Of a DNA stretch of 64,000 nt, positions 1 to 64,000 are shown in pieces. A program made the translations under genes and the position numbers. Origin of the DNA: Thermus sp. 2.9 (GTDB taxonomy: Bacteria > Deinococcota > Deinococci > Deinococcales > Thermaceae); contig NZ_JTJB01000010.1 of the NCBI RefSeq assembly GCF_000794385.1, positions 1-64,000 of the forward strand. Direction: 5' to 3'. The notes under the pieces are model-generated. The model was not told the origin of the DNA. It saw nothing but the letters and a program-made list of their open reading frames with translations, and did no database searches. Numbering within the stretch: the stretch's first letter is position 1; every line of letters begins with the position of its first letter.

Positions 1-150
1 GAAATTCAGATTTGGATGTGGTAGGGGCGGTCCATTCTTGTACCCAGGGAAGGTGCCCGGTAAACTACGGTGCCAAGGTGCTGCGGCTTGACGAGCTAAT
101 CCCCCTTTCCAGGGGCGTGTTGTTTTTCGGGAGCACTTGTGGAGGCGGGC

Positions 151-1305
151 ATGAGGGAAGCGGTGATCCTCGAGGCGGTGCGCACCCCCATCGGCAAAAG
201 GAACGGGGCCCTTAGGGCGTGGCGGCCCGACGCCCTTTACGCCGAGGTCTTGAACGCCCTCTTGGCGCGAAGCGGCCTGGACCCCACCTGGGTGGGGGAC
301 GTGATCACCGGGTGCGTGACCCAGGCGGGGGAGCAGGGGGCCAACGTGGGGCGGCTTGGCGTCCTCCTTTCCCGCCTGCCCCAGGAGGTGCCGGCGGTGA
401 CGCTGAACCGCATGTGCGGCTCGAGCCAGCAGGCGGTGCACTTCGCCGCCCAGGCCATCGCCGCCGGGGACCTGGACTTCGCCATCGCCGGGGGGGTGGA
501 GAGCATGACCCGGGTTCCCATGTTCTCGGACATCGGGGGCGGGTTCCACACGCTGAACCCCGAGCGCTTCGCCAAGTACGAGCTGGTGCACCAGGGGGAA
601 AGCGCCGAGCGCATCGCCCGGCTTTACGGGTTTTCCCGGCGGGACCTGGATGAGTGGAGCCTCCTTTCCCACCGCCGGGCGCAAAGGGCCACGGAGGAGG
701 GCCGTTTCCTTAGCCAGATGCTTCCCCTCACCGGCCTGGACGCCGAGGGAAAGTCTTTTCTCCTAAAGCGGGACGAGGGTATCCGCCCAGACACGAGCCT
801 GGAAAAGCTCTTAGCCCTCAAGCCCGCCTTCCGGGAGGACGGCCTCATCACCGCGGGAAACAGCAGCCAGATCTCGGACGGGGCAGCGGCCTTGCTCCTG
901 GGCGAACGGGAAAAGGCCTTGGCCCTGGGCCTTAGGCCCCGGGCCCGCTTCCTGGCCCGGGTGGTGGTGGCGGGGGACCCGACCCTGCAGCTTCTGGAGA
1001 TCCTCCCCGCCACGCGGAAGGCCTTGGAGCGGGCCGGGCTTGCTCTAAGCGACCTGGACGTGATAGAGGTGAACGAGGCCTTCGCCAGCGTGGTCCTGGC
1101 CTTCCTCAAGGAGTTTCAGCCGGACCCCGAAAGGGTGAACCCAAACGGGGGGGCCATCGCCCTGGGCCACCCCTTGGGGGCCACGGGGGCCATCCTCATG
1201 ACCAAGCTCCTCCACGAGCTGGAAAGGCGGGACGGGGAGTTCGGCCTGCAGGTGATGTGCATCGGCCACGGCCAGGCCACGGCCACGGTGATCCAAAGGC
1301 TATAG
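151..1305 (+). CDS. Thiolase (acetyl-CoA C-acyltransferase)
   Basis: Thiolase of 384 aa, expected to cleave 3-ketoacyl-CoA or condense two acyl-CoAs in the cytoplasm. The nucleophilic cysteine is at about residue 89 in NRMCGSS. The N/C-domain signature NEAFA and the histidine loop [15 protein letters not shown] are present. The C-terminal catalytic cysteine lies in CIGHGQA, where most thiolases have CIGGGxG. The ATG at 151 is chosen over the in-frame GTG at 139 because GGAGGCGGG lies just upstream. The SDR gene follows after 7 bases and a CoA-transferase overlaps that, so the three probably form one acyl-CoA operon. The exact substrate cannot be read from sequence. Confidence 0.93.
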
Positions 1306-1312
1306 GAGGGGT

Positions 1313-2041
1313 ATGGAAAGGAGCGCGTTGGTGACGGGTGGGGCCTCGGGACTTGGGCGGGCCACCGCCTTGGCCCTGAAGGCCAGGGGCTACCGGGTGG
1401 TGGTCCTGGACCTAAAGCGAGGGGAAGAGGACCTCCTTTACGTGGAGGGGGACGTGCGGGAGGAGGCGGACGTGGCCCGGGCTTTAGCCCTGGCACGGGA
1501 GGGTGGGCCCCTCTTCGCCGTGGTGAACGCCGCGGGCATCGGCCTGGCCCAGAGAATTGTGGGCCGGGATGGGCCCCATGACCTGGGAAGCTTCCGCAAG
1601 GTATTGGAGGTGAACCTGGTGGGCACCTTCAACGTCCTCCGCCTGGCGGCCTCCGCCATGCGGGAAAACCTGCCCGATGCCGAAGGGCAGCGGGGCGTCA
1701 TCGTGAATACCGCCAGCGTGGCGGCCTACGAGGGGCAGGTCGGCCAGGCGGCCTACGCCGCAAGCAAGGGGGGCGTGGTGGCCCTCACCCTCCCCGCCGC
1801 CAGGGAGCTCGCCGAGTGGGGCATCCGGGTGGTGGCCATCGCCCCAGGCCTCTTTGACACCCCCCTCCTCCAGGGCCTTCCCGAGAAGGCGCGGGCCTCC
1901 CTGGCGGAGCAGGTGCCCTTCCCCAAGCGACTGGGCCGCCCGGAGGAGTACGCCCTTCTGGTCCTCCACGTCCTGGAAAACCCCATGCTGAACGGGGAGG
2001 TGATCCGCTTGGATGGCGCCTTGCGCATGGCCCCCCGGTAA
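1313..2041 (+). CDS. Short-chain dehydrogenase, 3-hydroxyacyl-CoA dehydrogenase type 2-like
   Basis: A 242-aa Rossmann-fold SDR. The cofactor loop TGGASGLG is at residues 8-15, NAAG at about 71-74, and the catalytic YAASK lies near residue 150. An acidic residue after the second strand (VVVLDLKRG) suggests NAD rather than NADP. Overall layout and the closing segment [18 protein letters not shown] resemble the HSD17B10-type 3-hydroxyacyl-CoA dehydrogenases. Position between a thiolase and a CoA-transferase fits a beta-oxidation-like step. A ribosome-binding site AGGAGGGG precedes the ATG. Confidence 0.88.
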
Positions 2042-2846
2042 GGTCTTGGACCTCACCCGCCTCCTGCCCGGGCCCTTGGCGGGGAAGCTCCTTTTGGAGT
2101 TGGGCTTTTCCGTCCTCAAGGTGGAGCCCCCCGCCGGGGACCCCTTGCAGGCGTTGGCCCCGGAAGCTTACCGCTTTCTAAACGCCGGGAAGGAGGTGCG
2201 GGTCCTGGACCTGAAGGCGGAGGAGGGGCGGGAGGCCCTTTTGGCGCTGGTGGGGGAGGCGGCCATCCTCCTCGAGGCCAACCGCCCCGGGGTGATGGAA
2301 CGCCTCGGCCTGGGGCCAGAGGTCCTCCTGGCGCATAACCCCCGCCTGGTCTACGCCCGGCTTCGGGGCTACCCCGAGGGGGACGACCCCGGGCACGACC
2401 TCACCTACCTGGCGGAGGCGGGGCTTTTGGGCCGCTTTCCCTGGCGGGCCTTCCAGTTCGCTGACCTGGCCGGGGCCTCCGCTTTGGCCCTCGCTGCCCT
2501 GAAGGGCCTGCTCCTTGGGGGCGGGGTCTATGAGGTGGCCCTCTCCGAGGCGGTAAAGGCGGTGGCCTACCCGCCCATCCCCTTTTTGGACGGCTCCGTC
2601 CTCTGCTACGGGGTCTACCCCACCCAGGAAGGGGAGGTGGCCCTGGCCGCCCTGGAGCCCCACCTTTGGGCCCGGTTCTGCCAGCGGGCGGGGCTTCCTG
2701 AACTATTGGGGGCCGCCTTCAGCCCAGCTTCCCCGGAGAACCCCGCCTACGCCAAGCTCCTCGCCTTCTTCGCCGAGCGGCCCGCCCACGCCCTCGAGGC
2801 CTGGGCCAAGGAGGAGGGGCTTCCCCTGAGGCGGGTGCGGGGCTAG
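2013..2846 (+). CDS. CaiB/BaiF-type (family III) CoA-transferase or acyl-CoA racemase
   Basis: A 277-aa protein that opens with [20 protein letters not shown] and KVEPPAGDP, the usual start of family III CoA-transferases and alpha-methylacyl-CoA racemases. It is shorter than the usual 360-400 aa; the length and the sequence ADLAGA in the middle point to the compact racemase-like branch. It overlaps the SDR gene by 29 bases and so is probably translationally coupled. Expected role: moving CoA between carboxylic acids, or epimerising a 2-methyl branched acyl-CoA, to feed the upstream dehydrogenase and thiolase. The choice between transferase and racemase is open. Confidence 0.8.
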
Positions 2847-3364
2847 ACCCACCAGGCGAGGGGCCTATGGGGGAAGGCCTTGGGGGCCACCTTCTCCCCC
2901 TTGGGGTGGCGCTCCCCGTGGTAGTGGGGGAAGGCGTAGACCTCCAGGACCTCCTCCACCAGGTTCACGAGCCAGACCTCCGGCACCCCCGCCCTCTGGT
3001 AGAGGGGAAGCTTCAGGCTGCGGTCCTGGACCAGGGTGGTGTCGGCGATCTCCACCACGAGGAGGGCGTCCTGCGCCGTGGGCGGCCGTTCGTCGTACCG
3101 GCTTTCCGGGGGTGCCAGGAGGACGAGATCGGGCTCCGGCTCCGAGGTTTCGGAAAGCCGGAGAGGTATCTGGGAGGCCACCAACGCCTCCCCGCCGAAG
3201 GCCTCGCTAAAGACCTTGGTTAGGTGGATGAGGTAGCGGATGTGGTTCTTCCCCATGGGCGACACGGCGTAAACCTCCCCCTCCAAGAGCTCCACCCGCT
3301 CGGGGAGCGCCCCCGCCTCGTAGGCCTTGTGGTAGGCCTCCACGGTGAAGCGGTGCTTGACCAT
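2843..3364 (-). CDS. Uma2 family putative endonuclease (DUF820)
   Basis: A 173-aa member of the Uma2/DUF820 family, which has a PD-(D/E)xK-like restriction endonuclease fold. Visible core: E30-L-L-x-G near the N-terminus, the strand SEPEPDLVLL, then LLVVEIADTTL and a KLPLYQRAGVPEVWLV block that supplies the conserved lysine/tyrosine. Function in cells is unknown; paralogues are common in Thermus and cyanobacteria. The start ATG is chosen because a TATACT box lies 8 bases upstream on this strand. It ends convergently against the CoA-transferase with a 4-base overlap. Confidence 0.8.
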   Translation of the reverse strand: MVKHRFTVEAYHKAYEAGALPERVELLEGEVYAVSPMGKNHIRYLIHLTKVFSEAFGGEALVASQIPLRLSETSEPEPDLVLLAPPESRYDERPPTAQDALLVVEIADTTLVQDRSLKLPLYQRAGVPEVWLVNLVEEVLEVYAFPHYHGERHPKGEKVAPKAFPHRPLAWWV

Positions 3365-3372
3365 CTCCCCTG

Positions 3373-3380
3373 AGTATACT
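3373..3380. promoter_or_regulatory. Shared palindromic -10 box for two divergent genes
   Basis: AGTATACT is a perfect palindrome, so both strands carry TATACT. On the plus strand it stands 7 bases before GTG 3388 (pabB-type gene) and on the minus strand 8 bases before ATG 3364 (Uma2 gene). Both transcripts would be leaderless, and the two divergent polymerases would compete for the same box. Inference from spacing only. Confidence 0.55.
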
Positions 3381-3387
3381 CGGGGCC

Positions 3388-5239
3388 GTGCTGGGGCTTT
3401 ACCACGCCGCCCGGGCCCTGGGCCTAAGGCCCGCCCTTTTGGAGTCCTTGGGGCCCCGCACCCCCTTTTCCCGCCTTTCCCTCCTGGGGGGTGAGGCCAA
3501 GGCACCGCCTCGAGGTCCTGGAGGGCCGGCTTTACCTGGACGGGAGGCGGGTGGGGGAGGCCCTGGACCTTTTCCGCTACCTGAATAAGGGCTTGGGGAA
3601 GGGCTTTTTCCCCGCCTGGATCGGCTTTTTCGCCTACGAGTTCGCCCGCCACCTGGGCCTTCCCACCCACGCTCCCCTCCCCGGCCTCCCCGAGGCGGCC
3701 TTCCTCTACTACCCCGAGGGCTACGCCCTCCTGGAGGGAAGGCTCGTGGCGCGCTCCTCTTTTGCCCTGCGGCCCCTCCCCTACACCCCGCCCCCCTTGC
3801 CCCCGTACCCCTTGGTCTCCGACTTTCCCCGGGAGGCCTTCCTGCGGGGGGTGGCGGAGGTCCAGGAAAGGATCCGGGCCGGGGTGGTTTACCAGGTGAA
3901 CCTCTCCCACCGCTTCCGCCTCCTGGGCGCCGTGGACCCCCTTCTCCTCTACGCCCGCCTCCGGGCGCTAAACCCTTCCCCCTTCATGGGCCTCTTGGAG
4001 GGGGAAGGGTGGGCCGTGGTCTCGGGAAGCCCAGAGCGGCTCTTCCAGAAGGTGGGCGGCCACCTCCTCGCCCGGCCCATCGCCGGCACCCGGCCCCGGG
4101 GGAGGACGGAGGCGGAGGACCTGGCCTTGGAGGCGGAGCTCCTTTCCTCGCCCAAGGAGCGGGCGGAGCACGCCATGCTGGTGGACCTCCTGCGCAACGA
4201 CCTGGCCCGGGTGGCCCTCCCGGGCACGGTGCGGGTGCGGGAGCTTTTCACCGTGGAGCGCTACGCCCACGTGATGCACCTGGTCTCCGAGGTGGAGGGG
4301 TACACCCGTGCCCCCTTGGGGGCGGTCTTCCGCAGCCTCTTCCCCGGGGGCACCATCACCGGGGCTCCCAAGGGCACGGTGATGGAGGCCATCCGGGACT
4401 TGGAGCCCGTGCCCCGGGGGGCCTACACGGGAAGCCTGGGCTACGTCTCGGGCCGGGGGGCGGACTTTAATATCCTCATCCGCTCCTTCCAGAAGGTGGG
4501 GGAGGAGGTGCTCTTCTCCGCCGGGGCGGGGATCGTCATCGCCTCTTTGCCCGAGCGGGAGTACGAGGAAACCTTGCACAAGGCGCAAAGCCTCCTCCTG
4601 GCCCTGGAGCGGGGCAGGCCGGGGGCCAGGCCCCATCCCCCTAAGGCCACCGCCTCCTGGGGCCCCCCGCCTCCCCCGAGGCGGCTTCGCGCCCGGGTGC
4701 TCTTCCTGGAGAACCGGGACTCCTTCAGCTACAACCTGGTGGACTACCTCCGGGCCCTGGGGGCGGAGGTCCACGTGGTGGACCAGGAGGAGGCCCCGGA
4801 CCTTTCCGGTTTTACCCACCTGGTGGTGGGCCCGGGGCCCAAGGACCCCTACACGGCGGGCCAGGTCCTGGCGTGGACGGAAAGGGCGTTGAGGGAGGGC
4901 ATCCCCCTCTTGGGCGTCTGCCTGGGCCACCAGGCCCTGGGGGTGGCCTTGGGGGGGGAGCTCTACCGCGAGGCCCCAGTTCACGGGGAGGCCCACCTGG
5001 TCTTCCACAGGGGCGAGGCCCTCTTTAGGGGCTTTCCCAACCCCTTGCCCTTCGCCCGCTACCACTCCCTGGCCCTAAGGCGCCTTCCCCCTTCCCTCCG
5101 CCTCCTGGCCTGGACGGAAGACGGCGTGCCCATGGCCCTTTGGGACGGGAAAAAGGCCTTTGGCGTTCAGTTCCATCCCGAAAGCATCCTCTCCCCTTGG
5201 GGCATGGAGCTTTTGGCCCGCTTCTTGGAGGTGGCATGA
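3388..5239 (+). CDS. Fused chorismate-utilising synthase plus glutamine amidotransferase (PabB-PabA or TrpE-TrpG type), frameshifted near the 5' end
   Basis: Bifunctional enzyme: an N-terminal chorismate-binding synthase (about residues 1-400) followed by a class I glutamine amidotransferase. The synthase shows VYQVNLSHR, ARPIAGTRPRGR, LVDLLRNDLARV and GTITGAPK; the amidotransferase has the nucleophile in GVCLGHQA and the histidine in FGVQFHPES. The first ~33 residues (ending SRLSLLG) are in the frame starting at GTG 3388; the rest is in the frame open from GTG 3491. Dropping one G from the run 3486-3491 joins them as LLGVRPRHRLEVLEG. PIAGT has Ala where aminodeoxychorismate synthases of the E. 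coli PabB type have Lys, a TrpE-like feature, yet the next gene is a PabC-type enzyme, so the product (anthranilate or aminodeoxychorismate) is uncertain. Confidence 0.85.
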
Positions 5240-5976
5240 GGCTTCTAAACGGCGAACCCCTTGCCGGCCCCTGGCCCGAGGCCTTCTGCTACCACGGGGC
5301 AAGCGTCTTCACCACCTTGCGGGTGGAAAGGGGTGAGCCCCTCTGGCTCGAGGCCCACCTCTTCCGCCTGCGCCGCCACGCCCAGGCCCTGGGCCTCCCC
5401 TACCCGGGGGACGGGGCTTTCCTAAAGGACCTTCAAGCCCTCCTCGCCCACTTCCCAGGCGCTTCCTGCCTGCGGGTGCGGCTTACTGTGGGGGAAGGGG
5501 TGCGGCTTGCGGAGGCCAGGCCCTACACCCCGCCTCCCCAAAGCGCCTACCGGGAGGGGGTGAAGGCGGTCCTCACCCCCTACCGCGTCCACCCGGACCT
5601 CGCCCCCTACAAGACGGGCAACTACCTGCCCTACCGCCTGGCCCAAAGGTGGGCCGAGGCGCGGGGGGCCTTTGAGGGCCTCCTCCTGGACGCCTGGGGG
5701 CACGTGGTGGACGGAAGCCGCACGAGCCCCCTGCTTTTCCGGGAAGGCACCCTATACGTGCTGGAGGGGGGCCTCGAGGGCATCACCCGGGAGGAGGTGG
5801 CCAAGAAGGCCAAGGAGCTTGGCCTTTCCGTGGCGCGGGCCTTCTTGCGCCCTCAGGAGCTTTCCGGCACCCTCTTCCTTGCGGGAAGCGGGGTGGGGCT
5901 TTTGCCCGTGGGGAAGCCGGAGGAGGCCCTTCTTCCCCTTGTGGAGGCTTTCCTTCCCGCCTGCTATACTGAATAG
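5236..5976 (+). CDS. Class IV aminotransferase, aminodeoxychorismate lyase-like
   Basis: A 246-aa fold-type IV PLP enzyme. The start is FCYHGASVFTTLRV, as in PabC and D-amino-acid aminotransferases; the PLP lysine is in APYKTGNYLP; and the phosphate loop LEGITREEV is present. ATG overlaps the stop codon of the synthase/amidotransferase gene (ATGA), so the two are translationally coupled. The context suggests it converts aminodeoxychorismate to p-aminobenzoate for folate synthesis. The fold alone cannot rule out a branched-chain or D-amino-acid aminotransferase. Confidence 0.82.
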   Translation: MRLLNGEPLAGPWPEAFCYHGASVFTTLRVERGEPLWLEAHLFRLRRHAQALGLPYPGDGAFLKDLQALLAHFPGASCLRVRLTVGEGVRLAEARPYTPPPQSAYREGVKAVLTPYRVHPDLAPYKTGNYLPYRLAQRWAEARGAFEGLLLDAWGHVVDGSRTSPLLFREGTLYVLEGGLEGITREEVAKKAKELGLSVARAFLRPQELSGTLFLAGSGVGLLPVGKPEEALLPLVEAFLPACYTE

Positions 5977-6017
5977 CGGTACCGCCAGCCCAAGGCCTTG
6001 GGCTGGTGCCCCTTTTT
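5965..6017 (+). promoter_or_regulatory. greA promoter with a terminator-like hairpin in the leader
   Basis: TATACT at 5965-5970 is a good -10 box at the end of the upstream gene. It is followed by a hairpin at 5985-6006 (CCAGCCCAAGG/CCTTGGGCTGG) and TTTTT at 6013-6017, then GGAGGG and the greA start at 6034. The hairpin therefore either terminates the upstream operon, or attenuates greA from inside its own leader. E. coli greA is known to have a terminator in its leader that yields a small RNA. Confidence 0.55.
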
Positions 6018-6033
6018 ACCCGGAGGGATGCGC

Positions 6034-6504
6034 ATGAAGAAGCCGGTTTACCTCACTCCCGAAGGTTATAGGCGCCTTCAGGAGGAACTGCACCACCTGA
6101 AGACCACCAAGCGGCAGGAGATCTCCGCCGACTTTGAGCAGGCCCTGGAGGAGGGCGACCTCAGGGAAAACGCCGGATACGACGAGGCGCGGCGGGCCAT
6201 GTGGCAGAACGAGGCCCGCATCGCCCAGCTGGAAGACCTCCTCTCCCGGGCGGTGGTGGTGGAGGGGAACGGCACCTACGAGGAGGTGGCCCTGGGCTGC
6301 CAGGTGGAGCTGGAAACGGAGGCGGGTGAAAGACTTTCCTTGGCCATCGTGGGGAGCCACGAGGCGGACATCTTTAGCGGCAAAATCTCCGACGAGTCCC
6401 CCCTAGGCCAGGCCCTTTTGGGCAAGAAGGTGGGGGACGTGGTGGAGATCCGGGGCAAGAAGGGCGCCCAGGTCTACACCATCTTGGAGATCAAGCCCCT
6501 ATAG
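6034..6504 (+). CDS. greA: Transcript cleavage factor GreA
   Basis: GreA, 156 aa: an N-terminal coiled-coil finger (residues ~1-75) and a C-terminal FKBP-like globular domain. The finger tip carries EEGDLRENAGY with the conserved acidic pair that holds Mg2+ in the RNA polymerase active site, which separates it from the anti-Gre factor Gfh1 also known in Thermus. The C-terminal block SPLGQALLGKKVGDVVEI is typical. It rescues backtracked RNA polymerase by stimulating transcript cleavage. The ATG at 6034 is preferred over 6028 because GGAGGG sits at proper distance. It ends 6 bases into convergent recO. Confidence 0.95.
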   Translation: MKKPVYLTPEGYRRLQEELHHLKTTKRQEISADFEQALEEGDLRENAGYDEARRAMWQNEARIAQLEDLLSRAVVVEGNGTYEEVALGCQVELETEAGERLSLAIVGSHEADIFSGKISDESPLGQALLGKKVGDVVEIRGKKGAQVYTILEIKPL

Positions 6505-7158
6505 GAGGCTTGCGCTCCGCAAGGGGCCTAGGGCCTCCTCCACGTGGCGCTTGAGGGCAAGGAATAACCGGTCCAAGGGGGCTTCTTCCAGGTAGGGCAG
6601 AGCCTCCCCCCCTGGGAGGTGGAGGACGGCGCGAAGGGCCTCCACCCCCTTTTCCCCCAGGTACACCCCCTCCTCGGCGAGCCGCCCCTCCTTGAGGTGA
6701 AGCCCCGGGCCCAGGAGATTGGGGGCGAGCCCCCCCGCCTTCACCACCCGCCACCCGGCCCAAACCAGGGGGAGGAGGGGGTTTGCGTGCTTGGCGATGC
6801 CCCGGAGGCCCGAAACGAAGAGGGGGTAAACCTTGGGCGCCGCCTCGGGGGAGGCCAGGCGGTAGGCGAGCTCCGCCAAGAAGGAGGCGTAAAGGTAGCG
6901 GCGGGGTTCTTCCAGGCCAAAAAGCCTACCCAAAAGCTCCGCCTGGGTCAGGGTGGGGAGGCCTTCCTTTCTGGCATAGACCTGGAAGCGCACGTGGTGG
7001 AAGAGGGAAAGCCGCCCCGAGCGGCCCGTGGGCCGCAGGCCCTTCTTGGCCACGGCCTCGAGGCTCCCCTGGGGCGTGACGAAGCGGAGGAGAAGATCCC
7101 CCTGGGGCAGGGCCTTCCGCCCCACCACCACGCCCTCTTCCAACCGGTAGCGCTCCAC
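6499..7158 (-). CDS. recO: DNA repair protein RecO
   Basis: A 219-aa protein with the RecO layout: an N-terminal OB fold (RYRLEEGVVVGRKALPQGDLLL), then a helical domain with GRLFGLEEPRRYLYASFLAE. RecO loads RecA on SSB-coated DNA together with RecR and anneals strands. No four-cysteine zinc site is seen; other RecO proteins also lack one. The GTG at 7158 is chosen because homologues begin at this OB-fold strand; the upstream in-frame extension overlaps the divergent promoter of the next gene. Confidence 0.82.
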   Translation of the reverse strand: MERYRLEEGVVVGRKALPQGDLLLRFVTPQGSLEAVAKKGLRPTGRSGRLSLFHHVRFQVYARKEGLPTLTQAELLGRLFGLEEPRRYLYASFLAELAYRLASPEAAPKVYPLFVSGLRGIAKHANPLLPLVWAGWRVVKAGGLAPNLLGPGLHLKEGRLAEEGVYLGEKGVEALRAVLHLPGGEALPYLEEAPLDRLFLALKRHVEEALGPLRSASLL

Positions 7159-7180
7159 GTTCCCAGTGTATGCTGAAGGC

Positions 7181-7411
7181 ATGGAACGGAGCCTAAGGGA
7201 CATCCTGGAGTGGGTGGTTTTGGGCCTTTTGGTGGTGGTGGGGGTCCTCCTCGCCCTCTGGGTGGGGGGATGGGTGTTCAGCTTTTTGGGCAAGGTCCTC
7301 CTCGCCCTTTCCGGTCTTATCTGGACCCTGTTGGTGTACGCCATCCCCCTCCTCATCCTGGCGGGCATCGGGTACGGCGTGGTTTACTTCCTGCAGAAGC
7401 GAAGCGCCTGA
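7181..7411 (+). CDS. Small two-helix membrane protein
   Basis: A 76-aa protein with two transmembrane segments (about residues 11-33 and 40-68), a short charged N-terminus and a basic C-terminal tail (LQKRSA). No family recognised. TATGCT ends 6 bases before the ATG, so the mRNA is probably leaderless and divergent from recO. Confidence 0.6.
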   Translation: MERSLRDILEWVVLGLLVVVGVLLALWVGGWVFSFLGKVLLALSGLIWTLLVYAIPLLILAGIGYGVVYFLQKRSA

Positions 7412-7415
7412 GCTC

Positions 7416-7444
7416 TTGACAGCACTCCACCCATGGTTTAGCCT
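7416..7444 (+). promoter_or_regulatory. Sigma-A-type promoter of the DsrE-like gene
   Basis: TTGACA at 7416-7421, a 17-base spacer and TAGCCT at 7439-7444. The transcript would have a leader of about 25 bases that includes the hairpin at 7442-7466. Confidence 0.65.
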
Positions 7445-7466
7445 CCCCCTGAACGCCAGGGGGAGG
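7442..7466 (+). promoter_or_regulatory. Hairpin covering the ribosome-binding site
   Basis: CCTCCCCCT (7442-7450) pairs perfectly with AGGGGGAGG (7458-7466), a 7-base loop between. The second arm is the only Shine-Dalgarno sequence of the gene starting at 7476, so folding would hide it. Its 5' arm overlaps the -10 box, so how much of the stem is transcribed depends on the exact start site. Confidence 0.45.
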
Positions 7467-7475
7467 TGATGTTTC

Positions 7476-7979
7476 GTGGATAGAAGGATTTTGCTTCGCC
7501 TGGGGGCTTGGTTGGGGGCGGGAGCCTTGTTGCGGGCTCAGGCCAACGAGCGGGTTGAGTATAAAGACTTCAAGAAGGAAGCGCCCATCTCCGTGATCTA
7601 CCACGCGGACTTTGGCGATCCCAACCGCTTCGGCCAGATGCTTACCAACATCAGCAACCACCTGTCCGTGTACGACAACGACCCCTTCAAGGTGAAAATC
7701 GTGGTGGTCGCCCACGGGGCGGGGGTGCAGTTCTTTCTCAAGGACTTGGAGGGCACGCCCTGGGCCAACGCCCAGTATGACCGCGAGGCCATCTTTAGCC
7801 GCGTGAAGCAGCTGGCCCAACTGGGGGTGGAGTACTACCTTTGCGAAATCACCTTCGCCCGCAACAACATTCCTAAAGACAAGCTTCGGCCCGACGAGTT
7901 CTTAAAGTGGGTGCCCTCCGGGGTTGGGGCCTTGGGAGAGCTGCAAGCGAAGGGGTACGCCTACATCAAGGTGGGTTAG
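7476..7979 (+). CDS. Exported DsrE family protein
   Basis: A 167-aa protein with a twin-Arg-containing signal-like N-terminus (MDRRILLRLGAWLGAGALL, cut near AQA) and a DsrE/DsrF-like alpha/beta domain (SVIYHADFGDPNRFGQ... KIVVVAHGAGVQFF... GVEYYLCEITF). DsrE-like proteins handle sulfur or act as small nucleotide-binding folds; one cysteine (in YYLCEIT) is at the place of the sulfur-carrying cysteine of this family. The GTG start is set by the GGGAGG in the hairpin. Substrate unknown. Confidence 0.75.
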   Translation: MDRRILLRLGAWLGAGALLRAQANERVEYKDFKKEAPISVIYHADFGDPNRFGQMLTNISNHLSVYDNDPFKVKIVVVAHGAGVQFFLKDLEGTPWANAQYDREAIFSRVKQLAQLGVEYYLCEITFARNNIPKDKLRPDEFLKWVPSGVGALGELQAKGYAYIKVG

Positions 7980-8003
7980 ACCTCGAGGGCCTCGTGGGGG
8001 CCA

Positions 8004-8009
8004 TATAAT
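8004..8009 (+). promoter_or_regulatory. Consensus -10 box of a leaderless transcript
   Basis: TATAAT with 6 bases to the ATG at 8016: the standard spacing for a leaderless mRNA in Thermus. No Shine-Dalgarno sequence lies between. Confidence 0.65.
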
Positions 8010-8015
8010 GCCCCC

Positions 8016-8774
8016 ATGCGGCTTTTATTCATCGGGGACGTGATGGCCGAGCCCGGTCTTCGGGCGGTGAGCCTGCACCTGCCGGACATCCGGGACCGGT
8101 ACGACCTGGTCATCGCCAACGGGGAAAACGCCGCCAAGGGCAAAGGCCTAGACAAGCGCTCCTACCGCCTTTTGCGGGAGGCGGGGGTGGACCTCGTCAC
8201 CTTGGGCAACCACGCTTGGGACCACAGGGAGGTGTACGAGCTTTTGGAGAAGGAACCCGTGGTGCGGGCCCTCAACTACCCCCCAGGCACCCCGGGTCGG
8301 GGTTGGTGGCGGCTTAGCGCCAACGGGGAAACCCTCCTCTTCGTCCAGGTGATGGGCCGGGTCTTCATGGACCCCCTGGACGACCCCTTCCGCGCCCTGG
8401 ACGCCCTTTTGGCCCAAGAGAAGGCGGACTATGTATTGGTGGAGGTCCACGCCGAGGCCACCAGCGAGAAGATGGCCCTGGCCCACTACCTGGATGGGCG
8501 CGTGGCCGCCGTTTTGGGCACCCACACCCACGTGCCCACCCTGGACGCCATGCGGCTTCCCAAGGGAACGCTTTACCAGACCGACGTGGGCATGACCGGC
8601 ACCTACCAGTCCATCATCGGCGGCGAGGTAGAGACCTTCCTGGCCCGCTTCCTCACCGGCCGGCCCCAGCCCTTCCGCGCCGCCCAGGGCAAGGCGCGGC
8701 TGCACGCCACGGAGCTCGTTTTGGAAGGGGGTAAGCCGGTTTCCATAAGCCCGTACGTGTGGGAGGAGCCGTGA
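8016..8774 (+). CDS. ymdB: YmdB-type metallophosphoesterase
   Basis: A 252-aa calcineurin-like phosphodiesterase of the YmdB family (2',3'-cyclic nucleotide phosphodiesterase). Metal ligands are seen in [30 protein letters not shown] and GTHTHV. The family in Bacillus affects biofilm and motility decisions through RNA turnover. It overlaps ppc by 4 bases, so both are probably on one leaderless transcript. Confidence 0.9.
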
Positions 8775-11344
8775 GCGACCCCTTTGAGCTCCTCAAAGCC
8801 GAGGTGGACCTCTTAGGCCGCCTGCTGGGGGAGGCCATCAGAAAGGTTTCCGGGGAGCGCTTCTTCGCCTTGGTGGAGGAGGTGCGCCTCTTGGCCAAGG
8901 GGCGGCGCCAAGGGGAGGCGGGGGCGGGGGAGGCCCTGTTGCGGCGGGTGGAGGGCCTTTCCGTGGAGGAGGCAGAGGCTTTGGTGCGGGCCTTTACCCA
9001 CTACTTCCACCTGGTGAACCTGGCGGAGGAGCGGCACCGGGTGCGGGTGAACCGCCTAAGGGCCCAGGCGGAAACCCCGGAAAACCCCAGGCCCGAGGGC
9101 TTCTTGGCCCTGGCCCAGGCCCTGAAGGCCCGGGGGCTTTCCCTGGAGGAGGCGGAGGCGCACCTGAACCGCCTGGAGCTTGTCCTCACCTTCACCGCCC
9201 ACCCCACGGAAACCCGCCGCCGCACCTTGCGGCACCACTTGGAAAGGTTGCAGGAGGAGCTGGAAGGCGAGGACCGGGCGCGCCTTGCGGCCCGGGTCGC
9301 CCTCCTCTACGCCACGGAGGAGGTGCGCAAGGCGAGGCCCAGCGTGGAGGACGAGATCAAGGGGGGGCTCTACTACCTGCCCACCACCTTGTGGGAGGCC
9401 ATCCCCAAGGTGGTGGCGGGCCTCGAGGCCGCCTTGGAGCGGGTTTACGGCCGGCGCCCCCGCCTCCAAAGCCCGGTGCGCTTCCGCAGTTGGATCGGCG
9501 GCGACCGGGACGGGAACCCCTACGTCACCCCAGAGGTCACCGCCTTCGCCAGCCGCTACGCCAGGACAGCGGCGCGGGAAAAGTTCCTGGAGGCGCTTGG
9601 GGGCCTGGTGCGGGACCTTTCCCTTTCCGAGGCCCGCCTGCCCGTGCCCAAGGAGGTGCGGGCAGGCGGGGAGGGCGTGGAGCGCTTCCCCGGGGAGCCC
9701 TACCGCCGCTACTTCGCCGCCCTTTACCGGGCCCTGGAGGGGGAAGCCCTCTCCACCGAGGACCTTGCCCGGGCCCTAAGGGTGGCGGAAAAGGGGCTAG
9801 AGGGGGTGGGGCTCGCCCAGGTGGCGGAGGTCTTCCTGAAACCCTTGGAGGCGAGACTTTCCGCCTTCGGCTTGGAACTCGCCCCCTTGGACCTTAGGGA
9901 GGAGTCGGGGAAGCTATTGGAGGCGGCGGCGGAGCTTTTGCGCCTGGGGGGTGTCCACGGCGCCTTCCTTTCCCTGGCCCCGGAGGAGCAAGAAGCCCTC
10001 CTCACCGAGGAGCTCAAGACCCCCCGCCCCCTTCTGCCCGTGGGGGAGTCGCCCCAAGGGGAGGCCTTGCGGGTGGCCTTGGGGGCGCTTAGGGCCTGGG
10101 GGGACAAGGGGGCCCACGTGGTTTCCATGACTCACCACCCCGCCGACCTCCTCGCCGTCTTCCTCCTGGCCCGGGAGGTGGGGCTTTACCGCCCGGGAAA
10201 GCCCCTTCCCTTTGACGTGGTCCCCCTCTTTGAAACCCTGGAGGACCTGAACCGGGCCCCTGGGGTCCTAAAGCGCCTCCTGCAAAACCCCGTCTTCCGC
10301 GCCCACGCCGAGGGGCGGGGCGGGGTGGAGGTGATGATCGGCTACTCCGACTCCAACAAGGACGCTGGCTTCCTCATGGCCAACCTGGCCCTTTACGAGG
10401 CCCAAGAGGCCCTCCACGCCGTGGGGGAGGCGGAGGGTGTTCCCGTTTTCTTTTTCCACGGCCGGGGCACCTCCACCGCCCGGGGTGGGGGGCCGGCGGG
10501 CCGGGCCATCGCCAGCCTCCCCGTAAGGAGCGTGGGGCGCCGCCTCCGCCTCACGGAGCAGGGGGAGGCCCTGGCGGACCGCTACGCCCACCCGGACCTG
10601 GCGGTGCGCCATCTGGAACAGCTCCTCTTCCACTTCGCCCAGGCGGCCTTGGGGGAGGGGGTGGAGCCCAGGCCCGAGTTCCGTCAGGCCCTTTGGGAGG
10701 CGGGGGAAAGGAGCATGGAGCGCTACCGGGCGCTCCTCCAGCAGGAAGGGTTTTTCCCCTTTTTTGAGGCCTTTACCCCCATCCGGGAGATCGGCGAGCT
10801 TCCCATCGCCAGCCGCCCCGTCTACCGCCACGGCCGGGTGCGGGACATCCGGGACCTGCGGGCCATCCCTTGGGTCATGGCCTGGACCCAGGTGCGCCTG
10901 CTCCTGCCGGGGTGGTACGGGCTTTCCGCCTTGGAAAGCCTTCCCCTTTCCCTCCTCCAGGCCATGTATCGGGAGTGGCCCTTCTTCGCCACCACCTTGG
11001 AAAGCGCTGCCATGGCCTTGGCCAAGGCGGACCTGGGGATCGCCGCCTTGTACCTGCGCCTGGTGCCCGAGGGGCTTCGGGGTTTCTTCCAGCACCTGGC
11101 GGAGGAGTACCAGAAGACCGTGGACCTTCTGCAGGCCATTTTTGAGGCCCCCTTGCTTCACAACCAAAAGACCCTGGAGCGGCAAATCGGCCTCAGGAAC
11201 CCTTACGTGGACCCCATCAACTTCGTTCAGGCGGAGCTCCTCCGCCGCTACCGGGCCCCCGGGGGCCGGGAGGACGAGGGCTTGCGGCGGGCCCTTCTCC
11301 TTTCCCTCCTGGGGGTGGCGGCGGGGCTCAGGAACGCCGGCTAG
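8771..11344 (+). CDS. ppc: Phosphoenolpyruvate carboxylase
   Basis: An 857-aa PEP carboxylase that makes oxaloacetate from PEP and bicarbonate, refilling the TCA cycle. Signature 1 with catalytic His is [11 protein letters not shown] (about residue 140); signature 2 is [13 protein letters not shown]; the mobile loop [14 protein letters not shown] carries the Arg/Lys needed for carboxylation. The C-terminus ends in RNAG, the tail expected for allosteric aspartate-sensitive bacterial enzymes. GTG start overlaps the ymdB stop (GTGA). Length matches Thermus homologues. Confidence 0.96.
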
Positions 11345-11362
11345 ACCGGTATGATGGGGGCG

Positions 11363-11899
11363 ATGGAACCCCTTGGCCACCACCAGGACCAGCGGGTGGG
11401 CGTTTTCGTGGACACCCAGAACCTGTACCATTCCGCCCGGGACTACTACGAGCGCAACGTCAACTTTGAAAGCCTCCTCCGCTATGCCGTGGGGGGAAGG
11501 CGCCTGGTGCGGGCCACCGCCTACGTGGTGGAGAAGGAGGGGGACACCTCCGCCTGGCCGTTTATTTACAAGCTCTCCACCATCGGCTACCGGGTGCGGC
11601 GCATGTACCTCACGGTGAAGGAGGTGGGGGAGGGCGGCAAACCCATCTACGAGGGGAACTGGGACATGGGCATCGCCGCGGACATGGTGCGGCTCATGCC
11701 CTATTTGGACGTGGTGGTTTTGGGAAGCGGTGACGGGGACTTCGTGGAGATCCTCGAGGTCCTCATGGAGCGGGGCATCCGGGTGGAGGTGATCGCCTTC
11801 CGCGAAACCACCGCCCAGAAGCTCATTGACGCCGTGGACCGCTTCGTCCACCTCCCCGACATCCCCAACCCCTTCATGGAGCCGAAGAATGCCGGATGA
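11363..11899 (+). CDS. NYN (PIN-like) domain protein, LabA/DUF88 type
   Basis: A 178-aa NYN-domain protein, a PIN-like nuclease fold. Acidic metal-site residues are in VFVDTQNLYHSA, WDMGIAADM and VVLGSGDGDFVEIL, followed by GIRVEVIAF. Expected to act on RNA; cellular substrate unknown. TATGAT at 11350-11355 and a 7-base gap mark ATG 11363 as a leaderless start, although ATGs at 11351/11354 are in frame. It overlaps queA by 4 bases. Confidence 0.82.
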   Translation: MEPLGHHQDQRVGVFVDTQNLYHSARDYYERNVNFESLLRYAVGGRRLVRATAYVVEKEGDTSAWPFIYKLSTIGYRVRRMYLTVKEVGEGGKPIYEGNWDMGIAADMVRLMPYLDVVVLGSGDGDFVEILEVLMERGIRVEVIAFRETTAQKLIDAVDRFVHLPDIPNPFMEPKNAG

Positions 11900-12951
11900 G
11901 CGAGCTTGACCTCTACGATTACCACCTGCCCCCCGAGCAGATCGCCCAGGCGGGGGTGGAGCCCCGGGACGCCGCCCGGATGATGGTGGTCTACCGGGAA
12001 GGCCCCTTCAGGGTGGACCACCGGCGGGTGCGGGACCTCCCCGCCTTTTTACGCCCGGGGGACGTGTTGGTCTTCAACGAGAGCAAGGTGATCCCCGCCC
12101 GCCTCCTGGCCCAAAAGCCCACGGGGGGCCGGGTGGAGATCCTTTTGGTGCGGGAGAAGGCCCCGGGGCTTTGGGAGGCCCTTTTGGGCCCGGCCCGGAG
12201 GGCGCCCGTGGGCACAAGGCTGGCGCTCCTTTCCCCCAAGGACTTAGGGCCCGTGGAGGGCCTTGAGGCGGAGGTGGTGGGGGTGGAGCCCGATGGGGTG
12301 CGGCTTCTCCGCTTCCAAGGGGATTTGGCCGCCCACCTGGAAGCGGTGGGGGAGGTGCCCCTCCCCCCTTACATCAAGGCCCAGATCCCTTTGGAGCGCT
12401 ACCAGACCGTGTACGCCAAGCGCCCGGGGTCCGTGGCCGCCCCCACCGCCGGCCTCCACTTCACCCCCGAGCTTCTGGACCGCTTGGCGGCCATGGGGGT
12501 GGAGCTTTGCTTCCTCACCCTCCACGTGGGCCCCGGCACCTTCCGCCCCATCAAGGGGGAGGTGGAGAAGCACGAGATGCACGCTGAGCCCTTTGAGATC
12601 CCCGAGGCCACCGCCGTAGCGGTGAACCGCGCCCGGGCCGAGGGGCGCAGGGTGGTGGCGGTGGGGACCACGGTGGTGCGGGCCCTGGAGAGCGCTTGGC
12701 ACGAAGGGGAAGGGGTGGTGCCAGGGGCGGGGGAGACCAGGCTCTTCATCCGCCCGCCCTACACCTTCCGGGCCATAGACGCCCTCTTCACCAACTTCCA
12801 CCTGCCCCGCTCCACCCTCCTCATGCTGGTGGCTGCCTTCTTGGGGCGGGAGCGGACCCTCGAGGCCTACCGCCTGGCGGTGGCGGAGGGGTACCGCTTT
12901 TACTCCCTGGGGGATGCCATGCTCATCCTTCCCCGCCCTGAAGGTGCATGA
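11896..12951 (+). CDS. queA: S-adenosylmethionine:tRNA ribosyltransferase-isomerase
   Basis: QueA, 351 aa. It transfers and isomerises ribose from SAM onto preQ1-tRNA, giving epoxyqueuosine at the wobble position. Recognised by YDYHLPPEQIAQ at the start, VLVFNESKVIPARL, SVAAPTAGLHFT, LHVGPGTFRP and TNFHLPRSTLLML. Coupled to the NYN gene through ATGA. Confidence 0.96.
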   Translation: MSELDLYDYHLPPEQIAQAGVEPRDAARMMVVYREGPFRVDHRRVRDLPAFLRPGDVLVFNESKVIPARLLAQKPTGGRVEILLVREKAPGLWEALLGPARRAPVGTRLALLSPKDLGPVEGLEAEVVGVEPDGVRLLRFQGDLAAHLEAVGEVPLPPYIKAQIPLERYQTVYAKRPGSVAAPTAGLHFTPELLDRLAAMGVELCFLTLHVGPGTFRPIKGEVEKHEMHAEPFEIPEATAVAVNRARAEGRRVVAVGTTVVRALESAWHEGEGVVPGAGETRLFIRPPYTFRAIDALFTNFHLPRSTLLMLVAAFLGRERTLEAYRLAVAEGYRFYSLGDAMLILPRPEGA

Positions 12952-13321
12952 GCCAAGCCCAGGCGGCCTCGGCCTCGAGGAGGGTGGGCTTGCGCTCGGG
13001 GGCAAACCAGGCGAGGAGGGGGGCTAAGGCTTCCGGGTCCAGGGGGCTTGGCTCGGGCGAGAGGACCAGCTTGTGGTCCCCGTCGGAAAGGGCCACCATG
13101 CCTATGAGGAACCCTACCGCCTCGGTGCCTGGAGGGAGGGGAGGCCCCAGGTAGCAGGCGTCCACCTCCTCCCCGTCCGCGGGGTTGAGGAGGCCGGGGA
13201 CGAAGCCGTAGTTCACCGGGGCCGGGGCGTCCTCGCCCACAAGGACGAGCCTTCCTCCCTTGAAGGCGTAGCGCAAGGGGCTCCCCTTGCTCCACTCCAC
13301 CAGCGTGCGGAGCCGCTTCAT
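12923..13321 (-). CDS. Inorganic pyrophosphatase-like small protein
   Basis: A 132-aa protein with the beginning of the family I inorganic pyrophosphatase core (VNYGFVPGLLNPADGEEVDACYLG, then DGDHKLVL). It is shorter than true PPases (about 170 aa) and keeps only part of the acidic metal-binding set, so catalytic activity is doubtful. It is convergent with queA (29-base overlap) and overlaps mgtE by 4 bases. Confidence 0.65.
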   Translation of the reverse strand: MKRLRTLVEWSKGSPLRYAFKGGRLVLVGEDAPAPVNYGFVPGLLNPADGEEVDACYLGPPLPPGTEAVGFLIGMVALSDGDHKLVLSPEPSPLDPEALAPLLAWFAPERKPTLLEAEAAWAWLMHLQGGEG

Positions 13322-14667
13322 GCCAGGTTCAAAAGGAGCCGGGCCACGGTGAGGTAGATGAGGAGCCCGGAGATATCGGAGAGGGTGGCCACCAAGGGGT
13401 TGGAGACCAAGGCGGGGTCCACCCCAAACCGCCTCAGGACCACGGGGAGCATGGCCCCCACCAGGTTGGCGAAGAGGACCAAAAGGAAGAGGGCGAGCCC
13501 CACCACCGGGGCCAAGGCGGCGTGCCCGTCCAGCACCACCTTGCCCAGGAGCAACAGGGCGAGGGTCAGGCCGAGCAGGCTTCCCACCACGCTCTCCTTT
13601 AGCAACACCCTCCGCCAGTCCTTCAGGTCCAGGTCCCGGGTGGCCAGGGCGCGGATGATGAGGGTGGCGGACTGGTTGCCCGTGTTCCCCCCGGTGCCCA
13701 GGAGCACGGGCACGTAAAAGGCCAAGGCGGTCACCGCCTCCAGGAGGCTTTCAAAGCCCTGGAGGATGGAGCTCGTCACCATCCCCGTGAGGATGAGGAT
13801 GACGAGCCAACGCACCCGGGCGAGCCACAGGATGATGGGGGAGGCTTGGCTGTAGACCAGGTCGGGCACGTCCACGGCGGCGAGCCGGTGGATGTCTTCG
13901 GTGGCTTCCTCCTCCAAAACGTCCAGGACGTCGTCCACCGTGACGATGCCCACGAGGCGGCCTTCCTCGTCCACCACCGGCAAGACGGTGAAGTCGTAGT
14001 CCGCCATGAGGCGGGCCACCTCCTCCTGGTCGGTGTCCGTGCGCACGTGGACCACCTTGGGGTTCATGATCTCCCGCACCCGGGTTTTGGGGTCGGCCAC
14101 GATGAGGTCCCGTAGGGAGAGCACCCCCTTTAGCCGGCCCGCCTCGTCCACCACGTAGAGGTAGTAGATGGTTTCCGCGTCCGGGGCCGCCCGGCGCAGG
14201 AAGCGGAGGACCTCCTCCACCGTCATCCCTTCCCGCACCGCCACGTACTCGGGGGTCATGAGGCCGCCCGCCTCGTCCTCCTCGTACTGGGTGAGCTCTT
14301 CCACCTCGGCCCGGGTCTTGGGGTCCAGGGCCTCCTTGAGCTTGCGGTAAAGCTCGGGGTCCTCCTCCTCCACCGCCTGGAGGGCGTCCGCCAGGTCGTC
14401 CAGGGAAAGCTCCTGCAGAAGCTCCTGGGTGCGCCAGGGGGGCAGGGTTTTGAGGTACTCCGCCTGGGCCTCGGGGGGGAGGTTGGAGAAGACCTCCGCC
14501 GCCTTGTCCTTGGGGAGCAGGGTCAGGAGGACGTAGCGATGTTCGCCCTTAAGCTCGTCCCAAAGCTCCAGGAGGTCCTGGGGGTGGACCTCTTCCAGGA
14601 GGCTTTTGAGCTTGAGGGTGTCGCCGTCTTCCAGGGCTTGGAGAAGGGGGGAAAGGGTGGTTTCCAC
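13318..14667 (-). CDS. mgtE: Magnesium transporter MgtE
   Basis: A 449-aa Mg2+ channel. The N domain (residues ~1-130, helical superhelix with LPPEAQAEYL), two CBS domains (~130-260, with EIMNPKVVHVRTD and VGIVTVDDVLDVLEEE), a plug helix and five transmembrane helices in the C-terminal 180 residues (GTGGNTGNQSATLIIRALA is the pore-lining segment) are all present. Mg2+ binding between N and CBS domains closes the channel. GTG start with GGAGG upstream; the leader has alternative hairpins that can mask it. Confidence 0.95.
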   Translation of the reverse strand: METTLSPLLQALEDGDTLKLKSLLEEVHPQDLLELWDELKGEHRYVLLTLLPKDKAAEVFSNLPPEAQAEYLKTLPPWRTQELLQELSLDDLADALQAVEEEDPELYRKLKEALDPKTRAEVEELTQYEEDEAGGLMTPEYVAVREGMTVEEVLRFLRRAAPDAETIYYLYVVDEAGRLKGVLSLRDLIVADPKTRVREIMNPKVVHVRTDTDQEEVARLMADYDFTVLPVVDEEGRLVGIVTVDDVLDVLEEEATEDIHRLAAVDVPDLVYSQASPIILWLARVRWLVILILTGMVTSSILQGFESLLEAVTALAFYVPVLLGTGGNTGNQSATLIIRALATRDLDLKDWRRVLLKESVVGSLLGLTLALLLLGKVVLDGHAALAPVVGLALFLLVLFANLVGAMLPVVLRRFGVDPALVSNPLVATLSDISGLLIYLTVARLLLNLA

Positions 14668-14713
14668 AGGCGGCCTCCTTTCTGGCTGAAGGCCGCCTGC
14701 GGGCGGCCCTCAG
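14667..14713 (-). promoter_or_regulatory. Mutually exclusive hairpins in the mgtE leader
   Basis: Read on the minus strand, 14713-14702 can pair with 14697-14686 (12 bp with one G-U), or 14699-14691 can pair perfectly with 14675-14667. The two stems share 14691-14697, so only one can form. The proximal one encloses the AGGAGG ribosome-binding site. This is the architecture of a translational riboswitch or Mg2+-sensing leader. I could not match it to the M-box consensus. Confidence 0.5.
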
Positions 14714-14817
14714 CGCTTAGGACTCGAGGGCAAGGGCCCTAACATAACCTTTCCCAGGGTATTCCCTGGCCTGGGCCCCGTCAACCTTGCCCGCTAGAAA
14801 TGTAGGAAAAATTGAGG

Positions 14818-14847
14818 TTGACACGCTCAAGGGCCATGGCCTATCCT
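14818..14847 (+). promoter_or_regulatory. ffh promoter
   Basis: TTGACA at 14818-14823, an 18-base spacer and TATCCT at 14842-14847; a short leader runs to the ffh ATG at 14876. Confidence 0.7.
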
Positions 14848-14875
14848 GGAGCCCGGCCTGGGGGCCGTGCACACC

Positions 14876-16177
14876 ATGTTTGCCCAGCTAGCGGCGCGCC
14901 TACAAGAAGCCATAGACCGGCTCCGGGGCCGGGGGCGGATCACCGAGGAGGACCTGAAGGCCACCCTGCGGGAGATCCGCCGGGCCCTCATGGATGCCGA
15001 CGTCAACCTGGAGGTGGCCCGGAGCTTCGTGGAGGGGGTGCGGGAAAGGGCTTTGGGCCAAAAGGTCTTGGAAAGCCTCACCCCCGCCGAGGTCATCCTG
15101 GCCACGGTGTACGAGGCCCTCAAGGAGGCCCTGGGGGGCGAGGCCAAGCTCCCCGTTCTCAAGGACAAGAACCTCTGGTTCCTGGTGGGGCTTCAGGGCT
15201 CGGGCAAGACCACCACCGCCGCCAAGCTCGCCCTTTACTACAAGGGCAAGGGGCGCCGTCCCCTCCTGGTGGCCGCCGACACCCAGCGCCCCGCCGCCCG
15301 GGAGCAGCTACGGCTTTTGGGGGAGAAGGTGGGGGTGCCGGTCCTGGAGGTGATGGACGGGGAGTCCCCGGAGTCCATCCGCCGGCGGGTGGAGGAGAAG
15401 GCCCGCCTGGAGGCCCGGGACCTGATCTTGGTGGACACCGCCGGCCGCCTGCAGATTGACGAGCCCCTCATGGCCGAGCTTTTCCGCCTCAAGGAGGTCA
15501 TGCGCCCCGACGAGGTCCTCCTGGTCCTGGACGCCATGACCGGGCAGGAGGCCCTGGGCGTGGCCAAGACCTTTGACGCGCGCATCGGGGTCACGGGCCT
15601 CGTCCTCACCAAGCTGGATGGGGATGCCCGGGGTGGAGCGGCGCTTTCCGCGCGGCACGTCACGGGCAAGCCCATCTACTTCGCCGGGGTTTCCGAGCGC
15701 CCGGAGGGCCTGGAGCCCTTCTACCCCGAGCGGCTCGCCAGCCGCATCCTGGGCATGGGGGACGTGGCCACCCTGGCGGAGAAGGTGCGGCAGGCGGGCC
15801 TCGAGGCGGAAGCCCCTAAGGCCGCCAAGGACCTCACCCTGGAGGACTTCCTCAGGCAACTGCAAAATCTCAAGCGCCTGGGCTCCTTCTCCGAGATCCT
15901 GGGCATGCTCCCGGGGATGGGGAAGGTCCTTCAGGGGGTCCAGGTGGACGAAAGGGCCATCAAGCGCTTGGAGGCCATCGTCCTTTCCATGACGCCGGAG
16001 GAGCGCAAGGACCCCCGCATCCTGAACGGCTCCCGGCGCAAGCGCATCGCCAAGGGGAGCGGCACCACCGTCCAGGAGGTGAACCGCTTCATCAAGTCTT
16101 TTGAGGAAACCAAGGCCCTGATGAAGTCCCTGGAAAAGCGCAAGGGCCGGGGACTCATGGGAATGTTCAGGAGGTAG
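14876..16177 (+). CDS. ffh: Signal recognition particle protein Ffh
   Basis: A 433-aa SRP54 GTPase: N domain (1-85), G domain with [43 protein letters not shown], and an M domain that ends in [19 protein letters not shown], the RNA-binding motif for 4.5S RNA. It targets ribosomes making membrane proteins. Near-identical in layout to the Thermus aquaticus protein used for crystallography. ATG 14876 preferred over GTG 14867. Confidence 0.97.
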
Positions 16178-16184
16178 ACGAGGC

Positions 16185-16439
16185 ATGGTTAAGATCAGGC
16201 TTTCCCGGTTTGGCTCCAAGCACAACCCCCACTACCGCATCGTGGTCACCGATAGCCGCAGGAAGCGGGACGGGGCGTACATTGAAAAGATCGGCTACTA
16301 CGACCCCCGCAAGACCACCCCCGACTGGCTCAAGGTGGACGTGGAGCGGGCCAAGTACTGGCTTTCCGTGGGGGCGCAGCCCACGGACACCGCCCGCCGG
16401 CTCTTGCGCCAGGCGGGGGTTTTCCGGCAGGAGGTCTAG
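16185..16439 (+). CDS. rpsP: 30S ribosomal protein S16
   Basis: S16, 84 aa, begins [20 protein letters not shown] and carries [11 protein letters not shown], the family hallmark. 7 bases downstream of ffh with its own GAGGC ribosome-binding site; ffh-rpsP-khpA-rimM is a conserved bacterial neighbourhood. Confidence 0.97.
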
Positions 16440-16498
16440 GCCCTTTCCCTGGCGTTGGGCGGGGCGGGGGCCCCGCCTTCTTCCTTTACCATGGAGGC

Positions 16499-16717
16499 AT
16501 GAAGGACCTGGTGGAGTACCTGGCCAAAAGCGTGGTGGACCACCCCGAGGCGGTGAGGGTGCAAGAGCGGCGCACCCGGGAGGGCCTGGTCTACCTGGTG
16601 GAGGTGGCGCAGGAGGACAAAGGGCGGCTCATTGGCAAGCAGGGCCGGGTGATAGAGGCCATCCGCACCCTGGTGCGGGCCTACGCCAAGCGCAAGGTGG
16701 GGGTGGAGGTGCGCTAA
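16499..16717 (+). CDS. khpA: KH-domain RNA-binding protein KhpA
   Basis: A 72-aa single KH-domain protein with the GxxG loop in LIGKQGRVIEAIRTLV. KhpA partners KhpB in RNA binding and cell-envelope control in Gram-positives. It sits between rpsP and rimM, as in most bacteria. TACCAT ends 6 bases before the ATG, so it may also have a leaderless promoter of its own. Confidence 0.92.
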   Translation: MKDLVEYLAKSVVDHPEAVRVQERRTREGLVYLVEVAQEDKGRLIGKQGRVIEAIRTLVRAYAKRKVGVEVR

Positions 16718-16726
16718 ACTAAGGGT

Positions 16727-17224
16727 ATGCGCCTGGTGGAGATCGGTCGCTTTGGCGCCCCCTACGCCCTCCAAGGCGGCCTGAAGTTCCGGGGGGAGCC
16801 GGTGGTGGCCCACCTGGAACGAGTGTACGTGGAAGGGCACGGCTGGCGGGCGGTGGAGGACCTCTACCAGGTGGCGGGGGACGTGGTGGTCCACCTGGCG
16901 GGGGTTACCACACGGGAGCTGGCGGAGGCCTTGGTGGGCCTTCGCGTCTACGCCGAGGTGGAGGACCTTCCCCCCTTGGAGGAAGGGCAGTACTACTACT
17001 TCGCCCTCATGGGCCTTCCCGTTTTCGTGGGAGGCGTTCAGGTGGGGGAAGTGGTGGACATCCTGGACGCCGGGGCCCAGGACGTCTTGGTGGTGCGGGG
17101 GGTGGGGGAGCGGCTTCGCGATCGGGCGGAGCGGCTCATTCCCCTGCAAGCCCCCTATGTGCGGGTGGAGGCGGAAGGGATCCACGTGGAGCCCATCCCC
17201 GGCCTCTTTGATGAGGAAGCTTAG
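16727..17224 (+). CDS. rimM: Ribosome maturation factor RimM
   Basis: RimM, 165 aa: an N-terminal barrel (VEIGRFGAPYALQGGLKF) and the C-terminal PRC barrel (YYYFALMGLPVFVGGVQVGEV). It binds S19 during 30S head assembly. TAAACT ends 6 bases before ATG, another leaderless-type start within the operon. Confidence 0.94.
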   Translation: MRLVEIGRFGAPYALQGGLKFRGEPVVAHLERVYVEGHGWRAVEDLYQVAGDVVVHLAGVTTRELAEALVGLRVYAEVEDLPPLEEGQYYYFALMGLPVFVGGVQVGEVVDILDAGAQDVLVVRGVGERLRDRAERLIPLQAPYVRVEAEGIHVEPIPGLFDEEA

Positions 17225-18129
17225 AGGAGGTTTTCCTCCGGGGGTTGATGGCTGAGGTCCAAAAGGTGTTTGAGCTTCAAGGCAGCTTCCACGCCTTGGG
17301 TGCCGTAGTTGTTGTTGAAGATCACGAAGACTTTCTCCGCCCGCTCCGCCAAGGTTCGGGTGGCCTGGGCTAGATCCCGGAGCTCTTCCTCGGAGTACCG
17401 CCAGTTAAAGCGCTCGTAGGGCTTGGTGTGGGGGCCTTTCCAGGTTTCGGCGTTTCTGCCGTGGCACCGGAGGACGCTCACGGGGTGGGTGGGCTCCAGG
17501 ACCCTTGGGGGGGCTTCGGGGTGGGGCGGGGCGTCCACGCTCACGTGGATGAGGCCAAGCCGGAGTAGCTCCTTTCTTACGAACCCCCAGGCGGTGTACC
17601 ACTTGGGGTTGCGGAACTCCACCGCCACCCAGTAGCCCTTCGTCCTTTCCGCCAAGCGTTCCAGGTACTGGAAGCTTCGGGGCTTGGGTTCGGTCCAAGG
17701 GGGAAGGCCGAAGTGGAGGTAGCCCAGCTTGCCCGCCTGCCTCAGGGGCTCCAAGGCGGCGAAGAAGCGGTTCCAAGCCTCCTCCATCACCTCTCCCGGC
17801 ACCTCCCGCTGCGCCAGGTGGCCTTCCTGCCGCGGAAGAAGGGAGCGGAGGTCCTTGGGGAGGGTTTGGGCCTCGAGGCCGTGCCCGGTGAAGGCGGAAT
17901 AAGCCTTCACGTGAAAGAGGAAGCCCTCCGGGGTCCTTTCCGCCCACTTTTGCACCACCTCGGGCCGGGGGAGGGCGTAGAAGGTGCTGTCCACTTCCAC
18001 GGTGTCAAAGTGCTGGGCGTAGTACCGGAGGCGCTTTTCCGGGTGCCCCTTTACCTCGGGCGGGTACCAGCCCGAGGCCAAGAGGGTTTCGTCCGTCCAA
18101 CTGGCGGTGCCCACCCGGATTTCCGCCAC
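17221..18129 (-). CDS. DUF72 (YecE-like) TIM-barrel protein
   Basis: A 302-aa DUF72 protein: IRVGTASWTDETLL at the start, YYAQHFDTVEVDSTFY, WVAVEFRNPKWY, VLRCHGRN, and a C-terminal KVFVIFNNNYGTQGVEAAL. The fold is a TIM barrel of unknown activity; some relatives are linked to DNA-related roles. Convergent to rimM with a 4-base overlap. Confidence 0.9.
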   Translation of the reverse strand: MAEIRVGTASWTDETLLASGWYPPEVKGHPEKRLRYYAQHFDTVEVDSTFYALPRPEVVQKWAERTPEGFLFHVKAYSAFTGHGLEAQTLPKDLRSLLPRQEGHLAQREVPGEVMEEAWNRFFAALEPLRQAGKLGYLHFGLPPWTEPKPRSFQYLERLAERTKGYWVAVEFRNPKWYTAWGFVRKELLRLGLIHVSVDAPPHPEAPPRVLEPTHPVSVLRCHGRNAETWKGPHTKPYERFNWRYSEEELRDLAQATRTLAERAEKVFVIFNNNYGTQGVEAALKLKHLLDLSHQPPEENLL

Positions 18130-18147
18130 ACCTTCATGGTAAGCCCT

Positions 18148-18234
18148 TTAAGCGGCGGGCAGCCCCCTCGTCTTCCAGGCGGCGGGCGGGCCGAAGGCGG
18201 TGCCCAGGAGGGCAAACAAAAGGACCCGGACCAT
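18148..18234 (-). CDS. Possible 28-aa secreted-peptide remnant
   Basis: A short frame starting MVRVLLFALLGTAFGPPAA looks like a signal peptide followed by about nine residues and a stop. It may be the stump of a deleted exported protein between two other genes. No good ribosome-binding site seen. Confidence 0.25.
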   Translation of the reverse strand: MVRVLLFALLGTAFGPPAAWKTRGLPAA

Positions 18235-18257
18235 GCCCGGGTCCAGGCTTGCCCGCC

Positions 18258-18811
18258 TTAGAAGGCGAAGTCTTCCAGGTACCAGCGTTCCGTCTTCTTG
18301 TGTTCCTCCTTGGGGTCCATCTTTTCCGAGTGGGCCAGGAGCACCAGGAGCTTCCGCCCAGGGACGATCTCCACGTCGGTGGCCTCCCCGGTCTTCAGCC
18401 TGCGGCTAAACTCCACCGTCCACTTGGTGCCCTCGTAGGTGGCGGCGGCGGCCAGGATGGAGTTCTTGCCGCCCTCCTTCTCGTCGGGGGAGGGCGAGCC
18501 CGTGCGCTTCACTTGGTACATGTCCAAGGCGACCAGCTTGCCACCGTCCATGTAAAAGAGGTACTGGTCCGCTCCCTTCTTCTTGTCGGTTTTTTCCGGC
18601 AGGAAGCCGATGCCGATCCAGCCCTTGCTTTCGCCCTCGAGGGCCAGATACAGCGTATCCCCCACCACGCTCCAGTAGAGCGTACGCCGCTCTTCTCGTG
18701 CTTGTAGTTTTTGGCGTACTCCCCGCTGGTGATCTTGCCGTCTATCTTGGGAGCCTGGGCCAAGGCCGCGCCGAACGCCAGAACCAAAAGCCAAAGGATG
18801 CTTCGCTTCAT
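18258..18811 (-). CDS. Secreted DOMON-like protein, frameshifted
   Basis: Signal peptide MKRSILWLLVLAFGAALAQA followed by APKIDGKITSGEYAKNY, the usual opening of DOMON / family 9 carbohydrate-binding-like domains that bind haem or sugars. The rest (TLYWSVVGDTLYLALEGES... GWIGIGFLP... KWTVEFSRRLKTGEATDVEI) is in another frame. Adding one base near 18,681-18,692 restores a single ~184-aa protein. Such domains often carry cytochrome b type haem in electron-transfer proteins; the two membrane proteins upstream may be partners. Real pseudogene or sequencing error cannot be told apart. Confidence 0.7.
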
Positions 18812-18823
18812 CCTGCACCTCCG

Positions 18824-19267
18824 CTAGTCCTTTATGGTTATCCCCACCACGAAGGCCACAGCGCCCACGTGGGTATGGGCCAAGGCCGCCAAAACCGGCC
18901 GACTGCCTTCAAAGGCCTCCAAGAAGCCCCGAAGGGTGAAAAGGTTTACCTCCGCATCCTGGGCATTCCAAAGCAGGTGGAAGTAGGCGCCCAGGATGCC
19001 CGTGGCCACGCTGACAAGCATCCAGAGGAGGAAGGGGTAGCGCACCCACTTGCCCCGGTGGAAGAACATGAGGAGGGTGAGGGGAAACCCCACGAGGGAA
19101 ACGAAGAATGGAATCCGGCTCTGCCAGCTTTCCGTCCAGTGGTCCAGGACCCAGTGCTCCATGCCGTAAAAGGCAAACCCCACTAGGGCGATCAGGAGGA
19201 AGGTGGAGCGCAAGAACTCCAAAAGCCTTTCCTCCTCGGTCTTGGCGCGGATCAGGGCTTCAATCAC
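18824..19267 (-). CDS. Four-helix membrane protein, copy 1 of a tandem pair
   Basis: A 147-aa integral membrane protein with about four hydrophobic helices. It shares HWTESWQSRIPFFV, GILGAYFHLLWN and GSRPVLAALAHTHVG with the next gene upstream. Histidines at helix ends (HW, YFHLLW, HTH) could bind metal or haem. No named family recognised. GTG start with GGAGGTGC before it. Confidence 0.7.
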   Translation of the reverse strand: MIEALIRAKTEEERLLEFLRSTFLLIALVGFAFYGMEHWVLDHWTESWQSRIPFFVSLVGFPLTLLMFFHRGKWVRYPFLLWMLVSVATGILGAYFHLLWNAQDAEVNLFTLRGFLEAFEGSRPVLAALAHTHVGAVAFVVGITIKD

Positions 19268-19277
19268 GGCGCACCTC

Positions 19278-19715
19278 CTAACGGGCCCGGTAGATGGCAA
19301 GGAGCCCCGTCACCCCCATGTGGGTGAAGGCCAAGGCCGCCAGCACCGGGCGGCTTCCCGCCATGGCCTTCATGGCCGCCTCAAACTCCCACGCCACCTC
19401 ACCCTCAAAGTTCCAAAGCAGGTGGAAGTAGGCCCCCAAAATCCCGATGAAGATGGAAGCCCACATGGTGAGGATGAAGGCAAGGCGCACCCACGGGGTC
19501 TTGCGGTCAAAAAGCACCCAGAGGGTGAAGACAAAGCCCGGCACGGCCACAAAGAAGGGGATCTTGCTCTGCCAACTCTCTGTCCAGTGCCCCAGGAGGA
19601 GGAGCTCTAAGGGGTACATCACCCAGCCCACCAGGCAGAGGAGAAGCATCACCAAGCGGATGAACTCTAGCGCCCACTGAGTTGGATTGCTTGCGCTTCT
19701 AAAGGCGGGTATCAC
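19278..19715 (-). CDS. Four-helix membrane protein, copy 2 of a tandem pair
   Basis: A 145-aa paralogue of the downstream neighbour: HWTESWQSKIPFFV, GILGAYFHLLWN and GSRPVLAALAFTHMG are shared, the rest has diverged. GTG start after GGAGGTGAAGG. The three genes 18,258-19,715 are co-directional with short gaps and probably form one operon for a membrane/exported complex of unknown role. Confidence 0.7.
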   Translation of the reverse strand: MIPAFRSASNPTQWALEFIRLVMLLLCLVGWVMYPLELLLLGHWTESWQSKIPFFVAVPGFVFTLWVLFDRKTPWVRLAFILTMWASIFIGILGAYFHLLWNFEGEVAWEFEAAMKAMAGSRPVLAALAFTHMGVTGLLAIYRAR

Positions 19716-19769
19716 CCTTCACCTCCTAACCCCTGTCATGACCTTATCACAGGTATGCGGGAGATTTGT

Positions 19770-19789
19770 CCCCCGGGGTACCCCGGGGG
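19770..19789. promoter_or_regulatory. 20-bp perfect palindrome
   Basis: CCCCCGGGGTACCCCGGGGG is self-complementary over 20 bases. It lies 55 bases upstream of the membrane-protein operon and at the 5' edge of the kinase remnant. It could be an operator or a very stable hairpin; no run of T follows it. Confidence 0.4.
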
Positions 19790-19794
19790 GTGTC

Positions 19795-20083
19795 CTTCAG
19801 GTAGGGGTCCGGGCGCTCAAGGAACTGGCCCGCTACACCCTGGCCGAGTTGCGGCGTCTGGGCCTGGACCTGAGGCCCTCGGTCTTGGACCGCCCGGGTC
19901 TGGCGGCCGCCTTGGTGCGGTACGTGCGGAAGTTCGCCCAACGCACGGGGATTGAGGCGGACCTTTCCTTTCATCTGCGCCGGCCTTTGCCCGAGGAGTC
20001 GGAAACCGCGGTGTACCGGGTGGTGCAGGAGGCCCTCACCAACGTGGCCCGCCGCTCGGGTAGCCCCCGGCGGTGGGCCACGA
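19795..20083 (+). pseudogene. Fragment of a NarX/LiaS-type sensor histidine kinase
   Basis: In one frame: RYTLAELRRLGLDLRPSVLD (end of the HisKA_3 dimerisation helix) and VYRVVQEALTNVARR (N-box of the ATPase domain). The sensor part, most of the dimerisation domain including the phospho-histidine, and the G-boxes are missing. It then runs out of frame into a response-regulator remnant, so kinase and regulator genes appear to have been fused by deletion. Confidence 0.65.
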
Positions 20084-20084
20084 A

Positions 20085-20348
20085 CGCGTGGACGCCGTTT
20101 TGGCGGTGGCCCGGGGGGAGCGGTACCTGAACCCGAGCCCCGCCGTGGAGATGGTGCACCGGGAAGGGCGGGAGGAAGCCTTACGTCTCCTCGCCCAAGG
20201 TCTTTTCCACAAAGAGGTGGCCAAGCGCTTGGCCATCTCGGAAAAGACCGTGGCCACCTACCGGGAACGGGGCATGGAGAAGCTCGGCCTGAAGACCCGG
20301 AGCGACCTCTTGCGCTACGCCGTACGCCGGGGTTGGCTTTCGGGCTAA
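20085..20348 (+). pseudogene. C-terminal fragment of a LuxR/NarL-type response regulator
   Basis: Keeps the end of the receiver linker (AVARGERYLNPSP) and a LuxR helix-turn-helix (EALRLLAQGLFHKEVAKRLA, then SEKTVATYRERGMEKLGLKTR). The receiver domain with its phospho-aspartate is absent. A start at ATG 20,073 could still express a free DNA-binding domain. Ends against ruvC. Confidence 0.6.
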
Positions 20349-20845
20349 AGGGGCTTGGCCGCCGCCATCCGGGCGTAAAAGGCGTGGGTGAGGGCGATGG
20401 CCAAAGCGTCCGCCAGGTGGCTTGGGCTTGGGGGCTCCTTGAGGCCCAAGATCCCCCGGACCATCAGGGCCACTTCCTCCTTGGCGGCGTGGCCGTGCCC
20501 GGCCAGGGCCTGCTTCACCTGCATGGGCCCGTAGGCGTAGACCGGCACCCCCGCTTCAAAGGCCGCCACCAACACCGCTCCCAAGGCCCAGCCCACCTTG
20601 TAGGCGAGCTCGTTTTGCCGGTAGAAGAACTGCTCCTCCACCGCCAGGGCCTCGGGTCGGAAGCGGAGGAGGGCTTCCTTGATCCGGGCGTGGATGCGGC
20701 CCACCCGCGCCTCCGCCTTTTCCTTGTGGGAGGTCTTCACCACCTCCCCGTGGAGGAGCCGGGCTTTTAGGGCCCCTTTTCCTTCCACCGCCACCACCCC
20801 GAGGCCCAAGTGGGTGATCCCGGGGTCCACGCCCGCCACCACCAC
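20345..20845 (-). CDS. ruvC: Crossover junction endodeoxyribonuclease RuvC
   Basis: RuvC resolvase, 166 aa, the Thermus length. Acidic active-site residues are in AGVDPGITHLG, AVEEQFFYRQN and HLADALAIAL; KQALAGHGHAAKEEV is typical. It cuts Holliday junctions. GTG start chosen so that the protein begins MVVAGVDPG; it starts 2 bases after the ftsZ stop. Confidence 0.95.
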   Translation of the reverse strand: MVVAGVDPGITHLGLGVVAVEGKGALKARLLHGEVVKTSHKEKAEARVGRIHARIKEALLRFRPEALAVEEQFFYRQNELAYKVGWALGAVLVAAFEAGVPVYAYGPMQVKQALAGHGHAAKEEVALMVRGILGLKEPPSPSHLADALAIALTHAFYARMAAAKPL

Positions 20846-20846
20846 C

Positions 20847-21902
20847 TCAGTTGCCCCGTTTGGGCGGGTAGTCCCCGTCCCCGTAGCGGATGAAGGCGGG
20901 GATATCAAAGTTGTAGGGGTCGGCGTGGGTGGGGAAGTCCACGGGGCGGATGGGCTTGGGCACCACGGTGCTCTCGCCGAAGCCGGCGGCGATGAGGATG
21001 ACCCGAAGCTCGTCCTGGGCGCGGTCGTCGTAGGTGACGCCGTAGAGGATGTCCACGTCCTCGTTACCCGTGGCCTCCCGCACCCGCTCCACCACCTCCG
21101 CCGCCTCCATGAGGGAGAGGTCCTCCGAGCCCACCACGTTGAGGAGAAGCCTCTTCGCCCCCTCAATGGAGCGCTCCAGGAGAGGGCTCATGGTGGCGGT
21201 CTTGGCCGCCTCCTCCACCCGGTTTTCCCCGCGGCCCGCCCCGATGCCCATGAGGACCTGGCCCGCCCCTTCCAAGAGGGCCTTCACGTCGGCGAAGTCC
21301 ACGTTGATGAGGCCGGGGAGGTTGATGACGTCGGTGATGCCCTTCACGCCGTGGTAGAGGACGCGGTCGGCGATGAGGAAGGCGTCTTTAAGGGTCATCT
21401 TCTTGTCCACGGCGGAGAGGAGGCGGTCGTTTTGCACCACCACCATGGCGTCCACCCGCTCCTTGAGGCGCTTGATGCCCTCCTCCGCCGCCTTGAGCCT
21501 TTTGGGGCCTTCAAAGCTAAAGGGGCGGGTCACCACGGCCACGGTGAGGGCCCCCAGGCGCTTGGCGATCTCCGCCACGATGGGGGCGCTGCCCGTACCG
21601 GTACCGCCCCCCATGCCGGCGGTGATGAAGACCAGGTCCGCCCCTTCCAAGGCCTCGGCGATGAGGTCCTCCGCCTCCTGGGCCGCCTTTTCCCCGATTT
21701 CCGGATTGGCCCCCGCCCCCAGGCCCCGGGTGAGCTTCTCCCCCAGCTGGATGCGCACGTCCGCCAGGCTCTTGGCCAGGACCTGGGCGTCGGTGTTGGC
21801 GGCGATGAACTCCACCCCTTGAAGCCCCGCCTCAATCATGCGGTTAACGGCGTTGTTCCCCGCCCCCCCGAGCCCGATGACCTTGATGACCGCTCCTTCC
21901 AT
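20847..21902 (-). CDS. ftsZ: Cell division protein FtsZ
   Basis: Tubulin-like GTPase, 351 aa, that forms the Z ring. Visible: [17 protein letters not shown], the G-box [10 protein letters not shown], the T7 loop [15 protein letters not shown], and the C-terminal conserved tail [10 protein letters not shown] that binds FtsA. ATG 21902 chosen; 26 bases after ftsA. Last gene of the dcw cluster before ruvC. Confidence 0.98.
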
Positions 21903-21928
21903 CTCTGCCCCCTCTCCTTGAATCATGC

Positions 21929-23170
21929 CTAAAATAAGTTGTTCAGAATTTCCTTGATGCGGGCCCAAAGCCCCTCGGCCTTGGCGCCTTCCTCTTTCTT
22001 TTCCCGTTTTTGCAGGCGCTTGGGCTCCGTCGCCCGGGCGGGCAAGGTGGCCCCGTGGCGCACCAGGCCCACGGCGGTGGCGTGGGCGGGGGTGGCCACC
22101 ACGTCGGTGAGCCCGGATACCCCCTGGGGCTTGCCCAGGCGCACGGGAAGCCCGTACTGCTGCCTTGCCAAGAGGTCAAAGCCCCTGAGGAGGGCCGTGC
22201 CCCCGGTGAGGACTACCCGGTTCACCCGGATTTCCAAGGGCCCCAGGGTTTCGTCCACGGACTGGCGGGCCAAGTGGAGGATTTCCCGAAGCCTGGGCCG
22301 GATGATTCGGGCGAGCTCCGGGGCGGGCACCTCGCCCAGGGAGCCCCCTTCTTGGTTGATCTCCAAGACGAGCTCGGGGTCGGCCAACTCGGGAAGCGCC
22401 GCCCCGTACTTGCGCTTCACCCTTTCCGCCTCCTCAAAGGGGATCTTGAGGAGCTGGGCGATGTCCTGGCTCACGTGGTCCCCCCCAAGGGGCAAAACGG
22501 CGGAGTGGGCGAGCCTGCCCTCCCGGAAGACGGCCACGTCCGTGGTGCCCCCGCCCACGTCCAGGAGGAGGATGGTCATGTGCTCCTCCTCCGGGGAAAG
22601 GACGCCGAGGCCGCTGGCCAGGGGTTGGGCCACCAGGGCCTCCACCTCGAGGCCCGCCGCTTCCACCGCCCGGCGCAGGTTAGCCAAGGGACCCCGCCCG
22701 GCGGCGACGAGGTGAACGTCCACCTCAAGGCGCACCCCCGCCATGCCCACGGGGTCCCGGATCCCCTCCTGGCCGTCCACCTTGAATTCCAGGGGGAGGG
22801 CGTGAAGGAGTTCCTGCTCTGCGTCAAAGGGGTAGGCCTTGGCCTGCTCCACGGCCCGCTCCACGTCGGCCTCGGTGATGCTCTGCCCCCGGCGGATGGC
22901 GGCCAGGCCGTGGCTGGTGACGCTCTTCAGGTGCGGCCCGCCCACGGAGAGGATCACCCGCTCCACCTTGACCCCCGCCACCCGTTCCGCCTGGTGGACG
23001 CTCTGGCGGATGGCCTCCGTGGTGCGCTCCAGGTTCACCACCACGCCCCGCCGCAGGCCCTGGGAGGGGACGGTACCTTCCCCGATGATGTCCAAGACGC
23101 CATCGGGGGCCAGCTCCCCGATGACGGTGGTGACCTTGCTGGTGCCGACGTCCAATCCCGCGATAATCAT
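21929..23170 (-). CDS. ftsA: Cell division protein FtsA
   Basis: Actin-like protein, 413 aa, that tethers FtsZ to the membrane. ATPase motifs [14 protein letters not shown] (phosphate 1), [14 protein letters not shown] (phosphate 2) and [13 protein letters not shown] (adenosine). The C-terminus [11 protein letters not shown] is the amphipathic membrane-targeting helix. Overlaps ftsQ by 4 bases. Confidence 0.97.
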
Positions 23171-23751
23171 GGGCGTAAACTCACCCCCCAAGAATACAGG
23201 TACACGTGGCCCTTAGGCCAGGTCGCTTGGGCATACTCTAGCAGAAGTTCGGCGCTTGGGGCAAAAAGGACGGTGCCGGGAAGCTCCACGTAGAAACCCG
23301 CCGGGGTGTAACGGAGCCGTTTGGCGCCCTTGTAGGCCTTGGCCAGGGCCAAAAGCGCCTCCTTGGGAAGGGGCCCCTTCCCCTCCACCCTAGGCCCCCG
23401 GGCGTGGGGGGCCCCGCCGGGAAGGAGGGTGCCGTCTTTTGCCAAAGCGGCGCCGTCCGCCAGGGGTAAGAAGGGCTCCCGCTCCCGCACCAAGAGGCGC
23501 ACCACCCCGGGCTTGGGCTTTTCCAAGCGCGCCTCCGCCACCCAGGGGTCCTGGAGGAGGGGGGAAAGCCGCCTGGGAAGGATCCAAAGCCAGGGGGCGC
23601 CGGGGTAAAGGCCGGCCTTGGCCAGGACCGCCTCCTCCTTCAGGTGGCGCAGACCCACCACCTCCACCTTTTCCACGGGGAAAAGGACCAGGCTTCCCAC
23701 ATAGAGGGTGGCTGCGAGGAGCACGAGGAGGAGCGCGCGCACTAGGTTCAT
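23167..23751 (-). CDS. ftsQ: Cell division protein FtsQ
   Basis: A 194-aa bitopic protein: short N-terminus, one transmembrane helix (residues ~5-25), a POTRA domain (VEVVGLRHLKEEAVLAKAGL) and a beta domain. It links divisome parts in the periplasm. Position before ftsA is the normal one. Confidence 0.88.
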   Translation of the reverse strand: MNLVRALLLVLLAATLYVGSLVLFPVEKVEVVGLRHLKEEAVLAKAGLYPGAPWLWILPRRLSPLLQDPWVAEARLEKPKPGVVRLLVREREPFLPLADGAALAKDGTLLPGGAPHARGPRVEGKGPLPKEALLALAKAYKGAKRLRYTPAGFYVELPGTVLFAPSAELLLEYAQATWPKGHVYLYSWGVSLRP

Positions 23752-23784
23752 CTTACCCCCTTGGCTTTACCCCGGGCCTAACCT

Positions 23785-24581
23785 TCAAGGCCACACCTCC
23801 CATTCCAGCTCCAAGGGAAGTTCTTCCCGGATACGCTCAAGAAGCGCCAGCACGTCCTTGGCGGTGGCCCGCCCCAGGTTGACGATGAAGTTTCCGTGCT
23901 CTAGGGAGACCATGGCGTCCCCCACCCTGAGGCCCTTCAGGCCCCGCTCGTCAATGAGCCGGCCCGCCGACTGGCCCGGGGGGTTTTTGAAGGCGCAGCC
24001 GGCGCTTTTCCGCTTGGGTTGCCCCTTGCGGGCGGCGTCCACCTCGGCCATGCGCTTTAGGATCTCCTCCAGGGGGCGCTCCTTGAGCCTGAGGCGCACC
24101 CGGGTCACGATCCCGCCCGGCGGCAGGCGGCTTTGCCGGTAGCCGAAGCCCAGCTCCTCGGGCCGGTAGAGGTGGAAGGCCCCGTCGTGGAAGATTTCCA
24201 CCGCCTCGAGGGCATCCGCCATCTCGCCGAAGCGGGTGCCGGCGTTCATCTTCACCGCCCCCCCACTTGGGCGGGGATGCCGAGGAGCCCTTCCAGGCCG
24301 GAAAGCCCGGCCCGGGCCGCCTCTTGCACCAAAAGGGGAAGGAGCGCCCCCGCCCCCACCCAGCCCCTTAGGTCGTAGGTCTGGAACTCCCCCGCCAGGC
24401 GGATGACCCGCTCCGGCACCCCCTCGTCCAGCACCAGGAGGTTGGAGCCGTTCCCCAGGACCCGGTAGGGGGCCTCGGTGGCCCGCTTGAGCTCTTCCCG
24501 GGTTTCCACCGTCCAAAGCTCCGCCGGGCCGCCCACCCCCAAGGTGGTGTAGTCCTTGAGAAGCACCCGCTCAACCTTCAC
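23785..24581 (-). CDS. murB: UDP-N-acetylenolpyruvoylglucosamine reductase MurB, frameshifted
   Basis: MurB reduces enolpyruvyl-UDP-GlcNAc to UDP-MurNAc with FAD/NADPH. The first half (LKDYTTLGVGGPAELW, RVLGNGSNLLV, GLEGLLGIPAQVGG) is in one frame, the second half (VKMNAGTRFGEM, FGYRQSRLPP, KRKSAGCAFKNPPGQSAGRL) in another. The break is at the run of seven C at about 24,258-24,264; eight would restore ...AQVGGAVKMNAG. The gene is essential, so a sequencing error is likely. Confidence 0.9.
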
Positions 24582-25911
24582 GGACGAGCCTCCGGGCTAG
24601 TTCCGTCACGTCCCCCGCGCCCAAGGCGAGCCAGAGGTCCCCTGGGCCCGCCGTGGCCTTGGCGTAGGCCAGGGCCTCCTCCGGAGGGAGGAAGCGGGCC
24701 TCTTGGCCGAGGGCGGCGAGCCTCTCGGCGATCCTTCGCGCGAGGGCCTCCGGGGAAACCTCCCCCTTCTCCCCGGCGGTGTAGACGGGAAGGACCACCA
24801 CCTCTTCCGCCTCCTGGAGCGCCTCGGCGAAGGCTTCCCAAAGCTCCAGGGTGCGGAGGAGGCGGTGGGGTTGGAAGAGGACCCGGACCCGGCGGCCGAG
24901 GAGCCTGGCCGCCTGCAAGGTGGCCCGCACCTCCGTGGGGTGGTGGGCGTAATCGTCCACCACCAGCGCCCCCCGCACCTCCCCCAGGCGCTCAAAGCGC
25001 CGCCCCACCCCGGGGAAGCGGGCAAGCCCCCGGAGGATGGCCCCTTCCTCCACCCCAAAGGCCAAGGCGGCCAAGGCGGCGGCGAGGGCGTTCCGTACGT
25101 TGTGGGCCCCGGGGACCTGGAGCCTTGCCTCCCCCAGGTCCTTGCCCCCGTAAACCAGGCGGAAGCGGCTTCCCGTGGGGTTTAGGGCGAGCCCTTCCGC
25201 CCAAAGCTCCCCTCCCTCCCCGAAGCGCAGGGGCTTGAGCCCCTGGGCCGCCTGGGCCAAGAGGGGGTCGTGAGCGGGGAGGACGGCCACCTCCGCCCCC
25301 TTTAGGAAGCCCGCCATGGCGGCCAGGAGGGCCTCGAGGCTTTCGTGGTAGTTGGGGGCCTTCCTGCCCTCGGGGGCCACGTGCTCCCTCTCCAGGTTGG
25401 TGGCCACCGCCACCCGTACCCGCACCCCTTGGAAGAGGGGGTCCGACTCGTCCACCTCCGCCAGCCGGGGACCCAGGCCGAAGCGGGCGTTCCCGGGCAG
25501 GAGGGAAAGCTCCCCCCCGAGGAGGACCCAGGGATCCAACCCCGCCTCCAGGAGGATGCTCGCCAGCATGCCCGTGGTGGTGGTCTTCCCGTGGGTGCCC
25601 GTGACGCCCAGGGAGGGCTTTTGCGCAAGGAGGTGGGCCAAAAGCTCCATGCGCCGCACCACCCGCATGCCCCGCCTCCTGGCTTCCAGGACCTCAGGGT
25701 GGTCCAAGGGGATGGGGGTGGGGACGATCAGGGTGTCCTCCCCGCCCAGGTGGGCAGGGTCATGGCCTGGGTAGACGGGAACCCCCAGGGCCTGGGCGCG
25801 CTTTCCCGGGGCCAGGTCGCACCCCGTCACCGCCACCCCCTCCCCCAGGAGGAGGCGGGCCAAGGCGCTCATGCCCACCCCTTCTATGCCCATGACGTGC
25901 GCCCGTTTCAT
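24571..25911 (-). CDS. murC: UDP-N-acetylmuramate-L-alanine ligase MurC
   Basis: Mur ligase, 446 aa. N-terminal UDP-binding HVMGIEGVGMSALARLL, the ATP loop VTGTHGKTTTTGML, ATNLEREH, and C-terminal VVDDYAHHPTEVRATLQAAR. It adds L-Ala to UDP-MurNAc. Overlaps murB by 11 bases and murG by 4. Confidence 0.97.
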   Translation of the reverse strand: MKRAHVMGIEGVGMSALARLLLGEGVAVTGCDLAPGKRAQALGVPVYPGHDPAHLGGEDTLIVPTPIPLDHPEVLEARRRGMRVVRRMELLAHLLAQKPSLGVTGTHGKTTTTGMLASILLEAGLDPWVLLGGELSLLPGNARFGLGPRLAEVDESDPLFQGVRVRVAVATNLEREHVAPEGRKAPNYHESLEALLAAMAGFLKGAEVAVLPAHDPLLAQAAQGLKPLRFGEGGELWAEGLALNPTGSRFRLVYGGKDLGEARLQVPGAHNVRNALAAALAALAFGVEEGAILRGLARFPGVGRRFERLGEVRGALVVDDYAHHPTEVRATLQAARLLGRRVRVLFQPHRLLRTLELWEAFAEALQEAEEVVVLPVYTAGEKGEVSPEALARRIAERLAALGQEARFLPPEEALAYAKATAGPGDLWLALGAGDVTELARRLVREG

Positions 25912-26928
25912 AGGAACTCCTCCAGCCAGTCCGCTAGGCGAGCAGCCGCCCCTTCCGGGGAGAGGCGGGCCATGCCTTCTTGGTATGCCTCCCGCCGGGT
26001 GAGGATGGCCTGGACTTGTTGGGGTAGCCGGGCGTAATCCCCGAGCTCCGCCCCCCCCGCCTTGTGGTAGGCCTTTGCGTTGGCGGCTTGCGCTCCCCCG
26101 TCAAGCTTGGGGGAGAGGGGAAAGAGGAGGGCGGGCAGGCGGTGGAAGGCGGCCTCCGCCAAGGTGCCCGCCCCGGCCCGGGAAAGGAGCAAATCGGCGG
26201 CGCTCATGGCCAAGGGGGCGTCCACGAAGCCGGCGATGCGGTAGTCCTCGGCCTCGAGGAAGCGGTAGCGCTCCACCCACCTTTCCCCCACCTGGTGGAG
26301 CACGGGGAGGCCCAGGGGTTTGAGGAGGGGGGGAAGCTTCTCGTTGAGCTCCAGGCTCCCTTGGCTTCCCCCCCAGGACCAGGAGGAGGGGTTTGGCGGG
26401 GTCAAAGCCCAGGCGGGCCTTGGCCTCCGCCTGGGGATAGCGCACCTCCCGCACGGGGTAGCCCAGGACCCGGGCCCTGCGCCCAAGCCAAGGGGGAAGG
26501 CTCACGGGCACGCTTAGGGCGAGGCCCTTGGCCCAAGGGGAGAGGGCCTTGATGGCCAGGCCCAGCTTGGCGTTTTGCTCGTGGAGAAGGAGGGGGATGC
26601 CCTTAAGCCCTGCCAGAAAAGCCCCGGGGAAGCCCGCATAGCCCCCGGTGGAGAGCACCGCTTGGGGCGGGTGCTCCCTAAGGACCCGCCAGGCGGCCCG
26701 AAGCCCCTTGGCGAGCTTTAGGGCTTCCCCCGGCCGGAGGGCGCTCCGGTCCAGTTTGCCGGCGGGGATGAGGGTGTGGGGGATGGAGCTTTGCGGGAGG
26801 AGGCGGGCCTCGAGGCCCCCATCGCTCCCCAGGTAGAAAACGGGGTGGCCCCGCCGCCTGAGCTCCTCCGCCACCGCCAAGGCGGGGAAGAGGTGCCCCC
26901 CCGTGCCGCCCCCTGTTAGGAGGACCAC
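25908..26928 (-). CDS. murG: MurG glycosyltransferase, frameshifted
   Basis: Transfers GlcNAc to lipid I on the inner membrane face. The N-domain (LLTGGGTGGHLFPALAVAEE, VLSTGGYAGFPGAF, LLLHEQNAKLGLA) and the C-domain (GGSQGSLELNEKLPPLL, SRAGAGTLAEAAFHRLPALL, DGGAQAANAKAYHKAG) are in different frames. The break is in the run of seven C near 26,369-26,375 (plus strand); six would read VLGGSQGSLELN. A sequencing error is the simplest cause, as the enzyme is essential. Overlaps ftsW by 13 bases. Confidence 0.9.
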
Positions 26929-27974
26929 GCTTTCACCCCCTTCCCCTTGGGCTCCCTGGCCAGGCGCAGGAGCACCCCAAGGGCGAAGCCGGAAACCAAG
27001 AGGGAGCTTCCCCCATAGGACACGAAGGGCAAGGGGACTCCCGTCACGGGCAGGAAGCCCACGGTAACCCCGATGTTGAGGGCGGCCTGCAGGGTTAGGT
27101 ACAGGGTGAGGCCCAAGGCGAGAAGGCTCAGGGGCCCCTGGAGGCGGAGGGCCAAGGCCAGGCCCCGCAGGAAGAGGAGAAGGTAGAGGAAAAGGACCAC
27201 CAGCCCCCCGAACCAGCCCGTGGCGAAAACCACGCTGGCGAAGACCATATCGTTATGGGCCTCCGGGAGGTGGGGGAGGTTGCCCCCGGGGCCTTGTCCC
27301 AAAAGACCCCCCAGGAGAATGGCCTTTTGCGCCTGCAGGACCTGGTAGGCGGTGTGGGCGGGGCTGGCTTCCCCTTGGAGGTAATCCAGGAAGCCTGTGA
27401 AGCGCTCGGAAACGTAACGGAAGCGGGCCAGGTAGTAGCCGGAGAAGGGGAAGACCGCCAATAACCCCGCCAGGCCCACCATGAAGAGCCTGCGCCAAGG
27501 TACCCCGGCCAGGATGAAGAGGAGGGTGGCCAAGGTCACCAGGAAGAGGGCGGTGGCGAAGTCGGGTTCGATCAGGACTAGACCAGCGGTGACCCCAGAG
27601 AGGAAAGCGGCCCCCAGGATGGGGGTATCGTTCCCCTTTCGCCCCACGAAGGAGGCGAGGTAAAAGACCAAGGCCACCTTGGCCAGCTCCGAGGGCTGGA
27701 AGGCCACAGGGCCCAGGTAAAACCACCGCCTTACCCCCCCGGGCCCATCCCCCAGGAACAGGACCAAGAGCAGGAGGCCCAGGGTGAGGAAGAGAAGCCA
27801 GAGGGCGTGGCGGAGGAGGCGGGCCGGGGGCAGCAGGAAGCCAAGGAGCATGGCGGCGAACGCGAGCCCCACCCGCAAGAGATGGCCCTGGAGGAGGCCT
27901 GGTTCCGCCACCCCCACCCCCAAAAGGCCGAAGGCCATGAGGAGGAGGCCCGCTAGGAGGAGGACGGGGTCCAC
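26916..27974 (-). CDS. ftsW: SEDS glycosyltransferase FtsW
   Basis: A 352-aa SEDS protein with about ten transmembrane helices. Signature residues in GVRRWFYLGPVAFQPSELAK, LIEPDFATAL and FLPVTGVPLPFVSYGGSSLL. It polymerises lipid II with its partner transpeptidase. Located between murD and murG as in most dcw clusters. Confidence 0.95.
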   Translation of the reverse strand: MDPVLLLAGLLLMAFGLLGVGVAEPGLLQGHLLRVGLAFAAMLLGFLLPPARLLRHALWLLFLTLGLLLLVLFLGDGPGGVRRWFYLGPVAFQPSELAKVALVFYLASFVGRKGNDTPILGAAFLSGVTAGLVLIEPDFATALFLVTLATLLFILAGVPWRRLFMVGLAGLLAVFPFSGYYLARFRYVSERFTGFLDYLQGEASPAHTAYQVLQAQKAILLGGLLGQGPGGNLPHLPEAHNDMVFASVVFATGWFGGLVVLFLYLLLFLRGLALALRLQGPLSLLALGLTLYLTLQAALNIGVTVGFLPVTGVPLPFVSYGGSSLLVSGFALGVLLRLAREPKGKGVKAWSS

Positions 27975-29206
27975 GGCTCACCTCCTAGGGCAAAGACCGC
28001 CTCCCGGAAGGCTTGGGCCCGGTCTTTGTAATCCTTGAACTGGTCAAAGCTGGCGGCCAGGGGGGCGAGGAGGACGGAGCCCTCCGCAAGCCGGGCCAGG
28101 GCTTCGGCCACCGCCTGCCGCATGGCCTGGTGCCCGTCTTTTTCCCGGATCACCACCACCTCCACGCCCCCGCCCAAGGCCTCCGCCATGCGGGGCCCGT
28201 CCTGGCCCACAGCCAGGACCACCCGTACCCGGGAGAGGAGGGGCCTTAAAGGGGCGAGGTCGGCCCCCTTGTCCTCCCCGCCCAGGATCCAGGCGATGGG
28301 GGCGGGGGCGGCCCTTAGGGCGGCGGCCACCGCAGGGGTGCGGGTGGCGATGGAGTCGTCAATGAAGACCACTTTCCCCTTCCTGGCGAAGGTTTGGAAG
28401 CGGTGCGGGGGACGGGGTAAGGTCCTCAGGCTTTCCTCCAAGGCCCCTTCGTCCAAAGGGCGGCCCAAGAGGTCCAGGTAGGCCCGGGTGGCGGCCAAGG
28501 CGGCCCGCAGGTTGCTTTCCCGGGGGTCTTCCGCCGGCTGGAAGGGGTAGAGGCGGGCCGGGCTCCCTTCCGCCGCTTGGCGCACCTTGGCGTCTTGGGC
28601 GTTGTAGACCAGGGCGTCTTCGGCGGTGAGGTTCTTGAGAAGGTTGAGCTTGGCGGCGTGGTAGGCCTCGAGGCTTCCGTGCCGGTCCAGGTGGTCCACC
28701 CCCAGGTTAAGCAGCACGGCCACCCGGGGCCGGAAGGTGGAAACCCGCTCCAACTGAAAGCTAGAAAGCTCCGCCACCGCCACCTCCGCCTCGTCCACCA
28801 CGCTCACCAGGGGGGGGTCCACATTGCCCCCTTCCAGGGCCTTTAGCCCTTGGCCCCTTAAGAGGTGGGCGGTGAAGAGGGTGGTGGAGGTCTTCCCCGC
28901 GGTGCCGGTGATGCCGAGGATGGGAGTTGGGGAGAGGCGGTAGGCGAGCTCGGCTTCCCCCACCACCTCCGCCCCCCCTTCCCTCAGGCGCTGGAGGTTA
29001 GGGTGGTCCAGGGGCACCCCGGGAGCGGCCACCACTTGGGCGTAGCGGCCCTCCAGGGCGAAGTCGGGGGTGAAGCCCAAGGCCAAGGCTTCCCGCACCT
29101 CCTCTTCCCGGGGCCTGTCGTCGTGGAAGCGGGCGGCGATCCCCCGGCGCTTCAGGAAGCGCAAGACCCCAAGGCCGCTTCGTCCGAGGCCGTAGACCAG
29201 GATCAC
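27953..29206 (-). CDS. murD: UDP-N-acetylmuramoylalanine-D-glutamate ligase MurD
   Basis: A 417-aa Mur ligase that adds D-Glu. ATP loop ITGTAGKTSTTLFTAHLL, AELSSFQLE, NLGVDHLDRH, HRFQTFARKGKVVFIDDSIAT and LAPLAASFDQFKDYKDRA are all seen. GTG 29206 chosen so that it starts MILVYGLGRSG; it overlaps mraY by 4 bases. Confidence 0.96.
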   Translation of the reverse strand: MILVYGLGRSGLGVLRFLKRRGIAARFHDDRPREEEVREALALGFTPDFALEGRYAQVVAAPGVPLDHPNLQRLREGGAEVVGEAELAYRLSPTPILGITGTAGKTSTTLFTAHLLRGQGLKALEGGNVDPPLVSVVDEAEVAVAELSSFQLERVSTFRPRVAVLLNLGVDHLDRHGSLEAYHAAKLNLLKNLTAEDALVYNAQDAKVRQAAEGSPARLYPFQPAEDPRESNLRAALAATRAYLDLLGRPLDEGALEESLRTLPRPPHRFQTFARKGKVVFIDDSIATRTPAVAAALRAAPAPIAWILGGEDKGADLAPLRPLLSRVRVVLAVGQDGPRMAEALGGGVEVVVIREKDGHQAMRQAVAEALARLAEGSVLLAPLAASFDQFKDYKDRAQAFREAVFALGGEPWTPSSS

Positions 29207-30060
29207 GCTCCACCTCCCAGGCCAAAGGCGAGGGCGGTGGCCAGGGCGGTGAGGACGGCGAAGCGGAAGACCACCTTGGCCTCCTCCCAACCCAAAAGTT
29301 CAAAGTGGTGGTGCAAGGGGCTCATGCGGAAAAGCCTTTTTCCCGTGCGGCGGAAGTAGAGGACCTGGGCCACCACGGAAAGCACCTCCAACACGGGGAC
29401 GATGGCGGCCAAGGGCAAGAGCCATAGCTTCCCCGTGAGGACGAAAAGCCCCGCCACCATGGCCCCCAGGGCCTGGCTCCCCGTGTCCCCCATGAAGACC
29501 TTGGCCTTGGGGGCGTTGTGCCAGAGGAAGCCGAGGAGGCTTCCCAGAAGGGTTTGGGCGAAGGGGTAGGGGTAGAAGGGAAGGAGAAGGATGGCGGCGA
29601 CGCTCGCCAGGAGTCCGTCCAAGCCATCGGTGAAGTTGAAGGCGTTGGCCGCACCCACCACAGCCAGGAAGACGAGAAGGACGTCCAGGATGGGCCAAGG
29701 GGTGTAGGCCACCTGCCGTGCGGCGTAAAGGGCGAAGACCAAGGCCATGAGGCCCTGGAGGGCGAGCTTTTCCCGCGCCTTAAGGGGCCGGGAGAAGCTT
29801 CCCCCCAGGTCGTCCAAAAGCCCCAGGAGGGCGAAGCCGAGGCCGAGGAGCCAAAGGGGAAGGAACGGGTCCTTGCCCCCCAGGTAGTAGGCCAAGAAGG
29901 CGGCGAGGAGGAAAGCTACCCCGCCCATGCTGGGGGTCCCTTCCTTGGCTAGGTGGGCCCGAGGGCCATCCTGGCGCACGCGTTTGCCCAGACCCATCGC
30001 CTTCATGAAGGTGATCCAGACGCCGGTGAAAAGCCAAGAGAGCAGGAGGGCTAGGGCCAT
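29203..30060 (-). CDS. mraY: Phospho-N-acetylmuramoyl-pentapeptide transferase MraY
   Basis: A 285-aa polytopic enzyme making lipid I from UDP-MurNAc-pentapeptide and undecaprenyl phosphate. GTPSMGGVAF, LGLLDDLGG (Asp pair), NAFNFTDGLDGL, KVFMGDTGSQALG and SPLHHHFELLGW are diagnostic. Start ATG 30060 overlaps the lipoprotein gene. Confidence 0.97.
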   Translation of the reverse strand: MALALLLSWLFTGVWITFMKAMGLGKRVRQDGPRAHLAKEGTPSMGGVAFLLAAFLAYYLGGKDPFLPLWLLGLGFALLGLLDDLGGSFSRPLKAREKLALQGLMALVFALYAARQVAYTPWPILDVLLVFLAVVGAANAFNFTDGLDGLLASVAAILLLPFYPYPFAQTLLGSLLGFLWHNAPKAKVFMGDTGSQALGAMVAGLFVLTGKLWLLPLAAIVPVLEVLSVVAQVLYFRRTGKRLFRMSPLHHHFELLGWEEAKVVFRFAVLTALATALAFGLGGGA

Positions 30061-30746
30061 ACCACCTCCCGGCAGGAAAGAACGCGTTCCCCAGGCACCA
30101 GATAGACCCATTCCCCAAAAGCCGCGGCGTCCTCGGCCTCGGCCAAGGGCTTCACCCCTTCCTTGCGCACCAGGTAGACCCTTTCCCCCATAAGGGCCAC
30201 CACCCCGCAGTCCCCCGCCTGGGCTTTAAGGACGGGGGCGGGGAGGGGAAGGGTGCGGCCCTCGGGGTAAAAGAAGGCCTCCTCCCCCAGGGCCACCGCG
30301 CCCTCCCAGGCCACCACCTGGGTGTACCTTCCCCTTTGGAGGAGGGTTGTTTCCCGGTAGACCCCTTCTTGGCCCACCCAGTAAAGCCCCTCGTCGCTCA
30401 GGAAGGCGTCCTTGGCGGGGTAGGGAAGAAGCCCCCCCGGGGTCCACACCGCCTCCCCCAGCCCCACGGCGAGCCTGGGGCTTGCCCGCAGGAAGCGGGG
30501 AACGCCGGGGAGGGGAAGGCTTTCCAGGCTTCCTTCCCGCAGGACCAAGAGCTGGTAGGGATAGGCGGCGTAAAGGGCCTCCCGGTCGGCGTCCAGGAAG
30601 AGGGGGGGGCTAGGGAGGATGGCCTGGAAGCGGCCTTCCACCAAGCCCCCACGGGCGAAGCCCCCGGGATAGGGAAGGGCGGGGGGGGTGGCCCTTAGGG
30701 GGGCGCAGGCCACCAGGAGGATAAGGAGAGGGCCTAAGCGTCCCAT
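30051..30746 (-). CDS. Lipoprotein of unknown function inside the dcw cluster
   Basis: A 231-aa protein with a lipobox (LLILLVAC, Cys at about residue 15) and then many short beta-strand-like repeats with G-E-[GA]-hydrophobic turns (REGSLESLPL, WTPGGLLPY, SDEGLYWVGQEGVYRE), suggesting a beta-propeller-like surface protein. It overlaps murF and mraY, so it is co-translated with peptidoglycan synthesis enzymes. I know no standard dcw gene of this type at this position. Confidence 0.75.
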   Translation of the reverse strand: MGRLGPLLILLVACAPLRATPPALPYPGGFARGGLVEGRFQAILPSPPLFLDADREALYAAYPYQLLVLREGSLESLPLPGVPRFLRASPRLAVGLGEAVWTPGGLLPYPAKDAFLSDEGLYWVGQEGVYRETTLLQRGRYTQVVAWEGAVALGEEAFFYPEGRTLPLPAPVLKAQAGDCGVVALMGERVYLVRKEGVKPLAEAEDAAAFGEWVYLVPGERVLSCREVVWP

Positions 30747-32044
30747 AGGTCCAGGATCCTTTCCAGACCCACGGCCCTCGAGGCCTTGAGGTAGACCAGG
30801 TCCCCCGGCAACACCCGGGCCTTGAGCCAAGCCAGCGCCTCTTCCAGGCCCTCCACCGCTTCGCCCCCCAAAGCGGCCTGGGCCTGAGCAAAGGCGCCCA
30901 GGTAAAGGGGCTTCAGGCCAAGCCTGGCCGCCTCCTCCGCCACCTCTAGGTGGAGGCGCTCCGCCAGGCTCCCAAGCTCCCGCATCTCCCCCAGGACCAC
31001 CCACTTCCGCCCGGGCTGGGCCGCGAGCCAGGCGAGGCCCGCCTTCACGGAAAGGGGGTTGGCGTTGTAGGCGTCGTTGAGGAAGACCACCCCTCCCAGG
31101 ACCCGCCGCTCCATACGCCCCGGGGGCAGGCGGAGGCCGGCAAGCCTTTCCGCCACCTCCCCCAGGTCCTTCCCCAAAAGCTCCGCCGCCGCCAAGGCGG
31201 CCAGGGCGCCCAGGGCGGGCCCAAGCCCGGGGTAGGGCACCTGGACCCTCCTTCCCCGGTATCGGAAACGGCTTTCCGTGGGGAAGAGCTCCAGGTCCTC
31301 GCCGGCGAAAGTGGCCTCCCCAAAGCCGTAGGTGGGCTCCCCTCGGTAGCGGCCGAAGGCCTGGAGCACCTCCTTGGCTTGGAGGCTCACCAGGGCCTGG
31401 GGGGCCCGAAGGAGCCCCGCCTCCTCCCGCACCACCCCTTCCAGGCCGCCGAAGGCCAGCAGGTGCTCCTCCCCCAAGGCGGTGAGGACGGAAAGGGCGG
31501 GCTTGGAAAGCCCCATGAGCTCCGCCATCTCCCCCACCCGGTCTATCCCGAGCTCCACCACCGCCCCTCCCTCCCCTGGGCTTAGGTGGAGGAAAAAACG
31601 CGCCAGGGGTGGGGCGGTGTTTTGGTTGCCCGAGGGTGCGGGAAACCCCAGGCCTTGGGCCAGGGCCTCCTTGGTGGTGGTCTTGCCCGAGCTACCCCCC
31701 ACCGCCACCACCACCCCGGGGAAGAGCTCCCTGAGGGCGCTTCCCAGGCGGAGAAGCGCCCCGTAGGGGTCCTTCACCTCCACCGTGGCCTCGCCAGGGA
31801 CGTCCGCCAGGACGAGGCTTGCCCCCTGGGCCCGGGCCTCGGGGATGAAGGAACGCCCGTGGGCCCTGGCCCCAGGGAGAGCGACGAAAAGGCTTCCCGG
31901 CGCCACCTCCCGGCTGTTCCAGTGGAGGTCCCGCACCGGCCCTCCCCCGGGGTGGAGCCGCCCCCCGGTGGCCTCCGCCACCCACTCAGGCGTTAGTTCC
32001 CTAACATGCGCAAGATACACAAGTACCTCACCGCTCCTCAGCAT
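30734..32044 (-). CDS. murF: UDP-MurNAc-tripeptide-D-Ala-D-Ala ligase MurF
   Basis: A 436-aa Mur ligase: RDLHWNSREVAPGSLFVALPG, ATP loop VAVGGSSGKTTTKEAL, QNTAPPLARFFLHL, FLNDAYNANPLSVKAGL. It adds D-Ala-D-Ala to the tripeptide. The N-terminus overlaps ftsI by 17 bases; a start further in is possible. Confidence 0.95.
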   Translation of the reverse strand: MLRSGEVLVYLAHVRELTPEWVAEATGGRLHPGGGPVRDLHWNSREVAPGSLFVALPGARAHGRSFIPEARAQGASLVLADVPGEATVEVKDPYGALLRLGSALRELFPGVVVAVGGSSGKTTTKEALAQGLGFPAPSGNQNTAPPLARFFLHLSPGEGGAVVELGIDRVGEMAELMGLSKPALSVLTALGEEHLLAFGGLEGVVREEAGLLRAPQALVSLQAKEVLQAFGRYRGEPTYGFGEATFAGEDLELFPTESRFRYRGRRVQVPYPGLGPALGALAALAAAELLGKDLGEVAERLAGLRLPPGRMERRVLGGVVFLNDAYNANPLSVKAGLAWLAAQPGRKWVVLGEMRELGSLAERLHLEVAEEAARLGLKPLYLGAFAQAQAALGGEAVEGLEEALAWLKARVLPGDLVYLKASRAVGLERILDLWDA

Positions 32045-33339
32045 AGGGGGGAAGGCCCCGGTAGGCCAAGAGACGGGCGGCGATCTCCCGGAAGATGGGG
32101 GCGGCCACCTGGCTGCCGTGCACCTCCCCCTTGGGGTGGTGGACCGCCACCACCACGGTGTAAAGGGGCTTATCCCCAGGAACGAAGCCGGCGAACCAGG
32201 CGGTGAAGACCTCCTGGGAGTAGCGCCCGTTCACCACCACCTGGGCGGTGCCCGTCTTGCCGGCCAGGCGGTAGCCCGGAAGGTGGGCCCGGGGGGCGAG
32301 GCCCTCCACCAGGGCTTGCCGCACCGCCTCCGCCGTGGCTTCGGAAAACACCCGCTCCCCCTGGCGAAGGCTTCCCGCAAAGAGGATGGGGGGCCGGTAG
32401 ACGCCATCCACCAGGGCGTTGAAGGCCGCCGCCAGGTGCAAGGGGGTAATGAGGAAGCCTTGGCCGAAGGTGTGGTTGGCGTAGGCGGCCCGGCTCCAGG
32501 CCTCGGGTGGCTTCACCACGGGGGACGCCACCCGGACGCCGGGTAGTAGCTCGGCATCGGTGAGGTGGAGCTTTTTCAGGTATTGGTGGAAGACCTCCTT
32601 GGGCAGGGCCTCCGCCAGCCGGCTAATGCCCACGTTGGAGGAGTACTTGAGCACCTCCGCCAGGGTGAGGACGGGGGGTGGGGGACCACGTCGCGGATGG
32701 TCCAGCCGTCCACCACCCGGTACATGGGGGCCTCCACCCGGGTGTTGAGGCGGGCTTGGCCCTCTTCCAGCAGGATGGCGGCGGTGAGGGCCTTCATGGT
32801 GGAGCCGGGTTCCAGGGCCACCAAGAAGGCGTGGTTGCGCCAGGAAAGGTCCTTTTCCGGGTCCTTTCGCGGGGCTAAGGGGTCAAAGGCGGGCCCGTTG
32901 GCCACGGCGAGGATCCGCCCATCCCGGTCCAGGACGAGGGCGGTGGCGAAGCTTCCCTGGCTTTTCGCTAGGCCTTGCCAGAGGGCCTTCTCCGCCATGG
33001 CCTGGATCCAGGGGTCCAGGGTGAGGGTGAAGGAGCGCCCCTGGGCCAGGGCGGCGTTCAGGTCGCGTTCCAGACCCTCGAGGCCCCTGCCCGTGCTCCT
33101 TTCCCCGAAGCCCAGGAGTTGGCTTGCGCTTTCCCCCAAGGGATAGTGGCGGCCCGCCTGCAGGGTGAGGGTCAAGGGGGTGCCGTCTTGGGCGTAGAGG
33201 GCGCCTCGGGGTGGGGATGGAGGGGGCGGGGGCGGGTTGAGGCGGGGCGGGCGGGTGACGAGGGCATAGACGCCCAGGGCGAAGAGGAGGAACCAGAGGA
33301 CAAGCCCGGCGAAGACCAAGGGTACCCGGCTCACCGCGG

Positions 33340-33343
<4 letters not shown>
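32028..33343 (-). CDS. ftsI: Division transpeptidase FtsI (class B PBP), frameshifted
   Basis: One N-terminal transmembrane helix (PLVFAGLVLWFLLFALGVYA), a proline-rich linker, then a transpeptidase domain with SxxK in EPGSTMK, SxN in KYSSNVG and KTG in LAGKTGTAQVV. The frame breaks between VVPHPP and LKYSSNVG, at the C runs near 32,675-32,690; adding one base gives ...VVPHP-PVLTLAEVLKYSS. It is shorter than usual (about 440 aa), without a long pedestal domain. ATG 33343 has GGAGGTGGG upstream. Essential, so a sequencing error is suspected. Confidence 0.88.
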
Positions 33344-34448
<1,105 letters not shown>

Positions 34449-34883
34449 CTATCCGATAAGTCCCCGCAGGGCCTCGGGGGCCGGCGGGTTGTGCAAAATC
34501 TCCTCAATGGCCTTCCACCAGCGCTCCAGGCTCCAGATCTCCAACCTCCCCGGGGCCCCGGCGATGACCACCTCGCCCCCTTCCGCAAGCCCAGCGAATT
34601 GGCGCAAGGGCGGGGGGATGAGGACGCGGGAGGCATTGTCCATGCGGGTTTTGTGGGCCCCCGAGTAGAAGAAGCGCACGAAGGCCCGGGCCTCCTTGTC
34701 GGTGAGGGGCAGGTTGACCAGCTGCTCTTCAATCTTGCGCCAGCGGTCGGAGGGGAAGACGTAGAGGCAACCCTCCATGCCCCGGGTGAGCACCAGGCCG
34801 TCCTCGAGGAAATCGCGAAAGGGGCCGGGGATCACCACCCGCCCCTTGTCGTCCAGGCTGTACTGGTACTCGCCGAAGGGCAT
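34449..34883 (-). CDS. mraZ: Transcriptional regulator MraZ
   Basis: A 144-aa protein with two AbrB-like repeats: GEYQYSLDDKGRVVIPGPF and RMDNASRVLIPPPLRQFA. MraZ binds GTGGG repeats in front of its own operon and represses it. First gene of the dcw cluster. ATG 34883 chosen; the longer frame adds residues not seen in the family. Confidence 0.95.
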   Translation of the reverse strand: MPFGEYQYSLDDKGRVVIPGPFRDFLEDGLVLTRGMEGCLYVFPSDRWRKIEEQLVNLPLTDKEARAFVRFFYSGAHKTRMDNASRVLIPPPLRQFAGLAEGGEVVIAGAPGRLEIWSLERWWKAIEEILHNPPAPEALRGLIG

Positions 34884-34969
34884 CTTCCCACCTGCTCCCA
34901 CCTTCCGGTGGCCAGACCCGGTGCGCCTGGATCACGAATGGCCGTGGCCGGGGAAGGTTTTCGCCGGGA

Positions 34970-35031
34970 AGTATACCACGGCTTCCCCACACTTTTCCAC
35001 TCTCTCCCACCTACCACCCACCTTTGTCCCA
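34970..35031 (-). promoter_or_regulatory. dcw promoter with helically spaced MraZ boxes
   Basis: On the minus strand TGGGA, TGGGT, TGGGA, TGGAA and TGGGG occur at intervals of 11, 11, 10 and 10 bases (35,031 down to ~34,985), just upstream of TATACT at 34,975-34,970. MraZ is known to bind GTGGG repeats with this kind of period, so this is very probably its autoregulatory operator covering the -35 region. Confidence 0.75.
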
Positions 35032-35040
35032 CCTCAGGGG

Positions 35041-35069
35041 TAAAAAAACCCCCGAGCCGAAGCTCGGGG
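35041..35069 (-). terminator. Intrinsic terminator after the rnpB remnant
   Basis: On the minus strand CCCCGAGC-TTCG-GCTCGGGG is followed by GTTTTTTT: an 8-bp GC stem with a UUCG tetraloop and a U run. It points at mraZ and would separate dcw transcription from whatever lies upstream. Confidence 0.85.
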
Positions 35070-35119
35070 TCCGGGATAGGGCGTAAGCCGGGTTCTGTTT
35101 TTTGCGGTCATCTCTCTGG
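35070..35119 (-). pseudogene. 3'-terminal remnant of an RNase P RNA gene
   Basis: Minus-strand bases 35,119-35,070 read CCAGAGAGATGACCGC, then AACAGAACCCGGCTTACGCC and TCCCGG. This is the 3' end of bacterial RNase P RNA (P4 3' strand and P1 3' strand). About 45 of 49 bases match the intact gene at 57,130-57,180; differences include two in P1, so it derives from a distinct allele. Similarity stops exactly at 35,119, next to TGTAATGG. Confidence 0.85.
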
Positions 35120-35248
35120 TGTAATGGAGCGCGCTTGTTGTTAGTTGGGCCGGGCCCGACTAAAGGCGAAGCAAGGCGAAAGAAGCCGATAAAGAAGGCG
35201 AAAAGAAGCGGCGGGCTCCCGAAAAAAGGCGGCGGTTTGGCGGAGGGC

Positions 35249-35274
35249 AATCGCTCACGCTTTTAGGACAGTAA
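35249..35274 (+). repeat. 26-bp direct repeat, copy 1 (putative transposase site)
   Basis: AATCGCTCACGCTTTTAGGA plus CAGTAA; an identical copy starts exactly 140 bases downstream, and a diverged inverted copy lies at the right margin (about 56,760-56,782). Confidence 0.7.
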
Positions 35275-35306
35275 TGCGGGTCAGTGCGATGCCCATCGGA
35301 AAAGGA

Positions 35307-35686
35307 CGCTGTCTCAAGGTGGTTTAGTGCGTTCTGAAGCCGCTGACCGGGGCAATCTTTGACTTAGGTGAGTCATGCTTTTGGGGCAAATCGCTCACGC
35401 TTTTAGGACAGTAAAAGAGGGCGATGAGGAAGGCAAAAGCGCCCGTTGATGTAAGCCCACTTTATAGCAAACCGCGCAAAGTTGATGAGAGGAAGAAAGC
35501 GGCTACAGAAGGCGGAAAACGCCGTTATGCGGTCGGGTTGCATAGCTGAGACAGCGTGAGACAGCGTCGGAGGGGGGCTTGAGACAGCGTGAGACAGCGT
35601 AGCCCGATGCCCAAAAGGGATGGGAATGCCCATCGTTATCGCATTATGCGTTGCATGCATAGTTGAGACAGCGTGACGCTGTCTCA
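35307..35686. repeat. Dispersed TGAGACAGCGT repeats
   Basis: GACGCTGTCTCA at 35,307 (inverted), then TGAGACAGCGT at about 35,548, 35,558, 35,579 and 35,590 (two back-to-back pairs), and TGAGACAGCGTGACGCTGTCTCA as a 23-bp palindrome at 35,664. Looks like multiple binding sites for one protein. A related ACAGCGTC occurs at ~56,724 near the right margin. Confidence 0.65.
35389..35414 (+). repeat. 26-bp direct repeat, copy 2 (putative transposase site)
   Basis: Identical to 35,249-35,274. Repeated long sites at set distances near an end are what MuA-type transposases bind. Confidence 0.7.
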
Positions 35687-35807
35687 GCCCATAAACTAAA
35701 GGTTGTTTTAGCGTATGCTAATGAAAAACTCATGAAAAGCGCTAAAATACCTAGCCCTGAGCCTTAGCCTTCCCAGGGAAGGGGCCTCCACCCTGGACCA
35801 AAGCATG

Positions 35808-35833
35808 ACCCCCAGGCCTTCACCTGGGGGTCT
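35808..35833 (-). terminator. Terminator-like hairpin at the end of the tail operon
   Basis: GACCCCCAGG-CCTTCA-CCTGGGGGTC is a 10-bp perfect stem that includes the stop codon of the frameshifted tail chaperone product. No long T run follows on the minus strand, so termination strength is uncertain. Confidence 0.5.
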
Positions 35834-36229
35834 GCCGGAGGTAGCGCCTTTCCAGCCAGAGGGCCTGGCGGGCCAGCTCTAGGAAGTCTTCCGGGTCGTC
35901 TGGAGGCTCGCGGTGGAGCCAGTGGCGGATGAGGGCGGAAAGCTGGGCGAGGGGTGGAGGGTCACGCTCCAGCTCCGCTAACCGGCCTGGAAACCCAGGG
36001 CCTCCAGGATGCCGTTGGCGGCGGTGAGGGCGAGGCCGGGCTTCTCCGCGGTGGCGCGGGCCCAGGCCTCCTGGTCCAGGGCGAGCTCGCGGGTGAAGTC
36101 CAGGGCGGCGCTCAAGGGCGCCCGGGCCATGCGGCTGGTGAAGCGGTCCACCTGGGCGATGTCGGGCCTGCGGAAGGCGAAGGTGCTCTCGCCGTGGGTG
36201 AAGGTGTAGAAGGGCTTTTCCCGTTCCAT
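35820..36229 (-). CDS. Tail assembly chaperone, -1 frameshift long form (GT-like)
   Basis: The slippery heptamer G-GGT-TTC (minus strand, 35,996-35,990) fits X-XXY-YYZ exactly in the zero frame. After a -1 shift translation continues PGRLAELERDPPPLAQL... to a TGA at 35,822-35,820, giving about 136 aa. Most tailed phages with long tails make such a G/GT pair, so the overlapping -1 frame is likely real and not a shadow. Confidence 0.7.
35978..36229 (-). CDS. Tail assembly chaperone, short form (G-like)
   Basis: An 83-aa protein between the tail tube gene and the end of the operon, the place of lambda G / Mu gp41-type tail assembly chaperones. Contains REKPFYTFTHGESTFAFRRP and a helical C-terminal half. 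GGGTTTC, four codons before its stop, allows a -1 shift to the longer form. In phages both forms coat the tape measure during tail assembly. Confidence 0.75.
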   Translation of the reverse strand: MEREKPFYTFTHGESTFAFRRPDIAQVDRFTSRMARAPLSAALDFTRELALDQEAWARATAEKPGLALTAANGILEALGFQAG

Positions 36230-36237
36230 CTAGCCTC

Positions 36238-36654
36238 CTAGCCGTGCTGGATCTCCCCGAGCACCACGAACTCCAGCTCCACGGTGATCCGCTCCGTGTC
36301 CTGCTCCACCCCGCCGAAGGAGCGCTTGGTGAAGAGGCAGTCCTTCAGGGTGTCGGTGACGGCGGTGCCGTTGCCCTTGTCGTAGGAGATGACGATGTCA
36401 AAGGGGTCAAGCTTGTAGACGTTTCCCTCGGGGGCGGCGGCGCGGAGGCGATCGTACTCCTCCCGCAGGAGGGTGAGCTTCCCCGAGGCCTCCCAGTTGC
36501 CCTTGGTGTAGCCCCTGGGGGTGCGGCCCTTGCCGTAGATGGCGTTGACCTTTTCGGAGTCCTCGTAGTCAATGGAGAGGACGTCCGCCAGGGGCACGCC
36601 CTTCACCTGGATGCTGATGTGCTCCCAGTCATAGTAGCGGCCGTTGATGGGCAT
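36238..36654 (-). CDS. Tail tube protein
   Basis: A 138-aa protein directly after the sheath gene, as tube follows sheath in Mu-like and P2-like myophages. Layout (INGRYYDWEHISIQVKGVPL, GRTPRGYTKGNWEASGKLTL, RITVELEFVVLGE) is typical of gpM / FII tube folds: beta-rich with a long loop. It forms the inner tube that the sheath contracts around. Confidence 0.8.
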   Translation of the reverse strand: MPINGRYYDWEHISIQVKGVPLADVLSIDYEDSEKVNAIYGKGRTPRGYTKGNWEASGKLTLLREEYDRLRAAAPEGNVYKLDPFDIVISYDKGNGTAVTDTLKDCLFTKRSFGGVEQDTERITVELEFVVLGEIQHG

Positions 36655-36665
36655 GTTTTACCTCC

Positions 36666-38087
36666 TCACGCCTTGGCCTGGGCCAGGAAGGGGTTCTCAA
36701 AGCCGATGTCCAAGGTTATCTCCCTGAGATAGCCCAGAGGAACGACCCGCACCTGCAGGAGGAGGGTCCTGGAGGCCAGGATGTCCTGGCCCGGGGGCAC
36801 CACCACCCGGCCACGGGCGATCTCTCCCAGGGACTGCATGACCCGGAGAGGGGTGTTGGCCCGGGCGATGAGGCTGGCCAGGGAGGCGTTCAGGTCCGTG
36901 GGGTCCACGTGCCACTGCACGAAGTCCAGGAGGGCCTGGCGGACCTGGGTGACCGCCTTGTCCATCACCCTCCGGTTCTGGACGATGAGGTAGTCGCTGG
37001 TGGGGGGCGCCGCCATGCGGCCGTCCACCAGGTAGACCCCGTCCCGCCCGATGAGCCGGTAGACGGTGGTGAAGCCGGCCGTGTCCAGGGCCAGGGCGTG
37101 GGCGTTGTTGAAGAGGCTCTTCTTGCCGTAGTCCGTCAGCACGAAGGGGGCCACGGCCACCACGCCGGGGAGGGGTCCCAGCTGGACCCAGGCGGGGGAG
37201 ACGTGGACCCGGTTCTTGGAGATCCGGGCCCCCACCCGGGCGGCCAGGCTCTGGACCTCCAGCCTCCCGCTGAGGGTGTCCACCACTTCCCCCCAGGCGG
37301 CCACGATCATGACCCGCTTGGAGGTGAAGTTGGCCTTCTCCGCGAGCCTGGCGTTCACCCAGGCGTCCACGTCGTTGCCCGGCGCGGCGGTCTCGGTGAG
37401 GAACCAGATGTAGCGGAACCGGCCCTCCGCCTCCGTGGCCAGGGCGTCCAGGGCGGCCCACATGGCGGCGTCTGTGGGCTGGGCCACCTGGATGTACTCG
37501 TAGAGGATGGGGGCGTTGAGGGCCTCCCGCACGGCGGCCTGGACGCTGGAGACGCTGGCCCTGGGGGCGGTGGCCTGGAAGCGGTAGACCGCCCCCGCGG
37601 TGTAGGTGCCGGTGCCGAAGTTCAAGGTGAGCCCGGTGCCGGGGAGGTCGTAGCTCGCGGCGGTGACGATCTCGGCGCTCACGGTGTCCCCGCCGTCCAG
37701 GCTGTAGGTGAAGGTGGCGGTGCCCACGGCCCCGCCCCGGACGATCCGCACCACGATCTCGTAGGCGTCCAGGGGGCTTCCGCTCACGCTCACGGCGGGG
37801 GAGGCGGGGTTTTGGGTGTCGGCGGTGACGCTGCCCGCGATGTCCCCCGCGGCCCGCACCGCGTAGACCTGGCCGCCTCCGTAGGCCAGCTGGTCGGCCA
37901 CGGCCCGGGCCAGGGGGCCGGTGCCGAGGAGGGTGGGCACCTGGGAGAGGTCGGAGAGGCCCACCACCTGGTTCACGGGCCCCTTGGAGGAGACCCCCAC
38001 CACCACCCGCTGGCCGTCCCCGCTGGGGGCCACGATGCCCAGGCCCCCGTCCTGAATCTCGGGGTATACTCCTGGCAGTCTAGCCAC
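36666..38087 (-). CDS. Contractile tail sheath protein
   Basis: A 473-aa sheath protein (Mu gpL-like). N-terminal MARLPGVYPEIQDGG, the Ig-like variable middle (residues ~100-185, VSGSPLDAYEIVVRIVRGGA), and the conserved C-terminal part with DGRMAAPPTSDYLIVQNRRV and LREITLDIGFENPF. It shows that the phage is a myovirus. Confidence 0.92.
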   Translation of the reverse strand: MARLPGVYPEIQDGGLGIVAPSGDGQRVVVGVSSKGPVNQVVGLSDLSQVPTLLGTGPLARAVADQLAYGGGQVYAVRAAGDIAGSVTADTQNPASPAVSVSGSPLDAYEIVVRIVRGGAVGTATFTYSLDGGDTVSAEIVTAASYDLPGTGLTLNFGTGTYTAGAVYRFQATAPRASVSSVQAAVREALNAPILYEYIQVAQPTDAAMWAALDALATEAEGRFRYIWFLTETAAPGNDVDAWVNARLAEKANFTSKRVMIVAAWGEVVDTLSGRLEVQSLAARVGARISKNRVHVSPAWVQLGPLPGVVAVAPFVLTDYGKKSLFNNAHALALDTAGFTTVYRLIGRDGVYLVDGRMAAPPTSDYLIVQNRRVMDKAVTQVRQALLDFVQWHVDPTDLNASLASLIARANTPLRVMQSLGEIARGRVVVPPGQDILASRTLLLQVRVVPLGYLREITLDIGFENPFLAQAKA

Positions 38088-38097
38088 GCTTCACCTC

Positions 38098-38307
38098 CTA
38101 CTCCTTGACGGTGGGCCCCTGGAGGAACTCCCTCAGGGCCCGCTCAAACTGGGCCCGGGAGACCCGGGTCCCCACGGCCCAGCCCATCCGCACCCGGAGG
38201 CCCGCCAGGGCCCAGGGCTCCACCTTGAGGAGTTCGGCGAGCTCCTCCACGGTGGGGTCGGGCTGGGTGATCTCCTTGTCCTCCACTTCCTTGGTCTCCT
38301 TGGGCAT
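38098..38307 (-). CDS. Small phage protein, unknown
   Basis: A 69-aa acidic-then-basic protein (ETKEVEDKEITQPDPTVEE) located between sheath and the tail-terminator-like gene. In Mu a small gene (gp38) occupies the same place. No family recognised. Confidence 0.6.
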   Translation of the reverse strand: MPKETKEVEDKEITQPDPTVEELAELLKVEPWALAGLRVRMGWAVGTRVSRAQFERALREFLQGPTVKE

Positions 38308-38308
38308 G

Positions 38309-38809
38309 TCACACCTCCTCTACGAGCCCTTCCACCTCCACCGCCACGGGCACCCAGTCCACCCCCTCCAGGAGGTAGACCTCCACGGGGATCTCCAGGG
38401 CGAGCCCGTTCTCGGGGAGGAGGAAGCCCTCTTCGTCCTGATACGAAAGGGCGATCTCGTCCAGCTTGGCCTGATAGGACCCCCCGGCTTCCAAGGGGGT
38501 GTGCCAGAGATAGAGGAGTACCCCCACCAGGAGGCGGTCCAGCTCCTCCTGGCTTCGGGCATAGAGTTCCAGGCGGGCCCGCACGAGCCCGCGATACAGG
38601 GTCCGGGTGGTGCGCTCGGGCCCCACCTGTACCCGGCTCCCGTCCCGCCGCAGGCTCCCCGAGGTTAGGGCGAGGAGGGCGGCGGGCACCGTCCGGTAGG
38701 CCTCCTCGCGGCTCCGGCGCACGAGGACCCGGGTCCGGGGTAGCCCGGCGTGGACGCAGGCCTCGGTGAGGTAGGCGAGCACAGGGGCGGTCATCTCCGG
38801 GAAAGCCAC
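38309..38809 (-). CDS. Tail completion / gp37-like protein
   Basis: A 166-aa protein starting FPEMTAPVLAYLTEACVHAG, with RVLVRRSREEAYRTVPAAL. Size and position correspond to Mu gp37 (DUF1834-like), which acts at head-tail completion. Overlaps the neighbour by 19 bases. Assignment by order and size. Confidence 0.6.
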   Translation of the reverse strand: MAFPEMTAPVLAYLTEACVHAGLPRTRVLVRRSREEAYRTVPAALLALTSGSLRRDGSRVQVGPERTTRTLYRGLVRARLELYARSQEELDRLLVGVLLYLWHTPLEAGGSYQAKLDEIALSYQDEEGFLLPENGLALEIPVEVYLLEGVDWVPVAVEVEGLVEEV

Positions 38810-39282
38810 TCCAGGAGGAGGGCCTCGGCCTCTTGGCGGTCCTCCTCGGTGAGGCCCAGGAAGGGGCGGGCGGGGATGTAGACCTTCCGCCCCCTCCCGG
38901 CGTAGCCCCCGAACTGGTGGATGCGGGCGTACTCCAGGTTAGTGCCCACGTAGATGCGGCTTCCCGCCACCTTCCAGGAGATGGAGTTCTTCAGGCGGGC
39001 CGTGACGACCAGGGGCTTGCGCAGGGCCACGCGCCTCTGGGCGGCGGCGGAGATCCCGCCCCGCTTGAGCCGGTCCCTGGGCCGCACCTCCTTCGCCAGG
39101 GTGGCGGGGGAGAGGGGCGGCCAGGGGGAGCCGTCCGGGGCCCGGCTCTCCTCAAAGCGGCGGTGGGTGCGGGCGAGGATCCCCTCGGCGATGGCCTCCT
39201 TGACCTTCTGGGGGACGCCCCGCCCGAGCTTTCTCAGGGCCTCGTTTAGCTCCCGCCAGTCCCCTTTGAGGCGCACGCCCAT
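38791..39282 (-). CDS. Virion morphogenesis protein, Mu gpG-like
   Basis: A 163-aa protein with APDGSPWPPLSPATLAKEVR, TARLKNSISWKVAGSRIYVGTNLEYARIHQFGG (kept in two parts) and PARPFLGLTEEDRQEAE, the hallmark of phage virion-morphogenesis / tail completion family (HK97 gp10 relatives). Start ATGA overlaps the upstream stop. Confidence 0.85.
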   Translation of the reverse strand: MGVRLKGDWRELNEALRKLGRGVPQKVKEAIAEGILARTHRRFEESRAPDGSPWPPLSPATLAKEVRPRDRLKRGGISAAAQRRVALRKPLVVTARLKNSISWKVAGSRIYVGTNLEYARIHQFGGYAGRGRKVYIPARPFLGLTEEDRQEAEALLLEWLSRR

Positions 39283-39719
39283 CAGAAGTCCTCCAGGCTC
39301 TCCCGGGAGAAGACCCGCTTCCCCCGGACGGCGGCCCCGCCCTTGGGCCTCGCGGGCTCCCCCGTGGGGGGAAGGGGCAGGGAGGCCTTGCCCACGGCCA
39401 CGTCCCGAAGGAAGGCCACGGCATCCCGGTATCGGGTGAGGGCGGCCTCGTCGGCGGTGCCGGGCCGGATGCCCCGGCGGAGCATGAGGCGGTAGACGGC
39501 GATGTCCACCGCCTTGGCCTTCAGCACCTCGGGGAGGGAGGGGAGGGGGAGGGCGTAGCGCTGGGCGAGGTAGCTTTCCACCTCGGCCCAGGCCTCCCTC
39601 AGGGCGGCTTCGGCCCGGGCCTGGCCCTCGGGCGTGAGGACCCCCGCCCCCTCCTCGTCCACCAGGTAGAGGAGGACGTCTAGGGGGAGGGCTTGGCGGA
39701 GGTCCTCGAGGGTGATCAT
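39282..39719 (-). CDS. Mu gp36-like head-tail protein (DUF1320)
   Basis: A 145-aa helical protein, ITLEDLRQALPLDVLLYL... AQRYALPLPSLPEVLKAKAVDIAVYRLM. The segment YLAQRYALPL-P is the DUF1320 signature. Expected connector between portal and tail. Follows the major head gene. Confidence 0.85.
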   Translation of the reverse strand: MITLEDLRQALPLDVLLYLVDEEGAGVLTPEGQARAEAALREAWAEVESYLAQRYALPLPSLPEVLKAKAVDIAVYRLMLRRGIRPGTADEAALTRYRDAVAFLRDVAVGKASLPLPPTGEPARPKGGAAVRGKRVFSRESLEDF

Positions 39720-40624
39720 GCGACGGCGCCGGTGCCGGTGGAGCCGTAGGCCAGCTGCCAGAAGAGGTAGCCCGCCGCTTTACGCTCGTAGACCCCGTAG
39801 ATGAAGACGTTGCGCTTGAAGACCTCGTCGGAGGTCTCGGGGTCGTCCTTCGCCACCCACTCGGGGCGGCTCCGCCGCTGGAGGACGAAGGGGCGGATGG
39901 CCTGGCTCCCATCCACCAGGAACCAGTAGGTCTCGTACTCCTCCACCAGCCAGGGGCTGACCAGGATCTCGGCCTTCCCGTAGTCGGGGTTGGCCCCGCC
40001 CGAGGGCAGGGTGGGCACCCCCACGATCTCGTAGGCGGTGCTCTCCAGCCCGGGGCCCACCACCAGGTAGATGGGCTTCTGTAAGAAAAACCCCAGGGGG
40101 TAGCCTCGGGCGTCGGTGAGCTGCCTCATCTGGCTCAGGGCCTGACGGAAGGCTTCCCGGGTCAGGGGGGCGTTGCCCGCGTTCTGGAAGGTCTTCTTCC
40201 CCACCGTGTGGGAGCCGAAGAAGGGGCGGCCGTCGTAGCCCTTCTGCTGGAACCCTTTGCGCAGGAGGTCGGCGATGAGGAGGTCGTCGTGCTCGGCCCA
40301 CCTCCGGGCGTACTGGAGGGCGGTGATGCGGATGAGGTCCATCTGGTCGTCCTCCGCGTCCGTGCGGGACACGGCGAAGGTGGCCTCCCAGTCGGCGTTG
40401 ACGATGGAGAAGGTCTCGGCGGTGAGGTTCTGGACCTGCCGCTCCCCCTCCCAGAGGCGCATGGTGGGCATGTTCTCCATCCAGGCGTAGTAGTTCGCCC
40501 GGCCGTTGGACTGGACCTCCAGGGCCAGCTTCGGCCAGAGGGGGGTGTACCCCTCCTTGGCCTCAAAGACCAGGGCCTTGAGGGTCCGGCTGAGGGCGCT
40601 CAGGTTCTCGCGGTTCAGGATCAT
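39716..40624 (-). CDS. Major capsid protein, Mu gpT-like
   Basis: A 302-aa Mu-like major head subunit: YAWMENMPTMRLWEGERQVQNL at the start, MDLIRITALQYARRWAEHDDLLIADLL, FFGSHTVG and PIYLVVGPGLE. HK97-fold capsid protein. Placed after the decoration and protease/scaffold genes as in Mu (I-T order). Confidence 0.92.
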   Translation of the reverse strand: MILNRENLSALSRTLKALVFEAKEGYTPLWPKLALEVQSNGRANYYAWMENMPTMRLWEGERQVQNLTAETFSIVNADWEATFAVSRTDAEDDQMDLIRITALQYARRWAEHDDLLIADLLRKGFQQKGYDGRPFFGSHTVGKKTFQNAGNAPLTREAFRQALSQMRQLTDARGYPLGFFLQKPIYLVVGPGLESTAYEIVGVPTLPSGGANPDYGKAEILVSPWLVEEYETYWFLVDGSQAIRPFVLQRRSRPEWVAKDDPETSDEVFKRNVFIYGVYERKAAGYLFWQLAYGSTGTGAVA

Positions 40625-41008
40625 CTACCACACCTCCACCCAGACGTAGTCCGGTTCCACCTTCAGGGCCCGGCCCGCCTTGGAGCGGCCCGTGCCCGTT
40701 TTGCCCACGGTGTTGGGCCCGGTGGCATAAACGTCCTTTCCCAGCTCCGTGGGGCCCACGGGGTCGGTGGGGTCGTTCTCAAAGCGGAACACTCCCCGGC
40801 GCACCACGACCTTCTTCGCGCCGTCCGTCCCCCCGGTGTTGTCCACCGCCTCCTGGGCCACGCCCAGGGCGATCTTCCCGGTGCCGGGGCCCGCCTCCTC
40901 GGCGTAGCCCCCGCTCACCATCACCAGGGCTCCCTGCCGGATGACGGCGTTCGCCTTCACCGGGAGGGGGATGAGGTACTCGTCCGCCCAGCGCTCGGTG
41001 TCAAACAT
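40625..41008 (-). CDS. Capsid decoration / DUF2190-like protein
   Basis: A 127-aa protein (VKANAVIRQGALVMVSGGYAE, ALGVAQEAVDNTGGTDG, KVVVRRGVFRFEND) with the beta-rich composition of small head-stabilising proteins between protease and capsid genes. ATG 41008 has GGAGGTGAG upstream. Confidence 0.7.
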   Translation of the reverse strand: MFDTERWADEYLIPLPVKANAVIRQGALVMVSGGYAEEAGPGTGKIALGVAQEAVDNTGGTDGAKKVVVRRGVFRFENDPTDPVGPTELGKDVYATGPNTVGKTGTGRSKAGRALKVEPDYVWVEVW

Positions 41009-42021
41009 CACTCACCTCCAAACCGCTTCAGGGCCTCCTCGGAAACCCTGAAGACCTGGGCGAGCCTGCGCAGAGGCTCGTCCTCCTCCAAGGCCTTCCG
41101 CTCCGCCTTGGGCAGCTCCACGGGCACCAGCCGGGGCATCCCCTCCAGGGCCTTGCGGGCGGCCTCGAGGTCGGCCCGGGCCTGGGCGAGCCAGAACTCC
41201 CGCTGGTGGGGGAGGATGCGCCCTTCCTCCAGGGCCTTACGCACCAGGGCCTGGGCCTTCTCCTCCCGGGTCTGGACCTTGATGGCTTCCAGCTCCTTCC
41301 GGGTGCGCTCCAGCTCCTCCAGGGCGTCCTGCGCGGCCAGGAGGCGCAGGAGCTTGGCCTTGAGCTCCGTGAGGTCCTCGGCTCCGAGGCCCACCTCCAG
41401 GACCACCCGGCCCACAGCGGCTTCCCGCCGGAGGCCCTCCAGGGCTTGGAAGACCGCCTCCTCGGTGGCCTCCGGTTCCAGTCCTAGGGCCTGCCTGAGC
41501 TTTTCCAGCATGTCCGCCTCCGCTTCTATGCGCTTTTGGAACCGGATGCCGGGGTTGTTGGTGAGGGCGAAGGAGTGGTAGCCCAGCACCCGATGCCTGC
41601 CCATCTCGTCCGGGGTGGGGTCGTAGTAGAAGACCGGGGAGACGTAGGCGTACTCCCCCCGGCTCACCCGCTCCCGCCCCGTCTCCGACCACTCCACCAG
41701 GCCGTAGACGAAGCCGTCCTCCCCCACCACCAGCCCGGTGATGAACCCCGCCGCGGGGGCCTCCTGGGCCTGGCCCTCCTCCACCCGCACCGTCTGGTGG
41801 TGGAAGTCCAGGACCCAGGGCACGCCCCGGGTCCTAAGGTCCTCCAGGGCGGCCTGAAGGCTCTCCTCGTCGTAGAGGAAGACCGTCCCGTTCCCCACGA
41901 ACTCCCCGAAGGGGTGGAGGGGGATGCGGTCAGGCGCCTCGGCCAAGGCGGCGCGCAGCGTGCCGGAAAAGGTCGGGGTGGAGGTATCGGTATTCTTGGG
42001 GAAGCCGGTCAAACTCGTCAT
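41008..42021 (-). CDS. Prohead protease / scaffold, Mu gpI-like
   Basis: A 337-aa protein. The first ~180 residues (IPLHPFGEF, VPWVLDFHHQTVRVEEG, AAGFITGLVV, YVSPVFYYDP, LTNNPGIR) match Mu gpI-type proteases; the remaining part is a long charged coiled coil that acts as an internal scaffold (like gpZ). Cleaved away during head maturation. Its N-terminus overlaps another open frame. Confidence 0.88.
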   Translation of the reverse strand: MTSLTGFPKNTDTSTPTFSGTLRAALAEAPDRIPLHPFGEFVGNGTVFLYDEESLQAALEDLRTRGVPWVLDFHHQTVRVEEGQAQEAPAAGFITGLVVGEDGFVYGLVEWSETGRERVSRGEYAYVSPVFYYDPTPDEMGRHRVLGYHSFALTNNPGIRFQKRIEAEADMLEKLRQALGLEPEATEEAVFQALEGLRREAAVGRVVLEVGLGAEDLTELKAKLLRLLAAQDALEELERTRKELEAIKVQTREEKAQALVRKALEEGRILPHQREFWLAQARADLEAARKALEGMPRLVPVELPKAERKALEEDEPLRRLAQVFRVSEEALKRFGGE

Positions 42022-42097
42022 AGGGCCGCCTCAGCACCACCCCCCAGTAGGCGCGGTTCTCTGCCCTCGCGGTCTCCGGGGAGAGGGGCCAGCTAGG
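41930..42097 (-). CDS. Overlapping small frame upstream of the protease
   Basis: A frame ending 92 bases inside the protease gene reads AENRAYWGVVLRRPYDEFD, then YRYLHPDLFRHAARRL, with an ordinary protein-like composition, while the protease frame there is Thr/Ser-rich. Either this is a real short gene, or the protease starts further in. The start is not clear. Confidence 0.35.
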   Translation of the reverse strand, partial: PSWPLSPETARAENRAYWGVVLRRPYDEFDRLPQEYRYLHPDLFRHAARRLGRGA

Positions 42098-42362
42098 CCC
42101 CGGCCCCTTGAGGCTGAGCGCCCGCGCCCTTGCGAAAGGTGCCGTCCCGGTTGAAGAGCGCCACGATCTGGTCAATGGCCCACCCCAGGACGGCGTCCGG
42201 GATCCAGGCGGGCCAGAAGCCGAGGATGGCGTTCACCACCTCCTTGACCCGCTTCATGGCCTCCTCCTTCTTCTGGAGGCCCGGGACCCCGTCCATGAGG
42301 TCCTCCACCACCAGGACCGCGAGCCCGAGGGCGAAGTAGGCGATACGGATGACCTTGAGCAT
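42093..42362 (-). CDS. Small membrane protein, holin-like
   Basis: An 89-aa protein, first gene of the left late operon. One hydrophobic helix (RIAYFALGLAVLVVEDLMDG) and a second amphipathic stretch (FWPAWIPDAVLGWAIDQIVALF). Its place right after a late promoter, a small size and a membrane helix suggest a holin or other lysis function. ATG 42362 has GGAGGGA at best spacing. Confidence 0.5.
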   Translation of the reverse strand: MLKVIRIAYFALGLAVLVVEDLMDGVPGLQKKEEAMKRVKEVVNAILGFWPAWIPDAVLGWAIDQIVALFNRDGTFRKGAGAQPQGAGA

Positions 42363-42382
42363 CTTTCCCTCCAAAAGGTTTT

Positions 42383-42454
42383 GCCCCCGGGCTTCCCCGG
42401 GGGCACGTTTCCCACCTTAGCCCCAGTTTAACCCAGGGGGTGGGGGGGTGTCAA
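42383..42454 (-). promoter_or_regulatory. Late promoter plus stem-loop module, copy P2
   Basis: Minus strand: TTGACA (42,454-42,449), an 18-base spacer that starts CCCCCCCACCC, TAAACT (42,430-42,425), then CTAAGGTGGGAAAC and the hairpin GCCCCCGGGGAAGCCCGGGGGC (42,404-42,383), then GGAGGGA and ATG. The same module occurs at 50,912 and 60,312. It begins right at the repressor stop codon. Confidence 0.8.
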
Positions 42455-42456
42455 AC

Positions 42457-43104
42457 CTAGAGCCTGCTCCGCACCTCCACCACCCGGCCCACGATCTCCG
42501 CCACCTGGTCCAGGGGAATGACGGGAGGCCCGTTCTCCTCGGGGTTGGTGGAGTAGAGGGCCCCGTTCTTGAGGAGCTTCACCACGTACTCCCCGTTCTC
42601 CAGCCGGGCCACCACGATGGCCCCTGGGTGGCCCTTGTCCTCGGTGTTGACGATGATGACGTCCCCGTGGCAGATGGGGCGCTTCCCGGCGCACATGGAG
42701 TTGCCCCGCACCTTGAAGGCCGCGAGGTGCCGGGCGTCCCCCTTGACCCGCACGGGGACGGTGCGCTCCTCAATCTCCTCCAGCTGGGAAGGGCCGCCGC
42801 CCACGTAGCCGAGGATGGGGATATGCCTTTCGCTCCGCCATTCGCTACCGGGGGCTTCCGGTTCTAGTCGGTAGAGGAGTTCGTGCGCGGGTACGTCTAG
42901 GGCTTTGGCTAGGGCCACTAAGGTATCTACGCTTGGTTTTACCCATGTTCCCGCTTTGGTTTGGCGCCCCCTCACGAGGTAGTACAGGGTTCCCCGAGAG
43001 ATGCCGGTGCGCCGGGAGAACTCTTCCAGGCTGTCCACCCCCATCTCCTGCATCTTCTGCAGGATGAGGTCGGTAAAGGGCCCGTTGAGCTTGGCGCTTG
43101 ACAT
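42457..43104 (-). CDS. LexA/CI-type phage repressor
   Basis: A 215-aa repressor: helix-turn-helix at ~25-50 (SLEEFSRRTGISRGTLYYLV), a linker with a possible self-cleavage GG in GYVGGGPS (~101), and an S24 peptidase domain with the serine in RGNSMCAG (~136) and the lysine in EYVVKLLK (~176). Like LexA and lambda CI it should undergo RecA-stimulated self-cleavage, so induction by DNA damage is likely. In Mu itself the repressor is not of this type. ATG 43104 has AGGAGGG upstream. Confidence 0.88.
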   Translation of the reverse strand: MSSAKLNGPFTDLILQKMQEMGVDSLEEFSRRTGISRGTLYYLVRGRQTKAGTWVKPSVDTLVALAKALDVPAHELLYRLEPEAPGSEWRSERHIPILGYVGGGPSQLEEIEERTVPVRVKGDARHLAAFKVRGNSMCAGKRPICHGDVIIVNTEDKGHPGAIVVARLENGEYVVKLLKNGALYSTNPEENGPPVIPLDQVAEIVGRVVEVRSRL

Positions 43105-43149
43105 ATGTCGCACCCTCCTGATAGCATACCCTACAGGATGCGACATATG
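43098..43149. promoter_or_regulatory. Lysis-lysogeny operator between repressor and Ner-like gene
   Basis: ACATATGTCGCA (43,101-43,112) is repeated inverted as TGCGACATATGT (43,139-43,150), with inner CCTG/CAGG arms. A plus promoter TTGACA (43,098-43,103)-18-TAGCAT (43,122-43,127) and a minus -10 TATGCT overlap between the arms. Binding of either regulator to the two arms would close both promoters. Confidence 0.7.
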
Positions 43150-43428
43150 TTGGCAACTAAAATTGACCCGGCCAAGCTCAAGGCTGCCATGAAACGCAAG
43201 GGATTGACTCCGAGAACCCTGGCCGAGCGCATGGGCCTAAACCCCTCCACAATCCGCTACTACCTCTCCGGAAAGCGCGGCAAAAGACCTTCTTACGCTA
43301 CCCTTTTGGCGCTCGCAAATGCGCTGGGTTTGGAAAGCGTAGAGGAGATTTTGGCCTCTTCTTTGACTTCTGATTTCACAAATGTAGGCAACAAGGAGGA
43401 AAGCGATGCCCTGGCTTCCCGTGGATGA
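43147..43428 (+). CDS. Ner/Cro-like XRE regulator
   Basis: A 93-aa XRE-family protein: TLAERMGLNPSTIRYYLSGK is the helix-turn-helix, followed by a dimer helix (YATLLALANALGLESVEEIL). It starts next to the right operator arm (ATG 43147; ATG 43138 is also in frame) and precedes the transposase, the place of Mu ner. Expected to turn down the early and repressor promoters after infection. Confidence 0.8.
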   Translation: MLATKIDPAKLKAAMKRKGLTPRTLAERMGLNPSTIRYYLSGKRGKRPSYATLLALANALGLESVEEILASSLTSDFTNVGNKEESDALASRG

Positions 43429-45355
43429 GGCAGCCGAACTTATGAGCATCGGAGAACGCACGGTATGGCGGATCGTGGCCCGCCATCGCATCCCCACCCG
43501 CAAGGAGAAGCACGGCCGTACCTACCGCACCCTGGTGGACGTGAACTTGCTCGCCTTGGTCTTGGGGAAGGGGCCTATCCCGGGGGCCGATGTAGAGGCT
43601 TTGCCTCTTCCCGAGAGGGCTCTTCCCACCGCTAGGCCCGCCCTCGAGGCCCACCTCTCCCGGATCGCCGCGGAGGCCCGGGACCTCCCCCGGGGGCTCA
43701 AGTGGGACCTCATCAAGGAGGAGGCGCAGCGGCTCGGCGTCACGCCCAACTACCTGGCCCGGCTCCTCCGCCGCTATGAAGCGGGGCAACTCCTGTATGC
43801 ACGGCGCCCTCGGCGGGACCGGGGAACTCACCGGGTGCCCGCGGAGCTGAGGAAGCTCGTGGTGGGCCTCAAGCTCGCCCATCCCCGGGCGAGCGCCCGG
43901 CGGATCCTGCGCATCCTAGAGGCCAACGACCCGGGCCTCCTCCTCTACCGGCCCTACTCCACCGAAACCCTGTTCCGGCTTTCCGAGGCCACGGTACGGC
44001 GCATCCTGCGGAAGGCCGAGGAGAACCCCGCCTTCCGCTACGCCCTCCTCTCCGAGGAGGGGAGGCGGGAGTTCGCCCGCACCTGGGCGGGGCACGTCCT
44101 GGCCGAGTACCCCATGCAGATGGTCATGGTGGACATGACCAGGTGCGACGTTTTCGTCTACCTCCCCGAGGAGGACCGGATGGTCCGCCTCCGCATCCAC
44201 GTGGCCCTGGACGTCTACTCGGGGGCGGTGCCCTCCCTCGTCTTCAGCCGGGAGGAGAGCCAGGTCCCCACGGACCAGCTCCTTATCCTCATGACCCAGG
44301 ACAAGACGGCCATCGTGCCCGACTGGGACGTGCGGGGCGTGCCCGAGCGCATCTACTGGGACAACGGCAAGGTCTACCGCTCGGAGAAATCGGAGCACTG
44401 GGCCCGCACCCTGGGGATTGAGCTCGTCTACTCCCGGCCCCACGTCTCCCACACCCGGGGGAAGGTGGAGCGCTTCTTCGGGGCCTTCCACCAGACTTTT
44501 GAGGCCCTGCTCCCCGGCTACGCGGGCTCGGACGCCACGGAGCGGGACTCCTCCGAGCTCCGCCGCCTCCTCCAGAACACCCGGCGCTGGGTAGCGGAGG
44601 GGATGCCCCCCGAGCGGGACCCCTACCCCGACCGCCTCCTCCTGGAGGAGGAGTACAAGGGCCGCGCCCTCCAGTGGCTCCTCGGCACCTGGCACCGGGA
44701 GCCCCTGGAGGACGGTCTCACCCGTCTGGACCTCTTCCGGGCCTTCGTCCCCCGGCACCGGCTCGCGGACTTCCGCCTGGAGGACCTGTACCTGGCCGCG
44801 GCCTACCAGGTGGAGCGGGTGGTGCGGGGGAACGGCACCGTGCAGTACCGGGGGCGCACCTGGTACTTGGACCCCCGCCACGGGAGCCTCCTACCCTGGC
44901 AGGGGCAGAAGGTGGTGCTCCTGGACGTGCAGGTCCTCCCGGGCCAGCCCCTCCGGGTGGCCCTCAAGAACCCGGACGGCACCCTGCGGGTCCTCGGGGA
45001 GCTCCTCCCCGAGCCCCTGCGGGCGGACAGCCTCGAGGCCCGCGCCAAGCGGGCGGCCGACCGGGCGGCCATCCGCGCCCTGCAGGAGGAGGCGCGCCGC
45101 CTGGTGGAGGAGCTTTCCCCCGCCATGCGGCTGGAAGACATGCTGGAGCGCCTCTCCGGCCTCGCCCCCCTGCCCCGGCGGGAGCGCATCACCCTCCGGG
45201 CCCAGGAGCTCCCTGCCCCTTCCCCGGAGGAGATCGCCCGCGGGGCGGAGGAGCTCGCCGCCGAGCTGGAGGACGACCTGGTTCTGGACCCCATCGCCCT
45301 GGGGGAGCAGTGGCTAAAGGAGCGCGGCCTGCTGCCCCGGGGCGAGGAGGAATAG
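43406..45355 (+). CDS. Mu-type transposase (MuA-like)
   Basis: A 649-aa DDE transposase. N-terminal winged helix that begins WLPVDEAAELMSIGERTVWR, then end-binding helices, then an RNase H-fold core with D243 (MVMVDMTRCD), D319 (IYWDNGKVY) and E355 (KVERFFGAFHQTF), a D(35)E spacing, then a beta barrel and a C-terminal basic/helical region for MuB contact. It cuts the phage ends and joins them to target DNA. Strong ribosome-binding site AAGGAGG. Overlaps the Ner-like gene by 23 bases. Confidence 0.93.
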   Translation: MPWLPVDEAAELMSIGERTVWRIVARHRIPTRKEKHGRTYRTLVDVNLLALVLGKGPIPGADVEALPLPERALPTARPALEAHLSRIAAEARDLPRGLKWDLIKEEAQRLGVTPNYLARLLRRYEAGQLLYARRPRRDRGTHRVPAELRKLVVGLKLAHPRASARRILRILEANDPGLLLYRPYSTETLFRLSEATVRRILRKAEENPAFRYALLSEEGRREFARTWAGHVLAEYPMQMVMVDMTRCDVFVYLPEEDRMVRLRIHVALDVYSGAVPSLVFSREESQVPTDQLLILMTQDKTAIVPDWDVRGVPERIYWDNGKVYRSEKSEHWARTLGIELVYSRPHVSHTRGKVERFFGAFHQTFEALLPGYAGSDATERDSSELRRLLQNTRRWVAEGMPPERDPYPDRLLLEEEYKGRALQWLLGTWHREPLEDGLTRLDLFRAFVPRHRLADFRLEDLYLAAAYQVERVVRGNGTVQYRGRTWYLDPRHGSLLPWQGQKVVLLDVQVLPGQPLRVALKNPDGTLRVLGELLPEPLRADSLEARAKRAADRAAIRALQEEARRLVEELSPAMRLEDMLERLSGLAPLPRRERITLRAQELPAPSPEEIARGAEELAAELEDDLVLDPIALGEQWLKERGLLPRGEEE

Positions 45356-45365
45356 GAGGTAGCGC

Positions 45366-46160
45366 ATGGGAAGGAAGGCGAACGGCGACCAGACCTTGGC
45401 CCTCATTGACGAGGCCCTGGGCATCGTCATGGGGGAGGCGGAGCTCTGGAAGGACCCCCGGGACGGGTTCATCCCCACGGAGGGGGCGAAGGCCCTCTTG
45501 GGGCACCTCCACCTGGTGGCCCAGGAGGGCTTCCCCCTGGCCCTGGTGGTGGGCCCGGCGGGGGTGGGGAAGACCCTCACCTGCCGCTACTGGGCCCGGG
45601 AGCACGAGGCCCCCTGGGTGCGGGCCCAGCCCAGCTACTCTCCGGCGGCCCTCCTGGAGGATCTGGCGGTGGAGCTCCGCATCACCCGCACCAAGACGTT
45701 CCGCGTCCTGCTGAGCATGGTGCGGGACGCCCTCCTCATGAGCCCCAGGGTGATCTTCGTGGACGAGGCCCAGCTCCTGGACCGCCCAACCCTGGAGACG
45801 GTGAAGTACCTGGCGGACGAGACCGGGAGCTCCTTCGTCCTCATCACCTCGGAGGAGTTTGAGGGACAGATCCGGCGCCACCGGGACATTGAGAGCCGCA
45901 TCGGCACCGTGGCCCGCATAGGCCCCATTTCCCTCCAGGAGACCCAGGCCATCTACGAAAACTCCGGCTACTCCCAGGAGACCCTGGCCGAGCTCCACAC
46001 CCTCACTGGGGGGATCCTGCGGGACATCGTGCGGCTCATGCGGCAGATGGACCGGGTGGTCCAGTGGAGCAGCGAGCGGGGCCTCACTAAGGCCGCCTTC
46101 ACCCCGGCCCACGTGCGCCGGGTGGCGAGCCGCCTGAACCTCGCGGGGGGTGCGCGGTGA
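45366..46160 (+). CDS. Transposition target-selection ATPase (MuB-like)
   Basis: A 264-aa AAA+ ATPase with Walker A GPAGVGKT (~62-69), Walker B VIFVDEAQLL (~129), a sensor-like LITSEEFEG and a helical end. In Mu, MuB coats DNA, delivers target to MuA and gives target immunity. It directly follows the transposase with 10 bases between. Confidence 0.92.
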   Translation: MGRKANGDQTLALIDEALGIVMGEAELWKDPRDGFIPTEGAKALLGHLHLVAQEGFPLALVVGPAGVGKTLTCRYWAREHEAPWVRAQPSYSPAALLEDLAVELRITRTKTFRVLLSMVRDALLMSPRVIFVDEAQLLDRPTLETVKYLADETGSSFVLITSEEFEGQIRRHRDIESRIGTVARIGPISLQETQAIYENSGYSQETLAELHTLTGGILRDIVRLMRQMDRVVQWSSERGLTKAAFTPAHVRRVASRLNLAGGAR

Positions 46161-46495
46161 AGCGCTACTTCTTTGACTTCGCAGGCCAGAAAATCCCCAT
46201 CCGCCGGGATGAGGCCACGGAGTTTTACGAGGTGGACGAGGAGGGGAACATAAACCGCAAGCCCCTGGTGATGCTCCTTGGGGACGGCTCTTGGGTGTTG
46301 GAGGGGCGGGAGTTTTACCTCAACCGCCTGGGCAAGCGCGTCCGCTACGAGGTCGTCCACGTGGAGTACGAGGTGGAGCTCCACCAGCCCAGGGGCCTGT
46401 ACGGCCAGCTTAGGCGGCGTGCCTTGGTGAAGGCCGTCCCCGACTGGCAAGAGATTGATGTGGCCGTGAAGGAGGCCCTTCGTGAACAGGGTTGA
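46157..46495 (+). CDS. Early phage protein, unknown
   Basis: A 112-aa beta-rich protein (KRYFFDFAGQKIPIRRDEAT, LLGDGSWVLEGREFYLNRLG). It overlaps the MuB-like gene by 4 bases. No family recognised; its place is that of the semi-essential early genes of Mu. Confidence 0.65.
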   Translation: MKRYFFDFAGQKIPIRRDEATEFYEVDEEGNINRKPLVMLLGDGSWVLEGREFYLNRLGKRVRYEVVHVEYEVELHQPRGLYGQLRRRALVKAVPDWQEIDVAVKEALREQG

Positions 46496-46907
46496 TTACA
46501 CCCTCGAGGCCGCCCGCCTGGTCATGCGCATTCTGGAGCTCCCCGGGCTCATCGGGGAGGTGAAGCGGCAGATGACCGCGCTCCGGGCGGAGAGGCGGGA
46601 GCTGGAGCGGTGGATGGAGGCCCGGGAGGCCCAGGCCTACCTCGAGGCCCCCGGCAAGACGGAGCGGGAGCGCCAGGCCCGCACCAGGGTGCTCCTCGCC
46701 CAGGACCTGGAGTGGCAGAAGGCGGAAAAGAGGCTGCAGCAGATTTTAACCCAGCTGGACAAGCTCCAGGCGGAGCTTGAGGTCCTGGAGCACGAGCGAA
46801 AGGCGGTCTACGGGGCGCTGGTGGCCCGGCACGCGGAGGCCCTGGAGGCGGCCCTCGCGGCGGGGCTCTTCGGGGCGAAGCCCCCGGCGCCCCGGGGAGG
46901 GAACTGA
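46482..46907 (+). CDS. Coiled-coil early protein
   Basis: A 141-aa mostly helical protein with heptad-like Leu/Arg/Glu (REMAREAQ-type pattern, EKRLQQILTQLDKLQAELEV). It might be the counterpart of Mu Gam, a coiled-coil DNA-end protector, but no specific Gam motif could be confirmed. GTG start within the previous gene. Confidence 0.55.
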   Translation: MNRVDYTLEAARLVMRILELPGLIGEVKRQMTALRAERRELERWMEAREAQAYLEAPGKTERERQARTRVLLAQDLEWQKAEKRLQQILTQLDKLQAELEVLEHERKAVYGALVARHAEALEAALAAGLFGAKPPAPRGGN

Positions 46908-47092
46908 TGACGCGGGAAGAGCTCATTCGGCTCCTCAGGGAGGACCCGGAGGTCCGGGCCGCCCTTGTGGAAGCCCTCCGGGGGGCGCGCCCCCGCCCCC
47001 TGGAGGAGGCGGGAAGGGGCATCCAAGCCGTCCTTGCCGAGGCCGAGCGGGAGTGGCTGGCCCGGCACGAGGAGGTGCGCCGTGAAGGGTAA
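46907..47092 (+). CDS. Small early protein, unknown
   Basis: A 61-aa acidic helical protein (TREELIRLLREDPEVRAALVE). Starts on the stop codon of the previous gene (ATGATG overlap). Unknown function. Confidence 0.55.
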   Translation: MTREELIRLLREDPEVRAALVEALRGARPRPLEEAGRGIQAVLAEAEREWLARHEEVRREG

Positions 47093-47363
47093 GCGGACCA
47101 AGCTGGAGGAGTTGGTGGACGAGCTGGCGGAGGAGGGGCTTCCCCGGCACATGCGGGTGGCCTACGCCCTCTACGACCTGGCCCGGGACATGGTGCGGGC
47201 CGCCAACGAGGCCCGGGACACGGAGGCGGTGGACCAGGGGGAGCTGGAGCGCCTGGCCCGCAGGGCCCTGGCGGTGGTGGCCGCCGCCCAGGCGGAGAAC
47301 GACGCCAAGGCGAGGGAGCTCCTCTCCCACCCGCACCGCATGAAGGGGGTGGCCTGTCCATGA
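47082..47363 (+). CDS. Small helical early protein
   Basis: A 93-aa protein from GTG 47082 (KGKRTKLEELVDELAEEGLP ...). All-helical composition, charged. Overlaps both neighbours. Unknown function. Confidence 0.55.
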   Translation: MKGKRTKLEELVDELAEEGLPRHMRVAYALYDLARDMVRAANEARDTEAVDQGELERLARRALAVVAAAQAENDAKARELLSHPHRMKGVACP

Positions 47364-47635
47364 GGCCCCGGCCGTTCCGTAGCGTCCTGGACGCCATCCG
47401 GGGCCACGGGCTCACCCCGGGGGAGCTTCGGGAGCGGGCCCGCCTGGCCTACGCCCACGGCCAGGCCTTCTTGGCCCAGCTCTACCTGGACGAGGCCGAG
47501 GCCCAGGAGGTGGTCCTGAGGCTCCGCCCCTGCGGCCTCTGCGGGGGCACGGGGCGCGTCGCCGACGACATCCCCTGCTGGCGGTGCGACCCCGGGCTCT
47601 CCCGGGCCTGGGTGGAGGTGCGCCGTGACGCCTGA
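47360..47635 (+). CDS. Zinc-ribbon early protein
   Basis: A 91-aa protein with CGLCGGTGRVADDIPCWRC, a CxxCGxG...CxxC knuckle like that of DnaJ/TRASH-type zinc ribbons. It may bind DNA, RNA or a host protein. Small and late-early in the operon, it could be an anti-host factor; no specific role known. Confidence 0.6.
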   Translation: MRPRPFRSVLDAIRGHGLTPGELRERARLAYAHGQAFLAQLYLDEAEAQEVVLRLRPCGLCGGTGRVADDIPCWRCDPGLSRAWVEVRRDA

Positions 47636-47870
47636 GGCCGTGATCCGCCTGGCCCGGGCGAACCCTGGGACCCCCGTCCGCCTCGCCATCGTGGGGCGGA
47701 CGGGCCGGGGGGAGGTGAGGGTGAAGTGGGAGGACGGGGGCCTCAAGTTCTGGCTGAGGCCCCTGCGCCTCTGGGACGGGCCCAAGGCGGAGCCCGAGGC
47801 CCTTCGCGTCATGGAGCCCTGGCGGATCCTGGAGGCCTGGCTGGAGGGGGAGGATGGGGGAGCGGTCTAA
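47625..47870 (+). CDS. Small beta-rich early protein
   Basis: An 81-aa protein (VRLAIVGRTGRGEVRVKWED) from GTG 47625. No family recognised. Confidence 0.5.
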   Translation: MTPEAVIRLARANPGTPVRLAIVGRTGRGEVRVKWEDGGLKFWLRPLRLWDGPKAEPEALRVMEPWRILEAWLEGEDGGAV

Positions 47871-48087
47871 GGGACCGGTGCTCGTGCCCTGCCCGGTGGA
47901 AGGGTGCGAGAGGGCCCTCACTGTTCCAGCGCTGGCCCCTGACGGGGCGGTGGGGCTTTGCGTCTGCCTGGCCGTGCGGCTCCGGCTCACGTGGATCTAC
48001 GGGGGGCCGCCCGAGTACGGGCGCACGCCGCACTTGACCGTCGTGGGGCCTGCAAGGGGGAGGACGTATGATCCGGGAGCGGCTTAG
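47854..48087 (+). CDS. Small cysteine-containing early protein
   Basis: A 77-aa protein with CPVEGCE and, 24 residues on, CVC. A zinc site is possible. It overlaps both neighbours. Unknown. Confidence 0.45.
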   Translation: MGERSKGPVLVPCPVEGCERALTVPALAPDGAVGLCVCLAVRLRLTWIYGGPPEYGRTPHLTVVGPARGRTYDPGAA

Positions 48088-48451
48088 AGAGATGGGCCTG
48101 GACCGCCCCCTCCTCACCCCCGCCCAGGCGGCGGCGGTGCTGGAAGTGGGGCGGCCCGCCGTGGAGCGCCTCATTAGGGAGGGGCGGGTCCGCACCGTGC
48201 GCGTGGGGCGCAAAGTCTACATCACCGCCGCCAGCCTGGAGCGCCTGGTGGAGGGGGGTGTGCCCGCGGCCCAGGCCGCCTGGCTCGCCCTCCGCCTCAT
48301 GGAGCGGGCGGGCCTGCGGGTGGAGCTTTTCACGGACCCAAAGGGTGGTGGCTTCCGCGCTTCGGCCGGGGGGAAGGAGGCCCTTGGGGTCTCCCCCGAG
48401 GAGGCCCTCCTCGCCCTGGCCGAGGCCTTGGCGAAGGAGGAGAAGGCATGA
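48068..48451 (+). CDS. Excisionase-like helix-turn-helix protein
   Basis: A 127-aa protein with a MerR/excisionase-type winged helix (LLTPAQAAAVLEVGRPAVER, VRTVRVGRKVYITAASLERL) and a helical C-terminal half. Such domains bind DNA and bend it; it may regulate phage genes or transposition. Confidence 0.65.
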   Translation: MIRERLREMGLDRPLLTPAQAAAVLEVGRPAVERLIREGRVRTVRVGRKVYITAASLERLVEGGVPAAQAAWLALRLMERAGLRVELFTDPKGGGFRASAGGKEALGVSPEEALLALAEALAKEEKA

Positions 48452-48831
48452 AGGTCCCCAAGATCACGGACGGGGAGCTTAGGGCCGCGGTGGACCTCCT
48501 GCTCATGCGGGGGGCGTGGGGGGTGCCGCGGGAGGAGTTTGGGCGCCACTTCGGCGGGGATCGCCGGGGCCGGGCCATCATCGCCGAGCTCCGCAAGCGC
48601 GGGGTGCTCCCCGTGGTGGTGGCCGAGTCCCCCGCCGGGGACGAGGTCTACAAGGTGGCGGACTCGGAGGAGGAGCTTCGCGCTTACCGCCAGAGCCTCC
48701 TCTCCCGCATAGAGGAGCTGCACGCGGCGGTGCGGGGTCTGGACCTGGCCTGGCGGCACTGGAAGGCCCACCGCTCCCCCCGCTGGGCCCAGCCCGGCCT
48801 GTTTGAGGTGGCCGATGGAGGAGGGCGATGA
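48448..48831 (+). CDS. Winged-helix-like early protein
   Basis: A 127-aa protein: TDGELRAAVDLLLMRGAWGV, then GRAIIAELRKRGVLPVVVAE looks like a winged helix; a helical tail with RIEELHAAVRGLDLAWRHWK. Possibly DNA-binding. Unknown function. Confidence 0.5.
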   Translation: MKVPKITDGELRAAVDLLLMRGAWGVPREEFGRHFGGDRRGRAIIAELRKRGVLPVVVAESPAGDEVYKVADSEEELRAYRQSLLSRIEELHAAVRGLDLAWRHWKAHRSPRWAQPGLFEVADGGGR

Positions 48832-49030
48832 GGTCCTGGCCGTCCTGGAGGGGCTGGTGGCGCGCTACCCGCGCGAGCGCGGGGGGCTTCTGGTGTGGGC
48901 CTTCCTGGACGAGGAGGGGCGCTGGACGCTGGCCCTCTTCCGGGGGGAGGACCTTTTGGAGCTGGACTGGGGCTACGACCTCGAGGCGGTAGAGGAGGCC
49001 CTGTGGCGGCGCTACTCAAGCTCACGCTGA
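48815..49030 (+). CDS. Small acidic early protein
   Basis: A 71-aa acidic protein (MEEGDEVLAVLEGLVARYPR). ATG 48815 chosen, with GAGGTG upstream. Unknown; strongly acidic small phage proteins are sometimes DNA mimics, but nothing specific supports that here. Confidence 0.5.
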   Translation: MEEGDEVLAVLEGLVARYPRERGGLLVWAFLDEEGRWTLALFRGEDLLELDWGYDLEAVEEALWRRYSSSR

Positions 49031-49194
49031 TCTACGTGGCGGCGGCCCAGGTGGGGCTTCTCCTCCTCCTCGCCTACCTGGCCCTTTCCCGGCGGGGCCC
49101 CCTCGGGGAGGGGGCCTCCGTGGGCCTCCTCCTCTTCGCCGCACTCGTTGGCGTCCTGGGGGCCTTCCTGGCCGTGGTGTGGAGGTGGGTATGA
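49003..49194 (+). CDS. Small two-helix membrane protein
   Basis: A 63-aa protein from GTG 49003 with two transmembrane helices (TLIYVAAAQVGLLLLLAYLA and SVGLLLFAALVGVLGAFLAV). Two-helix phage proteins are often holins or inhibitors; early-operon position argues for something other than lysis. Confidence 0.5.
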   Translation: MAALLKLTLIYVAAAQVGLLLLLAYLALSRRGPLGEGASVGLLLFAALVGVLGAFLAVVWRWV

Positions 49195-49430
49195 GGTACG
49201 ACGACTACTTCCGCCCCTTTTCCTTCTGGATTGCGGACCTGGAGCAGGAGGTGGCCCGGCACACCCGAGCCCTGCCCCGTTTTTGCGGCGTCACCGCCCA
49301 GGGCTGGCCCTACTGCCCCGGGGTGGGGCGGCTTGCCGCCTTCCTCCGGGTGCCCGGGGGGCTGGTGTGGTGGGGGGAGCGGAAGGGGCGGGCCTACTGG
49401 ATGTGGCAGCCCCTCAAGCCGGGGGAGTGA
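49191..49430 (+). CDS. Small early protein, unknown
   Basis: A 79-aa protein (RYDDYFRPFSFWIADLEQEV, RFCGVTAQGWPYCPGVGRLA) with aromatic and glycine-rich segments. GGAGGTGGG precedes ATG 49191. No family recognised. Confidence 0.5.
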   Translation: MRYDDYFRPFSFWIADLEQEVARHTRALPRFCGVTAQGWPYCPGVGRLAAFLRVPGGLVWWGERKGRAYWMWQPLKPGE

Positions 49431-49690
49431 TGGACCCCAAAGAGGCCCTGAACGTATTGGCGCAGGCGGCCCTCGAGGGGGCGGCGGGCGGGGAAATCCT
49501 GCGGGTCTACCAGGCCCAGGAGACCCTGGCCGAGGCCCTCAAGCTCCTGGAGGAGCGCCGCCGGGCCCTGGAGGCCCTGGAAGCCCGCCACCGGGCGCTG
49601 GAGGCCCGCTTCCGCCAGCTGGACGAGGCCCGGGGCCGGGCCCTCCTCCTGGTCCTGGAGGCCCACAGCCTGCTCAGGAGGCAAGCATGA
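49430..49690 (+). CDS. Coiled-coil early protein
   Basis: An 86-aa helical protein with an ALEALEARHRALEARFRQLD coiled coil. It overlaps both neighbours by a few bases. Confidence 0.5.
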   Translation: MDPKEALNVLAQAALEGAAGGEILRVYQAQETLAEALKLLEERRRALEALEARHRALEARFRQLDEARGRALLLVLEAHSLLRRQA

Positions 49691-50504
49691 GGAACCTTTT
49701 GCTTTTCCTGCTGATCCTGGCCTATCTCAGCACCCTGGCCATGAGCACCGGCCACCTGGCCCAGTGGTACGCCCTCTCCTTGGGGGGGCTCCCCCCCTGG
49801 CTCGCCTGGGGCCTGGCGGCGAGCCTGGAGTTCACCGCCTTCCTCCTCTCCCTCCTCTCCAACTCCCTCCTTCGGGGCTCGGCCTGGGCGGGGGCGGGGC
49901 GGTGGCCGCCCTGGCCCTGGTGTGGCTCGGCAACGCCCTCTCCATGCACCGGGCGGCCCCCGGGGTGGCCCTGTGGGAGACCTTGGCCATGAGCCTCTTC
50001 GTCCCCGTGGGGACCTACGTGGTGGGGAAGGTGGTGGGGGAGATGGTCCGGGTGTCCCCCAAGGGAGCCACGTTGGACCGGGAGGGGTCCGGGCAGGCGG
50101 TACCGGGTGGTACCTCCGCCCGGAAGAGCGGTACCGCGGTGGTACCACGCCCCCCCTTCGCCGGTACCGAGGAGGCCCGCGAGGCGGTACCGGAAGGGGC
50201 CGGGGTGGAACCTGAGGTGCCGGTACTGGCGTCCGGTGGTACCGCCCCCGTCCGGGAGCGGACCACCATCCGGTACCAGGAGTCCCGGGCGATGGAGCTT
50301 AGCGTGGAAGGGGAGGGCCGGGCCGCCGAGGTCCTGCGGGCCCTCTCCCGGTACCGGGAGCCCGTGACCCTCACCGCCCTGGTCCGGGACCTGGGGTGGC
50401 CCAAGACCACGGTCCGCCGCTGGCTGGACCGCTTGGAGGACCAGGGGCTGGTCCACCGGACTGGGGAAGGATGGACCCTGAAGGAGGAGGGCCGCTATGC
50501 ATGA
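49687..50504 (+). CDS. Membrane protein with C-terminal winged helix, frame broken
   Basis: Joined across a one-base shift at about 49,888-49,903 (G-rich run), the product would have four transmembrane helices (LLLFLLILAYLSTLAMS, WGLAASLEFTAFLLSLL, AVAALALVWLGNAL, LAMSLFVPVGTYVVG), a ~75-residue low-complexity linker coded by a GGTACC-rich stretch, and a winged helix (LTALVRDLGWPKTTVRRWLD). This would be a membrane-anchored DNA-binding protein. The membrane part recalls DUF2637/Spd-type proteins. As written it is two frames; the second could be expressed alone. Confidence 0.55.
50099..50355. repeat. Cluster of nine GGTACC palindromes
   Basis: GGTACC starts at 50,099, 50,109, 50,130, 50,141, 50,163, 50,186, 50,238, 50,272 and 50,350, with a one-off copy GGTACT at 50,222. 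The first six lie 0, 10, 31, 42, 64 and 87 bases along, close to multiples of 10.5. They fall in all three codon phases (Gly-Thr, Val-Pro, Arg-Tyr), so the repeat is a DNA feature and not a protein repeat. Confidence 0.8.
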
Positions 50505-50943
50505 ACCCCTGGACCTCTGGCGGGCGGCCTGGGTGGCCCTGGCCCTCTGGCGGGTGGAACACGGGGAGGCCCGCTGGGTCCCGGTCCACCCCCAGGACCC
50601 CAGGCCCGGGGCCTTCGGGGGCCGCGCCGACCTCCACGCCCGCCCCCCCGAGGCCCCGGCCTTCCTGCCCATTTACGTCCCCCCGGTCCCGCCCCTGGGC
50701 ATAGAGGCCCACAACCTGCGCCTGTGGCGGCACGACGCCCGGGCCTTCGTCCGGGGGCTGGGATACGGGGAACGGCAGCTCATGGAAGCCTACCTGGGCA
50801 AGGGGAAGCCCAGTACCCTGGTGAGCTACAACCCCTCGGCCGGTCGGCTTCAGACCCACGCCCCCCTGGACCTCCTGGACCTCTTCGTGCGCCTCGCCCG
50901 CCGGGCCGAGGTAGACACCCCCCCACCCCCCGGGGTAGAATAG
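50497..50943 (+). CDS. Phage protein before the right late promoter, unknown
   Basis: A 148-aa protein (EPLDLWRAAWVALALWRVEH at the start; GYGERQLMEAYLGKGKPSTLV in the middle looks like a helix-turn-helix-like segment). Its end TPPPPGVE-stop overlaps the -10 box of the late promoter. Position just before the late operon is that of Mu Mor/C activators, but no direct similarity is seen. Confidence 0.5.
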   Translation: MHEPLDLWRAAWVALALWRVEHGEARWVPVHPQDPRPGAFGGRADLHARPPEAPAFLPIYVPPVPPLGIEAHNLRLWRHDARAFVRGLGYGERQLMEAYLGKGKPSTLVSYNPSAGRLQTHAPLDLLDLFVRLARRAEVDTPPPPGVE

Positions 50944-50985
50944 GCCTAAGGTGGGAAACCTGCCCCCGGAGGAAGCTCCGGGGGC
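50912..50985 (+). promoter_or_regulatory. Late promoter plus stem-loop module, copy P1
   Basis: TAGACA (50,912-50,917), an 18-base spacer starting CCCCCCCACCC, TAGAAT (50,936-50,941), CTAAGGTGGGAAAC, then the hairpin GCCCCCGGAGGAAGCTCCGGGGGC (50,962-50,985). First gene of the terminase-portal-MuF operon starts at 51,002. Confidence 0.8.
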
Positions 50986-51001
50986 CAAGCTTTGGGGTGC
51001 C

Positions 51002-51250
51002 GTGGATGAGCGCGATCTGGAGCTGGAGCTCTGGCAGGAGGCCCTCGCCCTCCTCGCCCGCCTGGGGGCCTCAGAGGCGGACCTTCGCCCTCTCAGGGAG
51101 CGCCTTTGGGCCCTCCGCCTCTACCGCATGATGCCCAAGCCCCAGGCCCCTTCCCTCTGGAGCCGCCCCCTCTTCTGGACGGTCCTGGCCCTCCTCCTCG
51201 GCATCGTGGCCAGCCTCCTGGGCCTTCCCGTCCACAAGCTCTTCCCGTGA
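51002..51250 (+). CDS. Small protein with C-terminal transmembrane helix
   Basis: An 82-aa protein from GTG 51002: a helical, charged N-terminal 55 residues and one membrane helix (FWTVLALLLGIVASLLGLPV) near the end. Position at the head of a late operon suggests a lysis gene (holin or spanin-like), as Mu has lysis genes before its terminase. Confidence 0.5.
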   Translation: MDERDLELELWQEALALLARLGASEADLRPLRERLWALRLYRMMPKPQAPSLWSRPLFWTVLALLLGIVASLLGLPVHKLFP

Positions 51251-51260
51251 AAGGAGCGCC

Positions 51261-51590
51261 ATGTTCAGGGATCCAAACCGCCAGCGCTTGATCCGAGGCA
51301 CGATCCTCCAGGCCCTGTACCTGAACGCCTTCGGGGTGGACGCCCCCGTCAACATCCACGACCCCTACGCCATGCCGAGAGGCGTCCTGGCCCGGGTCAT
51401 GGAACTCTCCCACGTCCTCCCCGCCCGCTCCGAGATGAACGCCGCCGTGCGCTACCTGCAGCAGAAGGGCTACGTGGAGGCGGTTTGGGACGAGGACGGG
51501 GATTTCACCCTGGTCCGCCTCACCACCCAGGGCATGGACCTGGTGGAGGGGAACCTGAAGGACCCCGGGGTCCTCCTGCCCAGGGGGTAG
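51261..51590 (+). CDS. Winged-helix-like late protein, Mu gp24/gp26-like position
   Basis: A 109-aa protein, ARSEMNAAVRYLQQKGYVEA and DFTLVRLTTQGMDLVEGNL, that looks like a winged helix (helix, recognition helix, beta wing). Mu-like phages have a similar small wHTH gene between lysis and terminase genes. Confidence 0.6.
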   Translation: MFRDPNRQRLIRGTILQALYLNAFGVDAPVNIHDPYAMPRGVLARVMELSHVLPARSEMNAAVRYLQQKGYVEAVWDEDGDFTLVRLTTQGMDLVEGNLKDPGVLLPRG

Positions 51591-51592
51591 CC

Positions 51593-51775
51593 GTGGAGCT
51601 CAGGGAGGAGATCCACGCCCTCGCCGTGGCCTTCCGCCGCCACCACGAGGAGATCCTCGCCGAGCTCCGCCTCCTCCGGGATGAGTTGGAGAGGGAGCGC
51701 CGGGCCCGGTTCTGGGAGCGGGGACTCCTGGCCCTGGCCCTGGTGGCGGCCCTGGTGGGCTGGGTGCGGCCGTGA
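51593..51775 (+). CDS. Small coiled coil with C-terminal membrane helix
   Basis: A 60-aa protein from GTG 51593: a coiled coil (LAVAFRRHHEEILAELRLLR) and one helix (ERGLLALALVAALVGWV). Mu gp25-like small proteins before the terminase look similar. Function unknown. Confidence 0.5.
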   Translation: MELREEIHALAVAFRRHHEEILAELRLLRDELERERRARFWERGLLALALVAALVGWVRP

Positions 51776-52305
51776 AGGGCTACAAGCGCCACCGCCTCTG
51801 CAAGGTCTGCACCCTCCCGGAGGACCTTCGCGACCGGGTGGACGCCATGCTCCTGGGGGAGGAGACGGAGGAGGACGGCAGGCCCTACAGCATGGAGGGG
51901 ATCGCCCTCTGGCTCAGGGCCCAGGGGCACGAGGTGAGCCCCTCCAGCGTCCGCCGCCACGCCCGTCATTTAGCCCCAGCCCTGGACCAGGTCCTGCAGA
52001 TGGAGCGGCTGGTGGAGGCGGTGGAGGAGGCCACGGGCAAGCGCCTCTCCTACGCCGCCGCCTTGGCCAACATCGTGGTGCACAAAGCTCTCCGCTACCT
52101 CCAGGACCTGGAGCTCGGGGAGGAGGTGGATCCGGAGAAGGTGGTGCGGCTCGGCCTCGAGGCCGCCCGGGTGGCCCTGAGCCTGGAGAGGCTGGACCGC
52201 TCCCTGCGGGAGGAGGCGGCCCAGAAGGTGGAGGAGAGCCTCCGCGCCCGGCAGATTGAGCCCGAGGTCATAGAGGCCATCAAGCGGGACATCTATGGAC
52301 TCTGA
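51772..52305 (+). CDS. Terminase small subunit-like protein
   Basis: A 177-aa protein in front of the terminase ATPase gene. N-terminal RHRLCKVCTLPEDLRDRVDA has a CxxC; SMEGIALWLRAQGHEVSPSS is a helix-turn-helix (DUF3486/gp27-like). It should recognise phage DNA for packaging. Confidence 0.75.
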   Translation: MKGYKRHRLCKVCTLPEDLRDRVDAMLLGEETEEDGRPYSMEGIALWLRAQGHEVSPSSVRRHARHLAPALDQVLQMERLVEAVEEATGKRLSYAAALANIVVHKALRYLQDLELGEEVDPEKVVRLGLEAARVALSLERLDRSLREEAAQKVEESLRARQIEPEVIEAIKRDIYGL

Positions 52306-53578
52306 GCGCCTCCTCCTCCCGTACCAGCGGCGCTGGGTGTGGGACCAATCCCGCTTCAAGATCGGCCTCTGGGCGAGGCAGACGGGGAAGAGCTTCGCCG
52401 GGACGCTGGAGGTGGTCCTGGACGCGGTGGAGCGCCCCGGCACCCTCTGGGTCCTCCTCTCCGCCGGCGAGCGGCAGAGCCGGGAGCTCGCGGAGAAGGC
52501 CAAGCGCCACCTCGCGGCCCTGAAGCAGGCGGCGGAGACCCTGGAGAGCCGCTTCTTTGAGGCGGGGGAGGAGGTGACCCAGCTGGAGATCCGCTTGCCC
52601 AACACGTCCAGGCTCGTCTTCCTCCCCGCCAACCCCCGCACCGCCCGCGGCTACACCGGGAACGTCTTCCTGGACGAGTTCGCCTTCCACCAGGACTCCG
52701 AGGCCATCTGGGCCGCCATGTTCCCCATCATCACGCGGAGGCCCGATCTCAAGATCAGGATCATGAGCACCCCCAACGGCCCCCGGGGCAAGTTCTACGA
52801 GCTCTGGGAGAAGGGGGGAGAGGTCTGGAGCCGGCACCGGGTCACCCTCCTGGACGCGGTGGCCGAGGGCCTGCCCATAGACCCGGAGGAGCTCCGGGCG
52901 GGCCTCGCCGACGACTTCATCTGGCAGCAGGAATACCTCTGCGAGTTCGTCTCCGAGGAGGAGGCCTTCCTCCCCTGGAGCCTCATCCTCGCCGCCGAGG
53001 CCAGGGAGGACCCCCGGGGGGAGTGGGACCCCGAGCGGGCCTACCTGGGGATGGACGTGGGCCGCCACCGGGACCTCACCGTCTTCGTGGTCCTGGAGCG
53101 GGTGGGGGACGTGTACTGGGCGCGCCTCGTGGAGGCCCTCCACCGGGCTCCCTTCGCCGAGCAGGAGGCCCGCCTCCACGCCCTCCTTCCCCGGGTGCGC
53201 CGGGCCTGCCTGGACGCCACGGGCCTCGGGGAGATGCTGGCCGAGAACGCCCGCCGGGCCTTCGGCTACAAGGTGGAGCCGGTGAAGTTCACCCTGGAGG
53301 TCAAGGCCGACCTGGCCCAGCGCCTCCGCCTCTTCTTTGAGGACCGCCGGATCCGCATCCCCGAGGACCGGGCCCTCCGGGAGGACCTCCACGCCGTGCG
53401 GCGGATCATCACCCCTTCCGGGAACGTCCGCTACGACGCGGAGAGGAGCGAGCGCGGCCACGCCGACCGCTTCTGGGCCCTGGCCCTCGCCCTCCACGCC
53501 GCCGAGACCCGTAAGGGCCCCGTGGAGTACAGGTCGGTCCTCCGCCGGGCCTTCGCCGGGTGGAAAGGAGCCTACTGA
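52295..53578 (+). CDS. Terminase large subunit
   Basis: A 427-aa packaging motor. ATPase: IGLWARQTGKSFAGTLEVVL (Walker A-like), VFLDEFAFHQDSE (Walker B with catalytic Glu). Nuclease: YLGMDVGRHRDLTVFVVLE, CLDATGLGEML and the C-terminal GHADRFWALALALHAAE with acidic residues for metal. Mu gp28-like. Confidence 0.93.
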   Translation: MDSERLLLPYQRRWVWDQSRFKIGLWARQTGKSFAGTLEVVLDAVERPGTLWVLLSAGERQSRELAEKAKRHLAALKQAAETLESRFFEAGEEVTQLEIRLPNTSRLVFLPANPRTARGYTGNVFLDEFAFHQDSEAIWAAMFPIITRRPDLKIRIMSTPNGPRGKFYELWEKGGEVWSRHRVTLLDAVAEGLPIDPEELRAGLADDFIWQQEYLCEFVSEEEAFLPWSLILAAEAREDPRGEWDPERAYLGMDVGRHRDLTVFVVLERVGDVYWARLVEALHRAPFAEQEARLHALLPRVRRACLDATGLGEMLAENARRAFGYKVEPVKFTLEVKADLAQRLRLFFEDRRIRIPEDRALREDLHAVRRIITPSGNVRYDAERSERGHADRFWALALALHAAETRKGPVEYRSVLRRAFAGWKGAY

Positions 53579-55089
53579 TGCCCATCCTGGACCCCTACGG
53601 CCGCCCCATCCCCAAAAGCCCACCGCCTTCCGCGCGCCGCCTCCCCCTGGACTCCCCCTACCGGGTCTACCCCGCCCGGGGGCTCACCCCCGAGCGCCTC
53701 GCCCGTGTCCTCCGCCTCGCCGACGAGGGGGATCTCGCCCTCCAGGCCGAGCTCTTTGAGGAGATGGAGGAAAGGGACGCCCTCCTCTTCTCCCTCCTCC
53801 AGACCCGCAAGCTCGCCGTCATCGGCCTGGACTGGCGCCTGGAGCCCGCGGAGGAGGGCCGGGATGCCCGCCGGATCCTCCGGGCCGTGGAGGAGGTGTG
53901 GTGGGACCTCCCCCTGGAGGACCTCATGCTGGACCTCCTCTCCGCCATCCCCCAGGGGGTGAGCCTGGTGGCCGTGGCCTGGGAGTGGGACGGCCTCCTC
54001 TGGCGGCCCAAGGCCTTCCGCTGGGTGCACCCGGGGAGCCTGGTCTACCGTTCCGAGGAGGACCGCTTCTACCTCGCCTCCCAGGAGCGGCCGGAAGGGG
54101 AGGCCCTCCCCTACGGCGGGGCCATAGAGCACCGCTACAGGGCCCGCTCGGGCCTCCCCACCCGGGCCGGGCTCATGCGCAGCGTGGCCTGGCTCTACCT
54201 CTTCAAGCACTACGCCCTCAAGGACTGGGTGGTCTTCGCCGAGGTCTACGGCCAGCCCTACCGCATCGGTAAGTACGATCCGGCCGCCGGGGAGGAGGAG
54301 AGGCGGCGCCTGGAGGAGGCGGTGCGCAGCCTCGGGGCTGACGCCGCCGGGGTCATCTCCAAGGACACGGAGATTGAGATCCTGGAGGCGGCCAAGGGCC
54401 AGGGGCCGGACGTCTACGAGCGCCTGATCCGGCTCTGCAACCGGGAGATGGCCCAGGCCGTCCTGGGCCAGACCCTCACCTCCAGCGAGGGGGACGGGGG
54501 GAGCTACGCCCTGGCCAAGGTGCACGAGCGGGTGCGGATAGACCTCCTCCGGGCTGACGCCCGCGCCCTGGCCAAGACCCTCCGGGAGGGCCTCCTCAAG
54601 CCCTTCGTGGCCTTCAACTTCGGCCCCGAGTTCCTGGACCTCGCCCCCTTCGTGGTGCCCGAGGTGGAGGAGGAGAAGGACCTGGAGAGCCGGGCCCGGG
54701 TGCTCCAGACCCTCCTGGGCATGGGCCTCTCCATCCCCGAGGCCTGGCTCCGGGAGGAGTTCGGCGTCCCCGCCCCCGACCCCCAGGGCCCCGTCCTCAC
54801 CCCCCTCCTCGCCCCCCAGGAGCGGCGGGAGCGGGGCCTGGTGGCGGGTCAGGCCTTCGTGGACGGCCTGGGGGACAGGCTCCTGGAAAAGGCCCCCATG
54901 CCCGGGCTTTCCGCCCTCCTCCAGGCCATCGGGGAGGCCGAGGGGTACGAGGACCTGAGGCGGCGCCTCCTCGCTCTCTTCCCCGGGATCTCCTTCGCCG
55001 AGCTCGCCCAGCTCCTGGAGGCCGCCCTCACCCTCTCCGAGCTCGCGGGGAGATGGGCCCAGCGGCAGGACAGTGGCCTGGACGGTTGA
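53578..55089 (+). CDS. Portal protein (DUF935, Mu gp29-like)
   Basis: A 503-aa portal. RVLRLADEGDLALQAELFEE, LKDWVVFAEVYGQPYRIGKY, ISKDTEIEILEAAKG and AVLGQTLTSSEGDGGSYA are characteristic of DUF935 portals. Forms the dodecamer through which DNA enters the head. Start overlaps the terminase stop (TGATG). Confidence 0.93.
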   Translation: MPILDPYGRPIPKSPPPSARRLPLDSPYRVYPARGLTPERLARVLRLADEGDLALQAELFEEMEERDALLFSLLQTRKLAVIGLDWRLEPAEEGRDARRILRAVEEVWWDLPLEDLMLDLLSAIPQGVSLVAVAWEWDGLLWRPKAFRWVHPGSLVYRSEEDRFYLASQERPEGEALPYGGAIEHRYRARSGLPTRAGLMRSVAWLYLFKHYALKDWVVFAEVYGQPYRIGKYDPAAGEEERRRLEEAVRSLGADAAGVISKDTEIEILEAAKGQGPDVYERLIRLCNREMAQAVLGQTLTSSEGDGGSYALAKVHERVRIDLLRADARALAKTLREGLLKPFVAFNFGPEFLDLAPFVVPEVEEEKDLESRARVLQTLLGMGLSIPEAWLREEFGVPAPDPQGPVLTPLLAPQERRERGLVAGQAFVDGLGDRLLEKAPMPGLSALLQAIGEAEGYEDLRRRLLALFPGISFAELAQLLEAALTLSELAGRWAQRQDSGLDG

Positions 55090-56263
55090 GCCTGACCCCC
55101 TGCGGCCCGAGGAGGCCCTCCGCTGGTTCCGGGCCCGCCTTCCCCTCCCCGATCCCGAGTTCCGCGCCCTGGGGGAGGAGGCGAGGCGCCGGGCCTTCTT
55201 CGTGGCGGGCCTCGCCGCGCTGGACATGGTGCAGGAGACGATGGACGCCCTCGCCCGGGCCCTGGAAGAGGGGAGGCCCTTTGAGGACTTCCAAAGGGAG
55301 CTTTCCGACCGGGTCAAGAACGCCTGGGGCGAGGGGAGCCGCCACCGCCTGGAGACCGTCTTCCGCACCAACCTCCAGCTGGCCTACGGGGCGGGGCGGT
55401 GGAAGGAGGCGGTCTCCGCCCGGGAGCTCAGGCCCTACTGGGGCCTCTCCGTGGTCCTGGACGGGCGCACCTCAAAGATCTGCCGGCCCCTCGCGGGGAT
55501 CGTCCTCCCCGCCGACCACCCGTTCTGGCGCACCCACGTCCCGCCCCTCCACCACAACTGCCGCACCGCCCTGGTCACCTACACCCGGGAGGAAGGGGAG
55601 AGGCGGGCCTGGAAGGAGCCCCCTCCCCACGAGCCCCAGGCGGGCTTCGGCCGCCCCCCCACGGCGGAGGAGTGGAGCCCCGACCCCCGGGACTACCACC
55701 CTGAGCTCTGGCGGGCCTTCCTGCGGGCCCTCGCCGCCCTCCCCGAGGCCCGGGCCCACCTCAGGGGCCTGGCGGAGAGCCGGGGCCAGGGGAGGCCCGC
55801 CCCTCGGGACTGGCTCTTCGCCGCCGGGGAGATGGTGCGGGCCCCCTTCAACCGCCGGGGGCGCTCCGTTCCCGAGGAGCTGAGGCCCCTTCTCGGCCGG
55901 GAGCGGGCCACCAGCCTGGAGCTCCACGTGGCCCAGCGGGTCATGGACGGGCACCTGGCCCCGGGCACCCCTCCCGAGGTCTACGAGGGCCTGTGCCTCG
56001 AGGCCCCGGCCCACCCCGAGGCCGCCCTCTTCGTCTACGCCCGGGACCAGGGCCCGGTGCTGGCCGCCCTGGCCCCCGCCTCCTTCATCCCCGAGGAGGC
56101 CCGGGGGCCCAGGCTCAAGGCCCTCTGGTTCGTGGTATACTCCTTCCACAGCGGGACGCTGGCCACCGGCTACAGCGTGCGGGACCTGAGCGAGCTGGAC
56201 GTCCCTTGGGACAAGGTGGTATGGCTCAAAAGACCTCCCTGGCTTACGCCCCCCTCGCCCTAG
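55073..56263 (+). CDS. MuF head protein with distinct C-terminal domain (possible toxin)
   Basis: A 396-aa protein. Residues ~60-175 form a MuF (phage head morphogenesis) domain: RLETVFRTNLQLAYGAGRW, LDGRTSKICRPLAG and the HNCRT of PPLHHNCRTALVTY. Residues ~265-396 are an added domain: ERATSLELHVAQRVMDGH, PRLKALWFVVYSFHSGTLAT, DVPWDKVVWLKRPPW. Temperate-phage MuF proteins often carry polymorphic toxin domains there, including compact barnase/EndoU/colicin-like nucleases, and the tail domain has that size and layout. A small acidic gene overlaps its end, as an immunity gene would. Confidence 0.85.
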   Translation: MAWTVEPDPLRPEEALRWFRARLPLPDPEFRALGEEARRRAFFVAGLAALDMVQETMDALARALEEGRPFEDFQRELSDRVKNAWGEGSRHRLETVFRTNLQLAYGAGRWKEAVSARELRPYWGLSVVLDGRTSKICRPLAGIVLPADHPFWRTHVPPLHHNCRTALVTYTREEGERRAWKEPPPHEPQAGFGRPPTAEEWSPDPRDYHPELWRAFLRALAALPEARAHLRGLAESRGQGRPAPRDWLFAAGEMVRAPFNRRGRSVPEELRPLLGRERATSLELHVAQRVMDGHLAPGTPPEVYEGLCLEAPAHPEAALFVYARDQGPVLAALAPASFIPEEARGPRLKALWFVVYSFHSGTLATGYSVRDLSELDVPWDKVVWLKRPPWLTPPSP

Positions 56264-56517
56264 CCCGGGCCTACGTGGCCTGGGTGAGGGAGCTCCTGGA
56301 CCGGGGGGAGGAGGCCGACCCGGACGAGCTCCTGGACGCTGTGGAGGAGTGGACCCCCTTCCGGGGGTACCTGAGGGACGCCGCGCGGGAGGACCGGGAG
56401 GCCGCCCTCGCCCTGGCCCGGGAGGTCTTCGCTGAAGGGCCCAGGCTTCGGGCCCACGGCTTCCCCCTTCCCGAGACCTGGGAGGCCTTCCTCGCCCGGG
56501 TGGGACTGGAGCCCTGA
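56221..56517 (+). CDS. Small acidic protein overlapping MuF, candidate immunity protein
   Basis: A 98-aa acidic helical protein (RELLDRGEEADPDELLDAVE, FRGYLRDAAREDREAALALA). It begins 43 bases inside the MuF gene, after AAGGTGG, and ends the operon in front of a strong terminator. By analogy to MuF toxin-immunity pairs it could neutralise the MuF C-terminal domain. Unsupported beyond position, size and charge. Confidence 0.55.
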   Translation: MAQKTSLAYAPLALARAYVAWVRELLDRGEEADPDELLDAVEEWTPFRGYLRDAAREDREAALALAREVFAEGPRLRAHGFPLPETWEAFLARVGLEP

Positions 56518-56531
56518 GGGCGGCAGGCCCA

Positions 56532-56565
56532 GGGGGGCCGGGGGTCCTCCCCGGCCCCCCTTCTT
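56532..56565 (+). terminator. Strong intrinsic terminator of the right late operon
   Basis: GGGGGGCCGGGG (56,532-56,543) pairs perfectly with CCCCGGCCCCCC (56,549-56,560), with a GTCCT loop, followed by TTCTT. It lies 15 bases after the last stop codon. Confidence 0.85.
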
Positions 56566-56787
56566 CCGCCCCGCCATCCCACCCCCCGATTTGAAAGCGC
56601 TTACACGGCCCTGTAACCCCCCTGGAAGGCCCGGGAAGGGGGTGGCCTGGCCTTCCCTTAGCCCCGGCCTCCCCCCGCCTTTTTGGGCCTTTCAGGCCGG
56701 GTTTCCTCCCTCCTGTGCACAGCGTCTTTCCCTCTCCGGGAGGGCGCTCAGGCGGGTTTCTGTCCTGGAGCGTGAGCGATTTCCTCA
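56566..56787. other. Right margin of the prophage
   Basis: A 220-base stretch without a gene. It ends CTGTCCTGGAGCGTGAGCGA plus TTTCCTCA (56,760-56,787), which matches in inverted orientation the 26-bp repeats of the left margin (shared CTGTCCT and AGCGTGAGCGATT). ACAGCGTC at ~56,724 recalls the other left-margin repeat. The final CA at 56,786-56,787 is a plausible Mu-type end; rnpB's -10 box is only 16 bases further. Confidence 0.5.
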
Positions 56788-56803
56788 ATGCTTTCGCCTG
56801 TGG

Positions 56804-56809
56804 TAGAAT
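56804..56809 (+). promoter_or_regulatory. -10 box of rnpB
   Basis: TAGAAT just before the RNase P RNA. The expected -35 position (56,781-56,786, TTCCTC) lies in the putative phage end and is not a good -35 hexamer. Confidence 0.5.
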
Positions 56810-56814
56810 AGGGG

Positions 56815-57189
56815 TGCCCCGGGACGGGGGCGCGGTCGCGCCCAAGGGCCAACCCCCTTGGGTGAGGAAAGTCCGGGCACCATAGGGCGGGGTGCCAGGT
56901 AACGCCTGGGCGGGGTAACCCGACGGAAAGTGCCACAGAGAAGAGACCGCCAGCGGCCGGGGCTTCCCCCGGTGCGGGCAAGGGTGAAACGGTGGGGTAA
57001 GAGCCCACCGCGCCTCCTGGAAACAGGGGCGGCACGGCAAACCCCACCCGGTGCAAGGCCCGGTAGGCAGGAAGGGCTTGCCCGGCCCGCCAGAACCTGC
57101 GGGATGGGCCGCTTGAGGCCGGTGGCGACACCGGTCCCAGAGAGATGACCGCGGAAAACAGAACCCGGCTTACGCCCCGTCCCGGGGCC
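56815..57189 (+). ncRNA. rnpB: RNase P RNA (type A)
   Basis: Catalytic RNA that matures tRNA 5' ends. P1 closes perfectly: GCCCCGGGACGGGG near the 5' end with CCCCGTCCCGGGGC at 57,174-57,187. The universal core is present: GAGGAAAGTCCGGGCACC at ~56,862, GGTGAAACGGTGGGGTAAGA at ~56,982, and AGAGAGATGACCGC / ACAGAACCCGGCTTAC at the 3' end. Ends are placed from the P1 helix and are approximate. Unlike the remnant at 35,070, no strong U-tract terminator follows; only GCCCCCATGAGGGGGC. Confidence 0.95.
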
Positions 57190-57253
57190 CCCATGAGGGG
57201 GCCTGGGCTTTCCAAGGCGAGCTATGACACGGGAACGAGTTTTGATGATTGTA

Positions 57254-58144
57254 ACCCAAGTTGCTACCTATCCCCTGGATCTGAAAAAATAGTGGCCGCT
57301 ATGCTTTCCCGTCTCATAGCGGCCTTTTGCATTATAGACGACGCCCTGCAAGCCATGGGCTACAAGGATGACCCCCAAGCCAAAACGCCCGCCTCCGCCA
57401 TCCTCACCCTCGCCCTCCTTGCCGCCCTAGAGTTCGGCGGCAAGCACAACAAGGCCCTGGCCCTCGCCAAAGACCTCGGCCTCTTCACCCACGTCCCCTC
57501 CCCAAGCCGCTTCAACCGCAGGCTCCACGCCCTCTACCCCCTCCTTCTCCCCCTCCTCCACCTCCTGGCCCAGGTCTGGAAGCACCTCCACCAGGCCCAG
57601 GCGTATGCCTTGGACACCTTCCCCCTCCCCGCCTGCGAGAACATCCGCGCCCCCCGCTCCCGCCTCTTCCCGGACAAGGCCTACCGCGGCTTCATCCCCA
57701 GCAAGCGGGTCTACTTCCACGGCCTCAAGCTCCACCTCCTGGTGGACGACGGGAAGTTCGTCCACGAGGTGAACCTGACCCCGGGGAGCTTCCACGACCT
57801 CGCTTCGCTTCTCCTCCTTCCCCTGGACCTTCCCGAGGGGGCGGAGCTCTACCTGGACCGGGGGTACGAGAGCCATCTGTACGAGGACCTCCTCCGGGAG
57901 GCCCAGGAGGTTGTTCCCATGGTCATCCGCAGGAGGAACAGCCGGCGGTATCTCCCTTGGATGCAGTACCTGGCCATCGTGGGGCGGAGGGTGGTGGAGA
58001 CGGTGGGGAGCATGCTCCATCACCTCTTCCCCAGGCGCATCCACGCCGTGACCCAGGAGGGTTTCGTCATCAAAGTTCTCACCTTCGTCCTGGCCCATAA
58101 CATCAGTCTCCTGACCCAGAAGATGGCTGGGTAGCAACTTGGGT
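57254..58144 (+). mobile_element. IS982-like insertion sequence
   Basis: An 891-bp element with 15-bp perfect terminal inverted repeats: ACCCAAGTTGCTACC at 57,254-57,268 and its complement at 58,130-58,144. It is flanked by the direct repeat GATTGTA (57,247-57,253 and 58,145-58,151), a 7-bp target duplication. Ends in ACC and a 7-bp duplication fit the IS982 family. Intact and probably recent. Confidence 0.93.
57301..58134 (+). CDS. IS982-like transposase
   Basis: A 277-aa DDE transposase. N-terminal FCIIDDALQAMGYKDDPQ and LALLAALEFGGKHNKAL are IS982-type; the catalytic set appears as D in QAYALDTFPL, D in LYLDRGYES and E in RRVVETVGSMLHHLF. ATG 57301 is the first reasonable start; the open frame extends further upstream into rnpB and is not used. 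Confidence 0.9.
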   Translation: MLSRLIAAFCIIDDALQAMGYKDDPQAKTPASAILTLALLAALEFGGKHNKALALAKDLGLFTHVPSPSRFNRRLHALYPLLLPLLHLLAQVWKHLHQAQAYALDTFPLPACENIRAPRSRLFPDKAYRGFIPSKRVYFHGLKLHLLVDDGKFVHEVNLTPGSFHDLASLLLLPLDLPEGAELYLDRGYESHLYEDLLREAQEVVPMVIRRRNSRRYLPWMQYLAIVGRRVVETVGSMLHHLFPRRIHAVTQEGFVIKVLTFVLAHNISLLTQKMAG

Positions 58145-59039
58145 GATTGTAAAGACCTATCCTAGTCCAAGTAAGAAGTATGGGGAGCTAACGTGTACGG
58201 CAGGTATACGTCTCCGCGATAACGAGTGGATCCGGATCTACCCATACCCCTTTCGCTTGTTGGATAACGACTACCGCTTCAAAAAGTACGATATCTTGGA
58301 GCTCCCTCTGGAAAAGTCATGGGGGGATCCGCGCCCGGATAGCTATCGGCTCGTGGACCCCACTCAAGTCGGGTGCGTGGGGCACTTGGAGGCGGATAAG
58401 TACTGGGAGGCCCGGATGCAGTATATACGCCCGACGGTTATTCCCAGCGTTGAACAGTTTGAGGCCCAGATGGTGCGGAGGGTTCCGGTGGGGTCAGCAG
58501 GAGTTGGCTTGTTTGGGGATGATTTTTCGGGCCCCCAAAGGGGTAGGGTGCAGTGGGGGAAAACAATAGGAGTCGTGGCTGTGGTTCAGGGTTCGGCCAG
58601 AGTGGAAGTGAAGTATGTGGGCGAGGACTGGCCGGAGGAGGACAGAGCCAAACTAGCGTCCCCAGGAGTTTGGGAGGAGGGGCTTTTTGAAGGGGAGTCA
58701 GGGGCATCCCTACGGAAGCCCAAAGTGCCACTTCGTTTTTGCCCTTACAAGTTTTATCTAAACTTCACCGATATAAAGGGCGTTTCGCGCAAGAAGGTGA
58801 TCACCGATTGGGAAATAATACGTCTTTACTTCAGGGAAGAGAAGAGACTTGGTAGCCGAGAGAAGGCTGTTGAGAGCGTCAAGTCCAAAGTAGAGAAAGA
58901 GATCTTCGGCCTGGATAGGGAAACCTACATCGTTGTGGGAAGCATCCACCACCACTATGCCAAACCTCAGCTCTATGCGGTTATAGGGTTTATCTGGCCG
59001 AAGAAGAAGCCGGAACTGCCCCTTTTCTCAGGTCTGTGA
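58143..59039 (+). CDS. Unknown protein, usual DUF488 neighbour; start codon split by the IS
   Basis: A 298-aa protein starting VKTYPSPSKKYGELTCTAGI, then RDNEWIRIYPYPFRLLDND, and CPYKFYLNFTDIKGVSRKKV. Proteins with this opening seem to me to occur near DUF488 genes, but I know no function. Before IS insertion the start read TTGATGATTGTAAAG; the ATG now lies left of the element. The right IS end plus the duplication creates GTGATTGTAAAG, so a GTG start remains at 58143 but without the original promoter. Lower GC and less biased codons than flanking genes suggest recent transfer. Confidence 0.65.
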   Translation: MIVKTYPSPSKKYGELTCTAGIRLRDNEWIRIYPYPFRLLDNDYRFKKYDILELPLEKSWGDPRPDSYRLVDPTQVGCVGHLEADKYWEARMQYIRPTVIPSVEQFEAQMVRRVPVGSAGVGLFGDDFSGPQRGRVQWGKTIGVVAVVQGSARVEVKYVGEDWPEEDRAKLASPGVWEEGLFEGESGASLRKPKVPLRFCPYKFYLNFTDIKGVSRKKVITDWEIIRLYFREEKRLGSREKAVESVKSKVEKEIFGLDRETYIVVGSIHHHYAKPQLYAVIGFIWPKKKPELPLFSGL

Positions 59040-59460
59040 CCCCTTGAGCCCAACCGGTTTCTACTAGGGCTCTGCCCACCAGGGAGCGGTGGCATTGGCT
59101 GGGGTCTTCCTCAAAACAAAGAAGGCACACCCGGTATTCCCTAAGCAGGAGTCCAAGCTCCTCTAGGGCTCCTACCCGTTGGGCGAGAAGCTGAAGGTAG
59201 CTTCTCTGGTAGGTCTGCCAATCCCCGCTTTTTTGGAGGCAAAGGCGCAGTGGTTTAGGGGCCCCCAGCTCGGGGAAATGCCTGTAGAAGATGCCTTCCT
59301 TAGCCAGGGCTTCTTTCAGGGGGGTTTTAGAGAACCCCCTTTTCCGGCTAAGGGGGAGATCCCTGACATCGGCCACCAAGTTCACCCCATTGGATTTGAG
59401 TATGTCCAAAAAAGTGTTTAAGCTTAACCCCTCGTAGCCGATGGTCAGGACATCTGACAT
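58990..59460 (-). CDS. DUF488 family protein
   Basis: A 156-aa DUF488 protein: LTIGYEGLSLNTFLDILKSN, VADVRDLPLSRKRGFSKTPL, GIFYRHFPELGAPK, and the C-terminal VCLLCFEEDPSQCHRSLVG, all characteristic. Biochemical role unknown; the CxxC...C-H-R end could bind metal. Convergent with the previous gene, overlapping it by 50 bases. Confidence 0.88.
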   Translation of the reverse strand: MSDVLTIGYEGLSLNTFLDILKSNGVNLVADVRDLPLSRKRGFSKTPLKEALAKEGIFYRHFPELGAPKPLRLCLQKSGDWQTYQRSYLQLLAQRVGALEELGLLLREYRVCLLCFEEDPSQCHRSLVGRALVETGWAQGVTDLRKGAVPASSSAR

Positions 59461-59553
59461 ATTCAGACAATATCTGGGGGCCGAAGCTTGTAAAGCACGA
59501 CCGCTAGTGCCTCCTGGGCAATTTGCCCCTATATTTTGGGGCGGGCCGTCAAG

Positions 59554-60124
59554 CTAATACTCGCACCAGTGCGGCCACTTCTCTCCCGGCGCGCCGTGGC
59601 GGGTGAAGACCAGCATCAGGTCTCCCACGTCCCCCACGTGGTAGCCCACCAGGTCCACGGTCACGGGGCCGAAGTTGCGGTTGAACTGGCCCACCCCGTT
59701 TTCCTGGATGCGCTGCACGCGATCGCCAAACCAGTTGACTAGGTTCTGGCTGGTCTCCTGGGAGAGTCCGAGGCACACCCCTTCTATGAAGCCCACCAGA
59801 TAGCCGAAGCCATAGAGGGCCCGGGAGAAGGAAGGGCTTCCCTCAAAGCGCACGCTCAGCACGTTCAGATAGCGCTTGCCTTTGGGGGCGGCGAAGAAGA
59901 GCACGTACTGAAAGACCTCGTCGTCCTCGCTTTTGGCCCACACCAGGTACTTCCTCTCCGCCGAGCGCTCCGGGGGCGGTGGAGGAAGCTTTTCCTCCTG
60001 GACCCGCACGATCGGCTCCCTCTTTTTGAGACTAGCGATTAGGTCGGCGATCTTTTACGGACCTCGCCTGCGCGCTCCCTGCCAGAAGCAGAGCCACCAG
60101 GACCAGGCTCCACGTTGCTTTCAT
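59554..60124 (-). CDS. Exported protein of unknown function, frameshifted
   Basis: Signal peptide MKATWSLVLVALLLAGSAQA; one A too many in the run AAAA (plus-strand TTTT 60,052-60,055) shifts the frame. Without it the protein continues KIADLIASLKKREPIVRVQEE and is ~190 aa with ERKYLVWAKSEDDEVFQYVL and FEGSPSFSRALYGFGYLVGF. Periplasmic or secreted. No family recognised. Its start lies directly beside the broken phage gene at 60,134. Confidence 0.6.
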
Positions 60125-60133
60125 GGGGCCTTT

Positions 60134-60343
60134 TATAAGGAAATCGCCCGCCGCACGGGAGTGCCCAGCAGCACCTTGCACGGGATGGCCCACCGCCTCG
60201 GCGTGGCCCACCTCCGCTCTGCCAAGCGCCTTCCGCCTGTTCAGCCCACTCCCGACCTCGCCCGCCTCCTGGCCCAGCAGGCCCAGCTTCTCCTGGAAGC
60301 GGCCCGCCTTCTTGCCACCCCCCCACCCTCCGGGGTAAGATAG
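60134..60343 (+). pseudogene. 5'-truncated phage helix-turn-helix gene
   Basis: In frame from 60,134: YKEIARRTGVPSSTLHGMAH, a helix-turn-helix, then a helical region (DLARLLAQQAQLLLEAARLL) and TPPPSGVR-stop, which overlaps the P3 -10 box in the same way TPPPPGVE overlaps P1. No start codon lies at or after the junction; the upstream frame belongs to the antisense of the exported gene. The phage block therefore seems cut at ~60,125-60,134. Confidence 0.65.
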
Positions 60344-60383
60344 GGCTAAGGTGGGATAACTGCCCCCGGGGAAGCCCGGGGGC
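60312..60383 (+). promoter_or_regulatory. Late promoter plus stem-loop module, copy P3
   Basis: TTGCCA (60,312-60,317), an 18-base spacer starting CCCCCCCACCC, TAAGAT (60,336-60,341), CTAAGGTGGGATAAC, then the hairpin GCCCCCGGGGAAGCCCGGGGGC (60,362-60,383), AAAGCTTTTGGGAGGGCGT and ATG 60403. Confidence 0.8.
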
Positions 60384-60402
60384 AAAGCTTTTGGGAGGGC
60401 GT

Positions 60403-60591
60403 ATGGTGCGGTACAAGGCCGAGCTAAGCCACGGCGAGGTGGAGTTCACCGCCGAGACGTTGGAAGCCCTCGCCGCCGAGATTCGGGAGTTCCGGCGGGC
60501 CCTGTTGCGGGCCGAGGCCGAGGGCTCCGACCGCCTCGCCTGGGCGGAGCACGTCAAAGCGCCGGAGGAAGGGGCTCGTCCCTCCCGGTAA
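60403..60591 (+). CDS. Small phage protein, unknown
   Basis: A 62-aa protein (VRYKAELSHGEVEFTAETLE) at the head of the tail operon, directly after the P3 hairpin, with GGGAGGG as ribosome-binding site. Confidence 0.65.
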   Translation: MVRYKAELSHGEVEFTAETLEALAAEIREFRRALLRAEAEGSDRLAWAEHVKAPEEGARPSR

Positions 60592-60598
60592 AGCCCGT

Positions 60599-61231
60599 AT
60601 GCGTGTTCTCTGGCCCCTCCCGCCCTCTCCAGACAAAAACCGCGTGGACGCGAGCTTTTTGGACCCGCGCTACCCCGAGTGGCGGAAGGCCCAGGGCCTC
60701 GCCCCTCACCAGCACCCCGGGGTGGACCTTAACCTCTCCGGCTCCTCCGGGGACGCCGACCTGGGCTACCCGGTGGTGGCCGTGGCTGAGGGGCGGGTGG
60801 TCCACAGCGCCTTCCACCGGGTTTGGGGCCACGTGGTCCTGCTGGAGCACGACCTCCCCGGCCTCGGGCGCTTCTGGACCCAGTACGCCCACCTCCTCTT
60901 CCGGGTGGCCCGGGAGGGGGACTACCTCTTCGCGGGCGAGCCCGTGGGGGCCATCGGCAAGGGGGACCCGGCCAGGCCGTACCTCGCCCACCTCCACTTT
61001 GAGGTGCGGCGGGCCCCCCTGGAGGCCGACTTCTGGCCCGGGAGCAACGTGGACCTCATCCGGGAGAAGTACCTGGACCCCGAGGCTTTCCTAAAGGCCC
61101 ACTACGCCCCCGCCCGCCGCTTCTACCGGGTGCGGGGGGTCTTCTGGGCCCGGGGCCGGCAGGAGGTGGAGGGCGTGGTCGTGAACCTGGAGGAACCCGA
61201 CCGGGTTCAGGTGGCGGTGAGGAAGCTGTGA
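60599..61231 (+). CDS. M23-type metallopeptidase-like phage protein
   Basis: A 210-aa protein with the LytM/M23 fold: zinc ligands in HQHPGVDLN (H..D) and YLAHLHFEV (HxH), and GYPVVAVAEGRVVHSAF typical of the barrel. C-terminal ~50 residues are extra. In a tail operon it probably opens peptidoglycan during DNA entry, or acts in lysis. Coupled to the tape-measure gene by GTGA overlap. Confidence 0.82.
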   Translation: MRVLWPLPPSPDKNRVDASFLDPRYPEWRKAQGLAPHQHPGVDLNLSGSSGDADLGYPVVAVAEGRVVHSAFHRVWGHVVLLEHDLPGLGRFWTQYAHLLFRVAREGDYLFAGEPVGAIGKGDPARPYLAHLHFEVRRAPLEADFWPGSNVDLIREKYLDPEAFLKAHYAPARRFYRVRGVFWARGRQEVEGVVVNLEEPDRVQVAVRKL

Positions 61232-64000
61232 ACGCCCTCTTCCGCCTCCAGGTGATGCTGGACCTCGTGGACCGCATGACCGGTCCCCTGGGCCGGGTGG
61301 GGGAGGGCCTGCGTAAGGTGGAGGAGCTTTCCCACCGGGCGGACCTCGCCCTGCAACGCTTGGGGGCGGGCCTTTCCGTGGCCGGGGCCGGGGCGGCCCT
61401 CGCCGCGCCCCTGGTCCTCGCCACCCGGGCGGCGATGGACTTTGAGGACGCCTTCGCCGACGTGCGCAAGGTGGTGGGACGCCCCCGCCCCCGCCCTCAT
61501 GGCCCTCCAGCGGGAGCTTTTGGGCCTCACCCGGGTCATCCCCATGACCGCCCGGGAGCTCACAGAGATCGCCGCCGCCGCGGGCCAGGCGGGCATCCCC
61601 TTCGGGGAGCTCGTGCGCTTCACCCAGGACGCGGCCCGGGTGGGGGTGGCCTTCGGCATCACCGCCCAAGAGGCGGGGGACGCCCTCGCCAAGTTACGGA
61701 ACGTCCTGGAGCTCACCCAGCCCCAGGTGATGCGGGTGGCGGACGCCATCAACTACCTCTCCAACAACATGGCCGCCACCGCCCCCGAGATTTTGGACGT
61801 CCTCCGCCGGGTGGGCGGCACAGGGAAGCTCCTGGGGCTCACGGGTCAGCAGATGGCGGCCTTCGGGGCGAGCCTCCTCGCCCTGGGCACCGCCCCCGAG
61901 GTGGCGGCCACGGGCCTCAACGCCCTCTTCCAGCGCTTGGCCACCGCCCCCGCCCAGCCCAAGGCCTTCCAGGAGGCCCTGGCCCGCCTGGGCCTCACCG
62001 CGCGGGGGCTCCAGGAGGCCCTGAGGCGGGACGCCGCCGGGGCCATCATGGACTTCCTACGCCGCCTCAGGGCGGTGCCCGACCAGCTCACCGTGCTTTC
62101 CGACCTCTTCGGTATGGAGTACGCCGACGACATCGCCAAGCTGGTGGGCTCCTTGGGCACCCTGGAGAAGGCCTTCAGCCTGGTGCGAAGTCCGGCCGCC
62201 TACACGGGGAGCGTCCTCGCCGAGTTCCAGAACCGCTCCGCCACCCTGAGGAACCAGCTCATCCTGCTCCGGAACGCCCTGGAGCGCATCTGGATCACCC
62301 TCGGCAACGCCCTCCTGCCCGTGGTGACCCCGGTGGTGGCCCGCCTCGCCGACCTCCTGAACCGCGTCTCCGACCTCCTGGACCGCTTCCCCCTCCTCCG
62401 GGGGGCCCTCGTGGCCGTCACGGCCACCCTCGGGGGGCTTCTGGTAGTGGGCGGCTTCCTGGTCACGGGGCTCGCCGCCCTGGGCTTCGCCGCCACTCAG
62501 GCCCGGCTGGGCCTCCTCGCCCTCCAAAGCGGCCTCGCCGGCGCCCTCAGGCAGGCGCGCCTCCTCTCCCTGGGCCTCGCCCTCCTGCGGGGGGAGATGG
62601 CCCGGCTGGGGGCGGTGGGGCTCCTCCGGGGGGCCTTCGGCCTCCTCGCCCAGGGGGCCTTCCGGGCCGGGCAGGCGGTGCTCTTCTTGGGGCGGGCCCT
62701 CCTCCTCAACCCGGTGGGGCTGGTCCTTGGCGCCCTCGCCGGGCTCGTCTACCTCTTCCGCCAGGCCTGGGGGGCGAGCGAGAGCTTCCGCAAGAGCGTT
62801 CTCGGCACCCTCCAGGCGGTGCGGAGCGCCTTCGCCCCGGTCCTCGCCGAGTTCCGGGGCCTGGGGGAGGCTCTGGCCGGGCTCTTCCGCCCCCTCGGGG
62901 GGGCCATCCAGGCCTCCCTGGCCTCCGCCCAGGCCGCCTGGGACCGCTTCGGCTACGCCCTGGGGTATGGCATCGGCTTCCTCTTCGGCCTCCTGGAAGC
63001 CCTCGTCGTCCGCCTCGCCCCCATCTTCGGGGAAGGCCTCATGGGCCTGGTGCGCATGGTCCGGGGCTTTGTGGACCTGGTGGTGGGCCTCTTCACCCTG
63101 GACCTGGACCGGGCCCGGCTGGGGGCCTTGCGCATCTGGGAGGGGCTTAGGGCCGTCCTCTCTGTGCCCATCCGGGTGGGGGGCGTGGTGGTGGACGTGG
63201 CCCTGGGGGCCCTGCGGCGCCTCTGGGAGGCGGCGAGCGCCCGCTTCCCCGCCCTGGCCCGGCTGGGGGAGGGGTTGGGGGCCGCTTGGCGGGGTCTGGT
63301 GACGGGGGCCGAGGCGGTCTTCCGGCTCCTCCAGACCGTGGTCCTCTCCGGCATCGGGGCCCTGCGGGCCCTCCTCCAGGGGGATTTCCGCCTGGCCCTG
63401 GCCTTTGCCGAGAGGGGGTGGCAGGCTCTCAAGGCCCTGCTCTCCTTGCCCCTGCGCCTCGGGGGCCTTCTCTGGGACGCGCTCCGGGGCGGGCTTTCCC
63501 AGGCCCTCTCCTTCGTGCGCTCCCTGGCGAGCCCCTTCATGGAGGCCGGGAGGGCCATCGTCCAGGGCCTCGCCCAGGGCATCAAGGCCCTGGCCCTGGC
63601 CCCGGTGAACGCCGTGAGGGAGATCGGCGGCCAGGCCCTGGCCACCCTGAAGCGCCTCCTCGGGATCCGGTCCCCCTCCCGGGTCTTCATGGGCCTCGGG
63701 GCCATGACGGCCCTGGGCCTCGCCGTGGGGCTCCAGAACATGGCCCCGGCGGTGCAGGAGGCGGCCCGGGCCCTGGTCCCCGCCCTGGAGGTGCCTGCTC
63801 CTCGGATGCCGGAGCTTCCGCGGGTTCCCGTGGTGGCAGTGCCCCAAGCCCCCACTCTGGAAGCGCCCGCCCTCACGGCGCCCGAGCCGCCTGCCCCTTC
63901 CCCCGCCCCCGAGAGGAGAGGGGAGAGGCCCGTGGTCCAGGTGCGGATTGAGCGGGTGGAGCTTCCCGGGGTGCGGGACGCGGAGGAGTTCGTGGAGGCC
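61228..64000 (+). CDS. Tail tape-measure protein, frameshifted and cut by the window end
   Basis: Starts RLQVMLDLVDRMTGPLGRVG and DFEDAFADVRKVV in one frame; from ~61,480 the other frame continues DAPAPALMALQRELLGLTRV, TARELTEIAAAAGQAGIP, DLFGMEYADDIAKL, then long hydrophobic and Ala/Leu/Arg-rich helices, with GIRSPSRVFMGLGAMTALGL near the end. Removing one G at 61,476-61,478 joins the frames. More than 920 aa in this window. It sets tail length and is the chaperone partner of the G/GT proteins encoded at 35.8-36.2 kb, which supports the idea that both blocks came from one phage. Confidence 0.85.

Follow-up and report, generated by a model that had tools for sequence, protein, structure and literature searches.

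The window, a stretch of 64,000 nucleotides at the start of contig NZ_JTJB01000010.1 of Thermus sp. 2.9, holds the left part of a Mu-like prophage that occupies positions 35120-70980 of the contig (35,861 bp) and has its right terminus beyond the window. The prophage has TGT...ACA termini and a 5-bp target duplication, TCTGG; target duplications of 5 bp are seen in 4/4 prophages having both junctions inside rnpB. Its gene set is of the Mu type (MuA- and MuB-like proteins, head protease, major head protein, sheath, tube, terminase and portal), with contractile-tail genes, Mu-type head genes, MuA/MuB homologues and TG...CA ends all occurring together. A LexA/CI-type repressor with HTH_3 and peptidase S24 domains (42457-43146, reverse strand; PHROGs and domain matches) is followed by the MuA-like DDE transposase (43406-45355, forward strand; PHROG transposase, E 7.7e-46) and the MuB-like target-selection ATPase (45366-46160, forward strand; PHROG, E 3.6e-39). 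The interval between repressor and transposase contains the inverted repeats ACATATGTCGCA / TGCGACATATGT (43100-43151), which are common to the prophage of genome G023 and form a putative immunity operator. Further downstream lies a gene for a membrane protein whose C-terminus forms a winged helix (49687-50504, forward strand); it is frameshifted near 49890. In the part of PMC4605624 that treats Thermus aquaticus Y51MC23 prophage 2 and the Thermus sp. 2.9 prophage, many genes are described as Mu-like, the size is given as 36 kb and the prophage is placed between mraZ and ribosomal protein L31; that prophage section mentions neither the array described here nor rnpB, and the word 'rnpB' occurs 0 times in the main text.

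The left terminus (35120-35146, forward strand, TGT...) contains a degenerate first end site and forms the junction with host rnpB. Further inside are two exact copies of a 26-bp end repeat (35249-35274 and 35389-35414), a putative transposase end site with related sites at the prophage right end, and a third, diverged end site (TCATGCTTTTGGGGCAAAT, 35373-35391) that is conserved in the left-end alignment, all on the forward strand. From 186 to 566 bp inside the terminus extends an array of the 11-mer TGAGACAGCGT, seven exact copies of which lie at 35306-35686 compared with 0 in 100 dinucleotide shuffles of the window. A lone copy on the reverse strand (35306-35316, an exact match) stands between the transposase-type end sites, at a position that is kept in relatives in the left-end alignment, with a spelling there sometimes unlike that of the main array. 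Two head-to-tail pairs follow on the forward strand, each with a period of 10 bp and one base common to both members: 35547-35567 (copies 35547-35557 and 35557-35567) and 35580-35600 (copies 35580-35590 and 35590-35600). The last two copies are inverted (35664-35674 forward, 35676-35686 reverse) and make up a 23-bp perfect palindrome at 35664-35686, spelled TGAGACAGCGT-G-ACGCTGTCTCA.

The array is accompanied by other motifs on the forward strand. The GATGAGAG element (35484-35491) has an ATGAGA core common to 13/13 aligned left ends, the companion motif TTATGCG...TTGCATA (35525-35544) stands directly before the first cluster of the array, a second one, TTATGC...TGCATA (35644-35661), directly before the palindrome, and the TATGCTAAT element (35714-35722) forms the right flank. 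In the alignment of 13 left ends, most rows have variants of the companion motif ahead of each of the two array clusters, and most also keep the TTGCATA-like and TATGCTAAT elements. The initial annotation had seen at least seven copies in both orientations, with tandem pairs and a 23-bp palindrome, in a low-GC island near a transposition end, and all of this was borne out; the GC content is 0.51 at 35250-35749 and about 0.65-0.70 around it. Its end coordinate (35686) was right and its start (35307) one base too late. It had also taken the 26-bp end repeats for another motif interleaved with the array, and the two identical repeats at 35249 and 35389 do flank the lone copy. The DNA, called otherwise empty, is so as regards genes but not as regards sites, since the same 650 bp holds the transposase-type end sites and the conserved companion motifs.

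The array is real and phage-specific. No eighth exact copy of the 11-mer occurs within the 64-kb window or anywhere in the 2.4-Mb genome, and across 27 Thermus genomes exact copies are found in this genome (G000, seven), G007 (seven) and G024 (six), always inside the homologous prophage array, with 0 copies outside prophage arrays. The initial annotation had named a common dispersed repeat as the finding that would tell against it, and the count across the 27 genomes shows no such repeat. Comparison of phage records with the left end gave chance matches only, and a search of viral contigs with the palindrome core ACAGCGTGACGCTGT gave 0 arrays at the 39 sites scored (on one strand) among at least 80 loci listed. 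A promoter scan returned a single weak forward match, at 35721-35748. Judging from the sequence, the array is almost certainly a set of protein-binding sites.

A relative of MuA is present in 15/50 Thermaceae genomes, and an array directly after the end sites was found in 17/18 further Thermus-type left ends (G007, G024, G023, G011, G012, L031, L033, L037, L038, which is cut, L170, L178, L181, L182, L183, L188, L192, L193 and L195), a set that includes the near-duplicates L037/L038, L183/L188, L192/L193 and L178/G007. The one left end in which no array is recognisable, L195, has end-like repeats. Of 21 tail-tube loci, eight stop before the left end, and among the other 13 L186, L187, L190 and L191 repeat records already counted. 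In the other Thermaceae, the array was at the same place with another word in 4/4 readable left ends; the left end was located in G028, G031, G033 and G044 of nine such genomes, and G027, G035, G043, G048 and G046 (a cut contig) stand outside this count.

The place of the array is thus kept in these left ends and its word, that is, the spelling of the repeat, changes between phages. Word A, TGAGACAGCGT, is found in this window (G000), G007, G024, L170, L178 and L181, and word B, TGGCACAGCGT, in G011 and G023; the words other than A and B were assigned by eye. They are word C, TGTCGCAGCGT, in G012 (degenerate); word D, GTAGACAGCGT, in L031, L037 and L038; word E, GTTCACAGTG, in L033 and L182; word F, GTTCGCACCGT or GTTCGCAGCGT, in L183 and L188; and word G, TTTCGCAG followed by T or C, in L192 and L193 (degenerate). 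The other Thermaceae have TGGCGGAGTGG (G031, G033 and G044) or TGTCCAAGCTGG (G028). Within one phage nearly all copies of the array, the inverted ones too, switch word as a set, and counterparts of the palindrome are present in G007, G024 (imperfect), G023, G011 and L037. The number of tandem copies varies: G007 has four consecutive ones, G024 three and this window two. The lone copy near the end sites can be of a differing type, B in G007, G024 and L178 and D-like in L033 and L182, and a lone copy with another word than the main array means either that binding is tolerant or that the lone copy is unused. In L031, L183, L039 (G011) and L052 (G012), the extreme left terminus is duplicated over a short length (TGTAA...TGTAA...).

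If a reader protein is shared between two phages, the word should be shared too, and by this logic candidate readers can be eliminated. MuB and the excisionase-like protein at 48068 (the latter compared in G000 and G024 versus G011 and G023) are, like the small terminase discussed below, nearly identical across A and B phages, and they therefore fail as readers. An elimination scan was made of 35 left and early genes (34 of them scorable) against nine close phage pairs with different arrays; it covered genes up to 56.3 kb, and to the right of this point tail-region genes at about 62-66 kb likewise split A versus B. Three 40-residue windows differed in every pair and survived: residues 9-48 at the N-terminus of the transposase, the linker of the membrane protein (49687-50504), and the start of ORF 50951, which is probably misannotated. 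The transposase N-terminus is the sole DNA-binding domain to have passed the scan.

A second test took 3212 seven-residue windows from 29 genes in ten phages under the rule that the same protein window goes with the same DNA triplet. Zero violations were found in 20/3212 windows, 16 of the 20 in the transposase and, in those inspected, in its HTH, a result that any very variable domain would readily reach. Graded correlation of the helix with the DNA triplet did not stand out, the helix windows at residues 17-21 ranking 296-511 of 3212. Mantel tests on whole domains did not discriminate between the candidate readers, that on the whole transposase domain giving a non-significant p of 0.07 with L037, whose transposase is interrupted, included in the row, and what a co-segregation window scan picked up was mainly differences between lineages and gaps in the alignments. 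Two types of transposase head occur with word A, those of G000 and of G007/G024, which are 38% identical in the helix region; the heads of G000 and G023 are 76% identical there, and their words are different.

The first 54 residues of the transposase are a variable winged HTH, with an HTH_17 match at residues 3-41. In an AlphaFold2 model covering residues 1-250, built from 10 sequences and with a mean pLDDT of 71.5, the winged HTH takes up residues 1-52 and is joined by a disordered linker (59-75) to a helical DNA-binding region in two parts (77-231). The helical region matches the DNA-binding parts of Pax, Tc3 and TnsB in fold, and the closest solved sequence to the transposase is TnsB (7svw, E 3e-10). 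The winged HTH has its best fold matches in Xis, pSK1 Par, BldC and MerR domains (Z 5.7-7.1), and small-terminase DNA-binding domains are also among its matches. The enhancer-binding I-alpha domain of Mu (1tns; Z 4.7, rmsd 5.3 over 63 residues) ranks last among the best 50, in a list where many families tie with all Z below 8 and which is not diagnostic. Some Xis/BldC/Par-type domains bind tandem repeats head to tail; in the Thermus phage such a domain is fused to a DDE transposase.

The reading that we favour, with about even confidence, is that the array is a Mu-type transposition enhancer (internal activation sequence) that is separate from the repressor operator and has the N-terminus of the transposase as its reader. 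The transposition enhancer of Mu stimulates transposition in cis on supercoiled DNA and contains an IHF site. Passages of PMC3562280 and PMC5977238 state that it is bound by the I-alpha domain of MuA and lies nearer the L end; in the former, six MuA subunits bind the ends via I-beta-gamma and bridge to the enhancer O1-O2 via I-alpha, and the enhancer is said to guard against the pairing of wrong ends. In the Thermus phage, the central DNA-binding part of the transposase (residues about 77-231) would grip both phage ends at the 26-bp-type sites, and the separate N-terminal winged HTH (residues 1-54, followed by a flexible linker) would hold the 11-mers of the array, which lie 0.2-0.6 kb in from the left terminus. 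With the tandem copies spaced by one helical turn and others inverted, several subunits could dock side by side, and such docking would gather the left end, the enhancer and the right end into one complex. The spelling of the putative enhancer and the transposase head have diversified between phages, probably so that each phage pairs its own ends only. That the transposase binds the array through its N-terminus, and that the array works as an enhancer, is what we infer from comparison of the phages.

The likeness to the enhancer of Mu (IAS, O1-O2) lies in a cis element just within the left end, with several short sites on both strands, and in a proposed reader that is a separate N-terminal HTH domain of the transposase. 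The array at 186-566 bp is also nearer the L end, a comparison that is partly circular as the equivalence to Mu L was assigned from the array itself. Unlike in Mu, the sites are 11-mers that recur every 10 bp within the tandem pairs and also form a palindrome, all at 0.2-0.6 kb from the end, and the transposase head matches HTH_17/excisionase models and no Mu I-alpha family by sequence. The candidate enhancer at 35.3-35.7 kb also does not overlap the putative immunity operator at 43.1 kb, which lies 7.6 kb away beside the repressor; in phage Mu a single stretch of DNA serves as both (PMC3820752). Enhancer-assisted transposition is known mainly from phage Mu as its model, and with the two elements coinciding there it is difficult to tell their roles apart and to trace how they evolved. 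In the Thermus series, enhancer and operator seem to be apart, and word, head and repressor occur in different combinations among close relatives. These relatives are a ready-made set for studying how enhancer sequences are recognised by a transposase and whether self-recognition is imposed by them.

Among the other explanations, a role of the membrane-anchored winged-helix protein (49687-50504, and its homologues), which would bind the array and tether the left end of the phage to the membrane, fares best, and we consider it unlikely. The protein has a conserved membrane part, a very variable linker and a C-terminal winged helix of IclR/MarR-like fold, and it also occurs in phages of the other Thermaceae. 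In those phages, too, its gene is kept some 6 kb downstream of where the transposase begins, and in five prophages the division of the winged helix into types coincides exactly with that of the A and B arrays (G000, G007 and G024 versus G011 and G023). However, L033 and L037 have the same winged helix with different words (E and D), in G031, G033 and G044 the recognition helix is nearly identical to the A type while the word is unrelated, and the window's own gene is frameshifted in a G-rich run near 49890 with its array intact. Its winged helix gives weak generic matches to replication/partition-type families.

A site for a host protein of the nucleoid, partition or IHF-like kind is rather improbable. 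The conserved TTGCATA, GATGAGAG and TATGCTAAT around the array resemble sites of an invariant factor, and a host factor may bind these companion motifs, but the 11-mer is absent from the rest of the 27 Thermus genomes and a host factor is unlikely for it because it is respelled throughout the array from one phage to the next within a single host genus. Of the binding roles that the initial annotation had suggested (partition, enhancer, host IHF-like site), it is the enhancer that we favour; the partition role is without a family match among the prophage proteins scanned, apart from the weak generic ones of the membrane protein. Short direct and inverted repeats in AT-richer DNA are also what plasmid iterons and centromere-like arrays consist of. 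Unlike these, the Thermus array lies inside a transposable prophage and adjoins its end sites, and no replication-initiator or partition family was found among the 30 prophage proteins scanned with PHROGs.

It is very improbable that the array is a drifting tandem repeat, homogenised by slippage or gene conversion and without any reader. The varying number of tandem copies described above would be expected of such a repeat, but copies that are distant or inverted share the same changes, their spacing and order are conserved, and 17/18 further Thermus-type left ends, as well as other Thermaceae, still have an array. Still less can be said for a set of operator sites for the repressor or the Cro-like protein of the phage, as in an immunity region, and we give this reading hardly any weight. 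The clustering is indeed operator-like, as had been remarked at the outset, and the enhancer of Mu is its operator (PMC3820752, in the part cited). The repressor reading itself is contradicted, since the array differs (A versus B) under the 98%-identical repressors of G000 and G023, and separate repeats track the repressor. The repressors of G007 and G011 likewise have the same DNA-binding region with differing arrays, so the word does not follow the repressor's DNA-binding domain. The inverted repeats of the repressor-transposase interval, beside the repressor, do follow the repressor type, and G023 shares both repressor and repeats with this prophage and has another array. The repressor, the Cro-like gene and a small gene at 46157 (42457-43427 and 46157-46495) switch together between phages, which suggests that this group is an immunity module independent of the array. 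Least probable of all is a packaging (pac) signal for the small terminase, which would fit repeats near one phage end, given that Mu-like phages package from one end, and the small-terminase domains among the fold matches of the transposase head, but the small terminase (51772) is nearly identical in A and B phages whose arrays differ.

The enhancer reading can be carried one step further, tentatively and with less than even confidence. The array would be half of a swappable lock and key, in which an operator-free enhancer and a fast-changing transposase head let related phages that share an rnpB home avoid cross-pairing their ends, the Thermus branch repeatedly inserting in the essential rnpB, at many positions, and paying with its own complete rnpB. 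Both flanks of the prophage are pieces of host rnpB (a 3' piece at 35070-35119, reverse strand, identified by junction comparison, and the right-flank piece in the interval 70930-71307 of the contig), so the prophage has split the gene. A complete second rnpB lies inside the prophage at 56820-57188, forward strand (RF00010, 269 bits). Directly behind it is an IS982-family transposase gene (57145-58134). Just upstream, at 56769-56780, there is a stray inverted core of the phage end repeat, perhaps a trace of rnpB capture.

Similar rnpB insertions are present in five further Thermus genomes, and among 50 genomes the six Thermus genomes with a transposase relative of at least 65% identity are exactly the six with extra rnpB matches. 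Left flanks match rnpB in 12/16 cases; G011 matches via its right flank, and L033, L192 and L193 do not match. The insertion positions within rnpB differ between prophages, with L181 in the opposite orientation. Four of nine virus records carry rnpB; those without it are L192, L193, L032 (a near twin of L033), L195 and L037, which ends early. As arrays are found in phages both with and without rnpB, the array is not specific to rnpB insertion. Among the papers listed for Thermus, prophage integration and RNase P RNA, no title or abstract opening describes such an insertion. How a transposable phage comes repeatedly to sit in an essential RNA gene that it replaces, by targeting or by selection, is a second question that this system raises. 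In L181 (1-4108), about 60 bp containing an rnpB piece separate a right phage end from a left one, an arrangement that represents either two insertions in one rnpB or a rearrangement.
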